A program made the translations under genes and the position numbers. DNA of 64,000 bases from NCBI RefSeq assembly GCF_023093535.1, contig NZ_CP095757.1, positions 1,488,001-1,552,000 of the forward strand, given 5' to 3'. The notes beneath the pieces were generated by a model. That model made no database searches, was not told the origin of the DNA, and worked only from the letters and a program-made list of their open reading frames with translations. The stretch is from Halovivax limisalsi. GTDB taxonomy: Archaea > Halobacteriota > Halobacteria > Halobacteriales > Natrialbaceae. Below are positions 1-64,000 of this stretch, one piece after another (the first letter of the stretch is position 1; every line of letters starts with the position of its first letter).

Positions 1-701
1 TAGGACGTCCCGCCGACGATCGGAACGCCGCCGAGGATCGGCTCGAGCGCCGGGTACACCTCGGTAACGGGCCGTCCGGCCGTGAGCCCGAACACCCGCA
101 TCGTATTGTTGAGTTCCGCGAACTCGGTCAGGAGGTAGATCGTCGGCAGAACCGACCCGACGATGCAGGTCAGGTCGAACGGCGTCACGCGATCGCGGTC
201 GGGATCGAGGAAGAGCCAGCGGACGCCGGAACGGCCCGCCGTAAGCAGTCGGGTGACCGGGCTCGTCGCACCCAGTGTCCGGGTCGCCGCGGGGACGATC
301 CGCCCCAGGGTCCGCACGACGATCCCGTCGCCCGTACTGGCCGGAAACAGCAGGAACGTCAGCACGAGCGCGAACGAAACGTGCACCGCGTTGGCCTGCA
401 GGAGCTGCAGCGAGACGTCCCAGGAGGCCATCGCGGGTCGCCAGCCGTCGAGCGTCACGATCGGGATCGAGAACGTGGTGCTGCGCGCGGCCAGGAACAG
501 CTGGAAGATCGAAAACAGGATCCCGATCGCGGAGACGAGGATGGTGGCGACACCCCTGAGCGACCGCCGCCGTTCGATCTCGTCGACCAGCTCGTTCGCG
601 TCCACTGGCGAGACCTCGTCGCTCGACCCGTCGCCGGGTTCGTCTCTGTCGGCGCCTGCGTCGGTCGGTTCGTCGTCGTTCGTGTCGTCGCTCGTGGTCA
701 T
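1..701 (-). CDS. TRAP transporter fused permease, N-terminal part (cut by window edge)
   Basis: The first 233 codons of a membrane permease are present and the gene runs off the left edge. An acidic hydrophilic N-terminus of about 50 residues is followed by hydrophobic segments near residues 52-72, 98-120 and from about 175. The family is the DctM/DctQ-fused permease used with TAXI-type binding proteins, which imports small organic acids using an ion gradient; the substrate cannot be read here. Its ATG overlaps the stop of the DUF1850 gene by four bases (ATGA), so the two are probably translationally coupled. The call rests mainly on operon order (TAXI binding protein, DUF1850, permease), which is typical of such transporters, plus the hydrophobic profile. 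Confidence 0.82.
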   Translation of the reverse strand, partial: MTTSDDTNDDEPTDAGADRDEPGDGSSDEVSPVDANELVDEIERRRSLRGVATILVSAIGILFSIFQLFLAARSTTFSIPIVTLDGWRPAMASWDVSLQLLQANAVHVSFALVLTFLLFPASTGDGIVVRTLGRIVPAATRTLGATSPVTRLLTAGRSGVRWLFLDPDRDRVTPFDLTCIVGSVLPTIYLLTEFAELNNTMRVFGLTAGRPVTEVYPALEPILGGVPIVGGTS

Positions 702-1195
702 AGATACCGTTCGAGGAGGGACGATCGCTCGACGGAGAGGGTGACGTCGCGGCCGTCCGTGGCCGCGACCAGGTCGTGGCGGCGGCCGTCGACGACTAGG
801 GTGTGGCCGGCGACCCGGCCCGGCGAGACGGCGAGGCGGCGGAGCTCGACGATCGGCTCGTCGGGTTCGTAAACGAAGGTTCCGTCGACGATGGTGACGT
901 TCGCGCTCGTCGGGAGTCCCCAGCCGTAGGACTCGAACTCCATCCGGACCTGCAGGAGGCGGTCACCGTCGACGCGGTAGACGTCGTAGACGCGGGATTT
1001 CTCGACGCTGTGGGTGTACTCCAGGCCGACCGTACTCCCGTCCGCGACCGGTTCGCTGAGGTATCGCTCGCCCGTCTCCTGGTCCTCGACGACGAGGCGT
1101 CGCTGGGCCGGGACCAGCGCGGCGACCGTGGCCGGGAGCGGGACGGCCGCGACGAGGAGCGCGGCGAGCGCGCGTCGACGAGTGAGCGAAACCAT
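698..1195 (-). CDS. DUF1850 domain protein of the TAXI-TRAP operon
   Basis: A 165-residue protein with a basic N-terminus (TRRRALAALL) and one hydrophobic stretch to about residue 28, consistent with a signal peptide or membrane anchor. The rest has the DUF1850 pattern, including the YTHSVEK motif and a later SYGWGLP segment. DUF1850 proteins are found almost exclusively beside TAXI-type TRAP permeases; their biochemical role is not known, and I infer an accessory function in uptake at the cell surface. The ATG at 1195 was chosen because it gives the complete signal sequence; the frame stays open further upstream but without protein-like sequence. It lies 131 bp after the binding-protein gene and overlaps the permease start by 4 bp. 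Confidence 0.85.
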   Translation of the reverse strand: MVSLTRRRALAALLVAAVPLPATVAALVPAQRRLVVEDQETGERYLSEPVADGSTVGLEYTHSVEKSRVYDVYRVDGDRLLQVRMEFESYGWGLPTSANVTIVDGTFVYEPDEPIVELRRLAVSPGRVAGHTLVVDGRRHDLVAATDGRDVTLSVERSSLLERYL

Positions 1196-1326
1196 GCTGG
1201 GTGACGGATGAATTGCGGTCCTGTCTGCGGAACGGGGACGGTCGGCACGACCGTCGGACCGGCTCGACTGGCGGTCGATGCGACCGATCGCGACGGTGGC
1301 GGCTGTTCGAGGTTCGGGCCCGCGGC

Positions 1327-2388
1327 TCAGACGTCGAAGTACGCCGCGGCGCCCTCGTGGAGATCGATGGACATGCCGTCCTGGGCGCTGTCGACCGAGA
1401 TGAAGTCGGTCTTGATCGAGAGTTCGTCGAGGTTGTCGAAGATGGCCGCCGTCACCGTCTCGACGGTGTCGGCCGAGACGTCCGCGTGCGTGGCGATCAT
1501 CGCCTGGACGGCGATTGTTTCGACGTCCGAATCGACGCCGCCGTAGGTGCCGCCGGGGATGGTGTCTTCGGCGAACCACTCGGCGTCTTCCATGATAGCC
1601 TCGCGGTTCTCGCCGTCGATGGGGACGATCTCGATGTCGTGGCTGGTCGCGAGGTCCTCGATCGCGCCGACCGGCCAGCCGCCGACGACGAACGCCGCGT
1701 CGATGTCGCCGTTCGCGAGCTGGTCGGAGGCCTGCGAGAAGCTGGCGTTCTGTTCCTCGAAGTCGGAGATACCGACCGTCTCGAGGATCTGCAGGGCGTT
1801 GACCTGCGTTCCAGACCCGAGGTCGCCGGTGTTGATCGTCGCGCCGCTCAGGTCCGACAGCGAACTGATGTCGTTCTCCGCGAGCGTGACGACCGTGATC
1901 GTCTCCGGGTACAGCGTCGCGACGCCCCGGAGGGATTCGATCGCGTTGCCCTGGAACGCCTCGATGCCGGTTCCGTTCACTGCGAACGAGGCGATGTCGT
2001 TCTGGATGAGCGCGAAGTCGGCGTTGCCCTGCGAGAGGCTGCCGACGTTCTCGACGCTCGCACCCGTCGACTGGACGGTCAACGTGTAGTCGGTAGCGTC
2101 CTCGACGACGGTCTTGATCTCGTTCGAGAGCGGATAGTAAGTCCCGCTGGTCCCGCCGGCGTGCCAGGAGAGCCGCGCCTCGGAGCCGCCGTCTCCGCCG
2201 TCGTCGCCATCTTCACCGTCGGTATCCCCTCCGACATCGGTGCTGTTTTCGTCGTCGGAGCTGTTGTCACTGCCGCCGTCGCCGTCAGACCCGTCTTCAT
2301 CGTCACCGCTGATACAACCTGCGAGAGCGACGATTCCGGCTGAGCCACTCGCTTCGAGCAACCGTCGTCGAGTCACTGTGGGTGACAT
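1327..2388 (-). CDS. TAXI family TRAP transporter solute-binding lipoprotein
   Basis: A 353-residue extracytoplasmic binding protein. The N-terminus has a twin-arginine signal (RRRLLE) and a lipobox LAGC with the lipidated cysteine at residue 25, then a very acidic linker to about residue 68, which holds the domain away from the membrane and is typical of haloarchaea. The binding domain starts at LSWHAGGTSGTYYPL, the hallmark beginning of TAXI proteins (TRAP-associated extracytoplasmic immunogenic). It would deliver ligand to the permease encoded downstream. The TATA-like box at 2413-2423 sits about 25-35 nt before the ATG, which fits a leaderless mRNA and makes this the first gene of the operon. 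Confidence 0.92.
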   Translation of the reverse strand: MSPTVTRRRLLEASGSAGIVALAGCISGDDEDGSDGDGGSDNSSDDENSTDVGGDTDGEDGDDGGDGGSEARLSWHAGGTSGTYYPLSNEIKTVVEDATDYTLTVQSTGASVENVGSLSQGNADFALIQNDIASFAVNGTGIEAFQGNAIESLRGVATLYPETITVVTLAENDISSLSDLSGATINTGDLGSGTQVNALQILETVGISDFEEQNASFSQASDQLANGDIDAAFVVGGWPVGAIEDLATSHDIEIVPIDGENREAIMEDAEWFAEDTIPGGTYGGVDSDVETIAVQAMIATHADVSADTVETVTAAIFDNLDELSIKTDFISVDSAQDGMSIDLHEGAAAYFDV

Positions 2389-2687
2389 TCGCTCGAAAAT
2401 GCTGCGCGGGGGATAATATTTCTATCTATCGAACATCAACCAACGGTATTCGAACAGATGTTTATGAATTCTGATACCGAAGGACAATTACCGACAGCCC
2501 GGCCCGTCGGTGGAGCGGTAGGTAGCAGGCCTCCGGGCGGTTGCACGAACGAGCGGGAGGACTGACGGTGACCCCGCCCGCTGAGGACGATAGTGGCTCC
2601 GCCGATAGTCGACAGCGACCCCGATGACCGTCGCCGGATCACCGCCGATCCGTCGGAGCACTCACCGCCTGACGTCGTCGGCTCGAC
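2389..2687. promoter_or_regulatory. Intergenic region with TATA box of the TRAP operon
   Basis: Convincing genes are absent here. The AT-rich run at 2413-2423 (ataatatttct on the + strand) lies 25-35 nt upstream of the binding-protein ATG on the minus strand and is a good archaeal TATA candidate. The part from about 2480 to 2687 is GC-rich and shows nothing I can assign; it also contains the 3' end region of the upstream minus-strand gene. Confidence 0.5.
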
Positions 2688-4718
2688 TCAGACGAACGGG
2701 TAGAACGGGTCTCGATCGGGCTGCCAGTGGACCTCGCCGTCGACGATGGGGATGATGCCCTCCGCGGCGACGACGTTCGAAAACTCCGGGCCCGTGGTCG
2801 TGAACTCGATCGGCTGGGCGCACATCTCGGGCGGATCGTCCTCGAGACCGGAGTGCCAGATGAATCCGGCCTTGGGGATGTACTGAAAGACGCGCACGTC
2901 GAGGCGATCGACGCCGGCGGAGTCGACCGTCGCCGGCGCCGTGTACAGCATGTCGGGCTGGGTGAGCTGGGCGAACGCGTCGCCGAGGGCGCGAAACGCG
3001 GCCGTCTCGTCGGGGCCGCCGGCGTACCGGGTCGCCTGGTCGACGGTGAACCCGCGCGAGAGCAGGCCGAGCAGTCGGTCCCGATCGGCCGGCTCGGGCG
3101 CGTTCGACGACCGATCCCGGGCGATCCCCGCCAGACTCCCCGCCCGGATGCACGACCGGCACGCCTCGAACCCGCCCGGCCCGTCGAGAAACACGAGGCG
3201 CGCGTTCGATCGCTCGATCGTCGACGGATCGAGCGTCCCGTCGTCGCACGCGAACCCGTCCGCGACGTCGCCCACGAAGTGAAGCAAGTCGCCGCCCGTT
3301 TCGAACAGATCTCGCAGGTCGTCGCGGGGGACGTCGGTTCGGACCGTGACGTCCGCGCCGTCCGGCCCGTGTTCCGCGAACAGGTCGGCGCTCGCCCGGG
3401 CGGTCTCGCGTCGACCGTCGTCGGTGCAGACGACCACGACGCGCTCGGCCTCGGTCCACTGTTCGAGGTACCGAGTGGCGCTCTCGTAGGCTTCGAGTAC
3501 CGGGACGAACAGCGACTCGTCGGGCGGTGCGTCCTCGCTCATCCATGCCAGCGCCGCGCCGTGGGGACCGCCGTCGACCGCGCGCGCTGGGACCGATTCG
3601 GGCGCGACTCGACGAGTGCCGTGGGGCCCGTCCGGATCGACCCGGCCGGGGGCGGCGTCGGGGAGCATGACGATCGACTGGTTCCGGACGAGGTACGGTA
3701 ACGATTGGACATTTTGATACGTCGGTTCGACGTAACTCACGAAGTGCCATTCGGGGAGCGCCTCGCTCACGCCACCGAAATCCAGCGCCAGACAGGTCTC
3801 GAGTCGCTCGACGTCGGACGCGTCGACGAACGCCGCCGGGTCGAACGAGAGCTGCGAGAGCAGGTCCTGTTCCGCCGGCGAGATCGTCGAGAGCTGGTCG
3901 TAGCGGACGAGGCTGTCGACGAGAAAGACGCGACGGAGCAGCGCGGCCACCTCGTACTGGTAGGCGGGAAGCGAACCGAGGTCGACGACGGACTCGCCGT
4001 CGTCGGTTCGGATCCGCCCGCCGTCGACGGCTTCGGTCACGACTCGACACCCCAGATAGTACGACAGCGGCGCCGCCGGGAGGAGATAGCCGAGGGACTG
4101 CGGCACGACGAGTTCGAGCCCGGTCTCCGGGACGTGGCTCTCGACGGCCTCGGGAATATCGACGCGGTCGTCGAACGCCACGCGCGGCGGGTGGCGCTGG
4201 CTGGCGTTCGCGGAGCGCCGCGGCGTGGTATCGCGGACCGACGAGGAAAACTGCGAGATCGCGGTGGCGACGCCCTCGATCGTCTCCGGGACGGTGACGG
4301 TGTGTCGGGGATACGTGACGCTACTCTCGAACCCGAGCGTGACCGGCGTCGGCTGCTCGAACGAGAGTTCGAGGAGTCCGTCGTCGAAGGTGATCCGGGC
4401 CGGCCCGTCGAACCGAACCCGAACGTTGACCGGTGATTCGACCGACAGGAGCGACGACGAGTGGGTCGGCTCGATCGCGTCCATTCCCTCTTCGATCGGC
4501 TGCCGATCGCGAATCGAGTCCTCCTCCAGCCCGGCCAGCTGGGCGAAGCTCGCGGATGTCGACAGCGTCGTCACGCGACCGGCGATTCGTCCGTCGACCT
4601 GCATCGGGAAGGAGTGTGCGGGGGCGATCTCGTCCCACCCGATCGTCTCGACCTCGAGGACGTTGTCGACGCGGTCGGTCGCGCGGATCGTCGTGTCGAT
4701 CACCTCGATCGCGACCAT
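2688..4718 (-). CDS. Large protein with degenerate CHAT-like C-terminal region, paralogue A
   Basis: A 676-residue soluble protein, no signal or membrane segment. Function unknown. Residues about 425-595 look like the CHAT (caspase/separase-like) fold: a beta strand ending LLHFVGDV (478-485), an acidic DGTLD turn (493-497), strand RLVFLDGP (507-514), then an AG-SLAGIA helix-strand and a helix ending in TRYA. In active CHAT proteins these two strands end in the catalytic His (usually GH) and Cys (usually NAC). Here the positions read GD and DGP, so protease activity is not expected. The N-terminal 60 residues and the C-terminal 65 residues are the parts best conserved with the neighbour at 4840-6867. 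A gtatac box at 4741-4746 lies 23 nt before the ATG. The CHAT assignment is my reading of motifs, not a search result. Confidence 0.6.
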   Translation of the reverse strand: MVAIEVIDTTIRATDRVDNVLEVETIGWDEIAPAHSFPMQVDGRIAGRVTTLSTSASFAQLAGLEEDSIRDRQPIEEGMDAIEPTHSSSLLSVESPVNVRVRFDGPARITFDDGLLELSFEQPTPVTLGFESSVTYPRHTVTVPETIEGVATAISQFSSSVRDTTPRRSANASQRHPPRVAFDDRVDIPEAVESHVPETGLELVVPQSLGYLLPAAPLSYYLGCRVVTEAVDGGRIRTDDGESVVDLGSLPAYQYEVAALLRRVFLVDSLVRYDQLSTISPAEQDLLSQLSFDPAAFVDASDVERLETCLALDFGGVSEALPEWHFVSYVEPTYQNVQSLPYLVRNQSIVMLPDAAPGRVDPDGPHGTRRVAPESVPARAVDGGPHGAALAWMSEDAPPDESLFVPVLEAYESATRYLEQWTEAERVVVVCTDDGRRETARASADLFAEHGPDGADVTVRTDVPRDDLRDLFETGGDLLHFVGDVADGFACDDGTLDPSTIERSNARLVFLDGPGGFEACRSCIRAGSLAGIARDRSSNAPEPADRDRLLGLLSRGFTVDQATRYAGGPDETAAFRALGDAFAQLTQPDMLYTAPATVDSAGVDRLDVRVFQYIPKAGFIWHSGLEDDPPEMCAQPIEFTTTGPEFSNVVAAEGIIPIVDGEVHWQPDRDPFYPFV

Positions 4719-4839
4719 GCGCGTCGATGGCGTTCGACCAGTATACGTCTGCTGGCTTTCGGGTGGCCACGGCCGCCCTCGTGGCTGGTCCCGGATGGCG
4801 GCGTAGACAGCGGAGATAGCCTGAGAATGCCGTCGATCC

Positions 4840-6867
4840 CTACACGAACGGATAGAACGGTTCGTCAGCGACGGTCCACCGGATCTCGCCGTCGACGATC
4901 GGAATGATGTCCTCGGACGCGACGAGGCCCGCGAGCTGGGTGCCCGTCGTCGTGAACTCGAACGGCTGCGCGCACAACCTCGCCGGGACGTCCTCCACCC
5001 CGGGTCGCCAGATGAAACCCGCCTTGGGTATGTACTGGTGAGCGCACACCCGGAATCGGTCGACGCCCAGGGATTCGACCGTCGCCAGCGTACAGTAAAG
5101 CTTCATCGACTGGGTTACCTGGACGACCGCGTCGCCGAGGGCGCGAAACGGCGTGCCCGGCGTCGGCCCGGGCGCGTACCTGACCGCTTCGTCGATCGTA
5201 CAGCCGCGCGCGAGCAACCCGAAGAGCTGCGTCCTGGCTGCCCTATCGGCCGCAGCCGTCGATCCGTCGCGGACGATGCCGGCCACGCTCCCGTTCTGGA
5301 CGCAGGCGCGTCCCGTCTCGAAACCATCAGGGCCGTCGAGGAAGACGACGCGGGCGTTCGACCGGCCGACGTCGGTCGGGTCGAGCACTCCGTCGGCACA
5401 CGCGATCCCACCCTCGACGTCGCCGACGACGTGGAGCAGGTCGACGTCGGCCTCGAACAGATCGCGAAGCTCGGCGCGCGTGAGCCCGTGATGGACGTCG
5501 ATCGCGAGGGTATCGGGGCCGTATTGGTCCAGCAGCTCGGCGCCCAGCTGGGCGGCCGATCGGCGATCGTCGTCGGTACAGACGACGACCACCCGATCCG
5601 TCTCGGGTTGGCGATCGAGATAGCGCGTCGCCGATTCGTAGCTCTCGACGGTCGGCACGTACAGGGTCTCGTCGGGCGGGTCGTCCTCGCCCAGCCAGGC
5701 CAGCGCCGCGCCGTGCGGTCCGCCGTCGAGTGCACGCGCCGGCATCGCCGCGTGGCGCGTTCGGTGGGTCTCGTGGGCGCCGTCTCGCTCTCGGCCGGGA
5801 GCGGCGTCGGGGAGCATGACGGCCGAGAGGTCCCGAACCAGGTACGGCAGTCCTCGCGCGTGCGCCAACGTCGGCTCGACGAAGCTCACGGCGTGCCACT
5901 CCGGGAGCGCGCGACTCACCCGGTCGAACTCGAGGCCGAGGCACGTTCGAACGCGCTCGATATCCGAGGCCTCGACGTAGGCCGCCGGGTCGAACGAGAG
6001 CTGATCGACCAGGGGTAGCTCGGCCGGATCGGCGCTGGCCACCTGGTCGTACCGGACCAGACACTCGATCAGGAAGACCCGACGGAGCAACCGGGCGATC
6101 TCGTACTGATAGGCGGGGAGGGCCCCGAGTTCGGCGAGCACGTCGCCCTCGTCCGTCCGAAGGTGCGCCCTGTCGCCCGCCTCGACCACGACGCGAGCGC
6201 CGAGATAGTACGCGAGCGGGGCCGCCGGAAAGAGGAACGCGAGCTCATCGGGGACGACGAGTTCGAGCCCGGTCTCGGCGACGTTCGTCCTGACCGCTTC
6301 CGGGACGTCGTAGCCGTCGCCGTAGGTCAGCCGCGGCGGATGGCGCCGGTTGGGATCGGCCGATCGATGGGGTGCGTCCTGCCGAACCGCGGACGAAAAG
6401 TACGAGATCGCGGCGGCGACGCCGTCGGTCGTTCGCGGAACGGTGACGGTGTGGCGCGGGTAGGACACGCGGCTCTCGAACCCGACCGTCACCGGGGTCG
6501 GCTGCTCGAACGAGATGGTAACCGACCCCTCGTCCTCGAAGTCGATGGTGCCCGGTCGGTCGAACCGAACGGAGACCGAGATCACCCCTTCGCCCAACAG
6601 CACCGCGCGATCGGCACACTCCATCGGCGTCTCCTCCGGATGGATCGGCTGTGGACGACCGAGTTCACCGTCTTCGTACGTGTTGATCTGCGCGAAACTG
6701 GCCGGAACCGTGATCGCCGTCACGCGTCCGCCGATTCGGCCGTCGACCTGTTTCGAGAAGGCGTGTGCGGGGGCGATCTCGTCCCACCCGACCGTCTCGA
6801 CCTCGACGACGTTGTCGACGCGGTCGGTCGCGCGGATCGTCGTGTCGATCACCTCGATCGCGACCAT
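4840..6867 (-). CDS. Large protein with degenerate CHAT-like C-terminal region, paralogue B
   Basis: A 675-residue tandem paralogue of the gene at 2688-4718, similar over its whole length and 121 bp upstream of it in the same direction. The CHAT-like part again has LLHVVGDV and RVVFLDGP in place of the catalytic His and Cys strands, so the loss of the dyad is shared by both copies and predates or accompanies the duplication. A cysteine a few residues further on (RAC here, RSC in the other copy) is conserved but is out of register with the usual nucleophile. The C-terminus (GFIWRPGVEDVP to FYPFV) is strongly conserved. A gtatac box at 6890-6895 is placed 23 nt before the ATG, exactly as in paralogue A. 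Role unknown; regulation or binding rather than proteolysis is my inference. Confidence 0.6.
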   Translation of the reverse strand: MVAIEVIDTTIRATDRVDNVVEVETVGWDEIAPAHAFSKQVDGRIGGRVTAITVPASFAQINTYEDGELGRPQPIHPEETPMECADRAVLLGEGVISVSVRFDRPGTIDFEDEGSVTISFEQPTPVTVGFESRVSYPRHTVTVPRTTDGVAAAISYFSSAVRQDAPHRSADPNRRHPPRLTYGDGYDVPEAVRTNVAETGLELVVPDELAFLFPAAPLAYYLGARVVVEAGDRAHLRTDEGDVLAELGALPAYQYEIARLLRRVFLIECLVRYDQVASADPAELPLVDQLSFDPAAYVEASDIERVRTCLGLEFDRVSRALPEWHAVSFVEPTLAHARGLPYLVRDLSAVMLPDAAPGRERDGAHETHRTRHAAMPARALDGGPHGAALAWLGEDDPPDETLYVPTVESYESATRYLDRQPETDRVVVVCTDDDRRSAAQLGAELLDQYGPDTLAIDVHHGLTRAELRDLFEADVDLLHVVGDVEGGIACADGVLDPTDVGRSNARVVFLDGPDGFETGRACVQNGSVAGIVRDGSTAAADRAARTQLFGLLARGCTIDEAVRYAPGPTPGTPFRALGDAVVQVTQSMKLYCTLATVESLGVDRFRVCAHQYIPKAGFIWRPGVEDVPARLCAQPFEFTTTGTQLAGLVASEDIIPIVDGEIRWTVADEPFYPFV

Positions 6868-6977
6868 ACGCCCGGAAGGTGGTCGACCAGTATACCTGTG
6901 ATGGCTTCAACCGGGCCGATCCGGTCGACTCGTCGGGGGCCAGCGCATCGCTACCGGCCACACTGGGACGACCGGCG

Positions 6978-9287
6978 CTATCGCGAGCGCCTCGGCTCCG
7001 GCGTCCGATCGGACGCGTCGACGTCGTCGTCCGAATCGGCCGTCTCCGGCGCGGCCGCCCCGTCAGCGGCCGGATCCAGGCGGAGTTCGAAGCGAGCGCC
7101 GCCGCTCCCGCTGTCGGCCACCGCGACGTCCCAGCCGTGGCCCTCGGCGACCTGGGTCACGATGGAGAGGCCGAAGCCGGTGCCGCCCTCGCCCTTCGCC
7201 GTGGAGACGCCCATCTCGAGGATCTCGTCTTTCAGATCGTCCGGGACGCCGGGGCCGTCGTCGGCGACGTAGACGCCGCCGTCGAACGTCCCGACGTCGA
7301 CGGAGACCGTGTCGCCGCCGTGGAGGACGGCGTTGCGGAACAGGTTCTCGAAGAGCTGGCGCGCCCGCGCCCGATCGGCCTGGACGTCCGGCAGCGAATC
7401 GACCGAGAGCGTCCCGTCGGCCGTGTCGACGCCGTCCCACGCCTGTCGGACGACGTCTTCGAGCGCGACGGGTTCGAGCTCCCCGATGGCTTCGCCTTCG
7501 CGCGCGAGCGTCAGGAGGTCCTCGATCATCCTGTGCATGCGATCGAGTTCCTCCCCCACGACGTCGAGGTGCTTGAGGTCGCCGGTGTCGATGGCGGTGT
7601 CGAGGTAGCCCTCGGCGACCGACAGCGGATTGCGCAGGTCGTGACTGACGATCGAGGCGAACGTATCGAGGCGCTCGTTCTGGCGTTCGAGTTCGCGCTC
7701 GCGCTCGACGAGCGTCGAGATATCGGTGTAGATGAAGTAGCCGCGCTGGCGATCGTCGTCGGACTGGACCGGAACGCTCCTGAGCAGGAACGGGGCGGTG
7801 CCGTGAATCGTCCGCCGGGTGACCTCCGCGTCGACCCGATCGCCGTCCTCGACGGCCTCGTACAGCGACGCGGCGTCCTCGTCCGCCTCGGCCGGGACGA
7901 GCAGATCCCGCACTGATTCGCCGACGGCGTCCTCGGGCTCGAACCCGAACAGCCGGACGAACGCCGAGTTGACCGACTCGATCCGGGGCTCGCCGTCCTC
8001 GAGGACGTACGTGATCGCCGCGTCCGGGATGTTCTGAAACAGCGCGGCGAACCGATCGCGCTCGAGCGTCAGCGCCCCCTCGAACCTGACCCGGGCCATC
8101 GCGTGGGCGGTGTGGACGACCAGCAGTTCCGCGAGCTGGCGATCGATCTCGGAGTAGGCGTCGGGTTCGGTGGCCAGGACCTGGAAGACGCCCGTCTCGC
8201 CCATCGGGATCGAGATCGCGGATCGATACGCCGGGTTGGTCGCCGCGGTCGCCGACTCCTCGTGGACGTCGTCGACAACGATCGTCCGGTCCTCCGCGAC
8301 CGTCCGCCCGGCGATCCCGTCAGCCGTGGAGAGCGGCCCCGCGTCGGCGTAGGGCTCGGCGGCCGTCGCCGCCAGCACCTCGAACGTCTCGCCCTCGGCG
8401 TCTGCGATGACGCACGCCTCGAAATCGAGCAGGTCCGAGACGCGTTCGACGACGTACTCGCAGACGCGCTCGACGTCGTCGTCGTGGGCGTCGAGTTCGC
8501 GACTGATCGCCCGGAGTCGATCGATCCGCTCGCGGGTGTCCAGTCGATCGTCCGACTTCGCCTCGACGCCGGTGACCGGTTCGATCCTGACGAGGCCGTA
8601 GGGCGACCCCGGCAGCGGCCGCGTTCGAACGCGAACCGGCCGGTCGTCGATCACGAACTCCGCCGATCGTTCCTCGCCCGACAGCGCGTCCGCGTACGCC
8701 GCTCGAACGTACGGTTCGACGCTCGGATCGATCGACGCGCCGACGAGGGTCCGTCCCTCGAGCGTTGCCGGGTCCAGTCCGTCGGTCAGGGCGGTCCCGA
8801 CGACGGTGACGTGGCGGTAGTCCGCGTCGAAGACGCCGAGTACGGCGTCCTCGTCCTCGAGGAGCGCGGCGAGCGCCCCGACGTGGGCAGTCCGACCGTC
8901 ACCATCGGCGTCCCGGTCGGCTCCGTCGGTTCGATCGAGCGCCGCGGCGATGCGACGGTCGAGCAGTGCCGCCGTCGTCGCCGAGTCGGCCGCGAGAGTG
9001 AGACAGTCGGTCGCACCGGCCTCGAGGGCCTCGTCCGGTCGCGTTTCGTCGTCCAGCAGCGCGATGATGGGAACAGACCGGTCGGCCGAGCGGACCGCTT
9101 CGATCGCGTCCGACGACGTGGACGGACCGGTAACGACGACGTCGACCGCTCCGTCGGAGAGCCGCGCGGTGACCGCCTCCGGACTCGACGCCGACTCGAT
9201 CGACCGCGTCGGCGATCGAAGCGAGTCGAACAGGTCCTCGCGCGTCCGGGAGCCGTCGAGGAATATCCCGGAGACGTGACGGCTCAT
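6978..9287 (-). CDS. PAS/GAF sensor histidine kinase with degenerate receiver-like N-terminus
   Basis: A soluble multi-domain kinase of 769 residues. In order: a receiver-like domain (about 5-120) in which the strand that should carry the phospho-acceptor Asp reads DVVVTGPS; a PAS-like region (about 140-240); a GAF-like domain (about 265-405); a second PAS domain (about 410-530); then the kinase core with the H box SIVSHDLRNPL (His about 549), N box LFENLFRNAVLHGG, and G boxes DDGPGVP and GGTGFGLSIV. It would autophosphorylate the His and pass phosphate to a separate response regulator, none of which is adjacent. ATG 9287 was preferred over GTG 9311 because a TATA-like ttta lies about 28 nt before it. 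No membrane segment, so the signal is likely intracellular. Confidence 0.9.
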   Translation of the reverse strand: MSRHVSGIFLDGSRTREDLFDSLRSPTRSIESASSPEAVTARLSDGAVDVVVTGPSTSSDAIEAVRSADRSVPIIALLDDETRPDEALEAGATDCLTLAADSATTAALLDRRIAAALDRTDGADRDADGDGRTAHVGALAALLEDEDAVLGVFDADYRHVTVVGTALTDGLDPATLEGRTLVGASIDPSVEPYVRAAYADALSGEERSAEFVIDDRPVRVRTRPLPGSPYGLVRIEPVTGVEAKSDDRLDTRERIDRLRAISRELDAHDDDVERVCEYVVERVSDLLDFEACVIADAEGETFEVLAATAAEPYADAGPLSTADGIAGRTVAEDRTIVVDDVHEESATAATNPAYRSAISIPMGETGVFQVLATEPDAYSEIDRQLAELLVVHTAHAMARVRFEGALTLERDRFAALFQNIPDAAITYVLEDGEPRIESVNSAFVRLFGFEPEDAVGESVRDLLVPAEADEDAASLYEAVEDGDRVDAEVTRRTIHGTAPFLLRSVPVQSDDDRQRGYFIYTDISTLVERERELERQNERLDTFASIVSHDLRNPLSVAEGYLDTAIDTGDLKHLDVVGEELDRMHRMIEDLLTLAREGEAIGELEPVALEDVVRQAWDGVDTADGTLSVDSLPDVQADRARARQLFENLFRNAVLHGGDTVSVDVGTFDGGVYVADDGPGVPDDLKDEILEMGVSTAKGEGGTGFGLSIVTQVAEGHGWDVAVADSGSGGARFELRLDPAADGAAAPETADSDDDVDASDRTPEPRRSR

Positions 9288-9480
9288 GTCGACTCGAATT
9301 CGGGTGAGCACGACCTAAACAATTGTGGCCCGATAACAGCCCGCACGATGGCTGTGGGCCCCGGAAATGGCGCTTGGAGACGGCGCGCGCCTTCGGTGGC
9401 CGAGCGGGTCGAGACCGGCCGCCTCGGCGAACCGGCCGTCGGCGCGGGCCCGTTCCTCGCACGCAGGCCCGATTCCCGCC

Positions 9481-9666
9481 TCAGAGCAACAGCGCGATGA
9501 TCGCGAGAACGATGAACACCAACACGAAGATCCGGGCGATCTCCATCGAGATGCCGGCGACGCCGCGCGCGCCGATCGCCGCGGCAACGAGCGCGAGGAC
9601 GAAGAACACGATGGCCCAGTACAGGAATCCACCGTCGCCGACCGTGAGCGGGACTGTTTCGAACAT
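9481..9666 (-). CDS. DUF1328 family small membrane protein
   Basis: A 61-residue protein made almost entirely of two hydrophobic helices separated by a short loop with ARGVAGIS, the recognisable DUF1328 (UPF0391) signature. Members are small inner-membrane proteins of unknown function, often induced by stress. The start at 9666 is supported by a TATA box (tatttatg on the minus strand, about 9690-9697) at the leaderless spacing. It is a single-gene unit transcribed in the same direction as the kinase at 6978-9287. Confidence 0.85.
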
Positions 9667-9942
9667 ACGCCGGTTCGCCACGGACGGACACATAAATACC
9701 GCCGACCCTCCAGTCGACCGATCACGCTCCTGACGGGAGTAATCGGCCCGTACCGGCCTCGATCGCGGTGTGGCCGTCGGATCACCACGCGATCCATCGG
9801 AGTCGGACGAGTCGCTCGACGACCGTGCCGCGACGGGCTGCCCTGCGGACCGTTCGTCGCCCGCGTCTGGGGCTCGCCGTCCGCCGTCTGGAACCGTCTT
9901 CGACCGAGCCGGGCGATTGCCGGCGACAGTATTAATCCGCCC

Positions 9943-9963
9943 CATGTGGTATGATACCACATG
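9943..9963. promoter_or_regulatory. Perfect palindrome overlapping a start codon (putative operator)
   Basis: Two perfect 10-bp arms (CATGTGGTAT and ATACCACATG) flank one central base. The last three bases are the ATG of the small zinc-finger gene, and a TATA-like ttaatcc lies about 25-30 nt upstream, so a bound protein would cover the transcription start of a leaderless mRNA. Seen directly; the operator role is inference. Confidence 0.6.
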
Positions 9964-10155
9964 TCTATTGGAGACACGATCAGCCCGTTCGAGCGCCTTC
10001 GACGGACCTACGAGTCCGAGTCCCGCTGCGTCGCCTGTGGCAGCGAGGACGACGGCCGGTGGACCGTTCGCGCCAGCGGTCGCTCCGTCCGGTACGAGCG
10101 CGAGTGCCGGAGCTGCGGGGCTCGCGACAGCCGCGAGGTTCGACTGCCGAGGTAG
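9961..10155 (+). CDS. Small zinc-finger protein (two CxxC knuckles)
   Basis: A 64-residue basic-to-neutral protein with two CxxC pairs (CVACGS near residue 24, CRSCGA near residue 50) separated by about 24 residues, a four-cysteine zinc ribbon. Such one-domain zinc-finger proteins are abundant in haloarchaea and mostly uncharacterised; some affect motility, biofilm or stress responses. The ATG lies inside the palindrome at 9943-9963, suggesting tight, possibly self-acting transcriptional control. Stands alone between a minus-strand DUF1328 gene and the RaSEA gene 137 bp downstream. Confidence 0.75.
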
Positions 10156-10291
10156 GCGACCGACACTGAGCCGGAGGCGGGACCGCCGGGGCGGTGAGCC
10201 GACGACGCGGGGCTGTCGACGATGGAGCTGCTGCCCGTCCGATACCCGCCGAGACGAAGCGGCTATACGCGCCGGGGCGTTTATCCCGACA

Positions 10292-11449
10292 ATGAGTCAC
10301 CCCACGCCCGAGGTCTACGAGCAGGGGAAGGGCATGGACGCCCACAACCAGGTGATGCGCGAGATCCGCTCGCGCAAGGAGGCGAGCTACGATCCCCACG
10401 AACCCACGCGCGTCTGGCTTGACGAGGACAACACGCCCGACGGCGTCAAGGAGAGCCTGACGATCATCCTCAACACCGGGGGCTGTCGGTGGGCCCGCGC
10501 GGGCGGCTGTACGATGTGCGGGTACGTCGCAGAGAGCGTCGACGGCGGCAGCGTCAGCCACGATGCGCTGCTGGACCAGATCGACGTCTGCCTCGACCAC
10601 GAAGCCGAAAACGCCGACGAACCCGCCGACCTGATCAAGATCTACACCTCCGGGTCGTTCCTCGACGAGCGCGAAGTTGGAGCGGAGACCCGCCGGGCCA
10701 TCGCGGAGACGTTCGCCGACCGCGAGCGCATCGTCGTCGAATCCCTGCCCGACTTCGTCGACCGGGAGAAGATCGCCGACTTCACCCGGTACGGCCTCGA
10801 CACGGACGTCGCGATCGGCCTGGAGACCGCCACGGATCGCGTCCGCCACGACTGCGTGAACAAGTACTTCGACTTCGCGGACTTCGAGGCCGCCTGCGCC
10901 GAGGCCGCCGCGGCGAGCGCGGAGGCGGACGCGGGGACCGTCACGGCGGACGATGACGCCGGCGGGGCCGCGAATGCGGACGCCGATGGCCGCGCCTCGG
11001 CCGGCGTCAAGGCCTACCTCCTGCTGAAGCCGCCCTTCCTCGCGGAGTCGGAGGCCGTCGAGGACATGATCGACTCGATCGAGCGCTGTGCCGACGTCGC
11101 GGGCTGTCACACCGTCTCGATGAACCCCTGTAACGTCCAGCGCTACACGATGGTCGACGAGCTGTACTTCGACGACGGCTACCGCCCGCCGTGGCTCTGG
11201 TCGGTCGCGCACGTCCTCGAGGCGACCGCGGACGTCGACGCAATCGTCGTCTCGGACCCCGTCGGCCACGGCTCGGACCGGGGGCCGCACAACTGCACGG
11301 AGTGTGACGATCTCGTCCAGAAGGCGATCAAGGACTTCGACCTCAGGCAGGACCCCTCCGTCTTCGAGCAGGTGTCGTGTGCGTGCGAGGCAACGTGGGA
11401 GGCCGTGATGGAACTGGAGACGAGCTACAACATGCCGCTGGTACGCTGA
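10292..11449 (+). CDS. raSEA: Archaeosine biosynthesis radical SAM protein RaSEA
   Basis: A 385-residue radical SAM enzyme. It partners with ArcS to turn preQ0-lysine at position 15 of tRNA into archaeosine (G+), by cleaving the lysine adduct. The iron-sulfur cysteine motif is [12 protein letters not shown] (residues about 69-80), C-x7-C-x2-C. Later conserved blocks are [22 protein letters not shown] and [16 protein letters not shown], which fit this family (formerly an uncharacterised MiaB-like group). An alanine- and aspartate-rich insert at about residues 205-240 is a haloarchaeal feature. ATG 10292 is chosen since homology-like sequence begins at [16 protein letters not shown]; the frame is open upstream without protein-like content. 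Confidence 0.92.
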
Positions 11450-11487
11450 CGTCGAGCCGCGGATCGGTCGCAGCAGGGACGCCCCGT

Positions 11488-11652
11488 TCAGGAGGGATGC
11501 TGGTGCTTGAGCTGCTCGCCCACCGTCCCGGGGATCGGCGTCAGACAGTCTTTGCACTTCCAGGTGGGATAGACGCCGCTGTCGTCCTTTTCGAGATCCT
11601 GTCGATAGCGCAGTTCGGCACCACAGACACACCGGTGGGTCGTCGATGCCAT
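11488..11652 (-). CDS. Small zinc-ribbon protein
   Basis: A 54-residue protein with CVC near residue 8 and CKDC near residue 33, a compact zinc-ribbon type fold. It is convergent with the RaSEA gene. The ATG at 11652 is followed upstream by an AT-rich stretch (atatttttat on the minus strand, about 11674-11686), a TATA box at leaderless spacing, which supports a real gene. Function unknown. It belongs to the numerous haloarchaeal short zinc-finger proteins; I cannot place it in a numbered family with confidence. Confidence 0.75.
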   Translation of the reverse strand: MASTTHRCVCGAELRYRQDLEKDDSGVYPTWKCKDCLTPIPGTVGEQLKHQHPS

Positions 11653-11835
11653 GTGCCACGATCGACTGTCGATCGATAAAAATATCGCGCCGGCGGTGGC
11701 GGACCGACCGATCCGCGTCGGCCAGGCGGTCCCAGCGGACCGGACCGAGACGCGTCGGCCGAAATGACCCAGCCGGGTGGAACCCGAATGGCGCCTATTC
11801 GGCTCGTTCCACACCCCAATCCGTTCGGGACCCCG

Positions 11836-13041
11836 TCAGTCGAACAGCGATTCGACCGACTGCACGTTGACGCCCAGAAGCAACGGCACGTCAGACGGCG
11901 ACTGGAAGTGCACTTCCATGTGTCCCTGGGCGTCGAAGCTCGTGGACGTCTTGACGCGATCGGAGCTGGACGTTCGGTAGAAGGGCCACAGCCCCTTCTT
12001 CTCGTAGTCCTTGATCTCGGATTGCTGTTCCGCGGAGTAGGACGCGTCCGAGGTGATCGTCACGTCGACGCCCGCGGTGACGACGAGGTCGGTGACGAGA
12101 CGCTGCATCGCCCCGTCGTCGCCGAAGAGTTCGTCCCAGGTCGCGTAGCCGTCGCCCGTCCGCCAGACGCTCTCTTCGTGCTTGAGAGCCAGTTCGAGCG
12201 CGGCGGCATTGTACCACCCGCCGGCCGTGATCGGGACGGTCACGACGCTGTCGAAGGAGGCGTTTGCCTGCACCCGAGACTCGCTAAACGTCTTCGACAG
12301 GTGGTGTTCCGAGTGCCGGTCGACGATCAGTCCCAAGATGTCCTTGCCGGAGGAGGACCAGCAGTCCTTCGTGCTACCGCTTTGTTCCTCGCTGTCGAAC
12401 GTGAACGAGTAGCTCGACCCGTCAGCGAGTTTCGACCTGATCTCGTCGTACGTGTCCGAGTATTTCGGCGTTCCGGAGTCGGCGTCACCGTTCTCGTAGT
12501 AGTGCGGGTTTCTGAGCGACTGTAGCGCCGTCATGATCGGGCTGGTCTGCATCGTCTGCCGGAACGCCTCGACGGCGTTGGTCTGCGTCGAGCCGACGAG
12601 GTTCAGCGTGGCCCACCGCTCGAACGTGGTGACGGGGTCTTTGAAGTAGGCGTGCCGGTGTTTCTGCTGGTACTGCTTCCAGCTTTTGACGTCGTCCTCG
12701 GTGACGTACTCCGTCCAGTCCGTCTCGTCGGGTTTGAGGCTGTAGAGCAGACGGTTTCGGTACAGGTCGTAGAAACTGTCGTAGCCCGACTGAGTGAAGA
12801 CCTGCGTCGTACTTTCCGGCGGGATGCCGTCGGCCGTCGCCCACAGGTCAGCGGTCGCTTCGATCGGCTCCGACGCTTCCACGATCTGGAACGACTGCTC
12901 GTCCAGTTCGAGCCCGGTCGTCAGCGCGTTGTACCACTTGTTCTGTAACTGTTCCAACGGATCGGCCGCGGATTGGGTTGGTGTGCTCATTGTCTCTTCG
13001 GGTGATGACACCGCAATCACCCGGTCCACGCTCCCACACAT
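11836..13041 (-). CDS. Hypothetical protein, 401 residues, AT-rich promoter
   Basis: I do not recognise this protein. It is soluble, without signal or membrane helix, less acidic than its neighbours, rich in Ser/Thr and aromatic residues. The N-terminal half looks helical; the C-terminal half (SYSFTF, SFDSVVTVPITAGGWYN, VDVTITSDASYS, HMEVHFQS) alternates like beta strands. The ATG at 13041 is supported by TTATAAA at 13064-13070 on the minus strand, 23-29 nt upstream; an internal ATG at 12990 is a second possibility. The gene is flanked by an exceptionally AT-rich promoter in a GC-rich chromosome, a hint of acquisition or of unusual regulation. No obvious functional partner beside it. Confidence 0.7.
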   Translation of the reverse strand: MCGSVDRVIAVSSPEETMSTPTQSAADPLEQLQNKWYNALTTGLELDEQSFQIVEASEPIEATADLWATADGIPPESTTQVFTQSGYDSFYDLYRNRLLYSLKPDETDWTEYVTEDDVKSWKQYQQKHRHAYFKDPVTTFERWATLNLVGSTQTNAVEAFRQTMQTSPIMTALQSLRNPHYYENGDADSGTPKYSDTYDEIRSKLADGSSYSFTFDSEEQSGSTKDCWSSSGKDILGLIVDRHSEHHLSKTFSESRVQANASFDSVVTVPITAGGWYNAAALELALKHEESVWRTGDGYATWDELFGDDGAMQRLVTDLVVTAGVDVTITSDASYSAEQQSEIKDYEKKGLWPFYRTSSSDRVKTSTSFDAQGHMEVHFQSPSDVPLLLGVNVQSVESLFD

Positions 13042-13388
13042 AAGTTATTTGATATTAATATTCTTTATAATATTAGTTAATTTATCCACTGATAACCAAT
13101 CGGTGTGGCTTACAACAATATATTTCTAATATTATTAACTGCAATGGCGTATAACGAGCACCGAACAAAACCCCATTCCGGTCTCGAACCGGCTGTGACG
13201 GTTCGCCGATCGCCGAATCGTTCTGGCCCGCCGCGTCGATCGACGGCCGACGCGACGAACGGGCGACGTATCTCGGCGGGGGCGTGGCGTCCCGACGGCG
13301 TGACGCCGACCGCCGTTCAGCGATCGACGGGGCCGTCGCGACCCGGACCACCAGAGATAAATATCCGTCCGTAGCACCACTCGAACAG
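13042..13388. promoter_or_regulatory. Divergent intergenic region with AT-rich block and fba promoter
   Basis: About 13042-13140 is strongly AT-rich and contains aatattag on the two strands (about 13070-13077 and again inverted near 13128-13135) flanking a less AT-rich core; TTATAAA for the minus-strand gene lies at 13064-13070. On the other side ataaata at 13355-13361 is 28-34 nt before the fba ATG. The middle (13145-13350) is ordinary GC-rich sequence with no gene I can support. Confidence 0.6.
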
Positions 13389-14177
13389 ATGATTCCGATC
13401 GACGATACCCCGATCGCGCGCGACGGTAAGGTGCTGATTCTCGCGATGGATCACGGCCTGGAACACGGCCCCGTCGACTTCGAGGACGTCCCCGAAAAGC
13501 TCGACCCCTCGACCGTCTTCGAGACGGCGACTCACGACGCCGTGACCGCGATGGGCGTCCAGAAGGGCATCGCGGAGGGGTACTACCCGAGTTACGAGGA
13601 CGACGTCAACCTCCTCCTGAAGCTCAACGGCACCTCGAACCTCTGGATGGGCGAACCGGATTCGGCGGTCAACTGCTCGGTCGAGTACGCCGCCGAACTC
13701 GGCGCCGACGCGCTCGGCTTCACCGTCTACGGCGGGTCGAACAACGAGATCGAGATGGTCGAGGAGTTCCGTGACGCCCAGGAGGCCGGCCGCGAGTACG
13801 ACCTCCCGATGGTCATGTGGTCCTACCCGCGCGGCCAGGGAATCAAGAACGACACCAAGCCCTCGACCATCTCCTACGCGACCCGACTGGCGCTGGAACT
13901 CGGCGCCGACGTGGCGAAGGTCAAGCACCCCGGTAGCAAGGAGGCGATGGCCCACGCCGTCGAGTGCGCCGGCGACGTGAAGGTCATCATGTCCGGGGGC
14001 TCGAAGACCTCCGACTACGAGTTCCTCTCGACCGTCGAGGCCGTGATGGACGCCGGCGCGAAGGGCCTGGCCGTCGGCCGCAACGTCTGGCAGCGCGAGG
14101 ACCCGGCCCGGCTGCTCGACGCCCTCGAGAAGGTCATCTACGAGGGCGAGACCGCCGACGCCGCGCTGGAGGAATGA
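13389..14177 (+). CDS. fba: Class I fructose-bisphosphate aldolase (archaeal DhnA type)
   Basis: A 262-residue TIM-barrel aldolase that condenses dihydroxyacetone phosphate and glyceraldehyde 3-phosphate to fructose 1,6-bisphosphate in gluconeogenesis, or the reverse. Conserved blocks: LAMDHGLEHG (residues about 20-29), GVQKG, TVYGGS, DVAKVKHPG with the Schiff-base lysine, IMSGGSK and a phosphate-binding AVGRNVWQ. A related enzyme of the same family makes a shikimate-pathway precursor (ADH synthase), but coupling to fructose bisphosphatase favours the aldolase. The stop overlaps the next start by four bases (ATGA). TATA box ataaata at 13355-13361. Confidence 0.88.
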   Translation: MIPIDDTPIARDGKVLILAMDHGLEHGPVDFEDVPEKLDPSTVFETATHDAVTAMGVQKGIAEGYYPSYEDDVNLLLKLNGTSNLWMGEPDSAVNCSVEYAAELGADALGFTVYGGSNNEIEMVEEFRDAQEAGREYDLPMVMWSYPRGQGIKNDTKPSTISYATRLALELGADVAKVKHPGSKEAMAHAVECAGDVKVIMSGGSKTSDYEFLSTVEAVMDAGAKGLAVGRNVWQREDPARLLDALEKVIYEGETADAALEE

Positions 14178-15187
14178 GCGAGCGCGACGGCGACGGCGCG
14201 ACCGGCGATACCGGACGGGCGGACAGCGGCGCGGACGGCGACGGCGCGACCGGCGATACCGGACGGGCGGACAGCGGTGCGGACGGCGACGGCGCGGCTG
14301 GTGACGGCGGCGCGGACGACCGCGCCGCGACGATCGACGCGGTCGTCGACACCGTCGCGGACGCCGCGAGCGACATCCGAGCGGGCCTGGTGGGCCGGCG
14401 CGGCAAAGCCGACCGGGAGAATCCGAGCGGCGAGGTCCAGGCCGAGGCGGACGTCTACGCGGACGACCTGCTCGAGGAGCGCCTCTCGGCGATCGACGGC
14501 GTCGCCGAGTACGCGAGCGAGGAGCGCGCGGAGGTCGTCGACTGCGGCGGCTCGGCGGCCGATCCCGATGCGGTCGCCGTCGCCGTTGACCCGCTCGACG
14601 GCTCGTCGAACCTCGAGTCGAACAACACGATGGGGACGGTCTTCGCCGTCTACGACGAGCCCCTCCCGGCGGCCGGCGCCGCGATCGTCGCCTCGGGCTG
14701 GGTGCTCTACGGCCCCATCACGACGATGGCGCTGGCCCGCGAGGGCACCGTCACGAAGTACGAACTCTCGGGCGACGAGCGAACCGTCGTCGAGACGGAC
14801 GTCACGATCCCGGACGAGCCGCTCGTCTACGGCTTCGGCGGGCGCGTCCCCGACTGGCCCGAGGACTTCGCGGCCTTCGCCGGCGAGGTCGAATCGGACC
14901 CGTCGCACAAACTGCGCTACGGCGGGGCGATGATCGGCGACGTCAACCAGGTGCTGACCTACGGCGGGATCTTCGCCTACCCGGCGCTCGAGAGCAGTCC
15001 GCGCGGCAAACTCAGGCTCCAGTTCGAGGGCCACCCCATCGGCCACCTGGTCGAGACCGCCGGCGGCCGGTCTTCGGACGGCAGCCGGTCGCTGCTTTCG
15101 GTCGAGCCGGACGACCTCCACGACCGCGTCCCGCTGCACGTCGGCAACGCGGAGCTGATCGACCGGCTCGAAACCGTCCTCGCGTGA
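14174..15187 (+). CDS. fbp: Class I fructose-1,6-bisphosphatase
   Basis: A 337-residue phosphatase that makes fructose 6-phosphate in gluconeogenesis. The first 55 residues are a low-complexity Asp/Gly/Ala tail containing two perfect 16-residue repeats (DGDGATGDTGRADSGA) and part of a third; at DNA level 48-bp repeats at 14186-14233 and 14234-14281. The catalytic domain starts at about residue 57 and has the metal-site motif DPLDGSSN (about residue 139), YASEE, and a C-terminal GKLRLQFEGHP. Co-transcribed with fba (4-bp overlap), so both steps from triose phosphates to fructose 6-phosphate are made together. Start choice follows the overlap; an internal start past the repeats cannot be excluded. 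Confidence 0.92.
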   Translation: MSERDGDGATGDTGRADSGADGDGATGDTGRADSGADGDGAAGDGGADDRAATIDAVVDTVADAASDIRAGLVGRRGKADRENPSGEVQAEADVYADDLLEERLSAIDGVAEYASEERAEVVDCGGSAADPDAVAVAVDPLDGSSNLESNNTMGTVFAVYDEPLPAAGAAIVASGWVLYGPITTMALAREGTVTKYELSGDERTVVETDVTIPDEPLVYGFGGRVPDWPEDFAAFAGEVESDPSHKLRYGGAMIGDVNQVLTYGGIFAYPALESSPRGKLRLQFEGHPIGHLVETAGGRSSDGSRSLLSVEPDDLHDRVPLHVGNAELIDRLETVLA

Positions 15188-15257
15188 GCGACCGGCGCAG
15201 TCGCGCGGCCGGTCTCCCTGGACGTCGCCGACGCCGCGCGCCATCGTCGAGGCCCCG

Positions 15258-15458
15258 TCACCGCCAGCGGAGCGGGTCGCCGACGATCGCGAATGCGATC
15301 GCGCCGCCGACGAGCAGCGCGTAGAACGCGACGCGCGGCCAGCCGGTCGCGAGGAAGACGAGACTCAGGCCGACGACCCAGCCCGTGAGGACGACGAGGA
15401 GCCAGGTCACGCCGACGAGGGTGCGAACGATCGTCCGCGGGCGGACGGATTCGAGCAT
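15258..15458 (-). CDS. Small two-helix membrane protein
   Basis: A 66-residue hypothetical protein with two hydrophobic helices (about 11-36 and 40-60) and charged ends (RPR at the start, RWR at the end). It begins 2 bp after the stop of the peptidase gene and is probably its co-transcribed partner, perhaps a membrane factor for that exported enzyme; this last point is inference from position only. No known family recognised. Confidence 0.6.
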   Translation of the reverse strand: MLESVRPRTIVRTLVGVTWLLVVLTGWVVGLSLVFLATGWPRVAFYALLVGGAIAFAIVGDPLRWR

Positions 15459-15460
15459 GA

Positions 15461-16774
15461 TCAGAAGTGATAGCCGTGGCGCTCGGTGATGGTGTGTGCG
15501 GCGACGCCCCAGACGTGGTTCTGGCCGGGCCACCAGGTGCGGGCGCTGTTGACCGAGGCGACGAGCGCGCCGTCGACGCCGTCCGACGAGCCGTCGTCTT
15601 CTCGCGGGCGTCGCCCGCTCGAATTGTCCGAGGGACGTCGTCCCTCGCCGCTCGCGAAGACGCCGTCGGGCTCCGGGTCGATCGTCACCGAACCGCTGTC
15701 GCCGTCGGCGATGTCCGACTCGCGCCCCCACTTCAGCTGGCCGCGCCGACAGCGATCCGTCGTGACGCACGTCGAGGCGTCGATGCCGTGGACGCGCCCG
15801 CTCGTGTGCCCGCTCGTCCCGCCGATCATCTCGACCGCTTTCCCGCGGGCGACGAGATCGGCGAGCCCCCACAGCGTGTACTGGCCGACGACCGGGATCG
15901 TTCCGTCCCGCCCGAGGACGCTCCCCGGGCGAGCCGCGCCGACGGGCGAGACGACCGCGACGTCGGCGTCGGGTAACGGGTCGGCCACGTAGCCGATCCG
16001 GCGGACGACGTTCTCGGCGCTCGGCAGGCCGAGTTCGGTCCCCGTCGCGTCGTCTTCCGGGAACGCGTGCAGGGCCGTCGCGAACCGCGCCCGACCGTCC
16101 GTCCCGTACAGCGCGGGAGTGAGCGTCGCGAAATTGTCGCCGATCGAACAGCGAACGCCGCCCGGGACGGGGTCGACGTACGGGGTCCGGACGAGTCCGC
16201 TCGAATCGAGCGACGGGGTCGTTCCGTCACGGTCGCCGCCCTGTTCTTCGAGTTCGATGCTGATTCCGTCGAGCGACCCGTCCCACTCGATCCCGATCCG
16301 CGAGGCGAGCGTCCCGATGGTCCTCGGCAGCGACCAATCGTTCAGGTTCCGGACGCCGATCGACAGCCGAACCGTCCCCGACCCGTACGACCCCGGCACG
16401 ACTGCGCTGTTGAGGTAGCCGGGGAGGCGCGTTCTGAGGAGCTGGCGATGGACGTCCATGGCCGTTCGAACCCGTCGGTACCAGTCGGCCGGGACCGTTC
16501 GGACCAGCGGTTCGACCGCGGCCCTGCGCCCCGGATCGTCGCCCGCCGACTCGTCCGGTCGCCTGACCAGCGCCGTCTCCACCTCGACCGTCCCGCTCGC
16601 GGGATCGAGCGCCCGGCCGATCCCGAGTACGCCGGCCAGCCCCAGGGCGTACCCGGCGCTGGCGGCGCTCTCGAGGACGGTTCGGCGATCGATTCGCCCG
16701 TTACCGTCGCCCCGTTTCTCCGGCCGGTCGCTCGGCTGACCCGCAGCTTCCGACCCCGGTGCTGCTCCGGACAT
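15461..16774 (-). CDS. Tat-exported trypsin-like (S1-type) serine peptidase, putative
   Basis: A 437-residue protein. Residues about 30-53 form a twin-arginine signal (DRRTVLES followed by a hydrophobic alanine/leucine run). The C-terminal half carries a pattern of chymotrypsin-fold peptidases: FATALHAF with the candidate catalytic His (about 236), DADVAVVSP with candidate Asp (about 271), and DGDSGS with the candidate Ser (about 360). A hydrophobic middle region (about 95-180) resembles the pro-domain position of streptogrisin-like enzymes. Two small DNA hairpins at 15604-15647 encode an arginine/serine-rich insert after the Ser motif. It would act outside the cell. ATG 16774 is preferred to GTG 16789. 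Many relatives are simply labelled Tat-signal hypothetical proteins. Confidence 0.68.
   Translation of the reverse strand: MSGAAPGSEAAGQPSDRPEKRGDGNGRIDRRTVLESAASAGYALGLAGVLGIGRALDPASGTVEVETALVRRPDESAGDDPGRRAAVEPLVRTVPADWYRRVRTAMDVHRQLLRTRLPGYLNSAVVPGSYGSGTVRLSIGVRNLNDWSLPRTIGTLASRIGIEWDGSLDGISIELEEQGGDRDGTTPSLDSSGLVRTPYVDPVPGGVRCSIGDNFATLTPALYGTDGRARFATALHAFPEDDATGTELGLPSAENVVRRIGYVADPLPDADVAVVSPVGAARPGSVLGRDGTIPVVGQYTLWGLADLVARGKAVEMIGGTSGHTSGRVHGIDASTCVTTDRCRRGQLKWGRESDIADGDSGSVTIDPEPDGVFASGEGRRPSDNSSGRRPREDDGSSDGVDGALVASVNSARTWWPGQNHVWGVAAHTITERHGYHF
15604..15647. repeat. Two miniature perfect hairpins inside the peptidase gene
   Basis: Positions 15604-15618 (arm GCGGGC, loop GTC, arm GCCCGC) and 15629-15647 (arm CGAGGGAC, loop GTC, arm GTCCCTCG) are perfect stem-loops with the same loop, ten bases apart. 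They resemble the hairpins that make up the intergenic mosaics elsewhere in the window and add a short Arg/Pro/Ser stretch to the protein. Confidence 0.6.
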
Positions 16775-16968
16775 GGCCCTGCCTCTCACGCGTCGACGGT
16801 CGCCGGTCGACTGACGCGCTACTATTCCACGCGAGTGAGGTCATTGGTGGTTGTGCTTGCAGTCTGACGGCATCGGTCGGAATCGGCGCCAGGTCGACGC
16901 GGCGCCTTCGTTCAGCGCCGCTTCGACGAATGGAAAAGGGTATGGGCCGGACACTCCCACGAGATGGT

Positions 16969-18753
16969 ATGAAGGTTCGAATCGGTGCGGCGGCCTCCGA
17001 GGCCGAGGCCTCGGCGATCGCCACCGCCATGGCCGAACACGTCGGCGGGTCGGTGTCCGTCTTCGTCGGCGACGCGACGGAGCCGGCCGCCGAAGCGGCG
17101 CCGACCGACGGGCGCGAGCGCGGGTCGAACGGGGCAGGATCCGGAGGCAGTGCGGGGTCCGGGAATGGCGTCTCTGCACCGTCGGCACCGGCGCCGGACG
17201 ACCTCGGGCCGACGGAGCGCGAGGAGCGCCTCCGCGAGGAGATCGCCGAGATCCTCGAGGGCGGCCCGGAGAAGTACAAGGAGCAACTCCCCGAGGAGGA
17301 CAAGCTGTTCGTCCGCGACCGGATCGACCTCTGGTTCGGTGGCGAGGGCAACGACCTGCTCTTCGAGGACGGCCGGTTCGCCGAGTTCGACGCCGACGAC
17401 CAGCTGCCGGCGGACGGCCTGATCACGGGCGCCGCGACGTTCGAGGACCGGGACGTCCACTTCATGGCCAACGACTACACGGTCAAGCGCGGGTCGATGG
17501 CCGCCAAGGGCGTCGAGAAGTTCCTCCGGATGCAACAGCGCGCTCTGAAGACGGGTCAGCCGGTGCTGTACCTCATGGACTCCTCGGGCGGCCGGATCGA
17601 CCAGCAGACGGGCTTCTTCGCGAACCGCGAGGGGATCGGGAAGTACTACTACAACCACTCGATGCTCTCGGGTCGGGTGCCCCAGATCTGCGTGCTCTAC
17701 GGCCCCTGTATCGCCGGTGCGGCCTACACGCCGGTCTTCGCCGACTTCACGATCATGGTCGAGGGGATGTCCGCGATGGCGATCGCCTCGCCCCGGATGG
17801 TTCAGATGGTCACCGGCGAGGACATCAGCATGCAGGACCTCGGCGGCGCGTCGGTCCACGCCAGCGAGTCGGGCAGCGCCGACCTCGTCGCCCGCGACGA
17901 GGAGCACGCCCGCGAACTCGTCTCGCAGCTGATCACGTACCTGCCGAACAACTCCGACGAGCAGCCGCCGCGGACGGCCGGTGGGCCGCCGGCGAAGTCG
18001 CCGGCCGGCATCGACTCGATCATCCCGCAGGAACCCAACCGCGGCTACGACATGGTCGACCTGATCGACCGGGTCGTCGACGAGGGCTCGTTCTTCGAAC
18101 TCCGACCCGACTACGGGAAAGAGATCATCACGGCCTACGCCCGGATCGACGGCCGGCCGGTCGGCATCGTCGCCAACCAGCCGGCCCACCGCGCGGGCGC
18201 GATCTTCCCCGACGCGGCGGAGAAGGCGGCGGAGTTCATCTGGAAGTCCGACGCGTTCAACGTGCCGATCCTGTACCTCTGTGACACGCCCGGGTTCATG
18301 GCCGGCTCGCAGGTCGAGAAGGACGCCATCCTCGAGAAGGGCAAGAAGTTCATCTACGCCACGTCATCGGCGACGGTGCCCAAGCAGACGGTCGTCGTGC
18401 GCAAGGCCTACGGCGCGGGCATCTACGCGATGGGCGGCCCGGCCTACGACCCCGAGAGCGTCATCGGCCTCCCCTCCGGCGAGATCGCGATCATGGGCCC
18501 CGAAGCCGCGATCAACGCGGTCTACGCGCGCAAGCTCTCCGAGATCGAGGACGAGGACGAACGCGCCGAGATGGAGGCCGAACTGCGCGAGGAGTACCGC
18601 GAGGACATCGACATCCACCGGATGGCGAGCGAAGTCGTCATCGACGAGATCGTGCCCCCGAGCGAGCTCCGGACCGAACTCGCCAATCGCTTCGCCTTCT
18701 ACGAGGGCATCGAGAAGGAGCTGCCGAGCAAGAAACACGGCACGATTCTGTAA
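16969..18753 (+). CDS. Acyl-CoA (propionyl/acetyl-CoA) carboxylase carboxyltransferase subunit
   Basis: A 594-residue carboxyltransferase beta subunit. With a biotin carboxylase/carrier subunit (not in the window) it carboxylates propionyl-CoA or acetyl-CoA for propionate use or haloarchaeal carbon assimilation and storage-polymer precursors. The core (from about residue 85) has both crotonase-like halves: LMDSSGGRIDQQ, GPCIAGAAYTP, and in the second half LCDTPGFMAGSQVEK and AMGGPAYDPE. The first 80 residues are a separate small alpha/beta-looking segment (MKVRIGAAAS..) joined by a Gly/Ser linker, a typical haloarchaeal extension. ATG 16969 was chosen because the conserved extension begins MKVRIG; an in-frame ATG at 16930 is also possible. 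Confidence 0.92.
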   Translation: MKVRIGAAASEAEASAIATAMAEHVGGSVSVFVGDATEPAAEAAPTDGRERGSNGAGSGGSAGSGNGVSAPSAPAPDDLGPTEREERLREEIAEILEGGPEKYKEQLPEEDKLFVRDRIDLWFGGEGNDLLFEDGRFAEFDADDQLPADGLITGAATFEDRDVHFMANDYTVKRGSMAAKGVEKFLRMQQRALKTGQPVLYLMDSSGGRIDQQTGFFANREGIGKYYYNHSMLSGRVPQICVLYGPCIAGAAYTPVFADFTIMVEGMSAMAIASPRMVQMVTGEDISMQDLGGASVHASESGSADLVARDEEHARELVSQLITYLPNNSDEQPPRTAGGPPAKSPAGIDSIIPQEPNRGYDMVDLIDRVVDEGSFFELRPDYGKEIITAYARIDGRPVGIVANQPAHRAGAIFPDAAEKAAEFIWKSDAFNVPILYLCDTPGFMAGSQVEKDAILEKGKKFIYATSSATVPKQTVVVRKAYGAGIYAMGGPAYDPESVIGLPSGEIAIMGPEAAINAVYARKLSEIEDEDERAEMEAELREEYREDIDIHRMASEVVIDEIVPPSELRTELANRFAFYEGIEKELPSKKHGTIL

Positions 18754-19117
18754 CGGACGGAGCCGGATCGGAACCAGGCGGTCCGATCACCGGTATACCA
18801 CCGGTTGAGCCCTCTCATCTGCTCCCCGGTGCGCACCGCGGTGGTATCTCGGTCACTATCCCCTCTGCCGTGCCGGCGCGCCCGGTTCCGTCTGTCCGCG
18901 AGCGAGTGCTGGCGCGTTCGTCGGCAGCGAGCGATCGCCGGTAACCGACGCCTACCCCCGGGCGAGGCGAGCTGTGCGTTCCGTAACCGTCGCTTAGAGA
19001 CGGACGAACGGCCGTACCTCGGGGATAACTATTCGTCGAACGGTTGCCCGGTCGGACGAGCCACTCCGGGGTGTCCGTGGACCCGGCGATCGGTTCGATT
19101 CCGACGGGGTGACGTCC
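18754..19117. other. Intergenic region, no gene seen
   Basis: 364 bp between the carboxylase and a DUF5658 gene. I find no reading frame with protein-like sequence. A short imperfect inverted repeat around 18788-18804 (ACCGGT arms around tatacc) follows the carboxylase stop and may act in 3'-end formation. A gataact stretch near 19021-19030 is AT-richer but too far from the next ATG for a leaderless promoter. Confidence 0.4.
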
Positions 19118-19465
19118 ATGAGCACGCGCACCCGGCAGGCCGTAGACTGGACGCCGCTGACGGACGCTTCCGAGACCGAGCGCCTGCTGTGGGTGCTCGT
19201 CGCCGTGGCGCTGATGGGCGACGTCGCCACGACGCTCGTCGGCCTCGAACTCGGCCTCGCCGAGTCGAATCCGATCGCCCGGTCCGCGATCGACGGCTGG
19301 GGCGTCCTCGGCATGCTGACGCTCAAGGCCGGTGCGATCGGCGTCGCGATCGCCTGTCGCCCGTTCGTCGACGCCGCGTATCGACCGATCGTGCCCGCCG
19401 CGCTCGCGATCCCGTGGGGCGCGGCCGTCGTCGTCAACCTCTACACGCTGTCGGTGGTCGTGTAG
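19118..19465 (+). CDS. DUF5658 family membrane protein
   Basis: A 115-residue protein with three hydrophobic helices (about 27-45, 65-85, 92-112). The first contains LMGDVATTLVGLELGLAESNP, the recognisable DUF5658 block with the helix-breaking ESNPIAR loop. Function unknown; members are widespread small membrane proteins of archaea and bacteria. ATG 19118 was preferred to the GTG three codons upstream. Transcribed alone. Confidence 0.75.
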   Translation: MSTRTRQAVDWTPLTDASETERLLWVLVAVALMGDVATTLVGLELGLAESNPIARSAIDGWGVLGMLTLKAGAIGVAIACRPFVDAAYRPIVPAALAIPWGAAVVVNLYTLSVVV

Positions 19466-19604
19466 CCGACCGCGCCGCCCGTTGGTGATCCGCCGCGAAC
19501 CGCGAGCGGGCGACTCGGCCGAGCGAGATCCCGGATCGTCGCTGTTTTCGCCCCGTTCGTGACGGATGAGTAATTATTAGTAGGGCGAGCTCCTCGGTTA
19601 TCGT

Positions 19605-19997
19605 ATGGTCTCTCGCGATACGTACGTCCATCTCGCCGCTACGGTGCTCGCCATCGGAACGCTCGCGATCGGTGAGTACGCGACTGTCTGGGACGACGGT
19701 GCGATCGGCGTGGCCCTCGCCGCCGTCGCTTACGGGATCGCCTTCGGCGGGGCACACCTGTACCTCGCGATCCGTCACGAGGACGGGTTGATTCCCGCCG
19801 AATCGCGCTGGCGCTACGTGATCGCACTCGGGGTCGTCCTGGTCGCTGCCGTCGCGATCGCGCTCGCCGGCGATCGGGCCGTCGGGCCCGCTTCGGTTGA
19901 AGCGATCAGTCTCGGCGTAATTGCCCTCACGGCGGTCGCGTATTTCCTGCTCGAGGGTCGATCTGGCTACCGCACGTCGGTCGGGTCGGCGAGATAG
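19605..19997 (+). CDS. Four-helix hypothetical membrane protein
   Basis: A 130-residue protein with four predicted membrane helices (about 8-25, 33-55, 68-88, 95-116) and short loops. No family recognised. A TATA box (taattattag, 19570-19580) precedes the ATG at the leaderless distance, so the gene is probably expressed by itself. The neighbouring DUF5658 gene is in the same direction 140 bp upstream; both are small membrane proteins but show no sequence kinship. Confidence 0.68.
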   Translation: MVSRDTYVHLAATVLAIGTLAIGEYATVWDDGAIGVALAAVAYGIAFGGAHLYLAIRHEDGLIPAESRWRYVIALGVVLVAAVAIALAGDRAVGPASVEAISLGVIALTAVAYFLLEGRSGYRTSVGSAR

Positions 19998-20149
19998 CTC
20001 CTTGGCGTGGTGTTTCGTCCGCGGTCGCGTCGTAGGTGCCCGTGCGTCGATCGGACGGCGGTGCCGTCACGACGGTGTCGGTTCGGTCGTTCTCCGCTAT
20101 CGTGGACGCCGTCGCCGTCGATTACGGACGAGTAGACCTTTTTCGGGCC

Positions 20150-20881
20150 CTATAGCGACGCCGCCGCGCCGAGGGCGATGTCGATCGCGCGGGCGACGTT
20201 GTCCTTGGCCTTCTCGGGGAGTTCGTCGTCCTCGGTGTCGGTTCCCTTCTGCGTGCCTTCGACGAGGTTGCCGTCGACGGTGCAGATGGCGCCGGCGCGC
20301 AGGCCTTTCCGGCGGGCGAGCGTGAAGATCGCGGCGGCCTCCATCTCGACGGCGAGCAGGCCGGCGTCCTCCCAGTCGTCGACGTACGCGTCGGTTTCGG
20401 CGTAGAAGGCGTCGTCGGTGGCGACGGGACCGACGTGGACGGGTTCGGCCCTGTCCTCGGCCGCTTCGACGAGCGCCGAGAGGACGTCGTAGTCGGGGAC
20501 GGCGGGGTACTCGACGTTCTCGTAGCGCCTGGTCGTCCCCTCGTCCTTGGCGGCGCCGTTCGCGACGATCATGTCGCCGATCTCGAGGTCGGCCTGCAGC
20601 GCTCCGGTCGTTCCCACGCGGACGAACGTCTCGACGCCGATGGCGGCGAGTTCCTCGACGGCGATCGCCGCGGAGGGCGAGCCGATCCCCGTCGAGCAGA
20701 TCGTCAGCTCGCGACCCTCGTACGCGGCGTTGACGACTTTGTACTCGCGGTTTTCCGCGACGGTCTCCGCGCCGTCGCAGTGGTTCGCGATGCGATCGAC
20801 GCGGCCGGGATCGCCGGGCAGGAGCGCGACGTCCGCGACGGCACCGGATTCGAGGAGGAGATGGGGTTGGGTCATCGTCAT
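20150..20881 (-). CDS. udp: Nucleoside phosphorylase (uridine phosphorylase-like)
   Basis: A 243-residue enzyme that splits a nucleoside with phosphate to free base and ribose 1-phosphate. The phosphate-binding GDPGR is at about residue 24, a GIGSPS loop near 66, RVGTTGAL near 88, and the ribose-binding VEMEAAA near 178, all typical of the NP-I family. Substrate range (uridine or purine nucleosides) cannot be settled by eye. TATA-like cttatact (about 20900-20907) supports a start at 20881 or the second ATG at 20875. A PfkB sugar kinase and DeoC lie nearby, consistent with nucleoside breakdown. Confidence 0.9.
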   Translation of the reverse strand: MTMTQPHLLLESGAVADVALLPGDPGRVDRIANHCDGAETVAENREYKVVNAAYEGRELTICSTGIGSPSAAIAVEELAAIGVETFVRVGTTGALQADLEIGDMIVANGAAKDEGTTRRYENVEYPAVPDYDVLSALVEAAEDRAEPVHVGPVATDDAFYAETDAYVDDWEDAGLLAVEMEAAAIFTLARRKGLRAGAICTVDGNLVEGTQKGTDTEDDELPEKAKDNVARAIDIALGAAASL

Positions 20882-20996
20882 CGCGTTTTCCGCCCCGGAG
20901 TATAAGAGTCGCCCTTCCGTTCCGTCCGTCCACGCTCGCGGGGAGCAGGTTCGCTCGATGGGGCCGCAGGCCCACGTTGCGGGGTGTGTACCCGGG

Positions 20997-21410
20997 TCAA
21001 TGCCGCCCGCACTCGAACACGCGGACGACGTCCGGTTCGACCACGACCGTCGCGGACGCCGTGGTGAATCGGACCGTCCCCGGCCGACGACTCGTTCCGT
21101 CGGCCCGATCCGCGAAGAGGGCGTCGAGCGCGTCCGGGTCGACGTGTTCGTACAGACTCGCTCCCGTCCCGGTCGGACTCGTCCCTTCGAACCGGGCGAG
21201 TGCGGTCGCGACGGCGACGCTTACTGGTTCATCGGTCGATCGGCGGTACTCCGTCCGTCCACTGGGCCCGTTCTCCGCGACGGCCCCACCCGCGTTGCTG
21301 GCATCTCTCATGACTCGGTTCCGCCGACCGACGGCAGCGGTTCGCGTCCGGCCGGTCGACGGGCTACCGTAGTCCCCAACGGCGTCACTCTTAGATATTT
21401 CGTCAGACAT
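20997..21410 (-). CDS. HalOD1 output-domain protein
   Basis: A 137-residue protein. The N-terminal 65 residues are low-complexity; the rest is a HalOD1 domain (EPVSVAVATALARFEG, then a LYEHVDPDALDALF block and a VRFTTASATVVVEPD strand pair). HalOD1 domains are haloarchaeal modules found alone or at the end of signalling proteins; their target is unknown. ATG 21410 gives the best promoter: an AT-rich ataatatg at about 21423-21430. Oriented like the flanking nucleoside phosphorylase and kinase genes. Confidence 0.8.
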   Translation of the reverse strand: MSDEISKSDAVGDYGSPSTGRTRTAAVGRRNRVMRDASNAGGAVAENGPSGRTEYRRSTDEPVSVAVATALARFEGTSPTGTGASLYEHVDPDALDALFADRADGTSRRPGTVRFTTASATVVVEPDVVRVFECGRH

Positions 21411-21460
21411 CCACCGCTGAGAATAATATGGGGTGTGGTCGCAATAATCGCGGAACGCCC

Positions 21461-22540
21461 TCACCGCGGCTGGTCCCTGATGCCGCCGTCGAACGAAACG
21501 TCACCCTGCCGCTCGTCGTCGATACAGCTCGTTCGGTCGGTGTCGAAATCGACCGGTCGCTCCGCGTCGGTATCACCCGTTCGGTGCGCACCGGATCGGT
21601 CGCCCGCCCCGTGGTCGCAGGGACCGGCCGTTCGCTCGTCGCCGGTGCCGTCCGTCCGTTCGTCTAACTGCCCACCGACAGCCGCGACCCGATCGCGCGA
21701 GAGTTCGATCTGTGTTCCGTCCGTCGTCGCGGCGATCGCGCCGCACGCGTTCGCGAAGCGAAGCAGCGCCCGGGGCGTCGGTGCGCGAGCCCGTTCGGCG
21801 AGGTACCCGGCCGCGAACGCGTCGCCGGCCCCGCTCGTGTCCACCGGCGAGACGTCGAATCCCGCGTGGCGGACCGATCCGTCCGGTCCGTACTGGACGG
21901 CGCCGTCCCCGCCTTCGGTGACGACGACCGTCCGCTCACCGTCGGCCGGCACCTCCGTCCCGCGCCGGCGGATGGCGTCGGCCTCGCGGCCGCTCAGAAA
22001 GAGGATGTCGGCGCGCTCGATCGTTCCCTCGTAGGAGCGGTCCCCCAGTCGACGACCGGGGTCGACGCTAACGGGTCGGTTCCACCGGCGCGCGACCGAC
22101 GCGAAGGCCCGGGCCGTCTCCGGGCGCTGGCTCGTGAGGTGGACGTGATCCGCGCGGCGGACGGCTTCGTCGTCGACCGCGGAGGGTCCGAGCGCCTCGT
22201 TCGCCCCATCGTTCCCGAGGACCGAGACGGCGCCGGCATCGTCGACGATGAGGTACTTCCGCGACGTCTCGCATCCGGCGACGGTGTGCACGCCGGTACA
22301 GTCGACGCCCACCGATTCGAGCGCGTCGACGATTCGATCGCCGGGCGCGTCGTCGCCGACGCTGCCGTAGAGCGCCACGTCGACGCCGAGCTGGGAGAGT
22401 GCCGCGGCCACGTTGGCCGCGCTCCCGCCGGGACCGGTGCGTTCGCCGTGGATCGTCGACTCCCCGTCGGGAACCGGGAGATGATCGACTCGCAGGGTCA
22501 CGTCCCAGTTTACGTGCCCGGCGACGAGTACTCGCTCCAT
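21461..22540 (-). CDS. PfkB family carbohydrate/nucleoside kinase
   Basis: A 359-residue ribokinase-fold kinase. N-terminal GHVNWDV, substrate-binding GGSAANVAAAL (about 38-48) and the C-terminal anion hole and catalytic base DTSGAGDAFAAGY (about 234-246). The last 65 residues form a hydrophilic Asp/Arg/Gly-rich tail not needed for catalysis. Close to a nucleoside phosphorylase, it could be a ribose 1-phosphate or nucleoside kinase: haloarchaea are known to degrade nucleosides through a pentose bisphosphate route starting with a PfkB-type ribose-1-phosphate kinase. That assignment is inference; another sugar substrate is possible. Confidence 0.85.
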   Translation of the reverse strand: MERVLVAGHVNWDVTLRVDHLPVPDGESTIHGERTGPGGSAANVAAALSQLGVDVALYGSVGDDAPGDRIVDALESVGVDCTGVHTVAGCETSRKYLIVDDAGAVSVLGNDGANEALGPSAVDDEAVRRADHVHLTSQRPETARAFASVARRWNRPVSVDPGRRLGDRSYEGTIERADILFLSGREADAIRRRGTEVPADGERTVVVTEGGDGAVQYGPDGSVRHAGFDVSPVDTSGAGDAFAAGYLAERARAPTPRALLRFANACGAIAATTDGTQIELSRDRVAAVGGQLDERTDGTGDERTAGPCDHGAGDRSGAHRTGDTDAERPVDFDTDRTSCIDDERQGDVSFDGGIRDQPR

Positions 22541-22634
22541 CCGATACTGATCGACTGACGACGGCGAACGTAAAAACCCCCTCGCCCGCTCTCGGTGCGT
22601 GACAGTCAGCCGCCGGTTGCGGTCACCCGTCGGT

Positions 22635-23462
22635 TCAAGTGACGGTGTAGAGCAAGACGTTGTGAAAGCCGGGCCCGAGCCCGACGGCGGCGACGAACGC
22701 CAGCGCGAGTCGCCCCTGTCGCTCCCGTTCGCGGACGAGGTCGCTGAACAGCCCGACCACGACCAGCGCGAGCAGGAGCTTCACCAGGACGAACATCCAG
22801 CCCGCGCCCATCACGTCGGGAGTCGGCAGCGACTCGGCGGTCTCGAGGACGATCTGGGAGAGGGGGACCTGCTCCGCGACGCCGATGACGTCGTACCCGA
22901 TCGCGGTCGAGACGCCGTCGAGGACCTGCGAGAAGACGACGAACGCGCCGGTGAGCCCCGTGACCGCGGCGACCTCGGTGAACCAGAGTCCCATGGCGAG
23001 CCAGGCGATGGCCGTGACGATCCCGGTGATGACGACCGCGATGACCGACCAGAAGGGGGTGAACTGGCCGGCCTCGAGGCCGAGCATGATCGTGAGCATC
23101 GCGAAGACGGAGACGAAGCCGGTGCCGGTGACGCCGACGACTCGCGGTATCGACCGCGAGAGGCCGGCCGCGTACAGGAAGTTCGCGACGATCCAGACGA
23201 ACCCGGCGACGATAGCCGTGGTCACGTAGACGCTCGGAATGCCAAACAGCGGCGACAGCGTCTCCGGGAACGCGTCGATCGGTTCGCTGTGGAGGACAGA
23301 GAGCGTCGAACCGAGCATCATCCACGGGGCGAAGGCGATCACGGTCCGATCGGTCACGGGCGGATCGATCGCCCACAGCAAGGCGAGCACCCCCGCCAGC
23401 CCGAGGACTAGCGGGACGGTGTAGTACCACGACGGTATGACGAATCCCTCCGGCAGCACCAT
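22635..23462 (-). CDS. DUF63 family integral membrane protein
   Basis: A 275-residue archaeal membrane protein with about seven to eight hydrophobic helices. The N-terminus ([15 protein letters not shown]) and the segment [16 protein letters not shown] are typical for DUF63, a family confined to archaea with no known role. The frame is open far upstream, but the protein-like sequence begins at the ATG at 23462, divergent from deoC. Monocistronic as far as can be seen. Confidence 0.85.
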
Positions 23463-23714
23463 AGAATTAGAGGGACATACCAGCGTCAAACAAGTTCCGG
23501 TTGGGTCCACCGACGCCCCTCGTGGATGGATCGTCAGACGCCGACTGGCCGCCCGCGTCCCGGCCGGATGGCGATCGGTCCGCGTCCCGGCCGATGCCTT
23601 CTGATACGCGTCTCGTTTCCGACCCGTACCGCGCCGGGGCTCGCCGAGTCGACTTCGACTCGCGCCGTCCGACGGATGATCGCGTTTATTGCGCTCGCCC
23701 GCCGAGGCCGTCGC

Positions 23715-24362
23715 ATGGACCGCGCCGAACTCGCGCCGTCGATCGATCACACCGTCCTCGGCCCGGGGACGACCGAACGGGCGGCGATGGACGGCTGCGC
23801 CGAGGCGGACCGGTACGGCGCGAACGCCTGCATCCCGCCGTGTTACCTCGAGGCGGTTCGCGGCGCGAATCCCGACCTCACGATCGCGACCGTCGTCGGC
23901 TTTCCTCACGGCCAGCACGCGCCCGCGGTGAAGTGCGAGGAGGCCGTTCGCGCCTGGCGGGCCGGGGCGGACGAGCTCGACGTGGTGTGTAACGTCGGTC
24001 GGCTTCGGGCGGGCGAGACCGACGCCGTTCGCGAGGAACTGGCCGAGATCGTCGCGGCGGTGCCGATTCCGGTGAAGGTGATCGTCGAGGCGCCGCTGCT
24101 CTCGGACGCCGAACTCGACCGGGCCTGCGAGGCGGCCGTCGCGGCCGACGCCGCGATGGTCAAGACGTCCACGGGCTTCGTCGACGGGGGCGCGACGGTC
24201 GAGGACGTCGGGCGGATGGCCGAGCACCTGCCGGTCAAGGCCAGCGGCGGCATCGGGACCTACGACGAGGCGATGGCGATGATCGACGCCGGGGCCGATC
24301 GCATCGGGACCTCGAGCGGCGTCGCGATTCTCGAGGGGGCGCCCGATCCGGCGAACGGCTGA
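23715..24362 (+). CDS. deoC: Deoxyribose-phosphate aldolase
   Basis: A 215-residue TIM-barrel class I aldolase splitting 2-deoxyribose 5-phosphate into glyceraldehyde 3-phosphate and acetaldehyde, the last step of deoxynucleoside breakdown. Visible motifs: SIDHTVLGP at the start, [17 protein letters not shown] with the catalytic Asp, [10 protein letters not shown], the Schiff-base lysine in AMVKTSTGF (about residue 153) and the second lysine in [12 protein letters not shown]-like gtttatt at 23683-23689 lies about 29 nt before ATG 23715. Fits the nearby nucleoside phosphorylase and PfkB kinase. Confidence 0.93.
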
Positions 24363-24462
24363 GGCGACGTTCCACCCGCGACCCCGTCGATCGGCGGGAC
24401 CCGACCGATCGAGGTCGATCTGGCGGACGGACGGCGAACGATCGACGAACCGAACGCGATCC

Positions 24463-25641
24463 TCACTCCTCGAGCAGTCGCTCGATCAGGCCGGTGGAAT
24501 CGCCGTCGAGGGCGGATTTCACGAGGAGGTGACCGCCGAGCTCCGCGGGGCTGATCACGTCGTCGGCGCCCGCGTTCATCAGCTTTCGACGGTTCTCGCG
24601 GTCGGTCGCCGCGGCGACGATGCGGACGTCGGGCCGGAGCTGGCGGGCGGTGAGGATCGTCAGCGCGTCGGCCGCGTCGTCGTTCGTCGCGACGAGGACC
24701 GCGCTCGCACGAGCGATCTGAACGCGTTCGAGCGGCCGCTCGTCGCTCGGGTCGGCCTGCACGACCGCCACGCCGCGGTCGGTGAGTTCCGCCGTGTCCG
24801 TCTCGTCTCGCGAGACGACGGCGAACTCCAGGCCGGCCGCCTCGAGTTCGTCGATGATCGGTTCCGTCAGATCCCCGTAGCCGAGCACGAGGACGTGGCT
24901 GTCGAGCGTCTGGAGCTGTGAATCGGTCATCTTTCCGAGTGTTTTCGAGATTCGCGCCTGAATCGCCGGCCCGACGAGCGCGCCGACGCCGATACCGAAA
25001 CTGGCGACGCCGAGGACGAGGACGGACATGGTGAACAACAGCGCTCTGGGCGAGCCCCCGTTCGGCGTGATGTCGCCGTAGCCGACGGTGCTCGAGGTGA
25101 TCAACGTGAAGTAGAACGCGTCGAGCAGCGAGTTCACGCCGTCGAACTCCTCGCGGAGGTGGTACGCGCCGATCGTCCCGTAGAGCTGGACGGCTGCGAG
25201 CGCCGCTCCGGCCGCGATCTGCGTCGTGGAGAGGGAGAGCCGTCCGTCGAAGCGACGGCGGCTGAGCACCAGCACCGGCATGGCGAGCAGCGAGAGGGCG
25301 ATCAGGGGCGTCGAGTAGCGGCTCGCCTGGAGGACGCCCTGGGCGGCCGTGAGGGGGAGCAACAACAGCGTCGCCCACCAGCCGGCGCGCAGCCCTCGAC
25401 GGAGCGCCAGGGCGCTTCCGACCATCAAAAAGCCGGTCAGCGCCCCGGTGAACCCCGCCGCCTCCTGCGCGTACGCCGGAACGTACGCGGCGAAGGGCCC
25501 GTCGATCGTCGTGGTGGAGATGTTGACGATGGCCGTCAGCACCGACAGGAGCGAGACGGCGAGGACGAGTCCCACCGTCAGTCGCGTCGTCAGGTGGCGT
25601 CGCCAGTCGTCGCCCGCACTTGATCTGGTCGGCGCCTCCAT
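24463..25641 (-). CDS. Potassium channel with RCK (TrkA-N) domain
   Basis: A 392-residue channel subunit. Several membrane helices up to about residue 128 (around 20-42, 60-80, 88-105, 112-127), then a two-helix pore module: helix 138-160, pore loop with the selectivity filter TVGYGD at 185-190, and inner helix 200-225. The cytosolic part is an RCK nucleotide-binding domain beginning HVLVLGYGDLTEPI (about 253), with a short C-terminal end. It would conduct K+ with gating by ligand. TATA-like gtttaac (about 25664-25670 on the minus strand) precedes the ATG. The four extra helices before the pore distinguish it from a minimal MthK channel. Confidence 0.9.
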   Translation of the reverse strand: MEAPTRSSAGDDWRRHLTTRLTVGLVLAVSLLSVLTAIVNISTTTIDGPFAAYVPAYAQEAAGFTGALTGFLMVGSALALRRGLRAGWWATLLLLPLTAAQGVLQASRYSTPLIALSLLAMPVLVLSRRRFDGRLSLSTTQIAAGAALAAVQLYGTIGAYHLREEFDGVNSLLDAFYFTLITSSTVGYGDITPNGGSPRALLFTMSVLVLGVASFGIGVGALVGPAIQARISKTLGKMTDSQLQTLDSHVLVLGYGDLTEPIIDELEAAGLEFAVVSRDETDTAELTDRGVAVVQADPSDERPLERVQIARASAVLVATNDDAADALTILTARQLRPDVRIVAAATDRENRRKLMNAGADDVISPAELGGHLLVKSALDGDSTGLIERLLEE

Positions 25642-25790
25642 ACCTCCCCTGTGAGCGGCGCGTAGTTAAACGGACCGAGACTACGTTGCACCCCTTCGAC
25701 GGACGTCCCGGCCGAATGCGAGGCCGGTTCCCTCCGGACGGCTCCGCGCGGAGCGGTAGCTACTTCCCGAATCGGCCGATACGCTCTCGC

Positions 25791-26069
25791 ATGGAGTGGA
25801 AGCTGTTCGCCGACCTGGCCGAGCGCGCCGGCGACCGGCACGTCGCGGTCGACGTCGAACCCGGTGAGACGGTCGAGGACGCCCTCGACGCCCTGCTCGA
25901 GGACCGCGAGGACCTTCGCGAGCGGGTCCTCGACGAGAGGGGCGAGTTGCGCTCGCAACTCACGGTCCTGCGAAACGGCGGCGACGTCCACGCTCGAGGG
26001 GACGGGCTGGCGACGACGCTCGACGCCGACGACGAACTCGCCCTGCTCCCGCCGGTTAGCGGGGGCTAA
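25791..26069 (+). CDS. samp1: Ubiquitin-like small archaeal modifier protein SAMP1 (MoaD family)
   Basis: A 92-residue beta-grasp protein starting MEWKLFADLAERAG and ending in the diglycine VSGG. Haloarchaeal SAMP1 is activated by the E1-like enzyme UbaA, conjugated to lysines of target proteins, and also supplies sulfur for molybdopterin; the near-identical first residues and the end LPPVSGG make this assignment strong. The C-terminal Gly-Gly is the conjugation and thiocarboxylate site. ATG 25791 chosen since the family begins exactly there. The hairpin mosaic repeat begins about 80 bp after the stop. Confidence 0.92.
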   Translation: MEWKLFADLAERAGDRHVAVDVEPGETVEDALDALLEDREDLRERVLDERGELRSQLTVLRNGGDVHARGDGLATTLDADDELALLPPVSGG

Positions 26070-26147
26070 CGCGACTGTCGGAGCGACGTGTCGAGGCAGT
26101 CGGTCCCGCGCCTGTCGCCGTGTTGGGAGCAGTGGTAGAGTGCACCC

Positions 26148-26560
26148 ACCGCGAGCGAACGGTGCGCGGTTCGGAACGAAGTGAGAACCGCGATATGCGA
26201 ACGGGCGAAGCCCGTGAGCGAAGTGAGCGAGCGGGCCGACGACCGATGTGGAAAGCGCGGCGCGGATGCGCCGCGGGAAGTCGAATCGCGCGGGACCGCA
26301 GGTCCCGCGTACCATGCGAACGGGCGCTTTGCGCCCGTGAGCAGACGGTGAAACCGCGAGACGAGCCGCGCGAAGCGCGGCTGAAACGGAGGGAGGAGAG
26401 CATCGAAGCTAAGCGGGAGCGAAGCTCCCGCGAGGTCGTCGGCGCGAAGCGCCGACTGCAAGCGATTCCGTGGAACCGCCCTGTCCAAAAGAGCGCGTAG
26501 CGCTCTTTTGAAGATTTTTCCGAGGGCCGACGGAGCCGGCCCGCAGAGAAAAAGTTCGGA
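26148..26560 (+). repeat. Hairpin-mosaic intergenic repeat, copy 1 (forward)
   Basis: This block holds at least nine consecutive perfect or near-perfect short stem-loops, among them AACGGGCGAAGCCCGT, a GCGGAGCGGC-type stem near 26262-26277, CGCGGGACC paired with GGTCCCGCG, GGGAGCGAAGCTCCC, and GAGCGCGTAGCGCTC. It ends with the module CGAGGGCC-hairpin-GGCCCGCAG followed by AAAAAGTTCG (26520-26557). The same end module is found at 46655-46695 (reversed) and 57120-57156. No coding potential. It lies between the 3' ends of samp1 and a GNAT gene. Confidence 0.75.
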
Positions 26561-26574
26561 GTGGAAACGTCCGC

Positions 26575-27495
26575 TTACAAATTCGTGAGGTCGATGCCGA
26601 GGACGAAGTCGGGTTCGTCGGAGAGGTCGGCGCCGGCGTAGGAGGCGTCGCTGACGGCCCGCGCGGTCTCGGGGATCAAGACGCGCGTCTCGTCGGCGCC
26701 GATGGCGGCGGCGTCGCGGGCGACGGCGGCGAGTAGCGATTTCGCCGCGGGGACGTCCGCCCACGCGCCGACGCCGTACTCCGCCCAGCGGACCGTCTCG
26801 CCGTCGTCGGTCTCGCGATCGTACGCGCGGCTTCGGTAGGCCATGCCCGAGACGCCGCCCTCGCCCTCGACGGCGAAGACGGCCGTCTCGTCGGCGAGGG
26901 TTTCGAGGTCCGCGCGGGTGAGTTCGCGTGCCGCCCACGATTCCTCGGGGTCCATCGCGAGGCCGCGGAGGTGGGTCCGGGCGTCGCTGGCCGTCCAGAA
27001 GCGCCAGGCGGCGTCGGGATCCGCAGAGACCGCGTGCGGGCCGTCGGCGTCCGGATCTGGTTCGGGCCGGGCGAAGCGAAACTCGGTTTCGGGACCGAAG
27101 CCGCCGGCGCGGGCGGCGCCCAGCGCGGCGACGTTCCAGGAGAACGTCATCAATCGACCGACGGTGGCGCCGCGCGCCGCCGCCCAGTCGAAGCAGGCCT
27201 CGTTGAGTCGCCGGCTGATCCCCTGGCGCTGGTAGTCGGGGTTGACGCGCATCCCCTGGAACCAGGCTTCGTCCGGCGAGAGCATGACGATCTGGACGAT
27301 CCCGGCCACGTCGTCGCCGACGGCGGCGAGGAACGTCCGTTTGCCCGATTCGTCGTCGGCTTCCAGCCAGTCGTGGTAGACGCGGTGGAGGTAATCGCCG
27401 CCCCGATCGGCCCACAGCTCGCTGGTGAAGGCGGCGACGTCCTCGTAATCGTCGTGCGTTGCGCGTCGGATCTCGATGTCTGTCGATCGGGTCAT
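26575..27495 (-). CDS. GNAT family N-acetyltransferase
   Basis: A 306-residue protein. The first 150 residues are a GNAT domain with EIRRATHDDYEDVAAFT at the start and the acetyl-CoA pyrophosphate loop in NPDYQRQGISRRL (Q/R-x-x-G-x-S/A) near residue 88. The second half (about 155-306) is a further acetyltransferase-like region ending DEPDFVLGIDLTNL, as in two-domain family members. The acceptor substrate is unknown. The stop lies 15 bp from the hairpin mosaic. No operon partner. Confidence 0.85.
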   Translation of the reverse strand: MTRSTDIEIRRATHDDYEDVAAFTSELWADRGGDYLHRVYHDWLEADDESGKRTFLAAVGDDVAGIVQIVMLSPDEAWFQGMRVNPDYQRQGISRRLNEACFDWAAARGATVGRLMTFSWNVAALGAARAGGFGPETEFRFARPEPDPDADGPHAVSADPDAAWRFWTASDARTHLRGLAMDPEESWAARELTRADLETLADETAVFAVEGEGGVSGMAYRSRAYDRETDDGETVRWAEYGVGAWADVPAAKSLLAAVARDAAAIGADETRVLIPETARAVSDASYAGADLSDEPDFVLGIDLTNL

Positions 27496-27691
27496 GGATG
27501 GATGATCAGTCGCTCTCGGTCGCCGCCGAACGGTGTCGCGTTCGAATCTGCGGTCTGTCGGCGGTCCGTGATCGCCGGTGGTCCGTACTCGCCGGCCGTA
27601 CTGGGTCCGACGGCGGACGCGTTCGTTCTCGTCTCCGGATCGGGTGTCGCGAGGAATCCCCGTTTCGATCGCGGGCGAGAACGCCGCATCC

Positions 27692-28963
27692 TCAGGTCCA
27701 GGGCACCGACCGGTCCTGCAGTTCGCCGGCCACTGAGGTCTCCATCGCCGCGGCGACGGCGTCGGCGTCGGATTCGCGTTCGAGCACCCACATGAGTTTG
27801 ACGAGCGCGGTCCCCGGGAGGGTGTCGCCGGCCTCGATCACGCCGGCCTCGAGCAGGTCGCGGCCGGTGTCGTAGACGCGATCGCAGACCCGACCCTCGA
27901 GACACTGGCTTGTCATGACGACGGTCGTCCCGTCGTCGACGAGCGCCTCGATGCGGGGGACGAGGTCCGTGTGGACGTGACCGAGGCCGGTCCCCTCGAT
28001 GACGAGTCCCGCCGATCCCTCGGCGACGTCGAGGAACGCGGGGTCCATGCCGGGCGCGAATTTGAGCAGGTCGACGTCGGACTCGAGCGCGGCGTCGACC
28101 GACAGGTTGGCGTGGCCCCGCTCGACGTACTCGCCGTCGAACGTGACGGTCGCGGTCGGGCTGTCCTCCGTCTCGTAGGCGACCGCGCCGAGCGGGCTGG
28201 CGCCGACGGTCTCGAAGGCGTCCCGGCGCGAGGTGTGGTTCTTTCGCACGCGCGTCCCGCGGTGGAGCGCGCAGACGTCGTCGGATTCGGTCGCGTGCAT
28301 GCAGACCAGCACCTCCGCGCAGTCGGCTTTCGCGGCCTCGACAGCGCAGACGGCGTTCATGACGTTGTCCGAGGAGGGTCGGTCGGCCGAGCGCTGCGAC
28401 CCGGTGAAGACGATCGGCACGGGCGTCTCGAGCATGAACGCGAGCGCCGACGCGGTGTACTGCATGGTGTCGGTGCCGTGCATGATCACGACGCCGTCGG
28501 CGCCCGCTTCGATCTCCTCGGCGACCGCTCGGGCGAGGTCTTGCCAGATGGCGGGCTCCATGTTTTCCGAGAGGATATTCGAGACGACGCGTCCGCGGTA
28601 ATTCGCCCGGCCGGCCAGTTCCGGGACGGCTCGCAGGACGTCCTCGGCGTCGAAGCGCGCGGTGACGGCGCCGGTTCGGTAGTCGACGGTCGAGGCGATC
28701 GTCCCGCCGGTGGACAGCAGCGAGATCGTCGGCAGGTCGTCGTCGTAGGCGATCTCGGAGGTCGACTCGTCGGCCGGTTCCTCGCCGGCGACGTCGTAGA
28801 CGTCGGGTTCGATGACCTCGACGGTGCTCGACTCGCGATCGAGGCCCACGTTGTAGCCCCCGTCGAGTTTGACGACGAGGTGCTCGGGCGTACTCGAGGG
28901 CAGGTAAACGCCCTCGACGGTGCGATCCGGCCCCTCGGCGCGGATCCGGTCGCCTGGGTTCAT
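27692..28963 (-). CDS. gatD: Glutamyl-tRNA(Gln) amidotransferase subunit D
   Basis: A 423-residue asparaginase-like subunit of the archaeal GatDE enzyme, which releases ammonia from glutamine or asparagine so that GatE can convert Glu-tRNA(Gln) to Gln-tRNA(Gln). The N-terminal 75 residues form the small beta-barrel typical of GatD; the amidase has STGGTIAS with the first catalytic Thr (about residue 86), MHGTDTM with the second Thr-Asp, and KNHTSRRDAF with the catalytic Lys. No gatE is present in the window. An aminotransferase-independent, stand-alone transcript; the acetyltransferase gene lies downstream on the same strand. Confidence 0.94.
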   Translation of the reverse strand: MNPGDRIRAEGPDRTVEGVYLPSSTPEHLVVKLDGGYNVGLDRESSTVEVIEPDVYDVAGEEPADESTSEIAYDDDLPTISLLSTGGTIASTVDYRTGAVTARFDAEDVLRAVPELAGRANYRGRVVSNILSENMEPAIWQDLARAVAEEIEAGADGVVIMHGTDTMQYTASALAFMLETPVPIVFTGSQRSADRPSSDNVMNAVCAVEAAKADCAEVLVCMHATESDDVCALHRGTRVRKNHTSRRDAFETVGASPLGAVAYETEDSPTATVTFDGEYVERGHANLSVDAALESDVDLLKFAPGMDPAFLDVAEGSAGLVIEGTGLGHVHTDLVPRIEALVDDGTTVVMTSQCLEGRVCDRVYDTGRDLLEAGVIEAGDTLPGTALVKLMWVLERESDADAVAAAMETSVAGELQDRSVPWT

Positions 28964-29071
28964 ACGCCGCGGTTGGCCGGCCCGAAACTTGAACCCACCC
29001 CTTCGCCCGGACGGGCGGTCGGCGATGGGGGGATCGATAGCGGCCTGACTGGCGCATCGGTTCCGAGAGAC

Positions 29072-29278
29072 TCAAACGAGCGCGAGCAGGGCGTAGCCGG
29101 TGAGAACGAGCGCGAAGCCGAGCGCGAGCAGGCCGATACCGACGCCGATCGCCCTGAGCGCGCGGAAGGTGACCGACGAGTGGTCGGGCTGCCGTTCGAT
29201 CGAGAGCGCCAGCCCTCCCGCGATCCCCGCGGCCGCGTAGCCCACCCCGGCGAAATAGAGGATGACGGCCCACTCCAT
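29072..29278 (-). CDS. Small two-helix membrane protein
   Basis: A 68-residue protein: helix 1 about residues 3-27, a charged loop (ERQPDHSSVTFRALR), helix 2 about 43-67. No family recognised. ATG 29278 is the only start that gives both helices without a long unrelated N-terminus. It is divergent from the acidic membrane protein at 29405 and upstream of gatD on the same strand. Confidence 0.6.
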   Translation of the reverse strand: MEWAVILYFAGVGYAAAGIAGGLALSIERQPDHSSVTFRALRAIGVGIGLLALGFALVLTGYALLALV

Positions 29279-29404
29279 GGTCCCGGAATGGCTGCGGGGG
29301 TGCCTATACGCTCCGGCCGGGCGAAGACGACCCGCCGGGCTGCTGCGAGGCCGGCGCGCGTTCGGCATGAAAAAGCCCATTTCCTCGGCGCCCGAACGGC
29401 GAGT

Positions 29405-30025
29405 ATGGCAGATCGCTCGGACGAAACGACCGTCTCGGAGCCGGGGTCCACCGACGACCTCCTCGAGGAGACCGACCGGCTCCTCTCGGAGACGGGGTTC
29501 GACGAGGGCGGCGAGCCGACGGCGGAGCCGAGCGAACCCGATTCGTCGGTCACCTCGCCGGCGTTCGAGCCCGACCGCGGTTCGGTGGATCCGACGCAGG
29601 ACGCAGCCGACTCCGCCTCGCGGAGTCGACTCAACCCGCGCCGATGGCTCCCCTCGCTTCGAGTACCCTCGACCCTCTCGCCGTCGGCGTACTTCTCGCC
29701 GCGGGCGTACCTCGCACTCGCGGGCGTCTTCGGGGCGGGCTACTTCGTCGGCAACGCGACGATCCCGATCGCGGGGCCGCTCGTCGGCCTCGCCGTCGCG
29801 GCTTTTCTCGTCGGAACTCTCACGGCCGAACGTCGGTACCTGGAGGTGACGACGGCGGGTGCGTCGATCGGCGCGATCATGGCGATCTTCGACTTCGCCG
29901 TCGCCTTCGTCGCCGGCGTCGGGACGCGGCTGGTGATCGCCGGCCTGACGGCCGGCCTGCTGGCCGCGCTGCTTGGCTACTACTTCGGGCGCGACCTGCG
30001 AGACGGCCTGACGCGATCCGAGTGA
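29405..30025 (+). CDS. Hypothetical membrane protein with acidic N-terminal tail
   Basis: A 206-residue protein. Residues 1-75 are acidic and probably disordered; residues about 95-195 form four hydrophobic helices rich in Gly and Ala (YLALAGVFGAGYFVG, LVGLAVAAFLVG, AGASIGAIMAIFDF, LVIAGLTAGLLAALLGYYFG), ending in a charged RDLRDGLTRSE. Glycine zipper patterns suggest tightly packed helices. Function unknown; I recognise no family. Single gene. Confidence 0.68.
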   Translation: MADRSDETTVSEPGSTDDLLEETDRLLSETGFDEGGEPTAEPSEPDSSVTSPAFEPDRGSVDPTQDAADSASRSRLNPRRWLPSLRVPSTLSPSAYFSPRAYLALAGVFGAGYFVGNATIPIAGPLVGLAVAAFLVGTLTAERRYLEVTTAGASIGAIMAIFDFAVAFVAGVGTRLVIAGLTAGLLAALLGYYFGRDLRDGLTRSE

Positions 30026-30100
30026 CTGCCGGTTCCGGTCCCGGAATCTCCCGCGAGCCGCCCTCGGATCACAGCACCCGCTCCGGATCGCTCCGCGCCT

Positions 30101-30769
30101 TCAGACTTCCGCGCGCGATTCGGTCAACTCCCAGCCGCGTTCGGTGCGCTGGACGAGGCCGCGGTCGGCCATCGCCTCGAGGAGGTCCGCGACCACCTCT
30201 CTGGGAGCGTCGAGGTCCTGGCTGATGGTGCCGATCCCCTTCGGTTCCGATCGGATGCTCGCGAGGAGGTCGGCGTAGATTCGACTCTCGGAGCCGGTGC
30301 CGACCGACTCGGAGATCTGATCGAGCACCTCGCAGAGCCGTCCCTGGACCCACCGCTGGGCGAGCGAGAGTTCGTTCTCGAGGCGTTCGAGTTGCTCGAG
30401 CGTCCCGAGGAGTTCGTCGATCGACTCCTCGTCTTCGGTGCCGACGTCGAGGGTCAGGTACCGACACTTCGACATGTCGAGTCCGTTGCTGGCCGGATAG
30501 GCGCTCTTGCTGGCGAAGCCGTACGGCGAGAGGTTGACCTCGAGCCTGACGTTTCGCGCGATGTGGAAGTACTTCCGGCGCTGGTCGTCGGTCCGACTCT
30601 CGACGAGCCCGGCGTCTTCGAGTTTCTGCAGGTGCTCGATGACGGCTTTCGGGCTGACGCCGAGGTACTCGGAGATCTCGGTGACGTAACAGGGCTTTCG
30701 CGAGAGTAACCGGAGGATCCGCCGGCGATTTTCGTTCCCGAGCAGGTTGAGCAGCGCCGCGGAGTCCAT
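30101..30769 (-). CDS. ArsR-type winged-helix transcriptional regulator
   Basis: A 222-residue regulator. Residues 1-75 form an ArsR-type winged helix (LLNLLGNENRRRILRLLSR, recognition helix near SPKAVIEHLQKLEDAGLVE, wing with RRKYFHI). The middle (about 110-155) is a leucine/glutamate-rich helix likely to form a dimer coiled coil, and the C-terminal 60 residues look like a second small winged helix (IGTISQDLDAPREVVADLLEAM). This layout is common among haloarchaeal regulators of the family. Target genes cannot be read from here. Confidence 0.88.
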   Translation of the reverse strand: MDSAALLNLLGNENRRRILRLLSRKPCYVTEISEYLGVSPKAVIEHLQKLEDAGLVESRTDDQRRKYFHIARNVRLEVNLSPYGFASKSAYPASNGLDMSKCRYLTLDVGTEDEESIDELLGTLEQLERLENELSLAQRWVQGRLCEVLDQISESVGTGSESRIYADLLASIRSEPKGIGTISQDLDAPREVVADLLEAMADRGLVQRTERGWELTESRAEV

Positions 30770-30927
30770 CTGAACGGCTCTAAGCGACGGGTGCTGAAAA
30801 GCGTGTCTTCTCCATTCGTGATCCGAGGTCCCGTCGCCGGACCCCGACCCGTCGATTCATCGTTGGGCGGGGCCGGCGAACCGGTCTGACCGCATCCCTG
30901 AAATGGCCCGGCCGCGAACGTCGCCGC

Positions 30928-31218
30928 ATGACCGGGGCAACCGAAACGACCCGACGGCGGCTTGCCAGGCGGTTACGGGAGACGGCGGCGACGCCGTCCG
31001 AACTGGCCCGCGAGTTCGACCTGACCGCGGCGACGGTCCTTTCGCACCTCGAACACGTCGCCCGCAGCCTCGATGCGGGGGACGAGGCCGTCCTCGTCGC
31101 GCCGCCGACCTGCCGCGAGTGCGGCTTCGACGACTTCGACGACCTCCTCAACGTCCCGTCGCGGTGTCCCTCGTGCAAGCACGAAGGGATCGACGAACCA
31201 ACCGTCACGATCGAGTGA
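30928..31218 (+). CDS. HTH/zinc-ribbon transcriptional regulator
   Basis: A 96-residue protein combining an N-terminal helix-turn-helix (RRLARRLRETAATPSELAREFDLTAATVLSHLEHV, residues about 9-44) with a C-terminal zinc ribbon (CRECGF at about 64-69 and CPSCKH at about 83-88). This architecture matches a small archaeal group of predicted regulators of unknown targets. Divergent from the ArsR-type gene; the 158-bp gap may hold promoters for both. Confidence 0.85.
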   Translation: MTGATETTRRRLARRLRETAATPSELAREFDLTAATVLSHLEHVARSLDAGDEAVLVAPPTCRECGFDDFDDLLNVPSRCPSCKHEGIDEPTVTIE

Positions 31219-31441
31219 GCGCCGCCTCTGTCGGACCGCGATACGGTAGCGGCCGACCCCAGTCCGTAGCGTCATCGCCTCGCTCCGGGTCGTCGGCACC
31301 TGCGTCGGTGGCTCTCTGTGGTATCGCTCCGCACACCCGGCGCACTTTCGATACACACTTTAACGGGCCGACTGTCAGTCCGGCACGGAACCGGGTTCGG
31401 GACCGCGAGCGCGCACGGCGATCCCTGGCCCGTCGCAGCCT

Positions 31442-31828
31442 ATGACAGCGCCACCCTCCAACGAAACCGACGCGGCCGAGCTCACCCTCTCGATTCTCGA
31501 GCAGCTTCCCGACCCGGCCGACCCGGCCGACGTCGACGACGCGCTCGCCGTCCTCTCGAACCGGCGGCGACGGCTCACGCTTGCGGTCGTTCGCGATCAC
31601 GGCGAGGCGCTCGCCCTGCCGGACGTGGCAGACGAGGTCGCCGTGGCCGAACGGGGCCGGCCGCTGTCGGCGATCGACCCCGAGACCGTCACCGAAATCT
31701 ACGTCGGGATCTATCACGATCACCTCCCGCGACTCGTGGACGTGGGCCTCCTCTCGTACGATCAGGAGCGCGATCTCGTCATCCCGAACTTCGAGAGCTG
31801 TGCGCTGCCGGGCGACGATCAGCCGTAG
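31442..31828 (+). CDS. Haloarchaeal winged-helix-like domain protein (DUF7344 type)
   Basis: A 128-residue acidic protein. Residues about 35-115 follow the pattern of a haloarchaeal HTH-like domain: ALAVLSNRRRRLTLAVVRDH, then ADEVAVAE, VTEIYVGIYHDHLPRLVDVGLLSYD. The HDHLPRL-DVGLL block is the recognition helix region. Such proteins occur in many copies per haloarchaeal genome; targets unknown. Its 3' end overlaps the convergent pabC gene by about 10 bp. Confidence 0.75.
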   Translation: MTAPPSNETDAAELTLSILEQLPDPADPADVDDALAVLSNRRRRLTLAVVRDHGEALALPDVADEVAVAERGRPLSAIDPETVTEIYVGIYHDHLPRLVDVGLLSYDQERDLVIPNFESCALPGDDQP

Positions 31829-32802
31829 TGGCGCGATTCGACGGTCGCGTCGAACGCGCGTCGCAACCGACTCGTTATCGGGCCGGGCCCTATCGTCCGG
31901 CCGTCGAGCCGGTCGACCGGCCGGACTTCCCACGTCGTGTTCGTCAGGAAGAGTTCGTCCGCCGCGTCGAGCAGGTCCGACCCGTACCGACCCACCTCGA
32001 CCGGAACGTCGAGGTCGTCGGCCAGATCGAGGACCGTCCGTCGCGTGACGCCCGGCAACACCGGCCCGTCGGTCGCGGGGGTGTAGAGCACGCCGTCAGC
32101 GACGACGAAGACGTTACTCGTCGCCCCCTCCGCTAGGTATCCGTCCCCGTCGTACAGGAGGACTTCGTCGGGATCTCGGATCCGGTCGCTATCGCCCGAT
32201 CCGCCCGCGTCGTCCGTCCGACCGTCGAGCCGCGCGAGGATCCCGTCGAGGTAGTTGTGCGTCTTCGCCCGGGCGGGGATGGCGTCGTCGGGGATGCGCG
32301 GTCGCTCCACGGTCCGGACGGTCGCGGGGCCGTCCCAGACCGGCACGCCGTCGACGCCGCCGCGCGGGAGCGGCTTGACCCAGACGACGACCGTGGGATC
32401 GACGTCGGGGTCCGGGGCCAGCGTCCCGGGCTGGACGCCGCGAGTGATCGAGAGCCGGACGTACGCGTCCTCGAGTCCGTTCGCCGCGAGCGTCTCGTCG
32501 ATCCGTTCACGGAGCGTCTCGCGATCGAGGCCGTGATCGAGCGAGAGGAGGTCGCAGGTTTCCGCGAGGCGGTCGGCGTGGGCGTCCCACCGGAAGAGCG
32601 ACCCGCCGTAGGCGCGCATGGTCTCGAACGCCGCGTCGCCGTACCGAAACCCGCGGTCGTCGACGCTGACGACGGCCTCGCCGGCGGGAACGAGGTCGCC
32701 GTCGACCCAGTAGATGGGGTCGGCGTCGTTCGAATCGGCGTCGGTCGCATCGTCACCGCCCGAAGCGGTGTCGCGCGTCTCGCCGTCGCTCGAATCGTTC
32801 AT
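31819..32802 (-). CDS. pabC: Class IV aminotransferase, probable aminodeoxychorismate lyase
   Basis: A 327-residue PLP enzyme of fold type IV. SVDDRGFRYGDAAFETMRAY near residue 42, the PLP lysine in RAKTHNYLDG (about residue 185), and the C-terminal GATSNVF and LTNTTWEVRPV blocks are conserved. Branched-chain aminotransferases share the fold, but the gene overlaps a PabA-type amidotransferase gene (ATGA) downstream of a chorismate-using PabB-type gene, so release of p-aminobenzoate and pyruvate from aminodeoxychorismate is the best reading. A Gly/Asp-rich loop at about 200-215 and a 35-residue acidic N-terminal tail are haloarchaeal additions. Confidence 0.82.
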   Translation of the reverse strand: MNDSSDGETRDTASGGDDATDADSNDADPIYWVDGDLVPAGEAVVSVDDRGFRYGDAAFETMRAYGGSLFRWDAHADRLAETCDLLSLDHGLDRETLRERIDETLAANGLEDAYVRLSITRGVQPGTLAPDPDVDPTVVVWVKPLPRGGVDGVPVWDGPATVRTVERPRIPDDAIPARAKTHNYLDGILARLDGRTDDAGGSGDSDRIRDPDEVLLYDGDGYLAEGATSNVFVVADGVLYTPATDGPVLPGVTRRTVLDLADDLDVPVEVGRYGSDLLDAADELFLTNTTWEVRPVDRLDGRTIGPGPITSRLRRAFDATVESRHYG

Positions 32803-33656
32803 TTCTCCACCCTCCGTTCGACTGCCATCTCACAGAACGTCGCGATCAGCCGTTTGCCGATCGAGAGCGAGAGCGACCCGGCTTCCCGTCGGGCCCGACG
32901 GCGGACGGTTGCGGGATCGCTCCCCGCCGTCCGCACGGCGGAATCCTCGTTCTCTCCGATGGAATCCGTGCTCGCCCGGTCTCCTGTCCGTGCGGCGTCG
33001 TCCCCGTCGTCGCGCCGCTCGGGATCGGGTTCGCGACTCGTCAGGATGCTCTCCGGGTGAAACTGCACGCCGACGTGCGGTCGCTCGCGGTGGCGGACGG
33101 CCATCAGGGTCTCGCGGTCGTCCGTCGTCGTCGCCGTCTCGACGAGCGGATCGGGCAACTCGTCGCGCTCGACCGCCAGCGAGTGGTAGCGCCCGACGCG
33201 AAACCGGTCCGGCAGGCCGGCGAAGATGCCTTTGCCGTCGTGGGTGATCGTCGACGGCTTGCCGTGGACGACTTCGGGCGCCGGTCCGACCGACGCGCCG
33301 TGGGCGGCACACAGCGCCTGGTGGCCCAGACAGACCCCGAGGATGGGATACGTCGTCTCCGCGAAGAGGTCGATCGAGATGCCAGCGTCCGACGGCGTAC
33401 CGGGTCCCGGCGAGAGCACGATCGCCGTCGGCTCGTACGCCTGGACGTCGGAAACCGTGAGCTCGTCGTTTCGCTCGACGCGGACCTCGTCGGCGACCTC
33501 CCCGACGTACTGGACGAGGTTGTAGACGAACGAGTCGTAGTTGTCGACGACGAGCACCCGAATCGGCGTGCCACGCCCGTCCGATCGCTCGCCGGTCACC
33601 CGCGCTCGCTCGTCGGCCGTCCGGGCGCGATCCGAAACCGCACGCTCGTCAGGCAC
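32799..33656 (-). CDS. pabA: Glutamine amidotransferase of aminodeoxychorismate (or anthranilate) synthase
   Basis: A 285-residue class I glutaminase that feeds ammonia to the chorismate enzyme encoded just upstream. The catalytic Cys is in GVCLGHQAL (about residue 108), and HPES supplies the His-Glu pair. The 30 N-terminal residues are a charged tail. Unusually, between ILTSRE and the final [12 protein letters not shown] there is an insert of about 57 hydrophilic residues that splits the normal C-terminal helix junction. It overlaps pabB by 8 bp and pabC by 4 bp, so all three are one translationally coupled unit. Whether the complex serves folate-type or tryptophan synthesis rests on the presence of pabC. 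Confidence 0.85.
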
Positions 33657-35409
33657 GATCGCTTCCCCCGTCGAGTTCGGCCGTCCCTCCGCGGTCGGGG
33701 TCGGCCGTCTCTCCGCCGCGCCCGACCGTCTCCCCGCCGTCGGGGTCGGCCGTCTCTCCGCCGTGCCCGACCGTCTCCCCGCCGTCGGGTTCGACCCGGC
33801 CGCCGCCTTCGACCGCGAGTTCGCCGCGTCGGCCGAGGGCCTCGTCGATCGCGGAGACGAGCCCGCGGGCCTTGTCGAGCGTCTCGTCGTACTCCCGGTC
33901 GGGCACCGAGTCGTGGACGATTCCGGCGCCGACGCGCAGGTGAAACGCGTCGTCGACGCGCACGAGCGTCCGGATGACGATGTTGCACGTCGCCCGTCCG
34001 TCGAAGCCGAAGATCCCGATGCTTCCCGTGTAGGGACCGCGTCGGACGGCCTCCAGTTCGTCGATGATCGCCATGGTCCGCGGCTTCGGCGCGCCGGTGA
34101 TCGTCCCGCCGGGGAACGTCGCCGCGACGGCGTCGGCCACGGTCGCCGACTCGCGGAGTCGGCCCCTGACGTCAGAGACGAGGTGCATCACGGCGGCGTA
34201 CCGGTCGACGCGGCGGTACTGGGCCACCTCGACGGAGCCGTACCGACAGACCTTCCCGAGGTCGTTTCGCTCGAGGTCGACCAGCATCGCGTGTTCGGCC
34301 CGTTCCTTCTCGTCGCCGCGCAGGTCGGCCTCGTACTCGTCGTCCGCCGCGGCCGTCTCGCCCCTCGGTCGCGTCCCGGCGATCGGTTCCGTGCGGACGA
34401 ACTCGCCCTCGCGCTCGAGGAGGAGCTCCGGACTCGCGCTGATCAGGTCGGTCGATGGATACTCGAGCAGCGCCGAGTAGGGGGCCGGGTTCACGCGGCG
34501 GAGCGCGTCGTAGGCGGCGACGGGGTGGACCGCCGCGGGCGCGACGAGGCGCTGGGAGACGTTGGCCTGAAACGTGTCGCCGGCCCGGACGTACTCCTGA
34601 ACCCGTCGAACCCGCTCGGCGAAGGCGTCCCGCCCGCACTGGCTCTCGAACGTCGCGGCATCGTCCTCGACGGGCGCCGGGCCGATCAACGGCGCACCGG
34701 TTCGGATCGAGTCGGCGAGGGAGAGCGCGCGCTCGCGGCCGCGCTCGAACGCGTCGGTCGCCGGATCGACGCTCCCGTCGGCCGTCGAACCGTCACCGAC
34801 CGCGTGGCCCGATTCGTCAGTGCTCGCCGCCTCGCCGTTCGGTTGGAACCGGGGACAGGCGGTGATCCGAAGCGTCACCGGTCCGTCGTCGCCACTCGCC
34901 CTCCACGCTACGAGCCGGTCGAAGACGGCGAGTTCGAGTCGCGGTAACCCTCGATCGTCGACGGCGTTCGCTGGGAGCGCTTCGAGCTCCCTCGCGACGT
35001 CGTAGGAGAGCCAGCCGACGGCGCCGCAGGGGTACGGCACCGGTTCGTCCTCCTGGTCGTCGCTCCCGATCGCGTTCGGCGAGCGGTCCTCGACCACCGA
35101 TTCCCCGTCGAGAACGCCCTCGAGCGCCGCGAGCGTCGGCGACCCGGCATCCTCCTCGTTCCGGCGAAGGCACGCGTCCGCGCTCACGGTCACGCGTTCG
35201 ATCGGATCGACGCCGAAGTACCCCCAGCCGTCCTGACCGCCCGTGGTCTCGAGAAACGCGCCGCCCGGCCCGTCGCGAGCGCGGCGATAGGCGTCGAACG
35301 GATCGTCGACCTCGAGTCGCGCCTCGACCGGGAGTCGCGTCCCCTGGTCGGCGCCCGCGGCCATGCGGGCGACGTCCGCCTCGGTGGTCACGACCCGCGG
35401 TTCGCTCAT
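33649..35409 (-). CDS. pabB: Chorismate-binding aminodeoxychorismate/anthranilate synthase component I
   Basis: A 586-residue enzyme that aminates chorismate. C-terminal catalytic blocks are present: [56 protein letters not shown] and [22 protein letters not shown]. The segment between the N-terminal subdomain and catalytic domain (about 220-250) is acidic and Ser/Thr-rich. The last 45 residues are a low-complexity repeat of [15 protein letters not shown] units, encoded by direct repeats at about 33660-33800 and probably dispensable. First gene of pabB-pabA-pabC. The PIAGT motif is compatible with both PabB and TrpE; the adjacent pabC decides for PabB. Confidence 0.86.
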
Positions 35410-35539
35410 GTACTGCCGGTCTCACTCCCGGAATAATCCTCTTGCGGTCCCTGCCGGTTCGACCGACGTCGAAACCCGGCTGACAAGTGACGAGCATCGC
35501 GCCGCCTCGGAGAAACGGACCGTGTCAGTCCGCCGTCCC

Positions 35540-36376
35540 TCAGCGGTCGGTCGCCCGCCCGATCCAGCCCTCGATGCGGGAGGCCGCGATGTCGGTCTCC
35601 GCTTCGAGCGCCGTCGCGTCGGCCGCCGCGAGGTCGGCGACGGTCTCGACGCCGGCATCGCCGAGGCGGTCGGCGTAGGCGGGACCGATCCCCTTGATCT
35701 CCGTAACGGGTTCGTCGGCGGCGTCGCTGGACGGTTCGTCGGCGTCGTCTCCAGCCGCACTGTCGGCGTCGTGGTCCGCGGCGACCTCGTCGGCCGCTTC
35801 GCCATCCTCGTCGCCGTCGTCCGCAACCGGCTCGTCGCCGTCGTCCTCGCCGGTCGGACCGTCCGGCACGTCCGTCTCGTCGGCGGTCGTCTCCGGGTCG
35901 CTCTTTTCGGTCGTCGTCGCCTGCGCGTCGGTCGGCCCCGTCGCCTCGGCCGCCTCGCGCTCGTCGGGCACCTCTGTCATGGTGTCCGTCGACGCGCTCG
36001 CGCTGGTGTCGGCGGCCGCTCCGGACTCGGCCGCGGCTCCGGCCTCCTCGATGGCCGCTGCGGCGTCGGTCGCGTCGTCGCTCGTCGAATCGCTCGATTC
36101 GTCGGCGCCCGCCCCGTCGTCTGACGGCCGCCCGTCCGTCGACTCCTCGGCGGCATCCGACCCGTCGCCGTCCTCGGGTTCGGCGCCCGCCGAGTCGGGT
36201 GTCGCGTCGGCCGCCTCGCCGTCGGTCGGTTCTTCGTCGTCCCGGCCGCTCATCGGCGGCGGCGCTCTCGGTCCCGCCTCCTCGCCCGGCTCCGCGGTCC
36301 CGCCGCGCCCGCGAGAGCGTCGGTCGGACCCGTCGCCGAGGCCGAGGAGGGACTTGATGGTGTCCAGGAGTGGCAT
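35540..36376 (-). CDS. Helix-hairpin-helix protein with long acidic disordered region
   Basis: A 278-residue protein. It starts with a short amphipathic helix (MPLLDTIKSLLGLG), followed by about 205 residues made mainly of Asp, Glu, Ala, Ser and Thr, almost certainly disordered. The last 55 residues contain a helix-hairpin-helix module (TEIKGIGPAYADRLGDAGV, then LAAADATALEAETDIAASRIEGWI), the type used for DNA binding in ribosomal/polymerase subunits. Role unknown; DNA binding at the C-terminus is inference from the fold. ATG 36376 has a ctttag box about 25 nt upstream. Confidence 0.8.
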   Translation of the reverse strand: MPLLDTIKSLLGLGDGSDRRSRGRGGTAEPGEEAGPRAPPPMSGRDDEEPTDGEAADATPDSAGAEPEDGDGSDAAEESTDGRPSDDGAGADESSDSTSDDATDAAAAIEEAGAAAESGAAADTSASASTDTMTEVPDEREAAEATGPTDAQATTTEKSDPETTADETDVPDGPTGEDDGDEPVADDGDEDGEAADEVAADHDADSAAGDDADEPSSDAADEPVTEIKGIGPAYADRLGDAGVETVADLAAADATALEAETDIAASRIEGWIGRATDR

Positions 36377-36493
36377 ATGCCGACCGTATACGGTAGAGCC
36401 GCTAAAGTCGTTCGATACCGGTAGCACCCCGCCGCAGCCGAGACCGAGTCGCGAGCGGAGCCGAGTCGAGCGCGCCGCCGAACCGTCTCGCGG

Positions 36494-37309
36494 TCACAGG
36501 CGGGCCCTGAGGGCGTCGTTCATCGGATCGACCGGCGCGTCGAGGCCGGTCCAGCGTTCGAACGCCGCGGCGCCCTGGTAGAGCAGCATCCACGCGCCGT
36601 CGACGGTCCGCGCACCACGCGCCGCGGCGGCTTCGAGCAGTCGGGTCTCGATCGGGGAGTAGACCGCGTCCATGACGACGAGATCGGCGCGCAACGCGGT
36701 GGGGTCGACGATCGACTCGTCTTCGTCCAGTCCGACGCTCGTGGCGTTGACGAGGATCGACGCCTCCTTCACGAGTGCGGGTAGTTCAGACAGGGAGTGG
36801 CCGGTCGCCGCCGGGACGGCGTCGGCGAGCGACTCGGCGCGCGACGTCGTCCGATTGGCGATCCGCACCGTCGCGCCCGCGTCGGCCAGTCCGAACGCGA
36901 TGGCGCGACCGGCGCCGCCGGCCCCCGCGACGACGGCCGTCGCCCCGTCGATCGCCGTCTCGTCGCCGTCGAACCCGTGCTCGGAGAGTGCGCGCACGGC
37001 GCCGACGGCGTCGGTGTTGTGTCCGGTCGGTCGGTCGCCGCCGAAGTCGATCGTGTTCACGGCGCCGATTCTGTCGGCGAGGTCGTCCGGTTCGACCAGG
37101 TCGAGCGCGTCGCGCTTGAACGGGATCGTCACGTTGAGGCCGCGAACCCCGAGCGCGTCGGCGCCGTCGATCGCGCGCTCGAGGGTCTCAGGTTGCGGTT
37201 CGAACGTGACGTATCGAGCGTCGAGTCCGCGGGCCTCGTAAGCCGCCTCGTGCATGGGCGGCGACAGCGAGTGCTCGACCGGGTTGCCGACGAGTCCGTA
37301 GACGTCCAT
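36494..37309 (-). CDS. aroE: Shikimate dehydrogenase
   Basis: A 271-residue NADPH enzyme reducing 3-dehydroshikimate to shikimate on the way to chorismate. Substrate-binding [13 protein letters not shown] at residues 8-20, catalytic Lys in [11 protein letters not shown] (about 66), Asp in GHNTDAVG, the dinucleotide motif GAGGAGRA (about 126) and NATSVGL. The ATG at 37309 begins exactly at the conserved MDVYGLVG; the longer open frame upstream has no homology-like sequence. A TATA-like cattatga lies at about 37333-37340. Chorismate is the substrate of the pabBAC operon at 31819-35409, but the genes are in separate units. Confidence 0.94.
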
Positions 37310-37467
37310 GCCGGCACTCGGCGCGCCGAGGTCATAATGGGTCGGGTCGGGCCGGGGCGACTGCGTCGTGCCCGGCGCCGAGGCCGTCGGTCGACGGCGA
37401 GGTGTCGGATCCGGCTGGAGCGGACGCATCGAAACTGACTAACATCGACGTTCACAACCGAACGGCG

Positions 37468-38796
37468 ATGGCCTCTCTTCGACACCCGCTGGTCGCCGTC
37501 GCCGTAGCTCTGTCGCTCACGCTTCCCTGGATCGGCATCTGGGCGAGTGGCAACGGATTCGGTGCGGGCCCGACCGTCGCGATCTCCGGGATCGCCGTCC
37601 TCGGCGCCTCGTTCCTCCTGGCCTGGGCGGCGGAGACGGCCGAAGCCGACGTCCCGCGATCGTTCGCGATCGCCGTGCTGGCGGTGCTCGCCGTCGCCCC
37701 CGAGTACGCCGTCGACGCGCTGTACGCCTTCGAGGCCGGCGCTCAGGCCGGCACGACTCGCGGCGCCGAGGCCGGCAACCTCGCGATCGCGAACATGACC
37801 GGCGCCAACCGGATCCTCATCGGACTCGGCTGGTCCGGCATCGCGCTCTTTACGCTCCATCGGGCGCGACGCGTGGCCGATACGTCGGTTCGCGAGCGCG
37901 AGGGCTGGTTTACGAACGCCGTGACGCTCCACCAGGGGATCTCGGTCGAGATCGCCTTCCTCGGGATCGCGACGCTGTGGGCCTTTTTCGTCCCCTTCAT
38001 GGGCGGCATCGATATCGTCGACACGATCGTGCTCGTCGGCCTCTACGTCGCCTACATCGTCGTCGTGATTCGCGCCGGTGCGGAGACCGTCGACGAGCAC
38101 GTCGGCGTGCCCGCCTATCTCCAGGACTTCGCCCGACGGTTCCGCATCCCGATCGTCATCGGGCTGTTCGCCTACTCGGGGGCGACGATTCTCGTCGCCG
38201 TCGAACCGTTCGCCCACGGGCTGGAGGATCTGGGCGTGGCGTTCGGCCTCCCCGAGTTCTTCATGATCCAGTGGATCGCGCCGCTGGCCAGCGAGTCGCC
38301 GGAACTCATCGTCGTCGCCGTGCTGGTGATGAAGTCGCGCTCGACGGCCGGCTTCAACGCGCTCATCTCGTCGAAGCTCAACCAGTGGACGCTGCTGATC
38401 GGGACGCTCGCGATCGTCTACTCGATCGGCTACGGCGGCTACGGCGTCCTCGCGTTCGATTTCAAGCAGGACCTGGAGATCTGGATCACGGCGGCCCAGT
38501 CGCTGTTCGCACTGGCCATCCTCGTCAACCTCGAGATCTCCGGCCGTGAGGCGCTCGTACTTCTCTTCCTGTTCCTCTCGCAGGTCATTCTGGAGTTCCT
38601 CGTCCTGCGAATCCTCTCGGTCGCGAACCCCGAGGCGCTCAGTCACCAGATCCTGATCGGCTACACCGTCGTCTACGTCGTCCTCGCCGCGATCATGTTC
38701 TACTGTCGGCGGGCCGCGGTCGCGGAACTGGCCTCGATCGGGCAGGCCACGGCGAGGCGGGCCGTCTACGGCAAGGCGAAGCCGGAGGCGGAGTGA
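37468..38796 (+). CDS. Sodium/calcium exchanger family membrane protein (CaCA)
   Basis: A 442-residue antiporter with ten to eleven hydrophobic helices. The two internal alpha-repeats that bind cations are visible: APEYAVDALYAF with GNLAIANMTGANRILIGLGW (about residues 79-125), and PLASESPELIVVAVLVMK with NALISSKLNQWTLLIG (about 270-315). The conserved Glu in each repeat is present (PEY, SPEL). It would exchange Na+ or H+ for Ca2+ or another cation across the cytoplasmic membrane. ATG 37468 was chosen over GTG 37402, which would add an unrelated 22-residue tail. Divergent from aroE. Confidence 0.88.
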   Translation: MASLRHPLVAVAVALSLTLPWIGIWASGNGFGAGPTVAISGIAVLGASFLLAWAAETAEADVPRSFAIAVLAVLAVAPEYAVDALYAFEAGAQAGTTRGAEAGNLAIANMTGANRILIGLGWSGIALFTLHRARRVADTSVREREGWFTNAVTLHQGISVEIAFLGIATLWAFFVPFMGGIDIVDTIVLVGLYVAYIVVVIRAGAETVDEHVGVPAYLQDFARRFRIPIVIGLFAYSGATILVAVEPFAHGLEDLGVAFGLPEFFMIQWIAPLASESPELIVVAVLVMKSRSTAGFNALISSKLNQWTLLIGTLAIVYSIGYGGYGVLAFDFKQDLEIWITAAQSLFALAILVNLEISGREALVLLFLFLSQVILEFLVLRILSVANPEALSHQILIGYTVVYVVLAAIMFYCRRAAVAELASIGQATARRAVYGKAKPEAE

Positions 38797-38842
38797 CCGT
38801 CGCCCGAAGGCGATCCCTCCGACCGCCGACGCGGGACGACTG

Positions 38843-39934
38843 TCAGCGCCCGAATCGCGACACCGAGGGGCGTCTGGACCGATCCCGCTCGACGGTCTCG
38901 CGTTGCTCGCCGGCCCGCTTCTCGTCACCGCCGCGCAGGGTCCGATATCCCGCGTACGCCGCGCCGGCGGCGACGCCGACGAGCGTCGCCGCGACCGTCC
39001 GCCGGCGCTGCCGGAGCCTGGTATAGAGACTCGTCTCGGAGACGTGTCCCTCGTAGTCGCCCCGTTCCGCCAGCTCGCCCGAGGACTCCTCGAGCGCGCT
39101 CGCCCCGGGTCTGGGTGGCCGACCTGCTCGCTGTTGCCGGTCGAACACGGTTTCCATGATGCGATCGAGCAAGCCGGGCGCGTAGTGACCCAGCGCCGTC
39201 ACGAGTTTCCCGCCACCGCCGACGGTCACCTCGCGGTCGCCCTGGGTCGCCGCGTGGAGGATCGCCCGCGCGACCGTCTCGGGGGCGTAAATCGGTGGCG
39301 GCAGCGTCGCCGCCTCGTCCATGTAGTTCTCCGCGTGTTCGGGGTACGGCGTGTCGATCGAACTCGGCTTTATCAGGGTGACCGAGACGGGTGCGCCGGC
39401 ATCCTCGAGTTCCATCCGCAGCGCGTCGGTGAAGCCCTTGACCGCGTGTTTCGACGCCGCGTAACTTCCCTGCAGCAGGAGGGATCGATCGGAGACGATA
39501 CTCCCGATGTTGACGATCGCCCCGCCCCGCTCGCGGAGGTGCTCGGCGGCCTCGAGCGATCCGTACAGCAGGCCCCAGACGTTGGTGTCGAACTGCCGGC
39601 GCATGTCTTCGACCGGAACCTCGCTCAGTCGGCCGTAGATGGAGACGGCGGCGCCGTTGATCCATGCGTCGAACCCGCCGAATCGCTCGATCGCCGTCTC
39701 CCTGATCGCCCGGACGTCGTCGCGATCGCGCACGTCGGCGACGACGTAGGCGGCCTCGCCACCGCTCGCCTCGATCTCATCGGTTAGCTCCCGGAGTGCG
39801 TCCTCGCTCCGCGCGGCCAGCACCAGCCTCGCGCCCCGGTCGGCGGCCATCCGGGCCGTCGTCAGGCCGATGCCGGAGGAGGCGCCGGTGATCACGATGG
39901 TCTGGTCGTCGATCGGCTTCAGCGACTCGTTCAT
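38843..39934 (-). CDS. Short-chain dehydrogenase/reductase with membrane-anchored tail
   Basis: A 363-residue protein. Residues 8-260 form a classical SDR Rossmann domain: TGASSGIG (about 16-23), the NAG-type segment replaced by NGAAVSIYG, catalytic Ser in VNIGSIVSD and the YAASKHA Tyr/Lys pair (about 160). The C-terminal 100 residues go beyond the usual SDR length and contain a hydrophobic helix (VAATLVGVAAGAAYAGY) followed by a basic tail, suggesting attachment to the membrane, as in a subgroup of long SDR proteins. Substrate unknown. The divergent DtdA gene starts about 170 bp away. Confidence 0.86.
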   Translation of the reverse strand: MNESLKPIDDQTIVITGASSGIGLTTARMAADRGARLVLAARSEDALRELTDEIEASGGEAAYVVADVRDRDDVRAIRETAIERFGGFDAWINGAAVSIYGRLSEVPVEDMRRQFDTNVWGLLYGSLEAAEHLRERGGAIVNIGSIVSDRSLLLQGSYAASKHAVKGFTDALRMELEDAGAPVSVTLIKPSSIDTPYPEHAENYMDEAATLPPPIYAPETVARAILHAATQGDREVTVGGGGKLVTALGHYAPGLLDRIMETVFDRQQRAGRPPRPGASALEESSGELAERGDYEGHVSETSLYTRLRQRRRTVAATLVGVAAGAAYAGYRTLRGGDEKRAGEQRETVERDRSRRPSVSRFGR

Positions 39935-40105
39935 ACGATACTCGCTCCGTCGCCGACGCGTATGCGATCGATCCCTGTATTCGCGCGGTGGCTGGGCCCG
40001 ACCTATCGATTCCCGGGGTCGCACCGCGTCGGTCCGGGCGAACGCGGAGCCTCGCAGCCGGTCGAAAACGGAGCCTATTCGGTCGCCGGGCACGGAGTGG
40101 CGCTC

Positions 40106-41470
40106 GTGATCGCGATCGTCGAGAGTCGCGCCGACCGAGCGTCCGTTCACGTCTGCGACCAGCTCCGCCGACTCGCCGCGTGGGACGAACGGGTCGACGA
40201 CGCCCGCTCCGACGCCGACGGCGGCGGGACCTACTACCGAACCGACGGGTTCGAACTCCGATCGTTCGACGCCCTCCACCTCGACCTCGTTCGCCCGGAC
40301 GAGGCGTTCGGCGAGTCGCCCGACGTGCTCGTCTTCGCCTCGCGCCACTCCGGCGAGACGGGGCCGCTCCTGTCGGCGCACTTCACCGGCAACGTCGGCC
40401 CGGCCGAGTTCGGCGGCGAGACGAACGCCGTTGCGACGGCCGCGCCGAACGCCCTCGCGACCCTCCTCGAGGCGTACGATCGTCACGCCCCCGAGGAGTA
40501 CGAGGTCGGGATGGAGTGTACGCACCACGGCCCGTCCGACGTCGGCTGTCCGTCGCTATTTGCAGAACTCGGAAGCGACGACGCCCAGTGGGACGATCCG
40601 GCCGGGGCCGAGGCGGTCGCCCGCGCCATCCTCGACCTGCGGGGTGTCTCGCCCCACCGGATCGATCCGGAGTCGGGCCGGCCCCGGCAGCTGGTCGGCT
40701 TCGGCGGCGGCCACTACGTCCCGCGGTTCGAGCGCATCGTCCGCGAGACGGCCTGGACCGTCGGCCACGTCGCCGCCGACTGGGGTCTCGACGCGCTGGA
40801 AGGGGTGGCGAGTGAATCGGCCCTGGTTCGTGCCCTGTTCGAAGCGAGTACCGCGACTCACGCGGTCGTCGAGGGGACGCGGCCGGCCCTGGTGCGGACG
40901 ATCGACGACCTGGGATATCGGGTCGTGAGCGAGGCCTGGGTTCGCGAGGTCGAGGACCGTCCGCTCACGCTCGTCGACGCCGTCGAGTCGGCGCTCGGCC
41001 CCGTCGCCGACGGCGTCCGGTTCGGGGACCGGCGAACCGAGTCGTTCGACGTGATTTCCCCGGCGCCCGACCTCGTTTCGCGGGCCGAAGGGATCGACGC
41101 CGAGCGGACGTGGGACGTCGTCACCGCCGGGAGCGTCGCCGTCGAGACCGCGAACGGCGGGAGTCGACTCGGGGAGCGTATCGCCGTCCCGATCGATGTG
41201 GAGACGAACCGGTCCCCCGCCGGCGTCCCGCGGCAGATCGTCGACGGCCTCGCCGACGTGATCCGGTCGGGCGCCGACGCCGTCACCGTCTCCGACGGCG
41301 CGGTCGTCGTCGAGGAGACGGCGTTCGACCCCGACCGAGCGCGCGAACTGGGTGTCCCGGACGGTCCCGCCTTCGGGAAACTGGCCGAGGGTGAGACGGT
41401 CTCGGTCGACGGGACCGTCGTCGAACCAGACGACGTCCACGAAACCCGAACGACCCGATACGCGATCTGA
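40106..41470 (+). CDS. dtdA: D-aminoacyl-tRNA deacylase, archaeal type (DtdA/GEK1)
   Basis: A 454-residue protein. The first 250 residues match the archaeal/plant DTD2 enzyme, which removes D-amino acids wrongly attached to tRNA: VIAIVESRADRASVHV at the start, FASRHSGETGPLLSAHFTGN (about 98), ECTHHGPSDVG and FGGGHYVPRF. The remaining 200 residues are an extension frequent in haloarchaeal members. No ATG fits the conserved start; GTG at 40106 does, with a cctattc box about 26-32 nt upstream. Longer versions from 39962 would add unrelated sequence. Confidence 0.88.
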   Translation: MIAIVESRADRASVHVCDQLRRLAAWDERVDDARSDADGGGTYYRTDGFELRSFDALHLDLVRPDEAFGESPDVLVFASRHSGETGPLLSAHFTGNVGPAEFGGETNAVATAAPNALATLLEAYDRHAPEEYEVGMECTHHGPSDVGCPSLFAELGSDDAQWDDPAGAEAVARAILDLRGVSPHRIDPESGRPRQLVGFGGGHYVPRFERIVRETAWTVGHVAADWGLDALEGVASESALVRALFEASTATHAVVEGTRPALVRTIDDLGYRVVSEAWVREVEDRPLTLVDAVESALGPVADGVRFGDRRTESFDVISPAPDLVSRAEGIDAERTWDVVTAGSVAVETANGGSRLGERIAVPIDVETNRSPAGVPRQIVDGLADVIRSGADAVTVSDGAVVVEETAFDPDRARELGVPDGPAFGKLAEGETVSVDGTVVEPDDVHETRTTRYAI

Positions 41471-41835
41471 ATCGGATACCGCGGCCGGATTCGGCGGCTG
41501 GTGCGAGTTTCGCGGCCAACCGTCCGGTGCCGGACGGTTGCCGGCCCCGTCGCGAGCGACGTGTGAGCCGACGCGATATCCCTTTCACCGCTCGGCGCGC
41601 GGACCTGGCGTCGACTCTTCAGACGAATAAAATCAATGACCTAGGAAAGACCGATTCCTGGCACATTTCCCGATCTAATTTTCAACACTAATCGCTATGT
41701 AGTCGTATAGTTCCGAATAGATGAATGTATTCTCGAACGAACGATCGATCGTTCGAAGCACCGTACAGAAACACTTACTTCGGTCAGGATAATGGTGGTT
41801 CGGTATACACCAGCGATCCCCGTTGGAAGAGAGAT
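41471..41835. promoter_or_regulatory. AT-rich intergenic region before the HTH protein gene
   Basis: 365 bp without a gene. From about 41625 the sequence becomes AT-rich (aaaatcaatgacc, ctaattttcaacac, atgaatgtattctc). It holds a perfect 18-bp palindrome at 41738-41755 and a gtatac box at 41801-41806 about 30 nt before the ATG at 41836. The first half, 41471-41620, is GC-rich and shows nothing assignable. Confidence 0.5.
41738..41755. promoter_or_regulatory. Perfect 18-bp palindrome (putative operator)
   Basis: CGAACGATCGATCGTTCG reads the same on both strands. It lies 81-98 bp before the ATG of the two-HTH protein at 41836. Seen directly; a regulator-binding role, perhaps for the downstream product itself, is inference. 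Confidence 0.45.
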
Positions 41836-43062
41836 ATGAGCAGATCGACGAACGATCCCACGACGTCCCAGGAGACCCGCCAATCGACCCCCGTCCCCCG
41901 CGCAGTGATCCACAAGCAGATTCTCGACGCCGCTCAGGACCGGCCGGCGGCGGCGATGAGCGAACTCGCCGACGCGGTCAACGGCGCGTCCGTCGACCTC
42001 GTCGAACAGGTCCTCGAGGAGTACGGCGACCCCGCGGCCGACGAGCCGTCGGCCGGCGATCCGGAGACGGCCGACGATCCGGAGGCGGACGGTGATTCGT
42101 GGGGCGGGCCGGACGGCGACCCGGAATCGATGGTCGGACGAGATTCCGACCCGGAGCCGGAGGATGGTGGAGACGGTACCCCAGGATCGCCGGAAGCGGG
42201 GGAGGCCGCGTCACCGGGCCACGGCGAGCGCAAATCGGCCGCCGACGGCGGCGCGACGATCGAAACCGACCGCGAACCGACCGAGTCCGATCGACGCGAG
42301 GCACCGGCGGCGGACGGTCGGAGCGATTCCACGTCCGACAGCCCGATCGACCCCGACAGCCTGAGCGAGACCGAGCGCCGAACCCTTCGGGCGATTCGGG
42401 AGCGTCCGAACGCGACCCAGCAGGAGCTGGCCGACCGCTTCGACGTGACCGCGGCGACGATCAATCGACGCGTCAACGACATCGACGGCTTCGAGTGGTC
42501 GAACCGCGAGGCGATCGTCGCCGACCTCTTTCCGGACGACGGTCCCGATGGGCGGGAACTCGACGTCGACCCGACGGAGCCCGAGCCGAACAACGACTCG
42601 GCCGAGGCTGAGCCCGACGCCGTTCCGACCGGGCCAGCACCCGACGAGGGCTCCCAACGGCGAGACTCCGAAGCCGAGTACGCGACGTCTGGGCCCGACG
42701 CGGCCGCTTCGCAGGGCGAGTCCACGACGGCCGGAGCCGACGGAACCACGGACCGGCGGGACTCCGGGGCCGACCCGACACAGCCCGAACCGGCCGACTC
42801 GAGGAACCCCGGATCCGGCGCCGAGCCCGCCGAGTGTGACGCCGAGAGCGCGCAACTCGAGGCGCTCTCGGCCCGGATCGACGCACTGACCGAATCGGTG
42901 GCGTCGCTCGACCGTCGCCTCGATGCGTCCGGCGACGGCAGTCGGTCCGGTCTCGAGGATCCGGAACTGATCGCGAAAGCGATGCACGCCTGTCTCCAGT
43001 CCGAGCGCATCTCCGAGTCCGAAGAGCTTCGGCTACTCGAGACGTTCGTGGCCGACGACTGA
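41836..43062 (+). CDS. Two-HTH acidic protein with C-terminal coiled coil, putative regulator
   Basis: A 408-residue protein of unknown function. Residues about 22-65 form a possible winged helix (AVIHKQILDAAQDRPAAAMSE with a following VDLVEQVLEEYGD). A long acidic linker leads to a clear HTH at about 176-220 (LSETERRTLRAIRERPN, then TQQELADRFDVTAATINRRV), similar to Lrp/MarR-like winged helices. A second acidic linker is followed by a coiled coil (about 340-370, with LSARIDALTESVASLDRRL) and a helical end. It probably binds DNA as a dimer. ATG 41836 chosen for the gtatac box; an upstream frame to 41725 has AT-rich non-protein-like codons. Next gene is ftsZ1, 221 bp downstream. Confidence 0.75.
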   Translation: MSRSTNDPTTSQETRQSTPVPRAVIHKQILDAAQDRPAAAMSELADAVNGASVDLVEQVLEEYGDPAADEPSAGDPETADDPEADGDSWGGPDGDPESMVGRDSDPEPEDGGDGTPGSPEAGEAASPGHGERKSAADGGATIETDREPTESDRREAPAADGRSDSTSDSPIDPDSLSETERRTLRAIRERPNATQQELADRFDVTAATINRRVNDIDGFEWSNREAIVADLFPDDGPDGRELDVDPTEPEPNNDSAEAEPDAVPTGPAPDEGSQRRDSEAEYATSGPDAAASQGESTTAGADGTTDRRDSGADPTQPEPADSRNPGSGAEPAECDAESAQLEALSARIDALTESVASLDRRLDASGDGSRSGLEDPELIAKAMHACLQSERISESEELRLLETFVADD

Positions 43063-43283
43063 CGGACGGTCGACTTGCTCGAGGCCGATCGATCGAGCGC
43101 CCCGAGCCGCTCTGCGTCACCGGTGAACCGTCGGCTTCCCCGTGGAAGTGGTGTCGCTCACTGGTTCAGTGGACGGTTGCTTTCGAATCGACGTGACCGC
43201 CACGCTCGATCGACGATCGTCTGACGGGCGGCAGACAACGTGGGAAACGGTCATAACGCTGCGATCACAATAGCGCGCCAGGA

Positions 43284-44552
43284 ATGGACTCCATTGTCGA
43301 GGACGCGATCGACGAGGCCGAGGACGGGGGCGCCGACCCCGCCCAGGGGGGCCCCGGAGCGCCCGAGACCGGTTCGGAACCGAACCCGTCGGGGACGATG
43401 ACCGACGAGGAACTGAAAGACGTTCTCCAGGACCTCCAGACGGACATCACGGTGGTCGGCTGCGGCGGCGCCGGCGGCAACACCGTCAACCGCATGAACG
43501 AGGAGGGGATCCACGGCGCGAAGCTGGTCGCCGCGAACACGGACGTCCAGCACCTCGTGGAGATCGACGCCGACACGAAGATCCTGATGGGCGAGCAAAA
43601 GACCGGCGGCCGCGGCGCCGGGTCGCTCCCGCAGGTCGGCGAGGAGGCCGCTCTCGAGAGTCAGGAGGACATCTACGAGGCCATCGAGGGTTCGGACATG
43701 GTCTTCGTCACCGCCGGGCTCGGCGGCGGCACCGGCACCGGCTCGGCCCCCGTCGTCGCCAAGGCCGCTCGCGAGTCGGGGGCGCTGACCATCTCCATCG
43801 TCACGACGCCGTTCACTGCCGAGGGCGAGGTCCGTCGCACGAACGCCGAGGCCGGCCTCGAACGCCTCCGCGACGTCTCCGACACCGTCATCGTCGTCCC
43901 CAACGATCGCCTCCTCGACTCCGTCGGCAAGCTCCCCGTCCGTCAAGCGTTCAAGGTGAGCGACGAGGTCCTGATGCGCTCGGTCAAGGGCATCACGGAA
44001 CTGATCACGAAACCCGGCCTCGTCAACCTGGACTTCGCCGACGTCCGCACCGTCATGGAGAAAGGCGGCGTCGCGATGATCGGCCTCGGCGAGTCCGACT
44101 CCGAAGCGAAGGCCGAGGATTCGGTCAAGACCGCTCTCCGATCGCCGCTGCTGGACGTCGACATCTCCGGGGCGAGCTCCGCGCTGGTCAACGTCACCGG
44201 CGGCAACGACATGTCCATCGAGGAGGCCGAGGGCGTCGTCGAGGAGATCTACGACCGGATCGACCCCGACGCGCGCATCATCTGGGGCACCTCGATCGAC
44301 GAGACCCTCGAGGGCAGCATGCGCACCATGATCGTCGTCACGGGCGTCCAGTCGCCCCAGATCTACGGCCGACCGGACGGCGAGACCGTCCAGCCCGAGG
44401 GCGTGGGCCAGGCGGGCGCAGGCGGTCAGCCGGGTGCGGGCGGACAGGCGGGCGCCGGCCCGACTGGCCACCAGCAGGCCGGCGGCGACCCCGTCGGCGG
44501 TCAGGGCGACGCCTCCCCCGAGGATGACGACGACATCGACTTCGTCGGTTGA
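43284..44552 (+). CDS. ftsZ1: Cell division GTPase FtsZ1
   Basis: A 422-residue tubulin-like GTPase that forms the mid-cell ring scaffold. N-terminus [13 protein letters not shown] is diagnostic for haloarchaeal FtsZ1 as opposed to FtsZ2. GTP-binding [13 protein letters not shown] (about 58), the tubulin signature [10 protein letters not shown] (about 148-157), and the T7 loop NLDFADV with the catalytic Asp are intact. The C-terminal 60 residues are a Gly/Gln/Ala linker with QAGAGG-type repeats ending in the conserved acidic tail DDDDIDFVG, a likely docking peptide. No SepF or other division gene is adjacent. Confidence 0.96.
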
Positions 44553-44766
44553 CGGTCTCGTGGCGGCGGTCGACCGCGGTATCTGATCTGGGACGGAACC
44601 GATTTTTGGTCGTTCGTGGTCACAGTTTGCCCGCTATGAGCGTCCTCCCAGACCGGTCGATCGCGGGCTCCATTCGACGGTCACGCAGAGCGTACTGGCA
44701 TCGCAACGAGCACCCTTCGGGGCGGAGAGCGTACGTCCGGGCAGCGAGCACCTTCCGAGCCGTCGA

Positions 44767-45096
44767 TCAGTCGTCGGCGAACGCCTCGCCGGCTCCCTTC
44801 GCCGCATCGCCTTCGATACTCGGCGGGTACTTCCCGCGGTCTAGTTTCAGGTCCGATTGCGGGCGAGCCATACAGGTGAGCGCGTAGTTTTCGGCTTCGT
44901 CCGCCGTAAAGCCGCGCGCCGCGGGCTGGGTGACCTCGCCCTCGACGATCTCGGCCGTACAGGCCAGACACATCCCGACCCGACAGGAGTACTCCTGGGC
45001 GATCCCCGCCTCGAGACACCGACTTAGGATGGTCTCTTTGTCCGAGCAGGTGATCGTCTCGCCCGTCCCCACGAACTCGACGGTGTAGTCGGTCAT
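44767..45096 (-). CDS. Plant-type [2Fe-2S] ferredoxin
   Basis: A 109-residue electron carrier. The cluster cysteines are CRVGMCLAC (C-x4-C-x2-C, about residues 38-46) and ALTC (about 76). It is shorter than the main haloarchaeal ferredoxin with its acidic N-terminal insert, so this is a second ferredoxin type. ATG 45096 is followed by a TATA box (gtattttg, minus strand, about 45119-45126). Divergent from the geranylgeranyl reductase gene, to which it could supply electrons; that link is inference from position and from the known need of such reductases for ferredoxin or similar donors. Confidence 0.9.
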   Translation of the reverse strand: MTDYTVEFVGTGETITCSDKETILSRCLEAGIAQEYSCRVGMCLACTAEIVEGEVTQPAARGFTADEAENYALTCMARPQSDLKLDRGKYPPSIEGDAAKGAGEAFADD

Positions 45097-45236
45097 GTGC
45101 CCGGCTACGAAGGTCGCCGTCAAAATACTTCGCTTGTGACGGGCCGGTCGCCGGCGTTCGATCCCGGAAATTCGAGCCGGATCCCCTGCCGAGTCGCACG
45201 AAAAACGTTTTCTACCAGCGCTCACGACGGTTCGGT

Positions 45237-46649
45237 ATGAGTACCCAGGAGCAGGCCGGATCGGCGGCGACGGCCGATCGGGACCGACGAACGTGGGACG
45301 TTGTCGTCGTCGGCGCCGGGACGGCGGGCTGTTACGCCGCGGCGACTATCGCCGAGGCGGGCTACGACGTCGTGGTCCTCGAGCGCAAGTCCGCATCCGA
45401 GGCGGGCCACATCGCCTGCGGCGACGCCCTCAAGGGCGCCGACGCGTTCCCCGAGGTCATCTCCAAGTCCCAGCTCGAACCCGCATTCACCAATACGGGC
45501 GTCGACCACGGTCGCTTCGAGATCCCCCAGGAGGACACCGTCCTCGAGATCCCCGTTCCCGGCGAACTCGCCGTCGTCGACCGCTGGGAGTACGGCCGCC
45601 GCGTCATCGAGGGCGCCGGCGACGCGGGTGCCACGTTCCACTACGACACCGTCGTCAAAGACGTCCGTCAGGCCGACGACGGCACCGTCACCGGCGTCGA
45701 CGCCGTCCGGCAGGGCGATCCCCGAACGTACGAAGCCGAGATCGTCGTCGACGGCGCCGGCGCGCTGTCGATCCTCCAGGACAAGGCCGATCTCGCCGGA
45801 TCGACGTTCGACACCAACGTCACCTACTCGCAGTTCTGCTCGGCCTACCGCGAGATCGTCCACGTCGACGAGCCGGTCGAGTGGTCCGACGCCCTGGTCT
45901 TCAAGCCGACCGAGCGCGCCGCCGGCTACCTCTGGTACTTCCCGCGCACCGAGACCGAGATCAACGCCGGGCTGGGCTTTCAGATGACCGAAGAGCCGAT
46001 GCACCTCGTCGACGACCTCAAACGCGACCTCCGGAACCGCCCCGAGTTCGAGGGCGCCCGCGTCGCGGACAAACTAGGTGCCGCCCTCCCGACGCGTCGG
46101 CCCTACGACTCGGCCGTCCATCCCGGCTTCGTCGCGGTGGGTGACGCCGCGGGTCACGTCAACCCCACCACGGGCGGCGGCATCGCCGGTGCCGCCTACG
46201 CCGGCACCTACGCCGCCGAGCAGGCCATCGCGGCGATCGAAGACGGCACCGTCGACGAGGACGCCCTCTGGCGGTACAACGAGCGCGTGATGGACCACTT
46301 CGGCGCGCGCTACGCCGCACTCGACGTCTACAACATCCTCTCGACCGCCGTCGACATCGACGAACTCATGGGCCTGCTCGCGGCCATGCCCGGCGAACAG
46401 ATCGCCGAGGCGCTCTACTCCGGCAGCGCGAACCTGAGCTGGAGCCTCAAACTCAAGGCGCTCCTGAAGGCTCGCGGCCACTACGGCACCGTCTGGAACC
46501 TCTACAAGACCAAACAACGCGCCGACGAACTCCTCGCCCACTACGAGGACTACCCCGACTCGCCCGCCGGGTTCGACGCCTGGCAAGCCGAACGCGACCG
46601 ACTCATGGAGTCGGTCTACGAGACGACGGGCGCCGATCCCAAGTACTAA
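45237..46649 (+). CDS. Geranylgeranyl reductase family flavoprotein (archaeal lipid saturation)
   Basis: A 470-residue FAD enzyme. VVVGAGTAGCYAA (about 22-34) is the FAD-binding fold, ERKSASEAGHIACGDAL follows, and the family blocks YLWYFPR (about 230), GDAAGHVNPTTGGGI (about 303) and a C-terminal helical region are present. Relatives reduce the geranylgeranyl chains of archaeal lipids to phytanyl chains; others act on menaquinone side chains, so the exact target is not fixed. TATA-like aaacgtttt at about 45200-45208. Divergent 2Fe-2S ferredoxin gene next to it. Confidence 0.9.
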   Translation: MSTQEQAGSAATADRDRRTWDVVVVGAGTAGCYAAATIAEAGYDVVVLERKSASEAGHIACGDALKGADAFPEVISKSQLEPAFTNTGVDHGRFEIPQEDTVLEIPVPGELAVVDRWEYGRRVIEGAGDAGATFHYDTVVKDVRQADDGTVTGVDAVRQGDPRTYEAEIVVDGAGALSILQDKADLAGSTFDTNVTYSQFCSAYREIVHVDEPVEWSDALVFKPTERAAGYLWYFPRTETEINAGLGFQMTEEPMHLVDDLKRDLRNRPEFEGARVADKLGAALPTRRPYDSAVHPGFVAVGDAAGHVNPTTGGGIAGAAYAGTYAAEQAIAAIEDGTVDEDALWRYNERVMDHFGARYAALDVYNILSTAVDIDELMGLLAAMPGEQIAEALYSGSANLSWSLKLKALLKARGHYGTVWNLYKTKQRADELLAHYEDYPDSPAGFDAWQAERDRLMESVYETTGADPKY

Positions 46650-46654
46650 CAACG

Positions 46655-46870
46655 AACTTTTTCTCTGCGGGCGCGGCGCAGCCGCGCCCTCGGAAAACCT
46701 TCGATGAAAAGCACTCCTCCCTCCGTTCCAGCCGCGCTTCGCGCGGCTTTCACATCGGTCGTCGGCCCGCTCGGCGACTCACGGGCTCCGCCCGTTCGCC
46801 ACCTCGCGGTGATCGCACTCCACTCGCTCCCCTAGTCGCCGGCCCGCTTGCAGCCCGACACACGGCCTTC
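46655..46870 (-). repeat. Hairpin-mosaic intergenic repeat, copy 2 (reversed)
   Basis: Reverse orientation relative to copies 1 and 3. It begins with CGAACTTTTTCTCTGCGGGC, the reverse complement of the common end module, then GCGCGGCGCAGCCGCGC, and contains AGCCGCGCTTCGCGCGGCT (about 46731-46749) and GGGCTCCGCCC. The order of hairpins is shorter than in copy 1. Located immediately after the geranylgeranyl reductase stop and before the MFS gene; the T-rich start might double as a transcription terminator. Confidence 0.7.
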
Positions 46871-47012
46871 GGCCGTTCGACTGTCCGCGGTGCGTAGTGC
46901 CCTGATCTGTACCTATTCGCGGGTATGCCCGTCGGTGTCGGAGTCGATCGCCACCACTGAGAGTGCTCTCGCCACGACCGGCTATACCCCTCGGCCTCGC
47001 GTAGTCGCACTG

Positions 47013-48233
47013 ATGGGGAATTCCAGCGGCGACGAACCGATCGGTTTGCCGTGGCGCTCGCGGCCGTTCGTGACCGTGCTCGCCGCCACAGTCGTGGTGC
47101 CGCTTGGAGTCCCCCTCCTGAGTCCGACGCTGCCACTACTTCGGGACACGTTCGCGGTGTCGGACGTGCGCGCGGGATACCTCCTCAGCGCGTACTTCCT
47201 CCCCGGAATCGTCCTCTCGCCGCTCATCGGCCGAATGCTGGATCGGTGGGGCCGGCGGCCCGTTCTGCTGGCGAGTCTCTTCGCGTTCGGGTTCGTCGGC
47301 GTCGCGATGCCGTTTCTCGGCGACTTCACCGCGATCCTCGTCGCCCGTGTCGGACAGGGCGTCGCCGCCGCGGGGATCTTCATCACGACGGTGACGATCA
47401 TCGCGGATTCGTTCGCGGGCACGCAGCGAAACGCCGTCTTCGGGTTCAACGTGGCGATCCTCTCGATCGGCCGGACGCTCTACCCGCTGGTTGGCGGCTC
47501 GCTCGCCCTGTTTGGATGGCGGGTGCCGTTCGCCTGCTACCTGTTGGCCGTCGGCGCCGGACTCTTCGTCGCGAACGTCTTCGAGGAGTCGGCGCTCGTC
47601 ACCGATCCCACCGAGCGCGCGACGATTCGACGGGCGATCGCCGAACTCACCGTCGGTCGGACGATCCAGCTCTACGGGGCGACGGTGCTCGCGGAGACGA
47701 TCGTCTTCGGGTCGATCATGACGACGGTCCCCTTCCTCCTCGCGGCGGAATTCGACGCGACTACCGCCACGATCGGTGCCATCGTCGCGATCGCGACGCT
47801 CGCCTCGGCGCTCGTCGCAGCGGAGAACGGGCGCTTCGTTCGGCATGCGTCGAATCGCGCGCTGGTCTCGGCCGGCTTTTGCTGCTTCGGCGTGAGCCTC
47901 ATCGGCGTCGGATTTACGTCCTCGGTACCGTTCGTGGGCGCGTTCGCACTCGCCTTCGGCGGCGGAATCGGCCTGATACTACCGTCCGTGGACGCCTCGA
48001 TCAGTCGGGCCGTCTCGCCGGCCTGTAACGCCAGCGCACTCAGTTTACGAAACAGCGCGACCGGACTGGGACGCGCGGCGGGGCCGCTCTCGTTCACCCT
48101 CGTCGCGACCCACACCGGTTACCGACCACTCCTCGCCGGAGTGGGGATGCTGTCGCTTGCGATCGGACTCGGTGCCCTCCTGATTCGGCGCTCTCGTGCT
48201 GCTCCTCGCCCGAACCCTGATCGCGGTGCGTGA
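47013..48233 (+). CDS. Major facilitator superfamily transporter
   Basis: A 406-residue secondary transporter with twelve predicted membrane helices. The loop between helices 2 and 3 has GRMLDRWGRRPV, the MFS signature; helix 5 region carries the repeated RRAIAELT block in the central cytoplasmic loop (about 195-215). It resembles drug:H+ antiporters (14-36 family size range), but the substrate is unknown. ATG 47013 was chosen because the first helix starts at residue about 20 and a ctatacc box lies about 28 nt upstream. An adjacent AAC(3)-like gene in the same direction could suggest antibiotic-related roles; this is only positional. Confidence 0.88.
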   Translation: MGNSSGDEPIGLPWRSRPFVTVLAATVVVPLGVPLLSPTLPLLRDTFAVSDVRAGYLLSAYFLPGIVLSPLIGRMLDRWGRRPVLLASLFAFGFVGVAMPFLGDFTAILVARVGQGVAAAGIFITTVTIIADSFAGTQRNAVFGFNVAILSIGRTLYPLVGGSLALFGWRVPFACYLLAVGAGLFVANVFEESALVTDPTERATIRRAIAELTVGRTIQLYGATVLAETIVFGSIMTTVPFLLAAEFDATTATIGAIVAIATLASALVAAENGRFVRHASNRALVSAGFCCFGVSLIGVGFTSSVPFVGAFALAFGGGIGLILPSVDASISRAVSPACNASALSLRNSATGLGRAAGPLSFTLVATHTGYRPLLAGVGMLSLAIGLGALLIRRSRAAPRPNPDRGA

Positions 48234-48324
48234 TCGGGCCGGCCGACCTGGGTTCGATCGCGGGTATCGGCGCGGTCGATCGTCACACCACCAAACTTAT
48301 TCTGAACCCGGCGAAGCGGCGTTC

Positions 48325-49140
48325 ATGAGCGAGACGCTTCCCGAAGAACGCTCCTCGGTGCCCGTCACGGTCGACTCGATGGCGGATGACCTCCGAACCC
48401 TCGGCGTCGAGGACGGGGACATCGTACTGGTCCACGGTTCGCTCTCGGAACTGGGGTGGGTCTGTGGCGGCCCGCAGGCCGTCGTCGACGCCCTCCAGCA
48501 CGTCGTCGGCGCTGACGGGACCATCGTCATGCCGACGCACTCGCCGGGGAACATGAACCCGGCCGACATGGGTAACCCGCCGGTCCCCGAGTCGTGGTAC
48601 GAGACCATCCGCGAGACGATGCCGCCGTATCGCCCCGAATCGACGCCCACCCAGGGGATGGGCGCGATCGCGGAGTGCTTTCGAACCTATCCCGACGTTC
48701 TGCGGAGCGATCACCCCCAGCACTCATTCGCGGCGTGGGGCGCCGACGCCGAATTCGTGACCGAGGGCCACACGCTGGCGTACTCCCTCGGCGAGGAGTC
48801 GCCGCTGGCCCGGGTCTACGACCTGGATGGCGACGTCCTCTTTCTGGGAACGACCCACGCGACCAACACGTCGTTTCACCTCGCGGAGTATCGCGCCGAC
48901 CTCGACCTCGGGACGGCGACCCAGCAGAGCGCCATCCTCGTCGACGGCGAGCGCGAGTGGGTCGAGTGGGATGACATCGACTTTACGGACGAAGACTTCC
49001 CCGAGTGCGGCGAGGCGTTCGAGCGCGAACACCCGGACGCGTTCGTGACCGGCACCGTCGGCGTCGGCGACGCGAACCTGCTCTCCCAGCGAGCGCTGGT
49101 GGACTTCGCCGTCGAGTGGTTCGAGGCGAACCGTTCGTAA
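48325..49140 (+). CDS. AAC(3) family aminoglycoside N-acetyltransferase-like protein
   Basis: A 271-residue enzyme of the antibiotic N-acetyltransferase family, which moves an acetyl group from acetyl-CoA to the 3-amino group of an aminoglycoside or another amine. Typical segments: DIVLVHGSLSELGWVCGG (about 33-50), GTIVMPTHSPGN (about 75), ESTPTQGMGAIAECF, and a HPQHSFAAWG block with the conserved His. Haloarchaea are not sensitive to aminoglycosides, so the natural substrate is probably different. An acttatt box about 28 nt before ATG 48325. Confidence 0.87.
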   Translation: MSETLPEERSSVPVTVDSMADDLRTLGVEDGDIVLVHGSLSELGWVCGGPQAVVDALQHVVGADGTIVMPTHSPGNMNPADMGNPPVPESWYETIRETMPPYRPESTPTQGMGAIAECFRTYPDVLRSDHPQHSFAAWGADAEFVTEGHTLAYSLGEESPLARVYDLDGDVLFLGTTHATNTSFHLAEYRADLDLGTATQQSAILVDGEREWVEWDDIDFTDEDFPECGEAFEREHPDAFVTGTVGVGDANLLSQRALVDFAVEWFEANRS

Positions 49141-49275
49141 ACGGCGACCCGGGGAGCCGGGATATCGGTCTTCCCGTCGTTCACCGCTCCGACTCGAGGT
49201 CCGTGACCCGCTCCCGAATGCCCGACACCGCGGCGTCGACGAGCGCTTCGCCCTTCTTGTTCGAGGCCGTCTCGC

Positions 49276-49526
49276 TCAGTCCTCACCCCGTAGCGTCCGA
49301 ATCGGTGCTGGTCGATCCCGTATCGTCGAGGGGTCTCCCTCGTCGCGAGCGGTCGACTCGACGTCGAATTCCAGCATCCCGATCCCGGCGAGGCAGTCGG
49401 GACAGATTCGGCGGTCGATGTCGCGGTAGTTGTCGGCGCTACGCCCCGGTGTTCCGTCGCGAGGCGCACCCAGTGCCTGTCGGTCAGGGGATCGTCGCAG
49501 CGATAGCAGACCGGCCGGTCCGTCAT
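49276..49526 (-). pseudogene. Frameshifted small zinc-finger protein gene
   Basis: From ATG 49526 the frame encodes MTDRPVCYRCDDPLTDRHWV with one CxxC pair, then continues as non-protein-like sequence. In another frame, right after about 49440, a second half appears: DNYRDIDRRICPDCLAG with the second CxxC pair, followed by an acidic tail to a stop at 49276-49278. Adding one base near 49440-49447 joins both halves into a four-cysteine zinc-finger protein of about 84 residues. Either a real disruption or a sequence error. A 15-bp perfect palindrome lies at 49555-49569, before the start. Confidence 0.6.
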
Positions 49527-49554
49527 GGTCGCCCCGCCGACGGATCTCCGGCCG

Positions 49555-49569
49555 GTTCAGAATCTGAAC
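49555..49569. promoter_or_regulatory. Short perfect palindrome (possible operator)
   Basis: GTTCAGA and TCTGAAC flank one base. It sits 29-43 nt before the ATG of the frameshifted zinc-finger gene, where its promoter elements should be. Operator role is inference. Confidence 0.35.
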
Positions 49570-49646
49570 GTTCTACGCTGCATAGCTGAAGCTGGCGGTA
49601 CCGCAGGCGTGCGAGACCTTTTTGTCTCGGTGGTGTGTACGCAATC

Positions 49647-50114
49647 ATGGCAACTGAAAACCGCTCATGGTTTTCGGAAGCCACGTCTCGGGTGCTGTTC
49701 CCACCCGGGACAATTCTAGCGCCTGTCCCCGCGGCAGTTCTGGAGAGCGCGGCTTCCGTTCTGACAATAGCAGTTGAAGATTATATAATTGATGGTGATT
49801 GTGAAACCTGGATGGTCCGGACGGCGGCCGATCGAGACGGGGATGCGGGATTTCGAGCGATGGTCGAACGCCGACCGTGTATTCGATGGGGGATATTCCT
49901 GGGAGACCGTGTTGAAGGTGCCGTATTCAGTACTGATTCTATTACCATCGGGCGAGTCGAATTGCTACGTACGGGTGACCCACGTAACAGAGGAGATCCG
50001 CTCTCGCTAATCTTTGTCAAAAGATACGTACCGAATACAGAAGATGTAGATTGTGGGAATGCTACTATTCGAAGGATTATTGGATATGGTATTCACCGAG
50101 ATATTCCAGTGTGA
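49647..50114 (+). CDS. Hypothetical protein, lower-GC region
   Basis: A 155-residue protein I do not recognise. It begins MATENRSWFSEATSRVL and has mixed strands and helices (SVLTIAVEDYIIDGD, RWGIFLGDRVEGAVFS, PLSLIFVKRYVPN), ending GYGIHRDIPV. No signal, membrane helix or cysteine motif stands out. Codons are noticeably AT-richer than those of genes left of 49140. A cctttttg box lies about 25 nt before the ATG. Convergent with trkH, 18 bp apart. Confidence 0.5.
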   Translation: MATENRSWFSEATSRVLFPPGTILAPVPAAVLESAASVLTIAVEDYIIDGDCETWMVRTAADRDGDAGFRAMVERRPCIRWGIFLGDRVEGAVFSTDSITIGRVELLRTGDPRNRGDPLSLIFVKRYVPNTEDVDCGNATIRRIIGYGIHRDIPV

Positions 50115-50131
50115 CCCAGCGACCATCTGGT

Positions 50132-51679
50132 TTAGTTGTACAAATCCAGTCGCTGGAGAACTGCGCCCACTAGCACCGCAATTGGTATGATTTCTAACCG
50201 ACCGATCCACATGTTCAAGATCAAAACGGCCTTTCCGGTATCGGGGAGATCAGGCCCGGTGATCCCTGCACTGAGTCCAACATTACTCTGGGCGCTCATC
50301 ACGTCGAAGATCACGTACTCCAGGGGATATGCTGATGACAGCGTCCGCAAAAGCACCGCTACGCCAATAGCGAGACCGGCGATCCAGAGGATGAACACGA
50401 CGGTTGCTTCCGTATATTCCCGCTGGGCCTGGTTTTCGCTGAGATTTCGTTGACCGATCTGAAGCCGTCGAACAGCAGCGGTTGGCTGGAGGACATTTCC
50501 GATTTGCCACGCCGTTCCTTTAACGAGCGTGATCACGCGGATGAGTTTCAACCCGCTCACCGTTGAACCAGCCGCTGCGCCGGTGAGCATGCCGAGACAC
50601 GTCAGTAAGGTCGCTCCGGCAGTCCAGACTCGTTCTGTCCCGCCACCGATCGCGGCCGTGCCGAAGCCGGTGTTCGACGTCGCGGAGACGAACTGAAAAA
50701 GGGCGATACGAAACGTTTCTTCGAACGTCTCATATTGGTCGTTGAGCGCGAGGATCACGGTTAACAGGAGCGAACCGATTCCGAACCAGAGGAACACCCA
50801 TCGAGTCTGAATGTCCCGGTAAAAGTTCTGGATTTCGCCCTTGATGATGAGATAGTGGATCGGGAACGCGATACTTCCAGCGACCATCACCGGGACGACC
50901 GCGTACTCGATTAGCGGGCTGTCGTAGTAGCCAATCGAATCTGCGTGCACGGAGAATCCGCCGGTCGCGATTCCCGTCATTCCGTGGTTGATTGCGCCCC
51001 AGAGTGGCATCCCGACTGCAAGAAATAGTGTAATCGAAGCGAGCGTCAGTCCGAGATAGATCTTCCAGATCTCCGTGACAGTGTTGACGACGCTCGGATG
51101 GATCTTCTCGGATCGCGCTTCGCTCTCAAACAGTGTGAGCGAGCCGCTCCCCGGACGGGCGAGGATCGCGACGGTAAGAACGATCACACCGACGCCGCCG
51201 ATCCACTCCGTGAACGACCGCCACCAGTGCAGCGATCGAGGGAGTTCCTCTTCGACGGCGGCCACCGTCAACCCCGTCCCGGTGAACCCGCTCATACTCT
51301 CGAAGAATGCGTCCAGCGGGTTGAGGAAAATCACCGTCGTGCCATCCATCGGCGGCGTGGTTGCCCACGCGGGGAGCGGATCGAGCGAGATCGTCCACGC
51401 GATGAGGAGGAACGGGAGCCCACCGAGAACTCCAACCATAAACCACGCGATAGCAGCCGTTAGCATCGCTTCGGCCTTGCCAGCTCCGCCTTTGCCACTG
51501 TATCGTCGCACCATCGTAATGCCGATACCGGCAATTAGGATTGCCGTGACGGCGAATGCGGGAACTGCGAAGAACTCGTAGTTGACGATGGCGACTGGTA
51601 TCGATACGGCGCTCATCAGAGAAATTACCTGTAGAATTCGACCGATGTCTCGGCCGATGACACGGGACTGAAGCCTCAT
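50132..51679 (-). CDS. trkH: TrkH family potassium uptake channel subunit
   Basis: A 515-residue membrane protein with four pore repeats, each giving a filter glycine: GFTGTGL (about 131), the GMTGIATGGFSVH region (about 230), SATSNTGFGT (about 330) and SAQSNVGLSAG (about 463). K+ passes through the pore formed by these loops; gating needs the cytosolic TrkA ring. Starts only 2 bp after trkA (51682), so the two are co-transcribed. The gene is lower in GC than the surrounding chromosome. K+ uptake is central for salt-in haloarchaea. Confidence 0.93.
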   Translation of the reverse strand: MRLQSRVIGRDIGRILQVISLMSAVSIPVAIVNYEFFAVPAFAVTAILIAGIGITMVRRYSGKGGAGKAEAMLTAAIAWFMVGVLGGLPFLLIAWTISLDPLPAWATTPPMDGTTVIFLNPLDAFFESMSGFTGTGLTVAAVEEELPRSLHWWRSFTEWIGGVGVIVLTVAILARPGSGSLTLFESEARSEKIHPSVVNTVTEIWKIYLGLTLASITLFLAVGMPLWGAINHGMTGIATGGFSVHADSIGYYDSPLIEYAVVPVMVAGSIAFPIHYLIIKGEIQNFYRDIQTRWVFLWFGIGSLLLTVILALNDQYETFEETFRIALFQFVSATSNTGFGTAAIGGGTERVWTAGATLLTCLGMLTGAAAGSTVSGLKLIRVITLVKGTAWQIGNVLQPTAAVRRLQIGQRNLSENQAQREYTEATVVFILWIAGLAIGVAVLLRTLSSAYPLEYVIFDVMSAQSNVGLSAGITGPDLPDTGKAVLILNMWIGRLEIIPIAVLVGAVLQRLDLYN

Positions 51680-51681
51680 GG

Positions 51682-52347
51682 CTATGTACCAGTAAACGCT
51701 GAAACAGCATCCGAAAGCGTCGCGTCGTCCGTGAAAATCGTCACCTCGTCACCGGCGTGGATGGTCGTCTCCCCTCTCGGGGCCCGAAGATTGCCGTTTC
51801 GCTGGAGGGCGACAACCAGACAACCCTCCGGAAGCGCACCGGACTCCAGCGCCGTATTGAGTCGTACGCCGCTCATGGGTGCATCGTTCGTGACGGTCAA
51901 TTCTACCAACTCGGTCGAATCGTCGAGTTCGATGAATTCGCTAACTGTTGGGTACCGGACGGCATGGTAGAGATAGTCGGCGATCAGTCGCTGCGGGTTC
52001 TCGATCAATGTCACGCCGATCTTTTCGAAGACGGGGAGGTTCTCCGGGTCGTGAACGACGCTGACGAGATTCGGGACGTCGTGCTCCTGTGCGAGCAACA
52101 TCACCATGATATTGGTCGCATCCACGTCGGTCGTGGATATGACGGCATCAGCGCGGTCGATCCCCGCGTCTTGGAGCGTTTCGAGATTCGTCGCATCAGC
52201 GTGCAAGACGAGGCAATCGTATTCCGCACCGGCATCGTTCGCCCGCTGTTCGTCCTGTTCTATGACCGCAACATCGTTTCCGTCTTGGACGGCACTCTCG
52301 ATAAGATTCGATCCGATGTTTCCTGCGCCGACGATTATCAGATACAT
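51682..52347 (-). CDS. trkA: TrkA potassium uptake regulatory protein
   Basis: A 221-residue cytosolic regulator. RCK_N Rossmann domain from MYLIIVGAGNIGSNL (GxGxxG at about 7-12) with the acidic residue of the second strand in VAVIEQDE; RCK_C domain from about residue 140 (ELVELTVTNDAPMSG to the end). It binds NAD(H)/ATP and controls TrkH, encoded 2 bp downstream. A clear Shine-Dalgarno sequence GGAGG lies 8 nt before the ATG, unusual here and consistent with its position inside an operon. The preceding Usp gene ends directly at the codon before the ATG. Confidence 0.93.
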   Translation of the reverse strand: MYLIIVGAGNIGSNLIESAVQDGNDVAVIEQDEQRANDAGAEYDCLVLHADATNLETLQDAGIDRADAVISTTDVDATNIMVMLLAQEHDVPNLVSVVHDPENLPVFEKIGVTLIENPQRLIADYLYHAVRYPTVSEFIELDDSTELVELTVTNDAPMSGVRLNTALESGALPEGCLVVALQRNGNLRAPRGETTIHAGDEVTIFTDDATLSDAVSAFTGT

Positions 52348-52788
52348 CTACTTTTCCTCCATTTGTCTTTTTGAAAAGATCACGACTGGCTGATGACGCT
52401 CGGATAGCAACCGGTACGATGAGTTCTCCGTGAGTATCTGCTGAAACCGCGTTTTCGGGCGGGGTGAAAAGGTAATTGCCGATGCGTCGCGTTCGTCAGC
52501 AGCCGCAACAATCTCCTCAACTGTGTCCGTGCCAGCCCGTAGTGCCCGGTTGATATCAGGCCCGTTCGAGAAGTAGTCTTTGACGTACGAGAATACTTCC
52601 TCTGCCCCCTGATTCAAGGCCTCAGGCGAGGCCGGGTCGATGAATCCTTCCAATTGCTCGATAACGAAGACGACTGTAATTTGTTCGACGTCAGAATCGG
52701 GATATTGGTCGAGGGTCTCGCACGTTCGTTCCGCGTCGGCGACGTTCGCTAGTGGGTCGAGGGGACGGATGAAAATTGTATCAGGCAT
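52348..52788 (-). CDS. Universal-stress-protein-like protein of the Trk operon
   Basis: A 146-residue protein with the Usp alpha/beta pattern: strand TIFIRPL at the start, QITVVFVIEQ, a helix AEEVFSYVKDYF, strand DASAITFSP, and the final HQPVVIFSK strand. The ATP-binding G-x2-G-x9-G motif of many Usp proteins is not evident. It resembles the protein encoded at 55215-55654. Its stop touches the trkA start and its start overlaps the zinc-ribbon gene by 8 bp, so four genes (zinc-ribbon, Usp, trkA, trkH) form one unit. Likely binds nucleotide and modulates K+ uptake; the role is inference. Confidence 0.8.
   Translation of the reverse strand: MPDTIFIRPLDPLANVADAERTCETLDQYPDSDVEQITVVFVIEQLEGFIDPASPEALNQGAEEVFSYVKDYFSNGPDINRALRAGTDTVEEIVAAADERDASAITFSPRPKTRFQQILTENSSYRLLSERHQPVVIFSKRQMEEK
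52356..52360 (-). promoter_or_regulatory. Shine-Dalgarno sequence of trkA
   Basis: GGAGG on the minus strand, 8 nt before the trkA ATG and within the end of the Usp gene. Most genes in the window have none; here it supports translation of an internal operon gene. Confidence 0.7.
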
Positions 52789-53236
52789 CGGAACCCTCCT
52801 GCCGATCCGGTTCGGACGTTTCTCTGCGACAGTGTGGGCACGACTCCGCGTTTTCGTCCACGTAGCCGTTGCAGTGTTTACATTTCCGTATCGCCGCGCT
52901 CTGAATGTCACCTAGAAACGCCCAGTGGAGACTCTCCTTGCCACCTGGTCGCTTCTCCCGTGTTACGTGATAAAGGGAGACCAGCTGCGGATCGCCGTCG
53001 AGTCCGTCCTGGGTCGGATCCCGCATTCGCACCAGAGCGTATGCCCCGTGGTCCTCGATTCCAACGACATCGCCGACAGCGCCCGAGAGAATCTGCTCTC
53101 GTATCGGGGTGCGACGTTGCTCGATTCGCTCGTCGATGTATTCGCGGGCCGCTCGAAGCTCCGGAACGGCGAGCGCGCGTAGTTGCTTCACCAGATCTGC
53201 TGGAAGGCAGTCTGGTACCGACCCATCTGAACTCAT
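52781..53236 (-). CDS. Hypothetical protein with C-terminal zinc ribbon, first gene of Trk operon
   Basis: A 151-residue protein. Residues 1-115 are a domain of unknown function: a helical start (LPADLVKQLRALAVPELRAAREYIDERIEQ), then GDVVGIEDHGAYALV and a LYHVTREK-LHWAFLGDI block. A zinc ribbon follows (CKHCNGYV and CPHCRR, about 120-140). The domain without the ribbon recurs at 54782-55153. ATG 53236 has an atatttttg TATA box about 26 nt upstream, which makes this the transcription start of zinc-ribbon/Usp/trkA/trkH. Confidence 0.78.
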   Translation of the reverse strand: MSSDGSVPDCLPADLVKQLRALAVPELRAAREYIDERIEQRRTPIREQILSGAVGDVVGIEDHGAYALVRMRDPTQDGLDGDPQLVSLYHVTREKRPGGKESLHWAFLGDIQSAAIRKCKHCNGYVDENAESCPHCRRETSEPDRQEGSDA

Positions 53237-53468
53237 ACACCACCACTCGGTTGGGGAAAACAAAAATATCTTCCGGTAGAATGCTGTTACGTTTGATACT
53301 AGAGAATATATTTTCCATTCGTTTGCCCGGAGTTTGACCGTGCGTATCGTGTGATATCACTAAATTCTCATCAACCCAAACAGGAATATCGTCGAAGCCC
53401 GTTAGAACGGCAATCGAAACCCAAAGACAAATTTAACTCGATTGAATAACTATCGATTGGGTATAAAA

Positions 53469-54218
53469 ATGGGGGAACGTATCGATGAGACCGACGAGCA
53501 GATATTGTACCATCTCTCACAGGAGGCGCGACACACGTCTGCTCCGGATATCGCCGAGAAAGTAGACGTTTCAGCTCCTACCGTTCGAAATCGGATTCGT
53601 CGACTCGAAGAGGAGGGCATCATCATCGGGTACCCGGCCCACATTAATTACGAACGTGCCGACGGATTGTTGACTAACATGTTTATGTGTAGCACGGCTG
53701 CCACCGATAGGCAGGAACTCGCCCAGCGTGCGCTTGAAATTCCGGGAGTCATCAACGTGAGGGAGATCATGTCCGGGAAAGGAAACCTTCGGATTAAGGC
53801 AGTAGGCACTGATACGGACGATCTCACTCGGATTGCGCAGGACATTACGGCTCTTGGGATCGAAATTGATAACGAGGACCTCATACACCGGGAGTATTTC
53901 CGGCCCTACGCCCAGTTCGGCCCCAGAGACCAGGAACCGATCTCACCAGTAACCGGCGTCGCCGGGCTCGCCGGTGATGCGGATGTTATCGAGGTTATCG
54001 TCAAAGGTGGCGCTCCAATCGTCGGGACGACATTGAAGGAAGCTAACGAAGCGGATTTAATCCCGTCAGACGTGCTCGTGGTGCGAATAGACCGAAATGA
54101 CCAGGCGATCACACCAACTGGGGAGACGGCAATCGAGCAGGGCGACTTTGTTACTATCCATTCGCGGTCCGGGATAACTGAAGAGACGTTAGAAGCATTT
54201 ACTGAAGGACAAAGATGA
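53469..54218 (+). CDS. Lrp/AsnC-type regulator fused to a TrkA-C (RCK_C) domain
   Basis: A 249-residue protein. Residues 5-50 form the HTH (IDETDEQILYHLSQEARHT, then VSAPTVRNRIRRLEEEGII); 65-140 resemble the AsnC ligand-binding domain; 165-245 form a TrkA-C domain (DVIEVIVKGGAPIVGTTLKEA to DFVTIHSRSG). A transcription factor that carries the same sensory domain as TrkA, divergent from the Trk operon, is likely its regulator, responding to a nucleotide or ion signal; this is inference. The 232-bp gap contains gtgatatcac at 53351-53360 and aatttaac before this start. Confidence 0.88.
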   Translation: MGERIDETDEQILYHLSQEARHTSAPDIAEKVDVSAPTVRNRIRRLEEEGIIIGYPAHINYERADGLLTNMFMCSTAATDRQELAQRALEIPGVINVREIMSGKGNLRIKAVGTDTDDLTRIAQDITALGIEIDNEDLIHREYFRPYAQFGPRDQEPISPVTGVAGLAGDADVIEVIVKGGAPIVGTTLKEANEADLIPSDVLVVRIDRNDQAITPTGETAIEQGDFVTIHSRSGITEETLEAFTEGQR

Positions 54219-54291
54219 GAAAAATCGGATACTTAAAATCCCGTGTCAGTACCCCTCTCCCCACGAACCGGTAAAATATGGGTGGGAAATA

Positions 54292-54531
54292 ATGGAATCG
54301 ACAGTCCACCAATTATTTATTCCGGAATCGATTCTAGCGCCCATGAAACAGCTCCTGTCGGATTTTCTCCTCTCTCAGGAAAAGGAGTCCGAACCCGGAG
54401 GTGCTTCCCTCTTCGAATGTCGCCATTGCGGAACCAAGTTTGACGAAGACCGGAACTACTGTACGGCCTGTGGGAAAACCGAAATTGCGACCTATTCATT
54501 CGATGTGAATTGTGGGACCGCAGACTCCTGA
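54292..54531 (+). CDS. Small zinc-ribbon protein
   Basis: A 79-residue hypothetical protein. A helical N-terminal half (QLLSDFLLSQEKE) is followed by a double CxxC ribbon (CRHCGT at about 44-49 and CTACGK at about 58-63) and a short polar tail. No family recognised. Lower GC than the main chromosome. No strong promoter box is evident immediately upstream, but acttaaaatc at 54231-54240 may serve. Probably an uncharacterised DNA- or protein-binding factor. Confidence 0.6.
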   Translation: MESTVHQLFIPESILAPMKQLLSDFLLSQEKESEPGGASLFECRHCGTKFDEDRNYCTACGKTEIATYSFDVNCGTADS

Positions 54532-54781
54532 TTTACGGATAGCACCTCTCTGGTCTACAATCGTCTGTGGAAGGAGAGAACCCGGCTCTAGAATGACTTC
54601 GCGTACCCAGGGTGAGACCGCTTTAGCCAGGGGATCCGGAGGAAAGGTTGTAAAGAGGAGGAGTTCGGTTTAAATATTTTAAAGGGCCACACCGTACTTA
54701 GTTCTCAGTCCGGAATCTTCGATACTCACCGGCGAGGAGTCACCGACAGGAATTATGGGCATGCGGTACCGATAGTCGCGC

Positions 54782-55153
54782 ATGAGTTCCGATCCGGCCG
54801 AGCCCACTCCTCCGGAGGGGCTACCCGACGAGCTCGCCTCCACCTTACACCAGTTACGTCCCGAAGAGCTTCGAAGAACGATAATTCACGCACAGGAACT
54901 CCTCAATTACAATCATGAAAGTCCATCACCCGTGGAACCCAAACCGGGAGATGACATACTCAGCGTTACCGAGCACGAAGGGTACACGGAAGTCATCAAA
55001 TACGTAACTGAGACGGTGAACGGGACGGAAAGCCGGGTGGGGCCCTTCCACTATCACGTCACCGAGGAACGCCATCCGGATGGCACTGTAAAACCGTATT
55101 GGAAATTTATCGGCGATATTAACCTCGATGACGAAGAAAAGCGAAATAGTTGA
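54782..55153 (+). CDS. Hypothetical protein, paralogue of the zinc-ribbon operon protein without ribbon
   Basis: A 123-residue protein sharing layout with residues 1-115 of the gene at 52781-53236: MSSD start, LPDELASTLHQLRPEELRR helix, GDDILSVTEHEGYTEVI, and a final FHYHVTEERHPDGT-WKFIGDI block. The zinc ribbon is missing, so the domain can stand alone. Function unknown. An AT-rich tttaaatattttaaa element at about 54668-54682 lies upstream, farther away than a leaderless promoter would need. Confidence 0.65.
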   Translation: MSSDPAEPTPPEGLPDELASTLHQLRPEELRRTIIHAQELLNYNHESPSPVEPKPGDDILSVTEHEGYTEVIKYVTETVNGTESRVGPFHYHVTEERHPDGTVKPYWKFIGDINLDDEEKRNS

Positions 55154-55214
55154 TTTGATTGTCGTCTGTGCCAAATTACCAAGCTGATATACTGCACGTT
55201 CTCCTATTTACCGT

Positions 55215-55654
55215 ATGGGTAGTCCAAGTGAGTCTCCGCGATCGGACTTCTCGCCAGCGTTCTCGTTCCAGTTGCAAACGAGACTGACGCCAGAAAGACC
55301 GCAACGTCGTTAGAACCGTACGATCCCGCTCAGGTTACGGTGCTCCACGTCGTCGAAAAGGGTGGCGGTGCGCCGGATAAGACTCCTGTCGCCCAATCGG
55401 AGGAAATCGCGGAGGAGCCGTACGCCGCCTTCCGCGAAGTGTTTCCGGATGCTGACTTGCTCACCGCATACGCTCGGGATGTGGTCGGGGCGATATTCGA
55501 GGTTGCTAATGATATCGACGCGAGTGCGATCACGTATCGTTCTCGTGGCGGAAACCGTCTCATGCAATTTTTGACGGGCGATCTATCGCTCAAACTCGTT
55601 ACCGAGGCAGACCGGCCGGTCATCGCATTACCACGTTCGGATACGAACGCTTGA
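55215..55654 (+). pseudogene. Universal-stress-protein-like gene with N-terminal frameshift
   Basis: ATG 55215 opens a frame (MGSPSESPRSDFSP) that soon stops. The continuing frame, without any start codon for its first strand, encodes VLVPVANETDARKT, then VTVLHVVEKGG, DASAITYRSRGG and ADRPVIALPRS, a normal Usp fold similar to the one at 52348-52788. Adding one base near 55255 joins both parts into a complete protein of about 147 residues. A shortened product from GTG 55340 would lack the first strand and helix. Disruption or sequence error cannot be told apart here. Confidence 0.65.
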
Positions 55655-55881
55655 TCCGGACGCTCGAATAAGCTGAGACTTCAATGGCGGCCAAAGAGTC
55701 GGTCATGAAGTGAACGCGGTGATGGGTACTCGGCCAATAGAACTGGCGTTTCGAGGGCCTCGAGAATTTTGAATACGAGCACCCCTGAACGGTACGGGAC
55801 AGAAGACAAAACAATGGAGCAGCTATTCCCCATCCACTTGCCGAGCAAAAAACTAACTTCGTCGGCTCGTGTCACTTGCTC

Positions 55882-56358
55882 ATGGAACTCGACCCCACCG
55901 ACCGGACGATCCTGTATCTCCTACAGGGCGAGAAGGGAACGAGCCTCACGCACGACGATATCGCCGACCGGATCGACGTCTCGTCCAGTACCGTAAGCAA
56001 CCGCATTCAGCAACTCAAAGAAACCGACGTCCTGCTCGGATACAGGGCAAAAATCGACTACGAGAACGCAGGGATTCCCCACCGCATTCTGTTCGTCTGT
56101 ACGGCACCGATCAGCGACCGCAAACACATCAGCGAGGCTGCGATGGATATTACGCACGTCGTAAATGTACGCGAGTTGTTGACTGGAACGCAAAATATCC
56201 ACATCGAGGTCGTCGGGACCGACGCGGAGGATATCGAAACGACCACGCAGGAGTTAGACGAACTCGGACTCGTAATCGAACATTCCGAGATACTTCGCCG
56301 GGAGTTGCACCAGCCATTTGATGATTTCGGAAAAGATTTGGCGGATGAATCATCTTGA
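55882..56358 (+). CDS. Lrp/AsnC-type transcriptional regulator
   Basis: A 158-residue regulator. HTH at 3-50 (LDPTDRTILYLLQGEKGTS, then VSSSTVSNRIQQLKETDVLL) and an AsnC-type ligand-binding domain at 65-140 (VVNVRELLTGTQNIHIEVVGT). It is closely similar in plan to the first 150 residues of the regulator at 53469 but lacks the TrkA-C domain. ATG 55882 is supported by an aaactaac box about 27 nt upstream. Possibly controls the nearby Usp gene or the Trk set; inference from neighbourhood. Confidence 0.85.
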   Translation: MELDPTDRTILYLLQGEKGTSLTHDDIADRIDVSSSTVSNRIQQLKETDVLLGYRAKIDYENAGIPHRILFVCTAPISDRKHISEAAMDITHVVNVRELLTGTQNIHIEVVGTDAEDIETTTQELDELGLVIEHSEILRRELHQPFDDFGKDLADESS

Positions 56359-56490
56359 TGGATTCGAAGCCCGCCCGTATTAAGGCTCGACTTTCTATAT
56401 TGTCTTTCATCCAGAATTAAACATTGATGCAGGCGGGTGCCAACGATACTATTCAGTATTCTTAACCGTATGAGCGCACTGTTACCGTCA

Positions 56491-56763
56491 ATGAGCACGG
56501 ATTCGTCAACAGCCGATGATCGCCGATCAATGACCGTAGCGATCGTCCGGGCTGTCGCCAGCGAGAAAGAGGTCGATCCGGTCGACCTCTCCCCGCCCCT
56601 CGATACCGTGATCGATGCCGATGCCTTGAACGACCTCTTCAAGGCGCCGAAGAAATCGGCCGGGCGAGTTTGCTTCGAGTACAGCGGGTGTCGGATACAG
56701 GTACTTGCGGATGGGACGGTTGAGGTCGAACCGGCCGAGGCGGCTGCGGATTTTTCCCGTTGA
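56491..56763 (+). CDS. HalOD1 output-domain protein
   Basis: A 90-residue protein that is nearly all HalOD1 domain: TVAIVRAVASEKEVDPVDL, then PPLDTVIDADALNDLF, VCFEYSGCRIQVLADGTVEV. Similar in type to the protein at 20997-21410. Starts at 56491 (ttcttaacc box about 27 nt before) or 56470. Last gene of the lower-GC region; the hairpin mosaic follows its stop. Confidence 0.78.
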   Translation: MSTDSSTADDRRSMTVAIVRAVASEKEVDPVDLSPPLDTVIDADALNDLFKAPKKSAGRVCFEYSGCRIQVLADGTVEVEPAEAAADFSR

Positions 56764-56929
56764 AACAGTGTTTCGTCGTGGTCGATTCTGACGCAGATCT
56801 AGCGGTCAATCTCTACTGTCTCTCGTAGACAACGTGGCCGCAGGCTCAAAATCAGGGGGCGATTTGAGCATCTCGCTCCGCCTCGGTCGGATTGGTCCAC
56901 CGTTCAGTACAGAGCGTGCTGTGAGCACA

Positions 56930-57160
56930 CTCTCCGGGAGCGACCGGAGGGAGCGAGCGGGCCGACGATCGACCCGTAGGGGAGGGAGGAGTGCTTTTCG
57001 TCGACGCTGAGCGGGATCGAAGATCCCGCGAGGTCGTGGGCGCTTCGCGCCGACTGCTCGAGGGAACTGCGTTCCCTCGCTGTCCAAAAGAGCGCTTCGC
57101 ATTCTTTTGAACATTTTGCCGAGGGCCGGCTTCGCCGGCCCGCAGCGCAAAAGTTCGGTT
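56930..57160 (+). repeat. Hairpin-mosaic intergenic repeat, copy 3 (forward)
   Basis: Runs from about GGGAGCGACCGGAGGGAGCG to AAAAGTTCGG. Hairpins include GCGGGATCGAAGATCCCGC (57010-57028), GGGCGCTTCGCGCC, CGAGGGAACTGCGTTCCCTCG (57059-57079) and GGGCCGGCTTCGCCGGCCC (57123-57141). Module order matches copy 1 (gag-gga-gga, stem, CGAGGTCGT, stem, CTGTCCAAAAGAGCGC, stem, end module), but the stem sequences differ. The preceding gap 56764-56929 holds nothing I can assign. Confidence 0.75.
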
Positions 57161-57224
57161 TGCATCCACACGTCGCAGCGACTGTCCGATTACGACGGCC
57201 GAAAAATACGGTCCGTCGTCCCTC

Positions 57225-58499
57225 CTACGGACGTTGTTCGGCGATCTCCTCGATAGCGCCGGAGAGCGTGTCGATCCCGTGCTGGATCGTCGGCTCGTCC
57301 ACGTCGAAGGTGGCGGTGTGGTGGCCGCCGGGGTGGTCGGTGCCGACGCCGACGTAGCACGCGAGGCCGCCGTCGTCCTGGACGGTCTTCATGAGGAACG
57401 TCGCGTCCTCGCTGCCGCCGAGGCCGGCCTCGTCGACGACGCGGTCGACGCCGTCGACGTCCGCGGCGACCGAGCCTACGATCTCGCGCAGTTCGTCGTC
57501 GCTCTCGGCGCTGGGGGCTTCGGCGCCGACCTCGATCTCGACCTCGCAGTCGTGCATCGTCGCGGCGGACTCGAAAATCCGTTCGAGTCGATCGCTCGTG
57601 TAGCGCATGAGATCGGTCGTCTGGCCTCGAACCTCGGCGACGAGCGAGGCTTCCTCGGCGACGATGTTCGCGGCGGTGCCGCCCTCGACGACGCCGACGT
57701 TGACCCGTGTCGGGCCGTCTGAGTTGCGGGGGATCGCGTAGGCGTTCTGGATCGCCGTCCCGAGGGCCTGGATCGCGTTGCGCCCCTTCTCCGGTTCGGC
57801 GCCGGCGTGGGCGGGTTCGCCGGTGAACGTGGCCTCCAGGTGGCGCACGGCGAGGAAGTCCTCGACGCCGGCGACGACGGTGCCCGTCGGGTGGTCGAGG
57901 CCGACGTGGGTGGCGAGCAGGTAGTCGACGTCGGCGATGTGCTCGCTCTTGGCCATCGCCTTGCCGCCGCCGATGACCTCCTCGGCGGGCTGGAAGAACA
58001 CCTTGAGCGTGCCCGAAAAGTCATCGCTCTCGGCGACGGCCTCGAGGGCGCCGACGCCGATCGCGGCGTGTGCGTCGTGCCCGCAAGCGTGCATCGACTC
58101 GCCCGTTTCCGAACGGAATCCCTCGGCGGCGGGGAGATGATCCGCGTCGTCCGACTCCTCGCGCGGGAGGCCGTCGATGTCGACCCGAAGGCCGACGACG
58201 GGTCCCTCGCCGCGTTCGAGCACCGCGACGGCGCCGGTGTAGCCGCCCGCGAGCCGGTCGAGGACGTCGGGATCGACGCCGGCGTCGCGGGCGCGGTCGT
58301 ACCAGCGATCGAGCTCGGTTTCGTCGGGGACGGCGAGACGGTTCGCCCCGTCGATCGCGTCCGGACCGACGTGGAGGGCGTCGAGGTCGATCTCGCGGAG
58401 CCGTTCGACGATGCGCGCGGTCGTTTCGAACTCGCGCCAGGCGGGTTCCGGGTGGCGGTGGAGCTGCCGGCGGAACGAGACGGGATCGCTCGATGACAT
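57225..58499 (-). CDS. M20 family amidohydrolase (AbgB/HipO-like)
   Basis: A 424-residue metallopeptidase-like hydrolase that removes acyl or aminobenzoyl groups from amino acids. Metal ligands: MHACGHDAHAAIG (about 135-147), the QPAEE pair (about 169), and THVGLDHPTG near 196. The dimerisation domain lies at about 215-330. The N-terminus with FRRQLHRHPEPAWREFETTARI is typical for the family. Substrate not determinable. A gtaaaat-type box at about 58521-58527 precedes the ATG on the minus strand. Confidence 0.9.
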   Translation of the reverse strand: MSSSDPVSFRRQLHRHPEPAWREFETTARIVERLREIDLDALHVGPDAIDGANRLAVPDETELDRWYDRARDAGVDPDVLDRLAGGYTGAVAVLERGEGPVVGLRVDIDGLPREESDDADHLPAAEGFRSETGESMHACGHDAHAAIGVGALEAVAESDDFSGTLKVFFQPAEEVIGGGKAMAKSEHIADVDYLLATHVGLDHPTGTVVAGVEDFLAVRHLEATFTGEPAHAGAEPEKGRNAIQALGTAIQNAYAIPRNSDGPTRVNVGVVEGGTAANIVAEEASLVAEVRGQTTDLMRYTSDRLERIFESAATMHDCEVEIEVGAEAPSAESDDELREIVGSVAADVDGVDRVVDEAGLGGSEDATFLMKTVQDDGGLACYVGVGTDHPGGHHTATFDVDEPTIQHGIDTLSGAIEEIAEQRP

Positions 58500-58588
58500 A
58501 CATTCGTAGAGGGCGATCGGACGTAAAATCGTGCCGACTCCGGCGAATCGCGGCGGGGTACGGACGCGGGAACGCGAGCGACCCGGAC

Positions 58589-58921
58589 TCAGGCCCGCCC
58601 CATCCCGTGGATCTGTTCGACCTCGACCTCGATGTGGACCGAGTCGGGGAAGTTTCGGCCGGCGACGTTGCGGGCGAACGTCTGGTGGCCGTGGATCTCG
58701 AGTTCGCGCGTGAAGACGGTGTAGGACCAGTCGTCGTAGTGGCGCTCGTCGTCGGCGCAGAGCCGGCGGTACTGCGGAACGTGCAGGTGGTTCGGCGGAT
58801 GGGAGTGTGGCCCCTTCAGCGCCACACCCTTCCGCTCTGCCGTGTGCTTGATGTCCTCGACGACGCCGTCCAGCGCGGTCCGGTCCCCGCTCTGGAGGGT
58901 GAGTCCGGTGACGAAGGTCAT
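58589..58921 (-). CDS. Ribosomal protein uS10-like (uS10/mL48 family) paralogue
   Basis: A 110-residue protein with the S10 fold pattern: MTFVTGLTLQSGDRTALDGVV start, KRKGVALKGPHSHPPNHLHVP (the S10-type long loop segment, here with several His), and a final strand TVHIEVEV-like DSVHIEVEVEQI. The canonical archaeal S10 lies next to the elongation factor genes, so this is an extra paralogue that haloarchaea often have; its role is unknown. ATG 58921 has a atttttacc box about 30 nt upstream on the minus strand. Divergent from the Nudix gene. Confidence 0.8.
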   Translation of the reverse strand: MTFVTGLTLQSGDRTALDGVVEDIKHTAERKGVALKGPHSHPPNHLHVPQYRRLCADDERHYDDWSYTVFTRELEIHGHQTFARNVAGRNFPDSVHIEVEVEQIHGMGRA

Positions 58922-59059
58922 GACTATCACCCTAGTCCACGGGGCGCAGGTAAAAATCTCCCGAGATCGATCGGCCGTCACCCCGAATTCGATCGCTCAA
59001 TTCTCGAATTCGATCGGTCGTCCGATATTCTCATAACGGCTCGGCTGATAATGCCTCTA

Positions 59060-59497
59060 ATGGCAGTCGAAGCTACGAGCGCAGGCGCGATCCTCTTCCG
59101 CGACACGCGGGGCCGGCGCGAGTATCTTCTGCTCAAGAGTCGCCCCGGGGACTGGGAGTTTCCGAAGGGCGGCGTCGAGGGAGACGAAGAACTACAGCAG
59201 ACGGCGATCCGCGAGGTAAAAGAAGAGGCAGGGATCGAGGAGTTCAGACTACTCGACGGCTTCCGCGAGGACTACAGCTACGTCTTCGAGGCGGGCGGTG
59301 AGACCATCCACAAGACGGTCCACCTGTTCATCGCCCGCTCGTTCGAAGCGAGCGCGGAACTGTCGAACGAACACAGAGACCTCCAGTGGCGCGACTACGA
59401 GCAGGCGATCAACACCGTCACCCAGGACGGGCCGCGCGAGATCCTGGAACAGGCACACGAACACATCGACCAGCTGGAAGACGAACAGGAGGCCTGA
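59060..59497 (+). CDS. Nudix hydrolase (diadenosine tetraphosphatase-like)
   Basis: A 145-residue Nudix enzyme. The Nudix box is complete, from GGVEGDEELQQTAIREV to KEEAGI (about residues 37-60), with GDWEFPKGGV just before it. The size and the FPKGG sequence fit the bis(5'-nucleosyl)-tetraphosphatase group, which removes Ap4A-type signalling or by-product nucleotides. A second ATG at 59051 would add three residues; the cataac box at about 59034 favours 59060. Confidence 0.9.
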   Translation: MAVEATSAGAILFRDTRGRREYLLLKSRPGDWEFPKGGVEGDEELQQTAIREVKEEAGIEEFRLLDGFREDYSYVFEAGGETIHKTVHLFIARSFEASAELSNEHRDLQWRDYEQAINTVTQDGPREILEQAHEHIDQLEDEQEA

Positions 59498-59645
59498 GAA
59501 CGAGCGGTGTGGACGACGCCGGCGCGTGCCGGTTATCGTCGAAGCGGACGAGACGATCGCCTCCTGGGACCCGCAGCGACGGCACCGTTCCGGTGATCGA
59601 TTTGCGACCGACGACGCTTCGATCCTCGAAGCGGCTGTTTATCGA

Positions 59646-60089
59646 CTACGGCGGGTTCGAGAGGCTGTTCAACCGCGTCTGATCGTCGGCGTCGTATGCC
59701 CCACGCCACAGCGCGTGAACGGCTCGGGTGACCAGTGACACTTCCGTCCCCTCGATGCAGGACGGTTCGGCAACCGACCCGTCCGGCGGCGGATGGAAGT
59801 GACGCTCCGGTGAATGGGTGTTGGGATGACGGTCGAACCGCCAGTTGACGTCCTTGGCGGTGACGTAGTGAAACGAATACATATCCAGTTCGCTCCACTG
59901 CACGTCGAGGCGGGCCGCGTCGGCGGTCCCGATTCCGTCAGCGAGTTCGATCCGAAGTTCGGTCGGTGCGATCGGATCGTCGAACGACGTCGAGTCGACG
60001 AGCGGTTCGATGTCCAGCCAGATCGTTCGGATGCGCTGGAGTGCGGGGAGGTAGATCGGCCCGAACGCACCGGATCGGTCGTCGCTCAT
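59646..60089 (-). CDS. TumE-like toxin family protein (DUF6516 type), putative
   Basis: A 147-residue protein. The C-terminal half has the pattern YSFHYVTAKDVNWRFDRHPN, then HFHPPPDG, close to the arginine- and histidine-rich centre of the TumE/DUF6516 toxins (W-R-x-D then H-x-H). The N-terminal half begins with an amphipathic helix ALQRIRTIWLDIEPLV and strands. The gene overlaps the upstream HTH gene by four bases (ATGA), the usual arrangement for a toxin-antitoxin pair. Enzyme activity of the family is uncertain; call based on motif and context. Confidence 0.68.
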   Translation of the reverse strand: MSDDRSGAFGPIYLPALQRIRTIWLDIEPLVDSTSFDDPIAPTELRIELADGIGTADAARLDVQWSELDMYSFHYVTAKDVNWRFDRHPNTHSPERHFHPPPDGSVAEPSCIEGTEVSLVTRAVHALWRGAYDADDQTRLNSLSNPP

Positions 60090-60598
60090 GCGGTGAGCTG
60101 GTGACTGGCCTCGTCGTAGGCGAGCGCCGCCTGGGCGACCGCGAGGTTGGTTCGGGTCGTCCGCCAGGCGCTGAGATCGTCCCAGCCACCCTCGTCGGCC
60201 TCGAGTTCACGGGCGAGCGCTTCGGGCGTGACGACGTCGTACCGGTCCTGATACTCCCGAATCTCTCGTTTCATCCGTTCGATGCCGTCGAGAATTTCGT
60301 CCCTGGTGGCCTCGTTCCGGAGTTCGCGAATCCGCGCATCGAGCACCCGGTCGCTGTTTCGTTTGTACAGCGTCGTCTGCCCGTCGGACTCGGTCTCGGC
60401 GAACCCGGTGTTGACGAGGGTCTTACAGTGTTGCCGGGCCGTCGGCTCGCTTACGAGCGCCCGTTCTGCAATTCGAGCTGCCGGCTGCCCGCCGTGCGTT
60501 CCCTCGACGATGGCATAGACCCGTTCGAACGGGGTCGTATCCGCCTTCCACACCGCTTTCGTGCGTTCGTTAACGTCGTCCCACGAATCGGCGGCCAT
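60086..60598 (-). CDS. Winged-helix DNA-binding protein, putative antitoxin of the TumE-like pair
   Basis: A 170-residue protein (DUF7342-like). It starts MAADSWDDVNERTKAVWKADTTPFERV, then has an HTH (RIAERALVSEPTARQHCKTLVNTGFAE, about 42-70), a helical region with MKREIREYQDRYDV, and a helical end. It would bind its own promoter, where aataaatag at 60622-60630 is the TATA box, and neutralise the co-translated toxin-like protein. Coupling to the downstream gene by ATGA is seen; the antitoxin role is inferred from context. Confidence 0.75.
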   Translation of the reverse strand: MAADSWDDVNERTKAVWKADTTPFERVYAIVEGTHGGQPAARIAERALVSEPTARQHCKTLVNTGFAETESDGQTTLYKRNSDRVLDARIRELRNEATRDEILDGIERMKREIREYQDRYDVVTPEALARELEADEGGWDDLSAWRTTRTNLAVAQAALAYDEASHQLTA

Positions 60599-60832
60599 GG
60601 TCCCTCGTAGGCCGTGGAGGAATAAATAGTTTCGCGGAAAAATTATTCTTCTCCACAGCACGCCGGAGCCACGCACGCTACTGACCCAGGAGGCCGCCCC
60701 GTCTACAGCCGGGTCATTCCGTTCTTGTCGTTTCCCTCTGTCGTACCACCCGCGTCGCGTAGTGGGCAACCGAGTGTGATACTGTGCTCGCCGAGACGCA
60801 ACGCTTTCGCTCGTCGGGCCGAATACCTCGCC

Positions 60833-61870
60833 GTGGACTACGACGCGAGCGAGTTCGGCTTCGAGTTGCGGACCTGTCGGTGGGCCGAGGATAGCTGGCC
60901 GCCCGACGGCGACCGGTCCGTCCCCGTCGTCGTCTCGCGCCAGCTCGGGACGAAACGGCGACGCTGGGACACCGTCGTCATCGAGTGCGATCCGGACGGC
61001 CTCCGCGAGCGCGCCCGGTTCGGCTCCGACCGCCTCGACGGCGACCTCCTCGACGTGTGCCGATACGCGCCCGCCGAGTGGGCCTACTATCGCGACGCGC
61101 TGCCGGATCCGGGCTACCCCTGGCGCTACGTCCGGGAGTCGATCCACCGTGCGGACAATCGCGGGATCCTCGAGACCCGTCGCCGGGGGAACCGGATCGA
61201 GATCCGTCGCCGGTGGCCGTATCCCGACTGGGTCGACCGGGTGATCGCGATCGAGAACAAGCCGGACCTGGACGCGAGCGCGGCGCGGGCGCTGTCGGGC
61301 CAGCTCGAACACGACGTCGCGCTCGGCCTGGCCGACGAGGTGTGGATCGCGACGCGCGCGACCGACGAGCGGATCTCGCCGGCGCTCTTCGAGGACGTCC
61401 CCGTCGAGGCGGGGATCCTCGAACTCGATCCGGAGACGCTGTCGGCCGATGTGGCCTGGTACCCCCGAACGCTCGCGGCGGATCGGCCGGGAACGCGCAT
61501 CCTCGAACGACCGGACCGAAGCGCACACGACGCCTCCGCCGCCCGCTTCGAGTACGTCGACCGGGCCGAGAAGGACGCGCAACGCCTGGCCATCGCCGAA
61601 CGCGCCTACGAGCGAGGATTTCGATCGTTCGTCGACTCGATGCGACCCGACTGCCGGCACTTCGAGACGAGAACGCACGGCCAGATCCTCCCCTACTGTC
61701 GGGCGAAGGACTGTCAGCAGACCGCCCGCCAGTGTTCGGGCGATTGCTCGGCGTTCGAACCGGAGCCGCCGGCCTGGCGCTCGCGCGGCTGGCCGATCGA
61801 GGGCGGCCCCGGCAAGCAGATTCGGCGGGTGCTCGCGGACCGCCGGGACCGACGGCGACCGGATCGGTGA
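60833..61870 (+). CDS. DUF5787 family protein (nuclease-like fold)
   Basis: A 345-residue protein of a haloarchaeal family. Start region VDYDASEFGFELRTCRWAE; then RQLGTKRRRWDTVVIECDP; WPYPDWVDRVIAIENKPDLDA with an E-x-K feature reminiscent of PD-(D/E)xK nucleases (about 140); and a C-terminal cysteine cluster (CRHF, YCRAKDCQQTARQCSGDC, about 286-315) that may bind zinc or an iron-sulfur cluster. Function unknown. The start is uncertain: GTG 60833 fits the family beginning, while an in-frame ATG at 60725 would add 36 residues without family resemblance. Confidence 0.78.
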   Translation: MDYDASEFGFELRTCRWAEDSWPPDGDRSVPVVVSRQLGTKRRRWDTVVIECDPDGLRERARFGSDRLDGDLLDVCRYAPAEWAYYRDALPDPGYPWRYVRESIHRADNRGILETRRRGNRIEIRRRWPYPDWVDRVIAIENKPDLDASAARALSGQLEHDVALGLADEVWIATRATDERISPALFEDVPVEAGILELDPETLSADVAWYPRTLAADRPGTRILERPDRSAHDASAARFEYVDRAEKDAQRLAIAERAYERGFRSFVDSMRPDCRHFETRTHGQILPYCRAKDCQQTARQCSGDCSAFEPEPPAWRSRGWPIEGGPGKQIRRVLADRRDRRRPDR

Positions 61871-61971
61871 CACCCTCACGCGGCGAACCGGGGCGTTCCC
61901 CTCGCATCGCTGGACCCGGCATCGGTCCTGCCTGCCTTCTATCGATCGCCTCACCCGCCGTCGGACCGTGC

Positions 61972-63357
61972 CTACAGCCCCCACGGATAGAGCTCCGGGA
62001 CGCCGGTGCGATCCGCGTGCCTCGCGAGGGGATGGAGCGCCGTCGTCTCGTCGACGTGAACGTACGCGTCGTAGCGCTCGGCCAGCACCGTCGGGACGTA
62101 GTTCCCGGACTCGCGATCCGGGTCGTAGACGACGCCGATCGCCCGGTGTCCGCGCTCCTCGTCGAAGACCGAGTCCGACGGCAGGTCGTCCGTCACGAGC
62201 AGGCGGTCCCGCCCGTCGGCGCGGTGGAAGCGCTCCTCGATACTGCCGCGTCGGGCCGGCGGGACGGGCATCCGTTCCATCGGCGCGTCCCAGCGCTCGC
62301 CGGCGACGACCTCCCCGCGGTGGGAGCCGAAGCCGACGAGCGCGACGTCGCCCGCCAGCTCTTCGCGAGCGAGCTGGCCCAGATTCAGGCGGCCGCGACG
62401 CTCCATGTCCGTGGCGCGAGCGTCGCCGACGTGCGTGTTGTGCGCCCACACGATCCCCAGCGCGTCCTCGCCGTGGTGCTCTTGCAGCCGGTCCAGCGTC
62501 TCGGCCATGTGTCGGTCGCGGGTGTTCCACGAGTCGGCACCGCCGCCGACCATCGAGCGATAGTACGCTTCGGCGTTCTTGGCCACGAGGGCGTTCTGCT
62601 CGGCGCTGAACCGTTCGTCTGGGTGCGAATCGCCGTACTCGCCCCCGTCTTCGGTGAGCGACGCGAGCGCGTCGACGACCTCGTCCTCGCACGACTCGGG
62701 CGCGAGCCGGATAGCCTGCGCGTACTCGCGCGCGTCCTCGCCGTAGGGTTCGAAGCAGCGGTAGGCGCGTCTCGCGTCCTCGGCCGCGTCCGGGTCGATC
62801 CGCTCGAGGGCGTCGATCAGGGCCCGCATCGACTCGAAGAGGCCGTAGACGTCGAGGCCGTAGAACCCCGCCCGCTCGCCCGCCTCGCGGGACTCGTTGT
62901 GCGAGGCGAGCCACTCCGCGAAGTCGACGACTTCCCAGTTCGCCCACAGCCACGTCGGCCAGCGGTCGAACCCGTCCAGCACGTCGCGGGCGGATTCGGC
63001 GCCGTCCAGCCCCTTGACGTACCGGTTCACCGCGTAGCAGTCCGCCCAGTCGCCTTCGACGCAGACGTAGGCGCGTCGCCGCGATTGCAGCAACCGGGCG
63101 GTCAGCCACGATCGCCACCGGTAGAACTCCGACGTCCCGTGCGACGCCTCCCCGAGGAGGACGAGGTCGTACTCGCGCAAGCGATCCGCTAGCCCCGCGA
63201 GCGCGGTCGGACCCTCGAGAACGCTCGTTTCCGATCGAATCGTCTCGGTCACCTCGTCGTCGGTCGCCGATGTTCCACTCTCGATCGCCCCACCGTCGGT
63301 CGCCGACGCTCCACTCTCGGTCGACGCCGCCGACGGTTCGGTCCGTGGTGCGGTCAT
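61972..63357 (-). CDS. Erythromycin esterase family protein
   Basis: A 461-residue hydrolase-fold protein. Conserved blocks: DLVLLGEASHGTSEFYRWRSWLT (about 72-94, with the active-site Glu-His), VEGDWADCYAVNRYV, FYGLDVYGLFESM, and HNTHVGDARATDM (about 287) with further His residues. In bacteria related enzymes hydrolyse the erythromycin lactone; here the substrate is unknown because the family is widespread in non-producers. The first 50 residues are low-complexity and carry repeats of SATDG(G/E). ATG 63357. Divergently placed relative to the DUF5787 gene (convergent, 101 bp gap). Confidence 0.88.
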   Translation of the reverse strand: MTAPRTEPSAASTESGASATDGGAIESGTSATDDEVTETIRSETSVLEGPTALAGLADRLREYDLVLLGEASHGTSEFYRWRSWLTARLLQSRRRAYVCVEGDWADCYAVNRYVKGLDGAESARDVLDGFDRWPTWLWANWEVVDFAEWLASHNESREAGERAGFYGLDVYGLFESMRALIDALERIDPDAAEDARRAYRCFEPYGEDAREYAQAIRLAPESCEDEVVDALASLTEDGGEYGDSHPDERFSAEQNALVAKNAEAYYRSMVGGGADSWNTRDRHMAETLDRLQEHHGEDALGIVWAHNTHVGDARATDMERRGRLNLGQLAREELAGDVALVGFGSHRGEVVAGERWDAPMERMPVPPARRGSIEERFHRADGRDRLLVTDDLPSDSVFDEERGHRAIGVVYDPDRESGNYVPTVLAERYDAYVHVDETTALHPLARHADRTGVPELYPWGL

Positions 63358-63507
63358 TCGCGATCGGAGAACCGACCACTTCGTCCCCCATGAGCGTGTC
63401 CGCTTCGTCGTCCGGGGTCCGATGTCGTGGCCGGCGGTTGACCGCGCTTCGTCGGACCGGGAGTCCCTCCCGGGGCGACCCTGGCTCGTAGCCAGCGGCG
63501 GCCGATC

Positions 63508-64000
63508 CTAGGCGTGCTCGGCGAGAAAGTCCGCGACGTCCGCGGCGACTCTCTCCTCCTGGCCGACGAAGAAGTGGTCGGCCGACCACTCGACGACTTC
63601 CGTGTCGCGGCGGCCGGCGGCATCGCGACGGCGAGCGGCCTCGACGACGGGTTCCCAGTCCGCGACGTCGTCGCGCGTCCCGTAGACGACCTGCAGGGCG
63701 ACCCCGCCGTCGAGGTCGTCGATGGCCGACGGGACCTCGAGATCGTCGCCGAGGCTCGCGGTGGGCGCGAGCGCGGAGACGCAGGCCACGTCGACGTCGA
63801 CCGAGGCGGCGGCGAGGATCGCCTCCGCGCCGCCGAAGCTGAACCCGAAGCAGCCGACGGTCTCGACGCGGGCGGCCGCCCACCGGAGCGCGTTCCTGAC
63901 GTCCTCGCACTCGCCGTAGCCCTCGTCCCAGGGGCCGTAATCGAAGCGGAGACAGCCGACGTCGCGGGTCGCGAGGGCGTCGCCGACGGCCCGTAACCGG
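63508..64000 (-). CDS. Alpha/beta hydrolase (dienelactone hydrolase-like), N-terminus cut by window edge
   Basis: The C-terminal 163 codons are inside the window. The nucleophile elbow GFSFGGA is visible (about 63830-63850), preceded by RFDYGPWDEGYGECEDV, and followed by a DDVADWEP segment and SADHFF with the catalytic His near the end. The order Ser...His with an intermediate acidic region matches alpha/beta hydrolases of the CocE/dienelactone group with an alpha/beta lid typical of small esterases. Substrate unknown. The stop lies at 63508-63510 and the frame is open to the right edge. Confidence 0.82.
   Translation of the reverse strand, partial: RLRAVGDALATRDVGCLRFDYGPWDEGYGECEDVRNALRWAAARVETVGCFGFSFGGAEAILAAASVDVDVACVSALAPTASLGDDLEVPSAIDDLDGGVALQVVYGTRDDVADWEPVVEAARRRDAAGRRDTEVVEWSADHFFVGQEERVAADVADFLAEHA

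Follow-up and report, generated by a model that had tools for sequence, protein, structure and literature searches.

In Halovivax limisalsi, a pair of adjacent genes probably encodes dead members of the CHAT family that have been repurposed as dedicated partners of one subfamily of GAF-PAS sensor histidine kinases. Observed directly are homology to intact CHAT relatives, loss of the catalytic dyad, grouping in a single clade, nearly one-to-one operon linkage to kinases that are themselves intact, and purifying selection. The window, i.e. the whole stretch of DNA that was analysed, comprises 64,000 nt of the forward strand of contig NZ_CP095757.1 (positions 1,488,001-1,552,000). The genes concerned are the following:

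2688..4718, minus strand: pseudo-CHAT copy 2 (P0001, 676 aa), from its ORF and translation, the AlphaFold model and its place in the kinase-linked clade
4840..6867, minus strand: pseudo-CHAT copy 1 (P0002, 675 aa), from its ORF; immediately behind the kinase, which lies 110 bp upstream on the same strand
6978..9287, minus strand: linked sensor histidine kinase (769 aa), from Pfam domains, intact H, N, G1 and G2 boxes and adjacency

Both ORFs of the tandem pair, known from a preliminary description, were confirmed on the minus strand, together with the motifs LHFVGDV/LHVVGDV and RLVFLDGP/RVVFLDGP in the two copies. The proteins are 60.7% identical (409/674), and the most conserved stretch between them is formed by residues 1-50 (88%). 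Their last 65 residues had been called invariant, a term that does not hold for a segment with 42 of 65 identical positions (65%).

Predicted fold and family relationships

The AF2 model of P0001 (pLDDT 81.5, pTM 0.82) places a caspase/CHAT core at residues ~322-620. Two parts of copy 2 were delimited:

2949..3758, minus strand: caspase/CHAT-type domain of copy 2 (residues ~321-590) including its N-terminal half-sheet, from VIA-align structural matches
3759..4718, minus strand: N-terminal region of copy 2 (residues 1-320), a beta-rich part followed by an alpha/beta part, without match in Pfam, NCBIfam or PADLOC

Comparison of the model by VIA-align disclosed similarity to gingipain RgpB (Z 15.3), SAVED-CHAT 8tl0 (Z 15.0, 2.7 A over 166 residues), separase (Z 14.4) and the Craspase CHAT (Z about 11-12), with caspases also among the matches. 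The caspase-like core anticipated in the preliminary description is therefore present in the predicted structure (matches at Z 11-15), and at the level of the modelled fold the pair belongs to the CHAT-domain family (PF12770). For an intact relative, the structural comparison gave Z 21.0 with RgpB and Z 16.3 with separase.

Profile searches with the window pair alone gave no match in Pfam, NCBIfam or PADLOC, PF12770 included. The PF12770 profile was matched at E<=1 by 7 of 31 relatives (best E 1.2e-5), among them intact relatives carrying His-Cys, and the sequence homology of the pair to this family follows from alignment to the relatives that match it. The Peptidase_C14 p20 profile had no match in 31 members, so the pair is not a pseudo-orthocaspase of the C14 p20 type. 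Searches of PDB sequences, whether started from P0001, from the family profile or from the CHAT core profile, returned nothing useful; a DUF4465 protein matching the beta-rich part (E 1.7) was rejected as not significant. A few Pfam matches confined to single members (such as ATP-grasp and Meckelin) were disregarded as chance hits.

Of 391 Halobacteria genomes sampled, 365 contain relatives of the pair, and an outgroup of the family is present elsewhere in the phylum. Two large groups retain His and Cys as GHC/NAC (147 sequences examined). In a tree with active-site columns masked, all dyad-less relatives resembling the window pair form a single clade, supported at 0.999, with intact clade A as its sister (0.985); supports are from FastTree, while the IQ-TREE topology was used without support values. 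Whether GH/NAC forms are sisters of the pair had been raised as a check, and this is indeed their position. That the dyad-less proteins constitute one clade could not be seen from the window sequence alone. A further 14 dyad-less relatives lie outside the kinase-linked clade. For pattern back-translation, the mixed family alignment proved too divergent and was replaced by one restricted to intact members.

Loss of the active site and selection

Family alignment assigned the catalytic positions to the following codons:

3177..3179, minus strand: Pro514 of copy 2, catalytic-Cys position
3183..3185, minus strand: Asp512 of copy 2, Asn in intact relatives and Asp/Glu in kinase-linked proteins
3267..3269, minus strand: Asp484 of copy 2, catalytic-His position
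5329..5331, minus strand: Pro513 of copy 1, catalytic-Cys position
5419..5421, minus strand: Asp483 of copy 1, catalytic-His position

D484 aligns with the His of HYIGHC and P514 with the Cys of FFLNACGS in intact relatives, so that the Asp and Pro noted earlier in both copies coincide exactly with the columns of the dyad. The pair lacks the His after strand 3 and the Cys after strand 4 that characterize an active CHAT protease. The Asp/Pro pattern is not a matter of chance, since it is found across a clade of 31 proteins. Conservation of the altered residues, as proposed originally, applies in part: Cys is absent from all 31 members, its place being taken by P, A, Y, N, T, R or S, while the His position often, but not always, holds Asp (15 D, 7 E and 9 others). 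Position 512, two residues before the lost Cys, is Asn in 147 of 147 intact sequences and Asp or Glu in 31 of 31 kinase-linked ones. Features universal to the clade are thus the loss of Cys and the gain of D/E at position 512, and the latter change may have left an acidic pocket where the active site once was.

Selection for a non-proteolytic form, suggested in the preliminary description, is supported by dN/dS values of 0.14-0.38 over the dead domain and by persistence of the clade. Mean top-residue frequency is 0.49 in the dead CHAT domain compared with 0.75 in the intact one, indicating that surface constraints are looser, a point against the partner reading.

Linkage to a histidine kinase subfamily

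The kinase next to the pair, which went unremarked in the preliminary description, carries a receiver-like N-terminus followed by GAF, PAS, HisKA and HATPase domains (Pfam). Linked kinases retain the catalytic boxes H, N, G1 and G2, and the phospho-accepting residue is conserved in 19/19 of them:

7641..7643, minus strand: codon of phospho-accepting His549 of the kinase (SHDLRNPL)

The operon that unites the pair with this catalytically intact kinase is a conserved one. A same-strand kinase is located within about 200 bp in 28 of 31 clade members, and the remaining three are members of tandem arrays that adjoin one. In the first set this was the case for 19 of 22 (within 200 bp), the other three again belonging to kinase-flanking tandem arrays. 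As controls, a kinase neighbour was detected for 1 of the 147 intact relatives and for none of the 14 other dyad-less ones (Fisher 5e-21, with related loci treated as independent), and an independent HATPase regular expression gave identical counts. In a second set, picked without regard to neighbours, 9/9 dyad-less Halobacteria loci adjoin a kinase vs 0/5 intact ones. Kinase and pseudo-CHAT genes often overlap, in several genomes by 4 bp between stop and start, and adjacency has been kept through at least three changes of gene order on the tree.

Kinase and CHAT trees agree, and their pairwise distances are correlated (Mantel r 0.79, 0/20,000 permutations). Within the genome of the window, the two kinases closest to the one studied are the two others found beside pseudo-CHAT genes. 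Co-inheritance of neighbours, however, produces congruent trees even without contact between the proteins. No receiver protein was seen beside linked kinases in the loci examined, and the Response_reg profile had no match in the pair or its relatives, which are therefore not of the response regulator type; a relay from the kinase to a protein without receiver domain requires an unproven mechanism.

Taken together, dyad loss and near-invariant kinase adjacency suggest that an old protease turned into a signalling partner. One clade has lost Cys, and nearly always His too, and would be the dedicated partner of a single kinase subfamily. The two proteins may bind each other, the pseudo-CHAT protein being the output or a co-regulator of the kinase and acting by way of the conserved N-terminal domain and of the cleft that once bound peptides, where a partner would be held and not cut. 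The tandem pair could then represent two partners for one kinase.

Alternative explanations and known systems

Pseudoproteases often act as decoys or regulators. The pair might accordingly control intact CHAT paralogues of the same genome, by the logic of caspase-8/c-FLIP and with the kinase setting its state. Two intact paralogues in the window genome, L133 (GHC/NACGS) and L134 (GHA/NACQS), and further family copies in the D1 genomes examined are in accordance with this, but most genomes have intact clade A with or without the kinase-linked clade, kinase-linked genes are not adjacent to intact ones, and CHAT domains are not known to require heterodimers. We consider this role rather unlikely.

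It is also unlikely that phosphate passes from the kinase to the acidic pocket of Asp512 and Asp/Glu484, which would be receiver-like on a similar Rossmann-like sheet. In addition to the invariant acidic residue at 512, position 484 is Asp/Glu in 22/31 members, by DSSP of the model strand 506-512 ends with D512 and strand 476-482 is directly followed by D484, and the receiver-like N-terminus of the intact kinases is, by eye, without the usual Asp. On the other hand, the conserved Lys and Thr/Ser of receivers were not identified, and a different dyad-less group without kinase linkage often has Glu near 512 in one alignment, so the change at 512 may merely accompany the loss of Cys. A new two-component output, in which the dead site is a phospho-accepting or metal-binding pocket formed by the same residues and read by a dedicated kinase, is comparably doubtful.

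Peptidase activity by other residues is very unlikely. H480, C491 and D580 are highly conserved in the clade, but equally so in relatives with the canonical dyad (H480 and C491 in the intact enzymes), and hence look structural, while both canonical positions vary freely; H480/C491 was thus ruled out as a substitute dyad, and no intact His/Cys was found elsewhere. Functionless genes decaying while carried along by linkage are the least credible explanation: constraint is relaxed relative to intact relatives and one broken copy exists in a sister species, but decay is rejected on dN/dS, which is well below 1 over all domains and between the tandem copies (0.41), and it is at odds with 31 full-length ORFs from at least 22 genomes and a linkage surviving order changes.

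With the signalling-partner reading preferred, this archaeal family offers a natural series, from near-universal active-looking CHAT proteins in Halobacteria, with the outgroup outside, to a dead clade in which the loss of the active site goes together with capture by a histidine kinase. This makes the change from protease to signalling component testable in genetically tractable haloarchaea. Caspase-like activity has been reported in Haloferax volcanii, a species described as having no clear homologues of the genes (PMC3615174). Intact relatives are candidates for this activity; in the genus tentatively taken as Haloferax, a single intact copy is present in each of six genomes checked, a link that is no more than a lead. 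Among the open-access articles searched, none combined CHAT domain with Halobacteria, or with haloarchaea and caspase, and the one in which CHAT domain, histidine kinase and caspase all occur is about receiver domains in a relative of Beggiatoa.

CHAT proteases (SAVED-CHAT, Craspase TPR-CHAT/Csx29, HetF) have the caspase/separase core in common with the predicted fold of the pair, which differs in lacking both catalytic residues, in its 320-residue N-terminus without Pfam match and in its pairing with a kinase. The best fold matches, gingipains R and K (C25) and separase, are active proteases that differ in their N- and C-terminal parts and share 10-15% identity. The transmembrane anti-sigma factor DdvA (PDB 8rw5/8rot) matches structurally over the CHAT-like region (Z 14.8 over 215 residues) and is a regulatory rather than degradative protein, but it is a bacterial membrane protein for which no sequence match was found. 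Bacterial pseudo-orthocaspases, which are C14 p20 proteins, mostly Tyr-Ser and with none found in Archaea in the survey that describes them (PMC6426788), are also prokaryotic caspase-fold proteins maintained after loss of His-Cys, whereas the pair and its clade are CHAT-type, archaeal, mostly Asp/Glu-Pro and kinase-linked. With two-component systems the locus shares an intact HisKA and HATPase kinase beside its partner gene, that partner being in this case a pseudoprotease without receiver domain.

The tandem pair and its predicted fold

Both open reading frames of the tandem pair were confirmed as real, and they follow a histidine-kinase gene:

9287-6978, minus strand: histidine-kinase gene, first of three same-strand genes
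6867-4840, minus strand: copy 1 (P0002), 110 bp behind the kinase gene
4718-2688, minus strand: copy 2 (P0001), 121 bp behind copy 1

Identity between the copies (60.7%) is spread fairly evenly along their length, with 62% in the N-terminal 320 residues and 55% in the CHAT core. It amounts to 88% in the first 50 residues and to 65% in the last 65, so the preliminary description was wrong in calling this end invariant. Elsewhere in the window (11836-13041), a lower-GC stretch holds a 401 aa ORF, possibly a recent insertion, relatives of which were absent from the neighbourhoods compared.

The AlphaFold2 model of P0001 (pLDDT 81.5, pTM 0.82) shows a caspase-type sheet, with its strands and helices, at residues ~321-590. 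The model was matched by VIA-align to gingipain RgpB (Z 15.3, 3.2 A, 244 residues), SAVED-CHAT (Z 15.0, 2.7 A, 166 residues), anti-sigma factor DdvA (Z 14.8), separase (Z 14.4), Craspase CHAT (Z 11.7) and caspases/paracaspase (Z about 10). The model of L038, an intact relative from Halobium salinum (pLDDT 86.0), gave Z 21.0 with RgpB and 19.0 with SAVED-CHAT. Such matches of predicted models indicate fold, not function. They agree with the CHAT-like fold suggested previously, and alignment sets Asp484 and Pro514 of P0001 on the catalytic His and Cys of intact forms, as had also been proposed.

A search with P0001 disclosed relatives in 365 of 391 Halobacteria genomes, seven family members (pair included) in the H. 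limisalsi genome itself, and one relative each in four genomes of another family of the same phylum, where both relatives with a readable active site carry His and Cys. The dyad is complete in most relatives, with motifs HYIGHC... and FFLNACGS in group A and HYIGHV/I/A... and LNACQS in group B. PF12770 was matched by 7 of 31 family members (best E 1.2e-5), the pair not among them; through these other members the family appears connected to the CHAT family. RefSeq plasmid annotation of relatives is mostly “hypothetical protein”; a single entry reads “caspase family protein” and another “CHAT domain-containing protein”. Genes outside the window were called by a simple script. Intact group B genes form tandem arrays of two to three at loci L195 and L196, and one family copy (G361:C1:2245504-2246123) is broken by an internal TGA.

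Loss of the catalytic dyad

In the family tree, rooted on relatives from the other family, the pair falls within a single clade of dyad-less proteins (support 1.0; 0.999 after masking active-site columns). Intact forms, considered as possible sisters in the preliminary description, indeed occupy this position, as group A (0.985). The first tree included 22 clade members; with nine found later the clade counts 31 proteins, spread over at least 22 of the 391 genomes, mostly Natrialbaceae. None of the 31 has Cys at the catalytic position, and the His position is occupied by Asp (15), Glu (7), Asn (3), Thr (2), Arg (2), Pro (1) or, solely at locus L231, His (1). Position 512, two residues before the Cys, holds Asn in 147/147 intact relatives; in the clade it is acidic throughout, with 28 Asp and 3 Glu. 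For the CHAT region, NG86 dN/dS values range over 0.14-0.38 in five pairs from the clade and 0.05-0.27 in intact pairs; the dead domain is constrained, yet less than the active one, and conservation in the clade has moved toward the N-terminal region.

A second dyad-less set, group C, lies elsewhere in the tree and includes L135 of the same genome. This separate group (L135:8817-10991; L204, L206-L212) shows LP... / FE.. motifs and no kinase linkage, and L135 adjoins a MoxR/VWA chelatase-like gene.

Linkage to histidine kinases

The gene for the dead CHAT protein and that for an intact kinase make up a conserved pair. In the first set, a same-strand kinase lies less than 200 bp away in 19/22 clade members, and the remaining three are in tandem arrays next to a kinase, compared with adjacency in 1/147 intact and 0/14 other dyad-less relatives; a motif search independent of kinase profiles left these counts unchanged. 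The second batch shows a kinase beside 9/9 later clade members vs 0/5 intact Halobacteria loci. The kinase is upstream of the pseudo-CHAT gene in most loci and downstream in a minority, and gene order switched at least three times on the tree with the two genes still adjacent. A 4 bp overlap between the stop of the kinase gene and the start of the CHAT gene is seen in many genomes. Within H. limisalsi, the window's kinase has as its two best paralogues the kinases adjoining the other two pseudo-CHAT loci. The Fisher value for linkage ignores relatedness of loci; stronger evidence comes from the order switches, the own-genome kinases and the second batch. Distances among the kinases are correlated with those among the pseudo-CHAT proteins (Mantel r 0.79; 0/20,000 permutations as high), which co-inheritance by itself could yield. 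As an illustration, Natrononativus amylolyticus plasmid unnamed2 carries an “ATP-binding protein” followed by a “hypothetical protein”.

GAF, PAS, HisKA and HATPase domains were found in 5/5 kinases scanned, the phospho-His in 19/19 aligned linked kinases, and nucleotide boxes are kept in aligned kinases, save for one gene model with a frayed end. Where a receiver-like N-terminus is present, its usual Asp is absent by eye; Response_reg was matched by one of the five, that of locus L128 (E 1e-4).

In a species of the same genus (L130:6601-13540), three tandem pseudo-CHAT copies accompany one kinase, again as a local array. Intact group A genes (L133:8977-11187 of H. limisalsi and 100 similar loci) are flanked by a divergent serine hydroxymethyltransferase (SHMT) gene and, on the downstream side, a TbsP-type transcription regulator, with both in 79 loci, TbsP only in 13 and SHMT only in 8. 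A kinase-linked subclade (L136, L137, L205, L228, L230, L231, L234, L236) adjoins a purA-like gene of ~454-460 aa, and three other kinase-linked loci (L123, L124, L129) have purS/purQ-like genes nearby. This recurrent purine/one-carbon neighbourhood (with glyA beside group A) may be due to chance.

Putative role and comparison with known systems

Most likely, the pseudo-CHAT protein and the kinase work as one signalling unit, in which the former would bind the kinase and/or a target through its former peptide cleft and N-terminal domain. Alternatively, the pseudo-CHAT protein could itself accept the kinase phosphate, as the fixed change from Asn to Asp/Glu near the lost Cys gives a putative acidic pocket in the alpha/beta sheet. 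We consider this improbable. In one alignment, acidic residues are also frequent at this place in a dyad-less group that lacks a kinase, and the change may therefore only accompany Cys loss.

Among prokaryotes, catalytically dead caspase homologues have been described from bacteria. A C14 p20 survey reported the dyad intact in 93/93 archaeal sequences and no archaeal pseudo-forms (PMC6426788). In cyanobacteria, development and division are regulated by the CHAT protein HetF, which loses its function when the putative active site is mutated (PMC8406250). Haloferax volcanii has strong caspase-like activity, and Archaea are said to lack clear gene homologues (PMC3615174). Our literature search for CHAT proteins of Halobacteria found no paper. 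In light of these reports, the fold is known, and so is the principle of a pseudoenzyme as regulator; the setting and the variant are new.

Follow-up and report, generated by a model that had tools for sequence, protein, structure and literature searches.

A candidate cis-acting 3'-UTR RNA element placed directly past stop codons in haloarchaea

A family of multi-stem elements, each of about 140-250 nt, stands directly past the stop codons of many genes in the archaeal order Halobacteriales, in a fixed sense orientation and with internal stems that covary. On balance we consider it probable, from comparison of the sequences, that these elements are cis-acting RNA modules of haloarchaeal 3' UTRs, which form or protect the 3' ends of mRNAs and have partly spread as a mobile cassette. 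The family is apparently undescribed so far, and it adds a widespread structured RNA to a whole archaeal order in which conserved cis RNAs appear to be few.

The window, by which we mean the whole stretch of 64,000 nt that was analysed, covers positions 1488001-1552000 of a single-contig genome of 3.89 Mb and holds three copies. A preliminary description had reported three blocks with a common end module next to gene 3' ends, and had left open whether they were mobile elements, structured RNAs or terminator-like repeats. The blocks exist where they were described: a covariance model (R2), run on the window with filters off, gave exactly these regions on the sense strand, namely 26454-26560(-) in copy 1 (E 5.2e-10), 46650-46767(+) in copy 2 (E 1.2e-26), and 56960-57039 and 57048-57160(-) in copy 3 (E 2.4e-10 and 3.9e-9). 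The next-best match was an echo of copy 2 on its reverse strand (46628-46706, E 1.1e-4), and the rest had E values of 0.011 or higher; a second model (R1) matched copy 2 at E 1.5e-27. The distance from the stop codon to GAAC, calculated from the ORF ends and the block sequences, is 17 nt in copy 1, 4 nt in copy 2 and 68 nt in copy 3. The orientation, by contrast with the preliminary description, has to be reversed: the blocks had been read as the reverse complement of the element, and the supposed end module comes first, at the 5' side, when the element is read along the strand of its neighbouring gene. The copies, their upstream genes and the parts of copy 1 (P1-P3 are stems) are as follows.

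26148..26558, minus strand: copy 1, whole element, a mosaic with inserted hairpins (R2 match, alignment A1)
26575-27495, minus strand: GNAT-like gene upstream of copy 1 (GNAT by Pfam, L074); the element lies 17 nt past its stop
26510..26557, minus strand: P1 hairpin of copy 1, GAACUUUUUC...GGAAAAAUCUUC, formerly the "common end module" (sequence, R2 match)
26410..26509, minus strand: extra hairpins of copy 1 in the interval from P1 to the linker (alignment A1)
26382..26409, minus strand: conserved linker and 5' arm of P2 in copy 1, CTTCGATG..CTCTCCTCCCTCCGTTTC (sequence, alignment)
26230..26253, minus strand: 3' arm of P2 and start of P3 in copy 1, CCACATCGGTCGTCGGCCCGCTCG (sequence, alignment)
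46650..46882, plus strand: copy 2, compact element (R1 and R2 matches; outer end judged by eye)
45237-46649, plus strand: FAD-dependent oxidoreductase-like gene upstream of copy 2 (Pfam, L066); P1 begins 4 nt past its stop
56904..57164, minus strand: copy 3, a mosaic with the outer end GTGTGCTCACAGCACGCTCTGTACTGAAC, similar to the outer end of the mobile subtype (R2 matches; end common to mobile copies)
57225-58499, minus strand: ORF upstream of copy 3; the element lies 68 nt past its stop

Read on the strand of the gene, an element consists of the stop codon, 1-5 nt, P1, a linker, P2, P3 and sometimes a fourth module. P1 has the form GAACUUUU-N-C-N-CUGCG-hairpin-CUCGG-N'-AAAACUUC, in which a U4 tract is paired with an A4 tract next to a C.C mismatch and an asymmetric internal loop. 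The linker that follows is GAUGAAAAGCNCUCCUC, and within the family of the window's genome, the Natrialbaceae, it is near-invariant as GAUGAAAAGCACUCCUC. P2 is a second stem with a variable hairpin and a conserved UC/UC mismatch, and P3 is GC-rich (GUCGUCGGCCCGCUC-hairpin-GCGG). The fourth module, CAGCC/CUGCC..CCCCG-hairpin-CGGCC, was found in 48 of 97 distinct elements examined, all but two of these 48 being from Natrialbaceae. Copy 2 of the window is the compact form of this plan, while copies 1 and 3 are mosaics in which extra hairpins are inserted after P1; one GAGC..GCTC hairpin among the insertions of copy 1 is also found in copy 3 and in L005 (alignment A1). Extra hairpins between P1 and the linker are common to window copies 1 and 3 and an element near 2310000 of the same genome (L002, L004 and L005), and look as if stem-loops had been added like modules. 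For the internal loop of P1, kink-turn and sarcin-ricin readings were dropped by eye, there being no tandem G.A, and a SECIS reading was dropped because haloarchaea are not known to use selenocysteine.

P1 and P2 were tested for covariation, with positions set by the conserved TTTT/AAAA and linker letters rather than by pairing. In P1 (88 distinct rows from 105 matches), the covariation of the pairs x5, x4, x2 and N was each reached in 0 of 2000 shuffles, and the same held for the pairs C0, Y:R, c4, n5 and n6 of P2 (76 rows). The N:N' pair of P1 takes all four Watson-Crick types among the 88 rows (G:C 59, C:G 12, U:A 5, A:U 4), as does x4 (G:C 59, A:U 13, C:G 10, U:A 2); in P2, n5 is G:C in 33 rows, C:G in 28, U:A in 6 and A:U in 1, with the adjoining UC/UC mismatch kept. 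The hit list and the MAFFT alignment A4 both derive from model R1, which held the P1 pairs and thus biases selection towards them, but the tested P2 pairs were absent from R1. In A4, built from 63 of 85 prepared references after very long hairpins and near-duplicates had been removed by hand, 91.3% of the cells pair, compared with 76.6% after shuffling, and double-change cells number 157 against 40.2 (sd 6.2) in shuffled and 15-37 in slid versions, kinship inflating such counts but equally so in the slid versions. P2 is partly unclean in this alignment, where two of its pairs have 27 and 16 non-pairing cells, respectively, out of 58. Folding energy gave z -3.1 for one full element and only -1.6 for another, so that energy alone would have missed the structure. 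The proposal of a structured RNA is thus strongly supported by the covariation of P1 and P2. Covariation would also be expected for a DNA hairpin recognised as a single strand. The fold is one selected as RNA or as single-stranded DNA; that the elements keep a single, sense orientation at stop codons speaks for RNA.

Matches below about 45 bits were excluded from the counts of structure and position. Among the UTR-type copies, 61 of 86 begin at -3 to 8 nt relative to the stop codon that ends a sense ORF of at least 100 codons, compared with 119 of 3332 shifted controls (3.6%); the 86 include five rows without a stop (L037, L042, L047, L054 and L058) that are anchor errors caused by a TTTT in the gene end and for which a looser ORF rule gives a stop at a distance of 1-4 nt. 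By this looser rule, 69 of 105 matches lie at -2..7 nt. No antisense placement at a stop codon was found among 87 copies, and the commonest junctions were TAA|C (13) and TAG|AACC (9). According to a rough gene finder that relies on coding bias, the upstream gene was near and on the same strand in 65 of 91 cases, and the next gene was convergent in 40, tandem in 40 and missing from the locus in 11, the median gap after the core being 178-187 nt, with 178 nt for the tandem genes. Element pairs less than 300 nt apart were tail-to-tail in 7 of 7 cases among the 150 matches listed from other families. These arrangements of genes and pairs indicate that the element marks the ends of transcription units. 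The earlier suggestion of terminator-like repeats is supported as to placement, by the position at the stop codon and at such unit ends. Two marks of a structured cis RNA of an mRNA 3' UTR, covarying helices and a fixed orientation and position relative to coding sequence, are present. At L015 and at L108, the space between convergent genes holds a tail-to-tail pair of complete elements.

The preliminary description had called for a genome-wide covariance search. In the window's genome, model R1, built from 16 elements of seven genomes, gave 31 matches with E<=1, and 27 of these had E<=0.01. A scan with a 20-base pattern for the end motif GCCCGCAGNNNAAAAGTTCG found 12 genome sites at up to 2 mismatches and 9 at up to 1, with 1 in the reversed control; one of the 12 (L011) has no element around it. 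Beyond this genome, matches were found in at least 116 of 125 genomes of the family, in at least 265 of 392 genomes of the order, spread over nine families (one by a single weak match only), and in at least 26 of 246 genomes of a phylum sample, all 26 within the window's own order. In 16 chosen genomes outside the family, copies at E<=0.001 ranged from at least 1 to at least 43 per genome. All these census counts are lower bounds, since in the large searches filters were strict and few candidates were scored per genome. The blocks are therefore neither three unrelated stretches nor a known annotated repeat family, as there are hundreds of copies and Rfam has no match: Rfam 15 gave none in the window at gathering scores, and none at E<=1 in L061, L062, L118 and L122. 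The matched stretches in four named plasmid records carry no annotation, and no such element is named in the titles or first lines of abstracts of the open-licence papers listed on haloarchaeal repeats, termination, structured RNAs and RNA decay, which is weak evidence. A virus origin was considered and set aside: the linker had 0 exact matches in viral contigs, which says little about divergent copies.

Pfam names 20 of the upstream proteins, mostly housekeeping ones, including L10e, an AAA ATPase (PAN-type), DP2, a TFIIS-type factor, chaperonin, GDH, IF-2, GyrB, acyl-CoA dehydrogenase and Aminotran_4, among others. The element thus sits flush with the stop codon on core genes of the ribosome, chaperonin, proteasome ATPase, gyrase and replicative polymerase. 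Seventeen groups of homologous upstream genes recur with an element in more than one copy, and element identity is 0.69 within these groups (84 pairs) vs. 0.588 otherwise (4572 pairs); the groups of PAN, DP2, KaiC-like, Aminotran_4 and FAD oxidoreductase genes span families. Within the window's genome, UTR-type copies differ from each other. Occupancy among orthologs is patchy. For L10e, with 30 of 42 gene-bearing genomes covered, 4 of 30 loci clearly carry the element, 25 do not and one (L174) is cut by the contig end and unreadable; the element is present in 3 of 4 genomes of the window's family and clearly in 1 of 26 loci of other families. Among 30 PAN loci, three (L198, L199 and L221) have a model match beside the stop codon, and a weak match lies near L203. 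This patchiness indicates that the element is dispensable at any one gene. At the 3' ends of PAN genes in other families (L202, L206, L207 and L211), more divergent look-alikes stand directly past the stop, with ACC-U(5-6)...hairpin...A(4-6) and in some a CCAAAAA-type linker thereafter, a similar plan that R1 does not match.

A second subtype is a unit of about 155 nt with the same P1-P3 core and its own ends. It occurs in 4, 3 and 2 copies in three genomes, 97-99% identical and at unrelated sites, which indicates that it has moved recently; its flanks are 20-30% identical in most comparisons, with one right flank at 0.53 and one at 0.34. None of 8 mobile copies lies at a stop codon. As to terminal inverted repeats, inspection by eye showed only imperfect ends, and no consistent target duplication was seen. 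Near-identical copies at unrelated sites, the mark of a MITE or small mobile repeat, were found in this subtype alone, and the earlier idea of a non-autonomous mobile element is supported for it only. The subtype is an example of a mobile cassette that has its core in common with fixed 3'-UTR parts. At L149, the mobile copies adjoin a repeated CTGTACTGAACGGCAACTACG(C/T)GTGCGAAC, which is present at other copies too and may belong to the target or to some longer unit.

Several known systems share some of these traits. The REP/BIME sequences of enterobacteria are palindromes that lie scattered at 3' ends and influence the stability of mRNA, and their hallmarks are the REP sequence and linkage to a RAYT (Y1) transposase. 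Going by this general description, our elements are likewise dispersed palindromes at 3' ends, but differ in sequence, in a larger multi-domain fold and in standing immediately past the stop codon. The omega-RNA of IS200/IS605 TnpB is located at a gene 3' end, as our elements are. Its archaeal form is, as far as the available text goes (PMC12558985), likewise a structured RNA, whereas the genes upstream of our elements are housekeeping genes rather than tnpB. According to the accessible portion of PMC3119063, the PATEs of Haloquadratum walsbyi have near-terminal palindromes like those of IS605 elements and, with MITEs and SMRs, are short transposase-free haloarchaeal repeats with palindromes, as ours are; the main type described here is distinguished from PATEs by its fixation to stop codons and its internal covariation, and the mobile subtype is nearer to an SMR or MITE. 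In Haloferax volcanii, T-stretch termination has been shown and T5C terminates well (Berkemer et al. 2020, PMC7237163). The termination sites in the part of that paper available to us resemble the element in 3'-UTR position, U-tract and hairpins near 3' ends; they have the longer tested T-stretch (T5C), with no conserved multi-stem family described there, whereas the element has T4, a conserved linker and covarying P1 and P2 flush with the stop.

From the structure and placement established above, we infer a function in which the element would be transcribed as the 3' UTR of the mRNA. Once folded, the tail would make the polymerase stop or pause, or would offer a site for 3' cleavage after the last ribosome is released at the stop codon, and it would shield the new 3' end from 3'-5' decay. 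In haloarchaea this decay may be assigned to RNase R, which the accessible text of PMC2841640 gives as their candidate 3'-5' nuclease, because they lack both an exosome and poly(A). Copies would have spread within lineages, partly via the mobile cassette form, and would persist wherever a gene profits from a strong or protected 3' end. A simpler possibility, which we hold to be doubtful, is that a T-tract past the stop ends transcription and that the inverted repeat lets it act from both sides. T-stretch termination in Haloferax (Berkemer et al., PMC7237163) speaks for it, as do the divergent relatives L202 and L206 with T6C right past the stop. In addition, the T4 of P1 occupies the position of a T-tract in orthologs without the element, where T4+ occurs within 80 nt at 25 of 53 loci vs. 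0 of 59 for the final 80 coding nucleotides, although the split is rough and the 53 "element-less" loci include at least the model-matched L203 and L221. However, most copies have only T4; a T5+ run occurs in 11 of 87 in the first 20 nt after the anchor at P1 and in 7 of 87 within 150 nt after the core, so that the element is no simple T-stretch terminator. Moreover, structure past T4 covaries in P1 and P2, which requires that RNA to be made, while a stop at U4 in P1 would leave it unmade. A plain T-stretch terminator is thus inadequate for the whole element, and the shortness of T4 relative to the Haloferax T5C, together with the downstream covariation, favours a 3'-UTR module that forms or guards the end.

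It is rather unlikely, in our judgement, that the family is a non-autonomous mobile element, MITE- or REP/BIME-like, that prefers gene 3' ends, with a structure serving a transposase and any effect on mRNA a by-product. The dispersed multi-copy distribution, the patchy ortholog occupancy and the mobile subtype with its near-identical copies in three genomes would fit this, but UTR-type copies are flush with stop codons and never antisense there, elements of orthologs are more alike than others, some of them across families, and the covarying pairs are internal ones, not only those at the ends; an unsystematic look also noticed no transposase beside the copies inspected. We regard as still less likely an RNA device that translation termination allows to fold and that thereby couples the end of translation to the formation of the 3' end or to the fate of the mRNA: as P1 starts 1-5 nt past the stop, its 5' arm would lie within the footprint of the terminating ribosome and P1 could close only after release. 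If true, such folding would be a new class of archaeal RNA device, in a clade without exosome and poly(A). The near-invariant unpaired linker, the internal loops conserved across families and the common set of housekeeping genes could alternatively reflect a small RNA that acts in trans, or a regulated switch in the 3' UTR that binds a protein or metabolite at the P1 loop, the linker or the UC/UC mismatch and co-regulates a regulon; we find this improbable, since the host genes form no coherent pathway and the 3' location makes classical riboswitch control unlikely. As a putative end-forming or end-protecting module, the element offers a concrete, mutable test object for the question of how mRNA 3' ends are set and protected in haloarchaea, which have neither an exosome nor poly(A).

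Around copy 3 of the window we also observed a change in base composition: positions 50000-57000 have a GC content of 53-57%, compared with about 68% around them, which suggests that this stretch may be foreign or integrated, with copy 3 at its edge.
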